Assembly (NCBI RefSeq): GCF_000717655.1
Contig: NZ_JNZY01000075.1
Location: 1-13,928 of the forward strand
DNA length: 13,928 nt
Source of the DNA: Streptomyces katrae
GTDB lineage: Bacteria > Actinomycetota > Actinomycetes > Streptomycetales > Streptomycetaceae
Direction: 5' to 3'
Part shown: one piece after another, positions 1-13,928 of the stretch
How positions within the stretch are numbered: the stretch's first letter is position 1
Layout of the letters: each line of letters opens with the position of its first letter
Translations under genes and position numbers: made by a program
The notes under the pieces: model-generated
What the model was told of the DNA's origin: nothing
The model's input: only the letters and a program-made list of their open reading frames with translations
Databases searched by the model: none

Positions 1-3
1 GCA

Positions 4-19
4 ACTTCCACGTGGAAGT
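4..19. promoter_or_regulatory. GntR-type operator O1 (perfect 16-bp palindrome)
   Basis: The sequence ACTTCCACGTGGAAGT is a perfect 16-bp inverted repeat. The same 16 bases recur at 912-927, upstream of the GntR gene, and a degraded copy lies at 1034-1049. I infer an operator for the GntR/HutC regulator. This copy lies beyond the terminator of that gene, so it probably controls a gene that starts just left of the window. The repeat is seen directly; the binding protein is inferred. Confidence 0.7.
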
Positions 20-45
20 CAACGGGGACTCGCACCGGAAACACG

Positions 46-75
46 AAAAGGCCCCCACCCGAATGGGTGGGGGCC
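46..75 (-). terminator. Intrinsic terminator of the GntR gene
   Basis: A perfect 11-bp stem (50-60 pairing with 65-75, arm GGCCCCCACCC) closes a 4-base loop. Read leftward, it is followed at once by TTTT (46-49). It begins 13 bases past the stop codon of the GntR gene, the normal place for a factor-independent terminator on the minus strand. Confidence 0.85.
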
Positions 76-88
76 GCGCCATTGCAGG

Positions 89-841
89 TCAGGCGGGGAT
101 TACGTAATCCAGAACGTAGCTGGCGGAGTCGAGGACCATCTCGTTGACCTCGACGACGCGACCACCCTCCTCGGCTGCGAAGCGGTGGATCTGGATGACC
201 GGAGTACCGCGAGCGATCTTCAGGAGCTCCTTCTCCTCCTTGCTCGGCATTCTGGACCGCACCTCTTCACGGAAGACCTTCGGCGCATGTCCAAGGTCCT
301 TCAGCCGTGCGTACAGTCCGCCTGGTCCCGTGTCTTCCTGCGCAATCGCCGTGCCATCGGCGATGTCAGCCGGGATGTACGAGATCGCCTTGAGGACGGG
401 CTTGCCGTCGACGGCGTAGCGGCGGCTGCGCATCCAGACCGGCTGGCCAGCTTCCATGCCAAGCATGGCCGCCACGCGCGCGTCAGCGTCCAGGCGGTGC
501 ACCTGTACGTCGAGGGGTACGGGCTTCTTGTCGACGATGTCGACGCTCCACATGGATCGGCCGGCCCCCCAGACCTCTGCAGACAGGCGGGCGTTCGCGT
601 CGCGGCGGATGCGCTCGAATTTCCGCACCTTCGTCGGCGCCCCCTGGCTGCTATGTGTCAGCCCCTCGTCGCGCAGCACCTGAAGCGCCTTCCAGGCGGT
701 GTCGCGGCTGACGCCGTGAATCGCCATCAGCTCCTTCTCGCCGGGGACCTTCTCGCCGGGTGGCAGTTCGCCGCTCTCGATTCGTGCGCGGAGCTCATCG
801 GCGATCGCTTCATATCCGACGTCGCGCTTCTTGCTGGTCAA
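89..841 (-). CDS. GntR family (HutC subfamily) transcriptional regulator with UTRA domain
   Basis: This is a DNA-binding repressor or activator of the GntR/HutC type, about 250 aa from the chosen start, the usual length for the family. Residues about 8-75 form the GntR winged helix (YEAIADELRARIESGELPPG, then ELMAIHGVSRDTAWKALQVL). Residues about 95-245 match the UTRA ligand-binding fold, including an MRSRRYAVDGKPV strand region and a VVEVNEMV strand near the end. I chose the TTG at 841 because GGGAGG (846-851) sits just upstream and the winged helix begins directly after it. The frame stays open to a GTG at 919, but that codon has no ribosome site and lies inside the operator. The 912-927 palindrome upstream points to autoregulation. 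Family assignment is firm; the ligand is unknown. Confidence 0.9.
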   Translation of the reverse strand: MTSKKRDVGYEAIADELRARIESGELPPGEKVPGEKELMAIHGVSRDTAWKALQVLRDEGLTHSSQGAPTKVRKFERIRRDANARLSAEVWGAGRSMWSVDIVDKKPVPLDVQVHRLDADARVAAMLGMEAGQPVWMRSRRYAVDGKPVLKAISYIPADIADGTAIAQEDTGPGGLYARLKDLGHAPKVFREEVRSRMPSKEEKELLKIARGTPVIQIHRFAAEEGGRVVEVNEMVLDSASYVLDYVIPA

Positions 842-911
842 GACACCTCCCGGCGGGGTCGCTCTCGTGGGCAGTCGAGGCGCTGGCCCGGCGGAACCAC
901 CGAACGGCTTG

Positions 912-927
912 ACTTCCACGTGGAAGT
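912..927. promoter_or_regulatory. GntR-type operator O2 in the divergent control region
   Basis: A second exact copy of ACTTCCACGTGGAAGT lies about 70 bp upstream of the TTG start of the GntR gene and about 155 bp upstream of the rightward GIY-YIG gene. A TTGACT hexamer at 909-914 overlaps its left end and could be part of a -35 element, but I see no well-spaced -10. It is best explained as the autoregulatory operator. Confidence 0.75.
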
Positions 928-1033
928 TAGGGACCGTCTATTCCAGTAGTTCCACAGGTACTCACAGCCACTGACCTGCAAGATGCATGCCAGCGGGCTA
1001 TGCCTGCCTGCCCTCGGGACAACTGTACGCACA

Positions 1034-1049
1034 ACGTCCACGTGGAACA
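1034..1049. promoter_or_regulatory. Degenerate operator O3 before the rightward gene
   Basis: The sequence ACGTCCACGTGGAACA keeps the 10-bp core TCCACGTGGA (1037-1046) of the two perfect copies and differs at 3 of 16 outer positions. It ends 32 bases before the GTG of the rightward GIY-YIG gene, so a protein bound here could block that promoter or its early transcript. The weaker match suggests lower affinity and thus graded control. Confidence 0.55.
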
Positions 1050-1081
1050 CCGCGTGGGAGCAGCGCAGCTCAAGGAGAAGC

Positions 1082-1705
1082 GTGAGCGACGAGGTCGTGT
1101 ACGTAATCGGCACGCCGACCAGCACGGTCGTAAAGATCGGCCGCACAACCCGCTTGGCTAAGCGCCTGGCCGACATTCAGCGCATGTCCCCGGTGCCACT
1201 CGAGGTGCTGTGGACCCATCCCGGGGGCCATGATCTGGAGACGAATCTGCACCGCCAGTTTTCCGGCCTTCGTTCCCATGGAGAGTGGTTCACGTTCCAA
1301 GCTGACCCCGTGGCAATGGTCGCCTGGGCCGTAGAAAGTCAACCGTGGGATCGTCCGAAGCTCAGTCTCCAGAAACGCAAGCCGGCCAAGGCGCGACCGA
1401 AGGTCGTCCCAGTTCAGCGCCCATCGTTCACGCCCCGACCCGAAGTGGTCGAAGCATTGGAACGAGTGATCACCGAACTGCATGCCATCAAAGACCCAGT
1501 TCAGCGGTTCGAACGCGCGGGCCAGGTCGAGGAGGAACTAAAGCAAACCTTCCTTGAAGCTCAGCAGCAAATTGTCGCGGGCCTCAAAGCCGAAGGGCGT
1601 ACCTGGCAGGAGGTCGGCGCAGAGCTTGGCTTCTCCGGGCAGCGCGCACATCAACTCTCACTTGGTAGCCGGCCCAAGTACGGCAAGGCGGCAACTGCCC
1701 AATAG
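1082..1705 (+). CDS. GIY-YIG family protein of the T5orf172/MUG113 type with C-terminal HTH
   Basis: The protein has 207 aa. Residues 5-72 match the T5orf172/MUG113 branch of the GIY-YIG superfamily: VYVIG (6-10), VKIG (17-20), an Arg-Leu pair at 28-29, SPVPLEVLW (36-44), LETNLH with Glu53, and HGEWF (66-70). Residues about 120-170 are helical and charged. Residues 171-193 (TWQEVGAELGFSGQRAHQLS) look like a helix-turn-helix, so the protein is probably a DNA-binding nuclease or nuclease-derived regulator. I chose the GTG at 1082 because AAGGAG (1072-1077) precedes it; the frame is open from 983 but has no ribosome site there. Operator O3 lies just upstream, so the GntR protein is the likely regulator. 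Domain assignment is sound; the target is unknown. Confidence 0.85.
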   Translation: MSDEVVYVIGTPTSTVVKIGRTTRLAKRLADIQRMSPVPLEVLWTHPGGHDLETNLHRQFSGLRSHGEWFTFQADPVAMVAWAVESQPWDRPKLSLQKRKPAKARPKVVPVQRPSFTPRPEVVEALERVITELHAIKDPVQRFERAGQVEEELKQTFLEAQQQIVAGLKAEGRTWQEVGAELGFSGQRAHQLSLGSRPKYGKAATAQ

Positions 1706-1708
1706 AAC

Positions 1709-1735
1709 GGCCGGGCGGTCATCACCCGCCCGGCC
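1709..1735 (+). terminator. Hairpin terminator after the GIY-YIG gene
   Basis: A perfect 10-bp stem (GGCCGGGCGG, 1709-1718, pairing with 1726-1735) closes the heptaloop TCATCAC. It starts 4 bases after the TAG stop. The U-tract is weak (CTGTTC), which is common in Streptomyces terminators. A second, smaller hairpin with the identical loop follows at 1744-1764. Confidence 0.7.
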
Positions 1736-1743
1736 TGTTCAAC

Positions 1744-1764
1744 CAGCGAGTCATCACCTCGCTG
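1744..1764 (+). promoter_or_regulatory. Leader hairpin with loop TCATCAC upstream of the DUF6907-like gene
   Basis: CAGCGAG (1744-1750) pairs perfectly with CTCGCTG (1758-1764) around the loop TCATCAC, the same seven bases as the loop of the preceding terminator hairpin. It ends 20 bases before the ribosome site (GAGGAG, 1785-1790) of the next gene. It could be a processing or RNA-binding site in the leader, or a second weak terminator stem. No function is shown by the sequence itself. Confidence 0.4.
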
Positions 1765-1797
1765 ATCAGTAGCTCATCCCAGAAGAGGAGCTCAACC

Positions 1798-2256
1798 ATG
1801 ACTGTACTGGATGACCGTCCTGTCGTCCCCGTGCCGACGTCCTCGCGTCAGTGGGCCTTCGTGGACCGCGTCACAGGCAAGGCTCGTATCGCCACCTGCA
1901 TGCCGGGCTGCGAGTCGGACCACTCGGGGGACATGCGGACGCCGACGTTCCCGGAGGACATCTGGTGTGAGGTGCTCGCCGCCGACGTCCACATGCCAGT
2001 GAACACGAGCGGGTACGCCGAGGACTTCCGCGTCCTCGGCGTGAAGCTGAGCATGATCCCGTTCTCGCGCGTGCCAGCCGAGCGGGTGCCGCATGCAGTC
2101 GTCGAGGTAGTCGACGACCATTGGATGGACGGCCTGGACCCCGACGGGCTGGCCACCGTCATCAGCACGCTGGAACAGCGGGTTCAGACCCTGCGTTCGA
2201 CGCATGCCCGGCTGGTCGCCATCCGCGCCCAGCACGGCTACGGTCCGACCGCATGA
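1798..2256 (+). CDS. DUF6907-like hypothetical protein
   Basis: The protein has 152 aa, an ATG start and a good ribosome site (GAGGAG, 8 bases upstream). After a short tail it has a strand-rich region with CMPGCESDHSGD, which resembles the Cys/Asp-His signature of DUF6907 proteins found across Streptomyces. A central beta region follows (VLGVKLSMIPF, VVEVVDDHW). The end is helical, GLDPDGLATVISTLEQRVQT, matching the L/D-P-x-x-L helix of that family. Function is unknown even for the family. It lies between two GIY-YIG genes and its stop codon overlaps the next start (ATGA), so the two are translationally coupled. The family call rests on remembered motif patterns and is moderate. Confidence 0.75.
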   Translation: MTVLDDRPVVPVPTSSRQWAFVDRVTGKARIATCMPGCESDHSGDMRTPTFPEDIWCEVLAADVHMPVNTSGYAEDFRVLGVKLSMIPFSRVPAERVPHAVVEVVDDHWMDGLDPDGLATVISTLEQRVQTLRSTHARLVAIRAQHGYGPTA

Positions 2257-2741
2257 CCGGAAAGATCGATCCCCAGCGCGCCACGGCCGTGTACCGACTC
2301 CACGATGCCGAAGGTCAGCTGCTGTACGTGGGCTCGACGGCCGACGCTCCCAGCCGTTGGGAGCAGCATGCTCGCGAAAAACTCTGGTGGTCGGCCGTCA
2401 CCACAGCGTCAGTGACGTGGTACCCGAATCGCGGAGAAGCGCTGGCCGCGGAACGGGAGGCGATCCAGCTGGAGTCCCCGCTGCACAACGACAAGGCGAC
2501 TGACGCGGAGATCACATTCCCCTATCAGGGGAACCGCGGCCCGACTGCCGAGACTCGCCTGCGACGTGCTGCGTCAGAGCATCGACGATCTCTCGATCGA
2601 CTGGCCGTCGCGGTAGAGCGCGCCGCCTCCGAAGGCCTGGACGCGGAGGCGATCAGGCGGGAGCTCGGGACCACAACGGACGAAGTTCTGGCCCTCTCTC
2701 GGAGACTTACCAACGGCGGAGGCTTGAGCAGTCTCGCCTGA
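2253..2741 (+). CDS. GIY-YIG nuclease family protein
   Basis: The protein has 162 aa. The GIY-YIG fold spans residues 10-80: AVYRL (12-16, in the GIY position), LYVGST (24-29, the YIG position), Arg35 as the likely catalytic arginine, EALAAEREAIQLESPLHN (62-79) carrying the likely metal-binding glutamate (Glu69) and the C-terminal Asn79. The essential residues appear present, so it could be an active endonuclease. Residues about 100-155 hold a Glu/Arg-rich helix and a predicted HTH (LDAEAIRRELGTTTDEVLAL), likely for DNA binding. The ATG overlaps the stop of the upstream gene by 4 bases and there is no ribosome site of its own, so it depends on coupling. A bidirectional terminator follows. Confidence 0.85.
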   Translation: MTGKIDPQRATAVYRLHDAEGQLLYVGSTADAPSRWEQHAREKLWWSAVTTASVTWYPNRGEALAAEREAIQLESPLHNDKATDAEITFPYQGNRGPTAETRLRRAASEHRRSLDRLAVAVERAASEGLDAEAIRRELGTTTDEVLALSRRLTNGGGLSSLA

Positions 2742-2757
2742 CCTCAGACGCAAGAAT

Positions 2758-2783
2758 GCCCCCGACCTCTGCAGGTCGGGGGC
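2758..2783. terminator. Bidirectional terminator between convergent blocks
   Basis: An 11-bp perfect stem (GCCCCCGACCT, 2758-2768, pairing with 2773-2783) closes the loop CTGC. It sits between the stop of the rightward GIY-YIG gene (2741) and the stop of the last leftward gene (2788). CTCTTC follows on the plus strand and ATTCTT on the minus strand, so it can serve both operons. Confidence 0.8.
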
Positions 2784-2787
2784 CTCT

Positions 2788-3417
2788 TCATGCCGCGGAC
2801 GCGTCCGCCTGCTCGGGTTGGAGGAGCTGTGCCCGGGTGTGGTGGTGGTCGCAGCGGGGGCAGTCGGCGCCGCCCTTGTCGAAGAGGCCGAACCGGAACG
2901 GCTTGCCGCAGGCCCGGCAGGTCGCAGCCGCCTTGACCGGTTCGCGTCCGCCGTCGACAAGTGCGCTGCACGTTCGGTGAATGCCGTCAACCTCTCGCGC
3001 AAATTCGTCAAGCGCAGGATGCCGTTCGACGGCCCGCGGCAGGTTGAGGCGGAGGGTGGCGACCGCTTGGTCGATGCGGTGCTGGAGCCGACCGCCGGTG
3101 CCGCGGGTGGCGAGCCCGTAGCCGGACCAGTCCTCTACCCAGGCTTCCAACGTGCCGATGATGCCGCCAGCCGCGGTGAGGTCGAGGACGAGCAGGTTGG
3201 CGGGGATGGACGGGCTGCTGCTGCCGGACACCGACTCGCCCATGGCCCGGCCGGCGGGCTCCATGCGGAGGCAGAGGCGGGCGTACAGGCCGCAGGGCCC
3301 GGCTATCGCGGCGAGCCGGTCGTCGAGGCGGCGCTGGCACGGTTTGCAGGCGTACCGTCCAGCCTCGTCTTCCCAGAGTTCACGGTCGCAGACGGTGCAG
3401 TTCGGGGACTCGTTCAC
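2788..3417 (-). CDS. Double zinc-ribbon hypothetical phage protein
   Basis: The protein has 209 aa from the GTG at 3417, which has AGGAGA five bases upstream; the frame is open further back but is low-complexity there. The N-terminus has a zinc ribbon, Cys7-x2-Cys10 and Cys24-x2-Cys27 (CTVCDREL, CKPCQRRLDDRL). Residues 75-150 are helical (LVLDLTAAGGIIGTLEAWVE). The C-terminus has a second zinc-binding set, Cys167-x2-Cys170 and Cys186-x2-Cys189 (CRACGKPF, CPRCDHHH). The N-terminal C-x2-C followed by C-x2-C-Q-R-R pattern recurs in actinophage proteins of unknown function. It is the last gene of the leftward block and ends at the shared terminator. A nucleic-acid-binding role is plausible but not shown. 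Confidence 0.85.
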   Translation of the reverse strand: MNESPNCTVCDRELWEDEAGRYACKPCQRRLDDRLAAIAGPCGLYARLCLRMEPAGRAMGESVSGSSSPSIPANLLVLDLTAAGGIIGTLEAWVEDWSGYGLATRGTGGRLQHRIDQAVATLRLNLPRAVERHPALDEFAREVDGIHRTCSALVDGGREPVKAAATCRACGKPFRFGLFDKGGADCPRCDHHHTRAQLLQPEQADASAA

Positions 3418-3448
3418 GGTCTCTCCTGGCGGGTGGCGCGGGCGGGTC

Positions 3449-3802
3449 TCAGGCGGTGGGCTGCTGCGGCTGGTCGATCCGCTGCTTGAGCCGGGCGACG
3501 AGCTGGGGGTTGCCGCGGGCGACGTGGGCGGCGGTGATGTACGCGCCGGCCGCCATGCCGTCGTGGCTGGCGGCCAGTTCCGGCACGTCGGGGTGCTTCT
3601 TCGCGGACTGGGCGGCGCCCACACGGTGGTGGTCGGCGTCGGCGAGGATCCGCTCGAGGCGGGCGGCGAGGTCGGCTTCGTACACGGCTGCGACGGCGTC
3701 GACGGCGATAACCTGCCCGTCGGTCGGCAGCCAGTACCGGCCCTGGAGGGCCTGCTTGGCGGCGGCCAGGGCCTGGTCGCGAACGGTCGGCTGGTCGGTC
3801 AT
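3449..3802 (-). CDS. Hypothetical protein
   Basis: The protein has 117 aa and I do not recognise it. It has an N-terminal helix (VRDQALAAAKQALQGRY), a helical middle (VAAVYEADLAARLERILADADHHR), and a final amphipathic helix ending in a Gln/Pro tail. The ATG at 3802 has GAGGAG upstream and overlaps the stop of the MazG-like gene by 4 bases (ATGA), which fixes the start. It is soluble, with no signal peptide or membrane segment. Coupling to the MazG-like gene suggests co-expression, not necessarily a shared function. Confidence 0.8.
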   Translation of the reverse strand: MTDQPTVRDQALAAAKQALQGRYWLPTDGQVIAVDAVAAVYEADLAARLERILADADHHRVGAAQSAKKHPDVPELAASHDGMAAGAYITAAHVARGNPQLVARLKQRIDQPQQPTA

Positions 3803-4116
3803 GACTGCTCCTCGGTGGTGAGGACGTAGCCGCACCAGAAGCTGCCGCGCTCCCTGGTCTTCCGCACCCGGGCTTGCAGCACGTCGTATTCGGTCCAGCC
3901 GTGGTGGCGGGCGAGGACGGCGGCTACCTCAACAAGGTCGGCGATCTCGTCAAGGAGCTCTTCCTTGCTGGCGGCCTGGACTTCGGCGGCCTCTTCGCCG
4001 ACCTTGGCGCGGAGGAGGCCGTCCCATTCGTGCGGGCGGATCTTCCGGACCTCGAGCTTCTGGCCGGCGGCCTCGGCGATGACGGGGATCCGGTCGCGGA
4101 TCAACTTGCTGGGCAT
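3799..4116 (-). CDS. MazG-like / phosphoribosyl-ATP pyrophosphohydrolase-like NTP pyrophosphohydrolase
   Basis: The protein has 105 aa and is probably an all-alpha NTP pyrophosphohydrolase that cleaves nucleoside triphosphates to monophosphate and pyrophosphate. The start KLIRDRIPVIAE (4-15) is characteristic of the small phage and bacterial members related to HisE. The metal-binding set is intact: EEAAE (41-45) on one helix and EIAD (57-60) on the next, the EExxE...ExxD pattern. The end, RKTRERGSFWCGYVL (85-99), matches the family's C-terminal K-x-x-R-G-x-F segment. It starts with an ATG sharing one base with the upstream stop (TGATG). In phages such enzymes are thought to tune nucleotide pools or alarmones; the true substrate cannot be read from sequence. 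Confidence 0.9.
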   Translation of the reverse strand: MPSKLIRDRIPVIAEAAGQKLEVRKIRPHEWDGLLRAKVGEEAAEVQAASKEELLDEIADLVEVAAVLARHHGWTEYDVLQARVRKTRERGSFWCGYVLTTEEQS

Positions 4117-4313
4117 CAGAGCAGGTCTCCCTTGATCTTGATCGTGTGGATGCGGCGGAGTCGGCTGTACGTGCCGCGGCTGGCGGGTCGGCCGTGGTCG
4201 CCGGGGATCGTCCGCGGGGCGTGGAGGTCGAGGTGCGCCTGCTCATCCGGGTCGCTGCCGCCGCAGGGCTCCGCCACCCAGCCGGGCGACCACAACTCCA
4301 GCTGGCCGGTCAC
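4116..4313 (-). CDS. Small hypothetical protein
   Basis: This 65-aa protein starts at a GTG that overlaps the upstream stop by 4 bases (GTGA) and ends sharing one base with the ATG of the MazG-like gene. Such spacing on both sides is the pattern of the whole block and supports a real gene. The N-terminus (VTGQLELWSPGWVAEPC) contains the Q-L-x-L-W type opening often seen in small actinophage proteins; the C-terminus is basic (SRLRRIHTIKIKGDLL). The longer open frame to 4550 is a shadow of the neighbouring gene. I do not recognise the family. Confidence 0.7.
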   Translation of the reverse strand: MTGQLELWSPGWVAEPCGGSDPDEQAHLDLHAPRTIPGDHGRPASRGTYSRLRRIHTIKIKGDLL

Positions 4314-4717
4314 GGCTGGCCGTTGATCGCGCGGGCCACGGCGAGGGCATCGTGCATGTCCTGGTCGAGGGCGCCCTCCTGGAACTGGTCGCCGAGGTAC
4401 TGCTCGATCTCGGCAGCCTGTTTCGCCTGCCGTTCCAGGAGGGTGGCGAGCGCGGCCCCGACGCCGGGGTGCATGGCGGCCATGTACGCGGCGTTGTTCC
4501 AGGCGTTGCGCGCGGTGTCCCACGGCTGGTGGCTCCAGGTCGGAACCCATGCGACGAGCTCGGTCTGGTTGATGTCGTCGCGGTCGGTGAGGACGGTTGC
4601 TGTGTGGCCGCCCAGATCGAGATGGGTGTCGTGCTGCCGCCAGGGGCCAGCGGTTGCGTCAGCGGCAAGCTGGCGCAGCGTCTCGGCTGCGGCTCGGAGT
4701 TCTTCGGCGGGGGTCAT
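4310..4717 (-). CDS. Conserved hypothetical phage-type protein
   Basis: The protein has 135 aa from the ATG at 4717, which has GGAGGAA six bases upstream. It opens with a helix (TPAEELRAAAETLRQLAADA) followed by TAGPWR, a pattern common in Streptomyces and actinophage hypothetical proteins. Then come short strands (HLDLGGHTATVLT, ELVAWVPTW), a conserved-looking NAAYMAAMHPGVGAAL segment, and two C-terminal helices (LLERQAKQAAEIEQYLGDQF, DQDMHDALAVARAIN). N-x-x-Y-M-A-x-M-x-P recurs in these proteins and suggests a shared fold, but no function is known to me. It is coupled to the next gene by a GTGA overlap. The frame continues upstream to 4813 without a ribosome site. Confidence 0.8.
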   Translation of the reverse strand: MTPAEELRAAAETLRQLAADATAGPWRQHDTHLDLGGHTATVLTDRDDINQTELVAWVPTWSHQPWDTARNAWNNAAYMAAMHPGVGAALATLLERQAKQAAEIEQYLGDQFQEGALDQDMHDALAVARAINGQP

Positions 4718-4780
4718 GGGGTTCCTCCGGGTGTCGGGTCGGGGCGGCGGGGCTGTACGGGGCTGTGAGGCTGCGTGGAG

Positions 4781-4811
4781 GGCTCCAGCCTCGCGAGGGG
4801 TCGCTGGAACC
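4781..4811 (-). terminator. Possible hairpin in the gap after the LuxR-type gene
   Basis: The gap 4718-4834 holds no gene. It contains a 9-bp imperfect stem (GGCTCCAGC, 4781-4789, with 4803-4811, one G-U pair), and the loop region includes the self-complementary CCTCGCGAGG. There is no T-run. It may be a weak terminator or processing site separating the LuxR-type gene from the genes below it. Confidence 0.35.
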
Positions 4812-4834
4812 ACGTTCGGGGCGGAGAGAGGCGA

Positions 4835-5188
4835 TCAGGGCTTCTGGCGGGCCCTCATGGCCGCCTTGTGGGCCTGCTCCCCGGCCCAGCAGCCGTGCGG
4901 GCAGTCCTTCGGGTCCTCGCCGCGCTTCCGGTGCGCCTCGTACCCGGCGTGATCCCCGTGGCGTTGAGGCCGACCGTCGAGGAGGCCAGCCCGGCAGGCG
5001 AGGAAGACGGCGTGAGCCTGGCTCCTCGCACCCAACTTCTTGATCGCGCTGGCTGCGTAGTTCTTCACCGAGGCGTGGGCCAGAACCAGCTCGGCGGCGA
5101 TTTCCTGGTAGCTGCCGCCCTCCGAGATCCCGCGGAGAACCTCGACCTCGCGATCGACGAGAGGGAGCCCGAAGCGTGCGGCCCTCAC
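4835..5188 (-). CDS. Orphan LuxR-type helix-turn-helix protein
   Basis: The protein has 117 aa. Residues 9-68 are a LuxR/GerE DNA-binding domain: VDREVEVLRGISEGGSYQEI, then AAELVLAHASVKNYAASAIK and KLGARSQAHAV. There is no receiver or ligand domain before it, so it is an HTH-only regulator. The C-terminal 45 residues are basic and contain Cys96-x-His98-x-Cys100 in a PKDCPHGCWAGEQAH stretch, a possible small metal site that is unusual for LuxR-type proteins. The GTG start overlaps the stop of the upstream DUF4326 gene by 4 bases. Phage regulators of this stand-alone type may control late genes, but no target is visible here. Confidence 0.85.
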   Translation of the reverse strand: MRAARFGLPLVDREVEVLRGISEGGSYQEIAAELVLAHASVKNYAASAIKKLGARSQAHAVFLACRAGLLDGRPQRHGDHAGYEAHRKRGEDPKDCPHGCWAGEQAHKAAMRARQKP

Positions 5189-5613
5189 GACTCGCCGCCG
5201 TACATCGGCTCGTAGCCGTCGTTGACCCGCTGGAAGTCAACCCGTACCCGGATCCGCTCGATGCGCTCGGCGAGTTCCTCCTGCGGCGTGGCGGCCCAGC
5301 GGAGCAGGACGTCGGCGTGGCAGACCTGGTCGAGCCGGCAGGTGCAGGCAAGGTCTTTGCCGCGGAGCGTCGGAAGCGCGGCCAGGATCTGCTCACGGCG
5401 AGCGTCGCCCTCGTCGGTGGCCCAGCCGAACCGCCCGCCTCGGAGCCACTGCTCGAAGAACTCGACGGCTGCGGCATGCGGGTCGTGGTAGCCCATCTCC
5501 TGCAAGGTGGCGATCTTTGATGGGCTTCCGAAGCGGCTAGGCCTGCTGACGATCACGGCGTTGTCGGGCTTGCGCCAGCCCTTGGTCCGGCGGCGCTGGA
5601 TTCGGTTCGGCAT
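5185..5613 (-). CDS. DUF4326 domain protein (copy 1)
   Basis: The protein has 142 aa. Residues 7-105 match DUF4326: RRTKGWRKP (8-16), a strand with VSRPSRFGSP (22-31), the helix AAAVEFFEQWL (47-57), and the signature RGKDLACTCRLDQVCHADVL (84-103) with Cys90, Cys92, Cys98 and His99. The signature probably binds metal or forms the active site; the family has no established function that I know of. The last 35 residues are a charged helix beyond the domain. The ATG at 5613 lies six bases after AAGGAG; a GTG directly before it is too close to the ribosome site. It is coupled by GTGA to the LuxR-type gene. A second DUF4326 gene lies at 6706-7170. Confidence 0.88.
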   Translation of the reverse strand: MPNRIQRRRTKGWRKPDNAVIVSRPSRFGSPSKIATLQEMGYHDPHAAAVEFFEQWLRGGRFGWATDEGDARREQILAALPTLRGKDLACTCRLDQVCHADVLLRWAATPQEELAERIERIRVRVDFQRVNDGYEPMYGGES

Positions 5614-5645
5614 CACGGTCTCCTTGGGTGGTGGATGATCGGGGT

Positions 5646-5674
5646 GGCCGCCTCCGATAGCCCCGGAGGCGGCC
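5646..5674 (-). terminator. GC-rich hairpin between the deoxyribosyltransferase-like and DUF4326 genes
   Basis: A perfect 11-bp stem (GGCCGCCTCCG, 5646-5656, with 5664-5674) closes a 7-base loop. On the minus strand it starts 8 bases after the stop at 5682, so it fits a terminator or attenuator. It lacks a T-run, so readthrough into the DUF4326 gene is likely. Confidence 0.5.
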
Positions 5675-5681
5675 GTCCACG

Positions 5682-6071
5682 TCACGGGGTGGGGTCGACC
5701 TCGGGGTGCGTGAACTGCACCGGCTTGCCGAGGGACCGGGCGTAGGCGATCTCGGCGCGGGTGGAGTCGCCGATGTAGTCGCCGACGACGAGGACCGAAT
5801 CCGCGAGGCGGATCTTGGCCCGGTGCAGGTCGTCCAGGTTGGCCTTGCCGGCTTCCGCGACTTCGGGGTCAGACCACGACGGGTGCGGGGACTTCATGTC
5901 GACGCCGGGCCGGACGACGATGTAGCCGCTCCAGGTGAGCTCACGGTCCTTGTCGGCCATCGCGTCCATGAAGCGGGTGCTGCCGCAGATGCAGATGATC
6001 TCGGGGATGCCGAGGCTGGTCTTGGCGCTGGTGAGCTTCTCTTTCGGGGTGAGGAGTTCGGGGTACGACAT
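5682..6071 (-). CDS. DUF4406 / nucleoside 2-deoxyribosyltransferase-like protein
   Basis: The protein has 129 aa. After a short N-terminal tail it shows a Rossmann-like nucleotide-binding fold: IICICGSTRFMD (25-36), where G-S-T-R-F is the phosphate or nucleoside loop, then the helix region KANLDDLHRAKIRLADSVLV and GDYIGDSTRAEIAYARSLGK (97-116), where Glu107 sits where deoxyribosyltransferases place the catalytic glutamate. The family either transfers deoxyribose between bases or binds nucleotides. With the MazG-like gene downstream, nucleotide salvage or modification is plausible. The ATG at 6071 has GGAGG six bases upstream. The exact reaction is not shown. Confidence 0.85.
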   Translation of the reverse strand: MSYPELLTPKEKLTSAKTSLGIPEIICICGSTRFMDAMADKDRELTWSGYIVVRPGVDMKSPHPSWSDPEVAEAGKANLDDLHRAKIRLADSVLVVGDYIGDSTRAEIAYARSLGKPVQFTHPEVDPTP

Positions 6072-6116
6072 GGGGTTCCTCCGATGCTTGGGGCGGGTGT
6101 CGTCTCGGGCTGCAGG

Positions 6117-6383
6117 TCAGGCAGCGGGGTCGTCGTCCTCGGGTGCGTCGTGGTCTTCGTCGCCGACGAGCGGGTAGCCGGCGGTGCGGAGTCGGTCGGC
6201 GAGGTCGTTGCAGTCGATGCCGCCGACGTCGTTGGACTCGATGACGTAGTCGGTGACGATCTGCATGACGGGGGCCACCGCTTCCCAGGCGTGGTTGTTG
6301 AGCAAGAGGTTGGCCTCGTAGCGGTTCAGGCCGGCCTCGTGGAAGGCGTTGTAGGCGGCGGTGCGGGCGGGCAGCTCGGTCAT
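6117..6383 (-). CDS. Small acidic hypothetical protein
   Basis: This 88-aa protein starts with MTELPARTAAYNAFHEAGLN and is helical and acidic; its last 15 residues are nearly all Asp, Glu, Pro and Ala. The opening helix with N-R-Y-E-A-N-L-L-L is of a kind seen in small phage proteins. The ATG shares one base with the stop of the upstream gene (TGATG), which fixes the start; the longer frame to 6677 is low-complexity arginine/proline translation. I do not recognise the family. The acidic tail could mimic DNA or bind a basic partner, but that is speculation. Confidence 0.75.
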   Translation of the reverse strand: MTELPARTAAYNAFHEAGLNRYEANLLLNNHAWEAVAPVMQIVTDYVIESNDVGGIDCNDLADRLRTAGYPLVGDEDHDAPEDDDPAA

Positions 6384-6709
6384 CAGGCAACCTTTCGGGC
6401 GGGTCGGCGGTTTGCCGGTTGGCGGATGGCGGCGGCGAGGTCGGCGTAGTGCCGGGCAGCAGCGGCAGGGCTGGTGGCCGAGGTTCGGAGCCGGGCGGTG
6501 GGGCGCCGGCCGCCACCGAGGCAGGGGGTGCGGTCCGGGTCGCCGGGGATCCGGTGGACACGGAGGGTGCCGTCGGCGTTGAGGGCTCGGGACTGCCCGC
6601 ACCAGGAGCAGGAGGCGCGGGGGGTGTACGGGTTGGCGGTGCGGGGTCGGGGGCCGCCGAAGCTGCCGTCGGGCCACTCCTCGGCAAGGACCCGCTCAAG
6701 GGCGCTCAC
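6383..6709 (-). CDS. Small putative zinc-binding phage protein
   Basis: The protein has 108 aa. The start (VSALERVLAEEWPDGSFGGP) is followed by Cys34-x2-Cys37, His52 and Cys63 (CSWCGQ, VHRIPG, TPCLGG), which could form one zinc site. The C-terminal third is a basic Ala/Arg-rich helix (AAAARHYADLAAAIRQ) and tail that may bind nucleic acid. The GTG start overlaps the stop of the upstream DUF4326 gene by 4 bases. I recognise the general type (small actinophage protein with a CxxC...H...C set) but no function. Confidence 0.78.
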   Translation of the reverse strand: MSALERVLAEEWPDGSFGGPRPRTANPYTPRASCSWCGQSRALNADGTLRVHRIPGDPDRTPCLGGGRRPTARLRTSATSPAAAARHYADLAAAIRQPANRRPARKVA

Positions 6710-7170
6710 CGGTCGCCCTCGATGCCATTGGCCACCTCGAGCAGTACGTCGGCGTGGCAGAGCTGACCGAGGGCGCACCGGCAGGCGAGGTCGTAGCCGG
6801 CGAGTTCGGCCCGAACGGCTTCAGCTGTGAGCCGAGGCATTCCCTGCCTCCAGACGAAGAGCCGGGCGGTGGGCTCGGTGAGGGCCTTGCGGTACAGGTC
6901 GACGCACTCGCGGCGGGTCATGTACCGGCTGGTGTGGCTGGTGATCCGGCCGTCGGCGTGCTTGTACGGGTGGTGGTGGCCGTCGGCGCTGATGCGGGTC
7001 TCCAGCTCCCAGGGGCTGCCGTCGAGGGCGGGGACTCGGGCGAGTGCGCTGGTGGTCCGCCAGCGCCAGGGGGTGGCGTACTCGCTGCCGGGGCCGACAT
7101 AGATCGTGTTCGGGGGCGGGCGCCAACCCCGGACGGGCGGGCGGTGGATGCGGCACGGGGTGAGGTTCAT
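6706..7170 (-). CDS. DUF4326 domain protein (copy 2)
   Basis: The protein has 154 aa. It shows the DUF4326 ends: CRIHRPPVRGWRPPPNTIYV (6-25), GSEYATPWRW (28-37), DLYRKALTE (91-99), and the signature AGYDLACRCALGQLCHADVL (124-143) with Cys130, Cys132, Cys138 and His139. It carries an insert of about 40 residues (45-85, WELETRISADGHHHPYKHAD) that copy 1 lacks, with a His cluster that could bind metal. The two copies are clearly paralogous but far apart in sequence, so this is not a recent duplication. The ATG overlaps the stop of the zinc-finger gene (ATGA). Confidence 0.86.
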   Translation of the reverse strand: MNLTPCRIHRPPVRGWRPPPNTIYVGPGSEYATPWRWRTTSALARVPALDGSPWELETRISADGHHHPYKHADGRITSHTSRYMTRRECVDLYRKALTEPTARLFVWRQGMPRLTAEAVRAELAGYDLACRCALGQLCHADVLLEVANGIEGDR

Positions 7171-7481
7171 GCGGCGTTTCCTCCGGCTTCGATACGGCGG
7201 GCGGGGTGGATGTCTCCGAGGGGTCGGCCGTCGGGGGTGCGGCATTCGGTGCCGGGGGCGACCTGGCAGGTGGTGCAGACGGCGGTGGCGATGGCGTGGG
7301 CTTCGAGGCGGGCTGCGCAGGGGGCGAGGCGTTGTACGCGGGTCCGGCCGGTGCGGGTGGTGCAGCGCATGTCGGGGGCGGCGGCGCAGTGCGGGCAGCG
7401 GACGGCGAGCGCGGGATGCCGGGGCGGGCGGCCCTGGCGGAGGCTGGCGGGCATCGGGGCGGAGCGGGGGCGGTCGGTCAT
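7167..7481 (-). CDS. Tandem phage zinc-finger protein
   Basis: The protein has 104 aa with a basic, Pro-rich start and two zinc fingers of the kind found in actinophage and Streptomyces proteins (C-P-x-C-x-A-x-P-x-x-x-C-R-T-x-x-G-R, then H-x-A-R). Finger 1 is Cys29-x2-Cys32-x7-Cys40 with Cys55 in place of the last His. Finger 2 is Cys69-x2-Cys72-x7-Cys80 with His92. Such fingers are believed to bind DNA. It lies directly downstream of the DnaC-like gene, overlapping it by 4 bases (ATGA), so it may help at the replication fork or act in regulation. The family pattern is clear; the role is inferred. Confidence 0.82.
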   Translation of the reverse strand: MTDRPRSAPMPASLRQGRPPRHPALAVRCPHCAAAPDMRCTTRTGRTRVQRLAPCAARLEAHAIATAVCTTCQVAPGTECRTPDGRPLGDIHPARRIEAGGNAA

Positions 7482-8221
7482 GCCGCACCTCGCCGACGCC
7501 GGCTCGGGCCTTCCATCGGAACGATGTGGGTGATCTCGCGGAGCCTGTCCGCAATTCGCTCCCCGAGCTTGTCGGTGAGGTCGGGGCCCTGCTTGACACC
7601 GTTCCTGTCCACGGCGGAAAGGGCGGGCAAGTTGCTGGTGATCAGCGTCGGCAAGGATTCGTTGTAGCGCTCGTTCAGGAGCCGGTACGTCGCTTCCTCG
7701 GTGAACTCGCTGATCTTCTCGGTGCCGAGGTCGTCGATCAGAAGCAGCGGGATCTTCTTCAACCGCTTCACCTCGTACTCGGTGCCGCGCTCGCTGCCGC
7801 CAGGTCGCATCAGGGCGTACATGTCTGGGGCGGTGATCGCGATGACCTCGTAGCGCTCGGGCCCGGCTTCGGCGATGCGGCGCAGGGCGCCGTAGGACTG
7901 GTGGGTCTTTCCGGTGCCGAACGATCCGGTCAGCAGCACGAAGCCGGCGGAGCGGGGATCGACCGCGACCCGGTCGGCCCAGGCCTGGAGGTCGGGGTGG
8001 GTGCAGCTGGCGTTCTGGTACCGGTACGGGGTGGCCGACTCCCAGCGAGTGAGTGCCCAGTTGGCACGGCGCTTGCGGTGGTACTCCGGGTGGCCGGGCT
8101 CGTCTTCGGCGGGGGCGTCGTCGATCGGGCCGGGCTCGACGTGGTCGAGGCCGCGGGCGGCAAGGGCTCGTTGGAGTCGGGCGGTGAGGTTGCCGCCGAA
8201 CGCGGGACTGGGTTCGGGCAT
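7478..8221 (-). CDS. DnaC/IstB-like AAA+ helicase loader
   Basis: The protein has 247 aa, the usual size for DnaC-like loaders. Its AAA+ core has Walker A GSFGTGKT (99-106), Walker B LLLIDD (159-164), sensor 1 TSN (195-197), and GERIADRLRE (220-229) with arginines at the finger position. The N-terminal about 90 residues, with an FGGNLTARLQRALAARG helix, would bind the replicative helicase. It begins 2 bases after the stop of the replisome-organizer gene, with no good ribosome site, so translation is coupled. It would place host DnaB on DNA opened by the organizer at the iteron region, as lambda P does; this is inferred. IstB of insertion sequences has the same ATPase, but there is no transposase gene beside it. 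Confidence 0.9.
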   Translation of the reverse strand: MPEPSPAFGGNLTARLQRALAARGLDHVEPGPIDDAPAEDEPGHPEYHRKRRANWALTRWESATPYRYQNASCTHPDLQAWADRVAVDPRSAGFVLLTGSFGTGKTHQSYGALRRIAEAGPERYEVIAITAPDMYALMRPGGSERGTEYEVKRLKKIPLLLIDDLGTEKISEFTEEATYRLLNERYNESLPTLITSNLPALSAVDRNGVKQGPDLTDKLGERIADRLREITHIVPMEGPSRRRRGAA

Positions 8222-8223
8222 GG

Positions 8224-9204
8224 TCAGAATCCGTTCGCGTAGTTGGCGTTCGGGTTGAGCCGGAATGGCTGGTGCTTGCGGCTGTCGACGACGTGGAGGT
8301 CGGGCCGGCCGTCGGGCGCAGGCTCGGGGTATTCGTCGTGGTAGCGCTCGTTGGCGAGCCAGTTGGCCGGGTAGCTCGTGTACTGCTGGTCCTTGCCGGC
8401 AACTTCTCGGGCGTAGGACTGCGCCTTGGAGACCATGAGGGCGGGCTCGACTCCGCGGCGGATGGCAGCGATCCACTCGGTCTTGGCCTTAGCCATGTGG
8501 ATCTTCTTGGGGTAGTTGCTCCAGAAGGCACCGAAGGCGGAGAGATGATCCTCGTCGGCTTGTTGGCTGCCGATCACGGCGACGGAGGAAGAAGTGTTCT
8601 TCAACCCCGTTTTCTTCTCCCAGTGTTCTTCTTTAGACGTACCACCGTGTGGTACGTCGGAGTGAGCTGCGCGGATGCCTGTTTCCGCAGGTGGGACCGA
8701 CGTGCCAGTAGGTGGTACGTCGGGCTGAGCTGCGTCGATGCCTGTTTCCGCAGGTCGCTCCGACGTACCAGCGTCTGGTACGTCGGTGGCGCCCTCCGAC
8801 GTACCACCGTGTGGTACGTCGGACTGACCTGCGGTTTCTTGCGTTTGTGCAGGTGGGACCGACGTACCGGCATGTGGTACGTCGGGCTGAGCTGCGGAAA
8901 CGTCCTGCACGACGAGCACGGTGGCGTGCAGGCCGCCCTCAAGGAGCTCGCGTTCGGACTGCAGGTAGCCGTACTTCTTCAGCTCGGCGAAGGCGGCGCG
9001 GAACTGGCGGCGGCCGGGGCTGTCCTTGCCGTGCTTGGCGACCGAGGCCTGCCACATGTCGTCGCAGGTGGTCTTCCACCCGTCGGGCCGGCTGAGGAGC
9101 TCGACGAGGATGCCGCGGGCCATGTGGCTCATGCGGTCGTCACGCACGGTGGCGTTGGGGACCTGAAGGAAGTCCTTCGTCAGCCTGCTGTGGCGGATCC
9201 TCAC
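8224..9204 (-). CDS. Replisome organizer / phage replication initiator with internal iterons
   Basis: The protein has 326 aa. Residues 1-95 are a winged-helix DNA-binding domain (ATVRDDRMSHMARGILVELL, then FRAAFAELKKYGYLQSER). Residues 104-192 form a Pro/Ala/Gly/Thr-rich linker with five D-V-P-x-x-G-T-S blocks (starting at 108, 129, 141, 162 and 183), encoded by five DNA palindromes. Residues 222-292 are the conserved C-terminal domain of phage replication proteins (FGAFWSNYPKKIHMAKAKTE, then QYTSYPANWLANERYHDEY). It should bind the origin and recruit the DnaC-like loader encoded next. The start is a GTG with only a weak ribosome site, inside a 32-bp sequence repeated at 9824-9855. Domain order matches lambda O. 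Confidence 0.88.
   Translation of the reverse strand: MRIRHSRLTKDFLQVPNATVRDDRMSHMARGILVELLSRPDGWKTTCDDMWQASVAKHGKDSPGRRQFRAAFAELKKYGYLQSERELLEGGLHATVLVVQDVSAAQPDVPHAGTSVPPAQTQETAGQSDVPHGGTSEGATDVPDAGTSERPAETGIDAAQPDVPPTGTSVPPAETGIRAAHSDVPHGGTSKEEHWEKKTGLKNTSSSVAVIGSQQADEDHLSAFGAFWSNYPKKIHMAKAKTEWIAAIRRGVEPALMVSKAQSYAREVAGKDQQYTSYPANWLANERYHDEYPEPAPDGRPDLHVVDSRKHQPFRLNPNANYANGF
8589..8635. other. AT-rich tract next to the iterons (candidate DNA-unwinding element)
   Basis: The bases 8581-8635 are about 55% A+T by my count, against roughly 30% around them. The tract is rich in T and C on the plus strand and contains the decamer AGTGTTCTTC twice (8593-8602 and 8622-8631) with a TTTTCTTCT run between. 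It directly abuts the first palindrome and lies on the side of the helicase-loader gene, where lambda also has its AT-rich element. Codon choice is relaxed here (Lys, Asn and Glu codons). Unwinding function is inferred. Confidence 0.6.
8636..8883. repeat. Five palindromic iterons inside the initiator gene (candidate replication origin)
   Basis: Five 23-bp units lie at 8636-8658, 8699-8721, 8762-8784, 8798-8820 and 8861-8883. The consensus has 10-bp arms GACGTACCAC and GTGGTACGTC around 3 bases, mostly CGT. Units 1 and 4 are perfect and identical; unit 3 is perfect with a compensated change (ACCAG/CTGGT); units 2 and 5 have two arm mismatches each. Spacings are 63, 63, 36 and 63 bp, all multiples of three. 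The spacers of units 1-2 and 2-3 share 19 identical bases (8674-8692, 8737-8755), so the array grew from a 63-bp tandem unit. I infer binding sites for the encoded initiator, that is, an origin within the gene. Confidence 0.8.
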
Positions 9205-9233
9205 GAGGCGTCTTCTCTCTGACTGATGCGGAT
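9202..9233 (-). repeat. Duplicated leader, copy 1 (before the initiator gene)
   Basis: This 32-bp stretch, including the GTG start of the initiator gene, matches 9824-9855 at 28 of 32 positions. The shared core on the minus strand is CAGAGAGAAGACGCC, then T or C, then CGTG. A TAG lies just upstream in both copies (9238-9240 and 9865-9867). The pair brackets the third GIY-YIG gene. Confidence 0.75.
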
Positions 9234-9250
9234 ACGACTAGGTGCGGCAG

Positions 9251-9826
9251 CTACCGGCTGGCCTTCTGGTTGAGGTAGGGCTTGTGCCTTCTCAGGAGCC
9301 GGTCCTCAAGGCGGTAGGCGTGCTCTCGGTCGTCGCACGGATGCGCCTGCCAGCGGATGAACCGCTTGCCGTTCTTGTGGTGGGCGGTCATCCGGGCGCT
9401 GAACTTGTCCGTTGAGCCGACGTAGCAGGGCTCGTTCGCGTCGTCGAACAGGACGTAGACGACGGGGACTCCGTAGATCGGTCGTGGAGCGCCGTCGGGA
9501 ATGGGGTGCTCGCCGACCCAGCTGCCTTCAGGCCCGTTGGGGAGGTGCTTGGCGATCTGGGAGAGCCGCTTCCAGGAGACGCCGACGATCTCGTCCCAGG
9601 CGGTCATTCGCCCCGACATCTCCAGGCTTCGGATCTCCAGGAGGGCGATGCAGAGCTGGTGCTGGGTGATCGATCCGGTTCGGTACTCGGTTCCGATCCG
9701 GTGGAGGACTTGCGCGAGGGCTTCGTGCCGCGCGGCGGCGAGTCGGGCTTCCTTCTCCTGGATGAGCCGTATGTGCTGGAGCGTCGAAGCGAGCGAGCCT
9801 GCCAACGGATCCGGGATGCGTTCCAC
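9251..9826 (-). CDS. GIY-YIG nuclease family protein upstream of the initiator gene
   Basis: The protein has 191 aa from the GTG at 9826, which lies in the same leader context as the start of the initiator gene. Residues 15-95 are helical (LQHIRLIQEKEARLAAARHE, and SITQHQLCIALLEIRSLEM), perhaps a DNA-binding or regulatory part. Residues 120-190 are a GIY-YIG domain: VVYVLF (122-127), CYVGST (134-139), Arg145 as the catalytic arginine, Glu174 in YRLEDRLLRRHKPYLN, and Asn186. All key residues are present. The gene sits between two copies of a 32-bp leader, which suggests that it was inserted there, as mobile GIY-YIG genes often are in phages. The frame is open far upstream but overlaps the next gene. 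Confidence 0.85.
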   Translation of the reverse strand: MERIPDPLAGSLASTLQHIRLIQEKEARLAAARHEALAQVLHRIGTEYRTGSITQHQLCIALLEIRSLEMSGRMTAWDEIVGVSWKRLSQIAKHLPNGPEGSWVGEHPIPDGAPRPIYGVPVVYVLFDDANEPCYVGSTDKFSARMTAHHKNGKRFIRWQAHPCDDREHAYRLEDRLLRRHKPYLNQKASR

Positions 9827-9855
9827 GGGGCGTCTTCTCTCTGGCTGGTGCGGGT
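9824..9855 (-). repeat. Duplicated leader, copy 2 (before the GIY-YIG gene)
   Basis: This is the partner of 9202-9233, with 28 of 32 identical positions, and includes the GTG of the GIY-YIG gene. It also lies just below the TAG stop of the gene at 9865-10275. The conserved purine-rich AGAGAGAAGA on the minus strand may serve as the ribosome site in both copies. Confidence 0.75.
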
Positions 9856-9864
9856 GGTGGTCGG

Positions 9865-10275
9865 CTAGGCGGCGGCGGCGCGGCGGCGGGCTCGGCGGGC
9901 ACGCTGTGCAGCGATGACGGGTTCCCTGCAGTCGCGGCACCGGCAGCCGAGGCAATAGCCATTGCTGCCGTGGTCCCGGCCGCCGAGGTCGATCGGTGCG
10001 GCCTCCGGCTTGGGGGCCGGCCAGCCGCGGGACTTCCAGTCCGAAACGGTTCCGGGGTCGGAGGCGACGAGTCGGCCGATGGTCGCGAAGTCGTAGCCGC
10101 GCTCGTCCAAGAGGCGCGCGGCGTGGATCTTTTCCGGGACCGTGAGCGGGGTGGGCTCGGCGTTGATGGCGCGTTCGATGGCAATGAGGTCGAGGTCGCC
10201 GTCGCAGGTGACGGTGGTGGAGGGGTAGAGGCGGGCAGCAGGGGCGGCGCCTGCGCGGTTTCCGGCGATGGTCAT
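9865..10275 (-). CDS. HTH protein with C-terminal Cys-cluster
   Basis: The protein has 136 aa. Residues 45-85 form a helix-turn-helix (VPEKIHAARLLDERGYDFAT, then IGRLVASDPGTVSDWKSRGW), the type in which a region-4-like helix reads DNA. Residues 100-134 carry HGSNGYCLGCRCRDCREPV with Cys108, Cys111, Cys113 and Cys116, followed by a strongly basic Arg/Ala tail. The tight C-x2-C-x-C-x2-C-R cluster with G-Y before it is common in small actinophage proteins and probably binds zinc. It is a likely DNA-binding regulator. The ATG overlaps the stop of the upstream HTH gene by 4 bases. No exact family name is known to me. Confidence 0.8.
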   Translation of the reverse strand: MTIAGNRAGAAPAARLYPSTTVTCDGDLDLIAIERAINAEPTPLTVPEKIHAARLLDERGYDFATIGRLVASDPGTVSDWKSRGWPAPKPEAAPIDLGGRDHGSNGYCLGCRCRDCREPVIAAQRARRARRRAAAA

Positions 10276-11066
10276 GCCGCGGCCTCCATCTGGGTCTTGC
10301 GGTACAGGGCCAGGGCACGCTGGAGGCCGTCGCGGGTGACACCGAGCCGGGCGGCGATCTGCTCCCGACTGTGGCCCTGACGCTCGAGCTCGAGGCAGTC
10401 CTCGCCGAGCGCGATGTAGCGGGGCACGTCTTCGACAGCCGCCGGAAGGGCGTCAGGGTCGTCGATCTGGTCGTCGTCCCAGGCTGCGGGCAGGCTCCAC
10501 TGGTGGCCTCGGGCCCGGGACTGGGCGCGGGACTTCGATGCGGGCAGTACGCCGTGCTCAAGGGGTTCGAGGTTCCACAGTTCGTCGTAGAGGGCGGCGA
10601 CGGCGCGGGCGAGGCGGGCGGTGATGCGGGGCCGTTCGCCGCGGAGGATCTTGTTCATGTACGTCTCGAACATGTCGAGACGTGCGGCAAGTACGGGCGC
10701 CGGCCAGCCGACGGCGACGAGGGCCTGGAGTCGACGTCCGGTGCCGACGCCGGGGACGAACGCCTCGTCGGCGACGTCCTTCCAGGTGGGCCGGACGGCG
10801 AGGATGGCGTTTGCGATCTCAGTGCGGACGCGCTGCGGAATGTGCCCGTTCGCCCCGTAGGTGAGGCCGCTGACGGTGCCCCAGGGAACGTTCCCCAGCT
10901 CTGCGATCCGCTTCAGGGTTACGCCCTGGCCGCGGAGGTCGGCCATGTAGTCGCGGACGGGGCTGGCGTCGGTGAACGGCTGCCAGCGGCCCTCGGCGAT
11001 GGCCTGCCGCCGGCGTTCCTGGCGTCGGTTGCGTGCTGCCTTAAAAGCGGCGGTCTCGGCGGTCAC
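10272..11066 (-). CDS. Multi-HTH phage regulatory or DNA-binding protein
   Basis: The protein has 264 aa. Three segments look like helix-turn-helix units: residues 37-70 (VTLKRIAELGNVPWGTVSGL), residues 109-145 (RRLQALVAVGWPAPVLAARL, with DMFETYMNKILRGERPRIT after it), and residues 217-256 (GHSREQIAARLGVTRDGLQR). The start is very basic (ARNRRQERRRQAIAEGRW). A central region (160-215) is variable and acidic. The GTG start overlaps the upstream stop by 4 bases. The H-I-P-x-R-V segment after HTH 1 is also seen in actinophage regulators of this size. It could bind several tandem operator sites, but I cannot name its target. Confidence 0.8.
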   Translation of the reverse strand: MTAETAAFKAARNRRQERRRQAIAEGRWQPFTDASPVRDYMADLRGQGVTLKRIAELGNVPWGTVSGLTYGANGHIPQRVRTEIANAILAVRPTWKDVADEAFVPGVGTGRRLQALVAVGWPAPVLAARLDMFETYMNKILRGERPRITARLARAVAALYDELWNLEPLEHGVLPASKSRAQSRARGHQWSLPAAWDDDQIDDPDALPAAVEDVPRYIALGEDCLELERQGHSREQIAARLGVTRDGLQRALALYRKTQMEAAA

Positions 11067-11335
11067 TGGTCTTCCTCCGTCCGGCGGGTCTGGTGGGGGA
11101 TGGTGTTGCGGGGATGGCACGGGGTCTGCAGCCAGGCTTCGAGGAGGGCGACTTCCCGCTGCTTGCGGCGGTCGGCTGCGTCTTCGGCGACGGTGGTTTC
11201 GGTGCGGGCGGCCTTGCGGGCGGTCCGCTGGAAGCGGCTGTTGCGGCGGATCCACCAGTCGAGGGCTTTGGAGGCGAGCCAGATCAGGCCGATCGCGGTG
11301 GCGAGGCAGGCGCCGACGGCCTCGGTCTCGGTCAT
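11063..11335 (-). CDS. Small single-pass membrane protein
   Basis: This 90-aa protein begins with MTETEAVGACLATAIGLIWL and has one hydrophobic segment at residues 7-28, followed by WWIRRNSRFQRTARKAAR. Positive charges right after the segment suggest that the C-terminal part stays in the cytoplasm. The cytoplasmic part is helical and charged (RRKQREVALLEAWLQTP). The ATG overlaps the upstream stop (ATGA). I do not recognise it. Confidence 0.75.
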   Translation of the reverse strand: MTETEAVGACLATAIGLIWLASKALDWWIRRNSRFQRTARKAARTETTVAEDAADRRKQREVALLEAWLQTPCHPRNTIPHQTRRTEEDQ

Positions 11336-11697
11336 GCGGCGGCCCTCTTGGCGGCGTCCCGGCCGGCAGCGATCCCGCGGGCCTTGTCGGTGAGCTGCCA
11401 GACGGAGATCCGGTGGGCGTGCGTGCTGTCGAGGGAGGACGGGACCACGCGGCCCGTGTGCTCGATCAGGCCTCCAAGGCGAAGGCTGTTGATCGCGGCG
11501 CCGAGGAAACCGTGGCCGAGCTCCGGGAGCAGGTCGCGGATGTCGTTGGCGGAGAACTCGGTGTGGCGGGTGCCGATGTGGAGGACGGCCTGCTCGACGA
11601 GGAACTGGTCCCAAGAGGACCGCTCGGCTATCTCCTCGAGGAGGAAGTCCTTGGCGGCGGAGGCGTGGCGTTCGGCGACGGTGAGGCGACGGGTCAT
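11332..11697 (-). CDS. Winged-helix-like hypothetical protein
   Basis: The protein has 121 aa. It has a first helix (ERHASAAKDFLLEEIAERSS), then AVLHIGTRHTEFSANDIRDL with LLPELGHGFLGAAINSLRLG, which reads like a winged helix with F-S-x-N-D-I-R as the first HTH helix and N-S-L as the recognition helix. A wing (GGLIEHTGRVVPSSL) and a final strand (RISVWQLTDKA) follow. This organisation is common in phage early proteins that precede replication genes. The ATG at 11697 has AGAGGA upstream and no overlapping gene before it, so it starts a new transcriptional or translational unit after a hairpin. Confidence 0.8.
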   Translation of the reverse strand: MTRRLTVAERHASAAKDFLLEEIAERSSWDQFLVEQAVLHIGTRHTEFSANDIRDLLPELGHGFLGAAINSLRLGGLIEHTGRVVPSSLDSTHAHRISVWQLTDKARGIAAGRDAAKRAAA

Positions 11698-11731
11698 GGC
11701 GGTGGTCCTCTCACGTGCGGTTCACTGGGGT

Positions 11732-11760
11732 GGGCCGGCCGCATTCCCGGCGGCCGGCCC
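11732..11760 (-). terminator. Hairpin between the ssDNA-binding-like and winged-helix genes
   Basis: GGGCCGGCCGC (11732-11742) pairs perfectly with 11750-11760 around a 7-base loop. Read leftward it comes 8 bases after the stop at 11769. It has no T-run. It may be a partial terminator that lowers expression of the downstream replication genes relative to the recombination genes. Confidence 0.55.
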
Positions 11761-11768
11761 GGGTTGGT

Positions 11769-12365
11769 CTAGAGCGGCGGCGGGACCGTGGGGGCCGCCA
11801 GCCCGAGCTGGGCGAGCACGGCAGCGATCTGTTCGGGGCTCAGTGCGGGCGTTGCTGCAGGGGACTGCGGTGCGCTCGCGGCCGCTGCCACGGGGGGATG
11901 CTTGACCGGCTCCGGAGCCATCAGCTCGGCGTTGGCGGCAGTGACGTAGCGTGCGGTGTACTGCTTCGGCGGGTTCTTCTTCGGGTTGGGCTGGGCGCCG
12001 TCCGCCGTGTACGTGACGGTCAGGTGCCCGCCCTCTTCCAGCCCCTCGGCCTTCGCCGTCTTCAGTGCGGCCTGGACGGCGGTTTTCATCTGACCCTTGA
12101 TGAAGAGGCGCCGGATGCCGTCGTCGTCGCTGATCTCCGGGTCGCGCTCTCCGGTGGCGAGGGTGACGACGATCTGCCAGCGCGGCTTGCCGTCGGCCCA
12201 GTACAGGGGCTCGTCGGTGTCGTAGTCGCGCTGCTGCTCGACGGTCGGTTTGCCGACGATGCGCCCAGCGTTCTCGTAGCCGAGGACGGGGAATTTGGCT
12301 GAGGGGGGACCGCCGCCGCCCATGAGGAGGTCGTCGGCGCTCGGCGGCTGGTGGGGTGTGGTCAC
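11769..12365 (-). CDS. Possible phage single-stranded DNA-binding protein
   Basis: The protein has 198 aa. The middle (residues 25-140) is strand-rich: LGYENAGRIVGKP, then DEPLYWADGKPRWQIVVTLA with TGERDP, RRLFIKGQMKTAVQAALKTA, GGHLTVTYTADG, and NPPKQYTARY. This resembles a family of actinophage proteins that usually sit beside a Cas4-like nuclease and are sometimes annotated as ssDNA-binding. The last about 55 residues are a Pro/Ala-rich linker ending in SPEQIAAVLAQLGL, a short helix that could be a partner-binding tail; there is no acidic SSB tip. The GTG has AAGGAG upstream and overlaps the nuclease stop (GTGA). Fold and function are inferred from order and pattern only. Confidence 0.6.
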   Translation of the reverse strand: MTTPHQPPSADDLLMGGGGPPSAKFPVLGYENAGRIVGKPTVEQQRDYDTDEPLYWADGKPRWQIVVTLATGERDPEISDDDGIRRLFIKGQMKTAVQAALKTAKAEGLEEGGHLTVTYTADGAQPNPKKNPPKQYTARYVTAANAELMAPEPVKHPPVAAAASAPQSPAATPALSPEQIAAVLAQLGLAAPTVPPPL

Positions 12366-13165
12366 GGGGTCGGCTCCTTGGCGATGAGGGCTTCGAAGGA
12401 AGCGCCGGGGTTGGGGTCGGGCTTGCCGGGACACCCCTGGGCGAGGTCGTCGCTGCCGGGCTTGAGCCACGGACACCAGACGCACGTCGGTTCGTCGGCG
12501 ATCGGGATCAACGCCCAGCTGTCGGGGTTCGCGGCCAGGTCCAGCGCGGTGGCCTGTTCGCGGATGCGGTCCAGGCGGGCAAGTGCGTCGACTGCGATCT
12601 GCCGGTCGTAGGGCTCGGACCAGACGTGGACCTGGAGTTCGTGGTGCCGGGCGATGAAGGTGATTGCGACCCGTGCGGGCTTCCGGCCGGCGTTCTCCTG
12701 GCCCATCCCGTAGATGTGGCCCTGCACGCGGTACTTGGGGCCCGGGCCCTGGCGGCGGTATCGATCCAGCGAGCTGACGCCGACGAGCTTCCAGTCGTTG
12801 TTCAGCGCGGCCGCCCGGTCGTACAGGTCTGCCGTGCCGGCCATGTCGTCCCGGACGGTGACGCGTTCTTCGATCAGGTAGCGAGGCTCGCCGCCCGTCA
12901 TCGACGTCTGGCGGCGCTCGAAGGCCTGCGCCATCCACATGTGGAAGCCGGTCCCGATGATCGCGGCGATCGGGTCGCGCTCCGTGTTGGACTCCGCGAC
13001 GCCGAGCATCTTGTACGTCAGCTGTCGCTCGCAGGGTTCGCCGGCCTCGCTCGGGCCGAGGGACCGCTGCAGAGAACGGGCCGAATTCCGGTCGGCGTCG
13101 ATGATGAACTGCGCAATCTGCTCGGCGAGCTGCTCGCTGTACTCGTCGTTGCCGGTGGCGATCAC
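12362..13165 (-). CDS. Cas4/RecB-like PD-(D/E)XK exonuclease with Fe-S cysteines
   Basis: The protein has 267 aa. Nuclease motifs are present: His75 in GTGFHMW, Asp113 in GTADLYD, Asp124-x-Lys126 in NNDWKLVG, and Gln148/Tyr152 in YRVQGHIYGMG, the full metal-binding and catalytic set of RecB/Cas4 nucleases. Four cysteines, Cys45 (GEPCERQ) and Cys228, Cys231 and Cys245 (TCVWCPW, QGCPG), are placed as in Cas4 and AddB, where they hold an iron-sulfur cluster. It should degrade or resect DNA ends. There is no CRISPR array or cas1/cas2 here, so a phage recombination or replication role is more likely. The GTG start overlaps the upstream stop by 4 bases. Confidence 0.88.
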   Translation of the reverse strand: MIATGNDEYSEQLAEQIAQFIIDADRNSARSLQRSLGPSEAGEPCERQLTYKMLGVAESNTERDPIAAIIGTGFHMWMAQAFERRQTSMTGGEPRYLIEERVTVRDDMAGTADLYDRAAALNNDWKLVGVSSLDRYRRQGPGPKYRVQGHIYGMGQENAGRKPARVAITFIARHHELQVHVWSEPYDRQIAVDALARLDRIREQATALDLAANPDSWALIPIADEPTCVWCPWLKPGSDDLAQGCPGKPDPNPGASFEALIAKEPTP

Positions 13166-13413
13166 GCTGCGGCCCGCCCGTTCGCGATGGCCTGCAGCTT
13201 GGCGATGCCGTCCTCGTCGTACTGGGCCATGCGGACCGCTTCGGCTTCGGCCGGGAAGACCTCGGCGAGACGGGCCGTGGTCTGCCGGTCGGCGCTGGCG
13301 ATCAGGGTGATCAACTGCACGCCGAACCGGCCGGGCAGGACGCCGCCGTGGCCGAAGTGGGCGAGAACGTGACGGGCGGTCTCGGCGGGGATAGTGGGTG
13401 CGTTGGTGCTCAT
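13162..13413 (-). CDS. Small conserved actinophage protein
   Basis: This 83-aa protein reads as PAETARHVLAHFGHGGVLPG, then a short strand/helix (RFGVQLITLIASADRQTTAR) and LAEVFPAEAEAVRMAQYDEDG. The pattern V-L-A-H-x-G-x-G-x-x-P-G-x-F ... A-D-x-x-x-x-A-R-L-A-x-x-F-P is one I associate with a widespread actinophage protein of unknown function. The ATG at 13413 follows GAGGA at seven bases. It is immediately upstream of the nuclease, overlapping by GTGA, so the two are made together. Confidence 0.82.
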   Translation of the reverse strand: MSTNAPTIPAETARHVLAHFGHGGVLPGRFGVQLITLIASADRQTTARLAEVFPAEAEAVRMAQYDEDGIAKLQAIANGRAAA

Positions 13414-13437
13414 GGGTCCTCGTTTCAGGGATAGGTC

Positions 13438-13473
13438 GGCCCCGCCCCCAGGGGGGGAGGTGGAGGCGGGGCC
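13438..13473 (-). terminator. Possible hairpin terminator of the edge gene
   Basis: GGCCCCGCC (13438-13446) pairs with 13465-13473, leaving an 18-base loop that itself holds CCCCCAGGGGG-like pairing. It lies between the stop at 13522 and the next start at 13413. There is no T-run. The rest of the gap 13414-13521 holds only the ribosome site of the next gene. Confidence 0.4.
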
Positions 13474-13521
13474 GTGGCCGGAGCAGCGCTGGAACGCGCT
13501 CGACGGCCGGTCTGGGATGGG

Positions 13522-13928
13522 TCAGGCGGCGTAGTGCTCGGGGTGGACGAGTCGCATGACCTGGTCGTAGGCCTCGTTGAAGGTCTCCGTGTCGAGGTGC
13601 ATGAACGGCTCGTTGATGGCCATGCCGGAGATGATCGCCAGGCCGTCGGTGTCGTCGCCCTCGTAGTGCTCGACGACCCGCTTGATGTCGGCCTCAGTGA
13701 ACGTCGTGGGCAGCGGGGTCACGGGATCGTTATGGAGGAAGACGCCCGGCGTGCGGCCGTTGATGAGTTCCTTCAGCGCCGCCCGGTCGAGCGTGGCGTC
13801 GGTGCGGAGCTCGTCGGCGGTGCGGGTCCAGTCGGTGAAGTTGGCGATCTCGTTGGCGACCCAGTTCGCGTCGTCGACGTCGGTGCAGGCGGCGATGTGG
13901 CGGCCGGAGTGGTGGCCGACGTACCAGC
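13522..13928 (-). CDS. Hypothetical protein, 5' end cut by the window edge
   Basis: The minus-strand frame that ends at 13522 is open to the right edge with no stop, giving at least 134 residues. The upstream part reads WYVGHHSGRHIAACTDVDDA, then NWVANEIANFTDWTRTADEL and LDRAALKELINGRTPGVFLH, and runs straight into NDPVTPLPTTFTEADIKRVV and the C-terminus EAYDQVMRLVHPEHYAA. A GTG at 13722 could be read as a start, giving a 66-aa protein, but it has no ribosome site and the coding character continues upstream. I therefore call one larger, truncated gene. The protein is acidic and helical, with several Trp and His. I do not recognise it. A gap of 108 bases with a GC-rich hairpin follows before the next gene. 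Confidence 0.75.
   Translation of the reverse strand, partial: WYVGHHSGRHIAACTDVDDANWVANEIANFTDWTRTADELRTDATLDRAALKELINGRTPGVFLHNDPVTPLPTTFTEADIKRVVEHYEGDDTDGLAIISGMAINEPFMHLDTETFNEAYDQVMRLVHPEHYAA

Follow-up and report, generated by a model that had tools for sequence, protein, structure and literature searches.

Does a prophage of Streptomyces katrae carry its replication origin inside the gene for its own initiator? The window (the whole stretch of DNA that was analysed, 13,928 nucleotides) contains a gene of a phage exonuclease family (phrog_1674, 12362-13165, E 2.9e-65) and members of other phage families, all on the initiator's strand. Because of these families, and because relatives occur among viral sequences, the element is taken to be a prophage. 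The reading favoured here, to which a probability of about 85% is given, is that the origin of this Streptomyces-type prophage lies within the initiator gene: the N-terminal domain of the protein would bind palindromes in the gene, an AT-rich tract would melt and the C-terminal domain would recruit a helicase loader. The genes and domains concerned are as follows.

8224-9204, minus strand: initiator gene, 326 amino acids, matching the replication initiation protein profile phrog_270 (E 2.2e-24)
8905-9204, minus strand: N-terminal domain, residues 1-100, predicted winged helix-turn-helix
8227-8565, minus strand: C-terminal domain, residues 214-326 with helices in 214-284 (AF2 blocks in 221-290 have mean pLDDT 91-95), found behind six N-terminal types
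7478-8221, minus strand: DnaC-like helicase loader, 247 amino acids, matching phrog_50 (E 1.3e-32)

The initiator aligns with phrog_270 over residues 9-301. The loader gene starts 2 bp behind the initiator stop, and its longer open reading frame (7478-8476) scores 41.6 bits with the IstB_IS21 profile (cut-off 24.1); together with phrog_50 this places the gene downstream of the initiator among the DnaC-like loaders. Among the 120 initiator homologues listed, those with a named organism are from Streptomyces, apart from one from Streptosporangium. Elsewhere in the window, DUF4326 was found in two minus-strand open reading frames (5185-5685, E 3e-19, and 6706-7599, E 9.3e-12), and a T5orf172/MUG113 protein (983-1705, plus strand) adjoins a GntR-UTRA regulator (89-919, minus strand).

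The linker between the two end domains is predicted by AF2 to be disordered. No match to HTH_36 (PF13730) above the curated cut-off was obtained in the N-terminal domain of the window initiator itself. In the Pfam scan, 22 of 65 type A members (the types are described below) matched HTH_36 weakly (best E 0.045) and one type F member scored above the cut-off (31.8 against 25 bits); HTH_36 was the commonest Pfam match in the set, though a weak one. Neither the lambda O family nor the RepA_N domain was matched by the 65 members scanned at E up to 1. None of the NCBIfam profiles was matched by the initiator, Foldseek gave no structural match at E 0.001, and the single solved structure suggested by sequence (E 0.079) was rejected as not credible. 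Two of the 65 homologues matched Phage_lambda_P weakly (best E 0.026). It is a guess that this match is located in the C-terminal domain (8227-8565) and reflects a shared loader-contact fold; the domain is a candidate contact to the helicase loader.

Five 23-bp palindromes lie in frame within the initiator gene, as the earlier note had claimed, and encode its D-V-P-x-x-G-T-S repeats. In gene order, and without strand, these iterons are:

8861-8883: iteron 1
8798-8820: iteron 2, a perfect palindrome
8762-8784: iteron 3
8699-8721: iteron 4
8636-8658: iteron 5, a perfect palindrome, adjoining the AT-rich tract

Relative to GACGTACCAC-N3-GTGGTACGTC there are 0, 2, 2, 0 and 2 mismatches in the copies at 8636, 8699, 8762, 8798 and 8861, respectively. 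In 200 shuffles of the window there were zero matches at up to two mismatches. No other copy came to light in the 8.58-Mb host genome, where there was no sixth palindrome at up to three mismatches (reversed control 0). Two details of the original description stand only in part. The proposed 63-bp spacing holds for three steps and fails for one, which is 36 bp (63, 63, 36 and 63 by coordinate), and the 10-bp arms are formed by ten perfect pairs per arm in two of the five iterons and not in the other three.

Palindromic sites are typical of dimeric repressors, and the winged-helix fold predicted for the N-terminal domain is common and seen in repressors too. The palindromes might therefore be operators of a protein that is mainly a DNA-binding regulator and that, by stopping transcription inside the gene, keeps its own operon repressed, with replication starting elsewhere. 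This is unlikely, as no site was found upstream of the gene or elsewhere in the genome at up to three mismatches, the protein matches replication initiation families, and two features fit an origin, namely the AT-rich tract that follows the array and the DnaC-like gene.

The same palindrome was sought in relatives, as had been suggested, and was found inside homologous genes, for example in 21 genes and in five of 392 genomes drawn from the genus. The consensus GACGTRCC-N7-GGYACGTC is present with zero mismatches in 20 of these 392 genomes. In five of the 20 (G000, G016, G191, G305 and G354) it lies inside the initiator gene; these five include all three multi-site genomes and are the genomes with at least 56% identity over the N-terminal half. 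The remaining 15 have one stray site each, and a reversed control pattern gave one site in each of five of the 392 genomes. At 40 to 46% N-terminal identity (G194, G310 and G372) there was no site within the gene, G310 having a stray site on another contig. Similarly, every gene whose best segment was at least 51% identical has at least one site, and genes at 28 to 39.5% identity have none inside, so that distant helix-turn-helix proteins were rejected as carriers of the site. Three genes at 40 to 48% identity (L101, L103 and L104) are without sites among the matches listed.

The number of iterons varies. Of 120 protein homologues, 116 have at least three repeats and four have one repeat only, and a lone palindrome was seen in at least one full-length gene (P0018, the same as L026, also L091, L106 and L110, perhaps one strain). 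Either several iterons are not strictly required or such copies have decayed.

Comparison of relatives also defined the symmetry of the site. Twenty-two genes whose N-terminal identity is 50% or more contain 88 in-frame sites at up to five mismatches; the spacing between them is 63 bp in 41 cases and 36 bp in thirteen. Inner pairs 9/15 and 10/14 are paired at no more than the shuffle rate (53 distinct sites, 22 genes), and the symmetric part is GACGTRCC-N7-GGYACGTC. Where an iteron borders a 63-bp spacer, the dyad extends further out to CC...GG (41 distinct units), an extension that iteron 5 does not have towards the AT-rich tract.

Perfect palindromes with short centres could fold, and the iterons might then act as hairpins (cruciform DNA, single-strand hairpins or mRNA stem-loops) rather than as protein sites. 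Pair 4/20 does covary weakly (p 0.011), and double changes that keep the symmetry occur in single copies (L013 and L027). However, the other ten of the 11 arm pairs are not above shuffles at 0.05 in the 53 distinct sites, the lowest p among them being 0.085 (3/21), and 14 of the 53 have an A-C mismatch at pair 6/18. With no arm covariation save that of pair 4/20, the idea of hairpins is largely rejected and is considered very unlikely. Largely independent variation of the arms is better explained by a pair of half-sites bound by a symmetric protein than by a hairpin, and sites read by the initiator are the preferred interpretation of the array.

The 63-bp spacers are not neutral. They contain a second conserved element (P2), a partial dyad of the form ACCTGC-N16-GCAGGT. 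The distance from its centre to that of the iteron on either side is 31.5 bp, by arithmetic three helical turns at 10.5 bp. P2 and the tract behind the array are placed as follows.

8827-8854, minus strand: P2 between iterons 1 and 2, of the ACCTGC-N16-GCAGGT type
8728-8755, minus strand: P2 between iterons 3 and 4, right arm imperfect
8665-8692, minus strand: P2 between iterons 4 and 5, right arm imperfect
8589-8635, minus strand: AT-rich tract, candidate unwinding element

In its strict form, which was chosen on these same units, P2 occurs in 17 of 41 units, whereas 200 shuffles gave 0.34 on average and never more than 4. Codon bias is 2.3 to 2.9 bits in the three 63-bp spacers compared with 1.5 to 2.6 bits in the iterons (17 genes, 3 to 8 columns per stretch), and is not extreme (0.41) in the spacer of the 36-bp step; the background for these values is the two end domains, whose own 0.43 and 0.28 are low partly by construction.

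An AT-rich tract with a repeated decamer had been described behind the iterons, and this was confirmed: AGTGTTCTTC (sense GAAGAACACT) occurs twice, at 8593-8602 and 8622-8631. Among the 30-mers of the gene, the one richest in AT begins at the very end of iteron 5 and extends into the tract. In 63 of 67 genes with the same C-terminal domain the corresponding 30-mer starts at -260 to -20 relative to the anchor of that domain, and in 62 at -153 to -56. The order of binding domain, iterons, AT-rich tract, C-terminal domain and DnaC-like gene, also part of the first description, is borne out by coordinates, profiles and the structure model. The locus thus shares with the lambda O type of organisation repeated in-frame sites within the initiator gene that are conserved at the DNA level, and an AT-rich tract beside them on the loader side.

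Conservation of the amino-acid repeats (at least three in 116 of 120 homologues) would also be expected if selection acted on the protein, as a structural DVPxxGTS linker, and the DNA repeats merely followed. Codon choice in the repeats is, however, extreme and opposite to that in the rest of the gene. In the 21 site-bearing genes, Val in the motif is encoded by GTA 50 times out of 74 and by GTC not once (0/74), whereas outside the motif GTA makes up 18 and GTC 153 of 315 Val codons; for Pro, CCA is used in 71 of 95 cases inside the motif versus 41 of 458 outside. The 21/22 split in this comparison was made by possession of a site and is no independent result.

Synonymous codons were also shuffled within each gene, which keeps both protein and codon usage. 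In 500 shuffles of the window initiator the number of reverse-complement 8-mer pairs rose no higher than 73, and the gene itself has 216 (0/500 reach the observed value); the palindromy of seven other window genes was reached by 79 to 443 of 500. As controls, lambda O was reached by 3 of 500 shuffles for palindromes and 0 of 500 for direct repeats, and lambda P by 127 and 188. Taken by themselves, direct repeats say less, being high in other window genes too (dnaC 0/500, GntR 5/500 and the open reading frame 983-1705 8/500). The DnaC-like gene (7478-8221) has 35 direct 8-mer repeats against a maximum of 34 in 500 shuffles, its palindromes not being in excess.

Selection on the protein alone is rejected by these codon tests and seems extremely improbable: shuffles that preserve the protein never attain the observed palindromy, the linker is predicted to be disordered, and the linkers of other N-terminal types encode unrelated peptides. 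Codon choice points instead to selection at the DNA level. Relatives that keep the protein repeats while silent changes destroy the palindromes had been named as evidence against an origin, and the opposite was seen, the palindromes being kept with codons that are otherwise rare.

Among 92 unique genes with the same C-terminal domain, 37 beat all 100 codon shuffles. Type A contributes 11 of its 12 genes to these and type F 6 of its 28; the test performs weakly in type F and in a number of type E genes. Twelve distant non-lambda phage or plasmid initiators were given 300 shuffles each, and only that of Brevibacterium phage Rousseau beat all in both tests. For palindromes, the observed value was reached by 1 of 300 shuffles in Whack, by 5 in Yvonnetastic and by 76 or more in the other nine. 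For direct repeats, Pointis, Yvonnetastic and an internally duplicated S. zaomyceticus plasmid gene beat all 300, Terij, Clawz and Pyei1 were near the top (2, 5 and 6 of 300) and the rest were weaker. As most of the distant initiators are unexceptional, in-gene palindromic iterons are not general across the wider family. The initiator gene of phage Rousseau (L087, 2000-2776) has strong in-gene palindromic repeats around ATGCGAATCGCAT. Shuffles that preserve the protein may help to find hidden in-gene origins, with the proviso that they are weak for some types and for most distant initiators.

The search with the C-terminal domain drew in genes with different N-terminal parts. From the 92 unique genes, 67 were typed by an N-terminal motif, and 25 that could not be typed were dropped before counting. 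The C-terminal domain of the window initiator is also found behind five N-terminal types besides the one seen there, making six in all, and every type has a palindrome of its own in the linker:

Type A (12 genes): GACGTACC-N7-GGTACGTC
Type B (4 genes): GGGTCCGG-N5-CCGGACCC
Type C (2 genes): TCAGTGTC-N11-GACACTGA
Type D (6 genes): GGGGTCCG-N5-CGGACCCC
Type E (15 genes): GGCTCCTTC-N1-GAAGGAGCC
Type F (28 genes): GTCACGGA-N7-TCCGTGAC

At least two palindromes of the gene's own type (up to three mismatches) are present in 63 of the 67 genes (A 11/12, E 12/15, the other types all), and at least two of a foreign type in one gene only, a type C gene with type B sites. As the consensuses were read from the same gene set, and those of C and E re-chosen later, the agreement within types is partly by construction; the near-absence of foreign sites is not. 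Sequence comparison of the N-terminal domains clearly links types B and C (1.6e-18) and gives values between 1e-7 and 0.06 for other pairs; for type A no relatedness to the others was detectable (best E 0.23).

Conversely, the type A N-terminal domain and its iterons also occur with other C-terminal parts (L027-L031, L045 and L092, the last of which looks like L030), and the F..FW motif of the window's C-terminal domain is present in 88 of the 120 protein homologues, fewer than the 116 with repeats. The iterons thus go with the type of the N-terminal domain and not with the C-terminal domain. Such an association is expected if the N-terminal domain reads the iterons, and at the sequence level it supports this, with adjacency alone explaining part of it. 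On a tree of the C-terminal domain (112 columns, 27 of 62 inner branches open) the types require 18 changes, compared with a minimum of 5 and a mean of 34.7 for shuffled labels. As judged from this tree, N-terminal types appear clustered and yet far from single origins.

The joint between the two halves could be placed in two of 12 pairs compared. The DNA of L134 (type F) and L111 (type B) is 90.7% identical between ATAAAGACTCTTCT and a point close to the end of the gene, and that of L150 (type F) and L183 (type D) is 90.4% identical from AAGACTCTTCTTC onward; each alignment starts within the AT-rich sequence that follows the iterons. For the remaining ten pairs the main similarity sets in 3 to 55 bases ahead of the C-terminal anchor, likewise past the iterons, and one of the pairs compared, L094 and L109 (types C and B, with related N-terminal domains), shares an additional 29 bases at the gene start. 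Own-type palindromes, tree discordance and joints together indicate that the N-terminal domain and iterons act as an origin cassette that can be exchanged; it appears that a recognition domain and its DNA target sites are swapped between related phages as one unit. The lambda record carries two recombination marks behind the fourth iteron in O (39157 and 39165; L210 558-567), a place that resembles the joints here, which is a lead only.

A DnaC-like gene is a regular partner of these initiators. Of the 67 genes, 64 had at least 500 bases of room (three had less), and in 58 of these 64 such a gene was detected downstream by a profile made from the window loader together with 11 open reading frames that lie downstream of initiators in the set. 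A different gene stands directly behind the initiator in L110, L121, L133 and L184, and likewise in L008, which has little room. The replacement genes searched (L110, L133 and L184) all match phrog_8924, and that of L110 also weakly matches the helicase-loader family phrog_2289 (E 0.00058); the replacement gene is possibly an alternative loader. No DnaC-like gene was found within 2.2 kb downstream of L161 and L166, despite room.

Iteron arrays in plasmids can serve both initiation and partition or incompatibility, and the array could on such grounds be a partition or incompatibility site instead of an initiation site. Two profile searches, each covering ten window proteins, revealed no recognisable partition gene, and array, AT-rich tract and loader gene match the order of the lambda origin; a partition site is scarcely plausible here, and initiation is the function preferred.

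Published in-gene origins, as described in excerpts of the papers cited, follow the same logic. In lambdoid phages the origin consists of iterons and an AT-rich tract in the middle of O (PMC7466680), and in phage P27 silent changes in the iterons abolish plasmid replication from the origin (PMC7466680). In-frame deletions in the AT-rich region leave lambda O able to complement (PMC6022878), so that the stretch encoded there is not essential in the protein. Like lambda O-P, the window has iterons in mid-initiator, an adjoining AT-rich tract and a loader gene next (PMC7466680; record NC_001416), and lambda O also stands out in the codon-shuffle test. Unlike lambda, which has four 18-bp iterons starting 20 to 24 bp apart, the window has five palindromes of at least 23 bp, 63 or 36 bp apart, plus P2; its loader is DnaC-like and not lambda P, and there is no Pfam match to the lambda O family.

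The Streptomyces linear plasmids pSLA2 and pSCL1 (1996) reportedly have iterons inside rep1, a 'phage-like' origin and a helicase-like partner gene behind. On this description they resemble the window in having iterons inside a Streptomyces initiator gene with a partner behind. In Streptomyces plasmid pWTY27, RepA binds an inverted repeat in the iteron region (PMC3583192, excerpt). RepA of the mycobacteriophages Miko and Rachaly, whose prophages are extrachromosomal, has an N-terminal helix-turn-helix, and its authors thought the origin to be immediately upstream of or within repA, where they saw no repeated motifs (PMC7157519, excerpt); the window initiator is alike in its predicted N-terminal helix-turn-helix and differs in having a repeat array.

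A parallel for the exchange is found in RepA_N plasmids as excerpted from PMC5703833. In pSK41 Rep an N-terminal winged-helix domain binds four boxes in the central part of rep, the middle of the protein, encoded by ori, is a linker that tolerates deletion, and the C-terminal domain binds host primase (PMC5703833). In the natural chimera pPR9 the N-terminal domain and origin were exchanged and the C-terminal domain was kept (PMC5703833); its new N-terminal domain is a putative helix-turn-helix of pfam13730 (PMC5703833), the HTH_36 family that is also the commonest, weak, Pfam match in the window family. The window differs from RepA_N plasmids in having no RepA_N match, a phage setting, a DnaC-like partner and palindromic iterons, and from pPR9 in having six types exchanged many times compared with the one kind of chimera described in that excerpt (PMC5703833).

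The novelty claimed in the earlier note is accordingly divided. In-gene origins are known (lambdoid phages, PMC7466680; pSK41 Rep, PMC5703833), as is the joint swap of domain and origin (pPR9, PMC5703833). Searches of open-licence PMC literature on Streptomyces or phage in-gene origins, RepA_N, lambda O and pPR9 gave no recognised description of the window family, the six types, P2 or the exchange. Compared with the known systems named above, what is new is the lineage, the sites, the six types and the repeated exchange.

From the sites, their conservation, a codon bias that fits selection on DNA, the association with N-terminal type and the gene order, we infer protein binding, dimers, melting, loader contact and origin activity itself. 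The N-terminal winged-helix domain, probably as dimers, would bind the GACGTRCC-N7-GGYACGTC palindromes, which are mostly in helical phase (63 bp being six turns) with P2 midway between them. The assembly on the iterons would melt the AT-rich tract directly behind the array, and the C-terminal domain would recruit the DnaC-like loader, product of the next gene, which would load the host helicase. The linker protein with its DVPxxGTS repeats would be mainly a by-product of the DNA code.

These results extend in-gene origins to a sizeable family of Streptomyces prophages. More tentatively, the temperate phages of Streptomyces may draw on a pool of at least six interchangeable origin cassettes, which recombine through the AT-rich joint onto a common helicase-recruiting half; a single crossover would then change replication specificity while the fit to the host replisome is kept. 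The combination of a single helicase-recruiting half with six recognition halves that each have separate sites amounts to a natural experiment, through which origin specificity, prophage incompatibility and the evolution of replication modules become directly testable.
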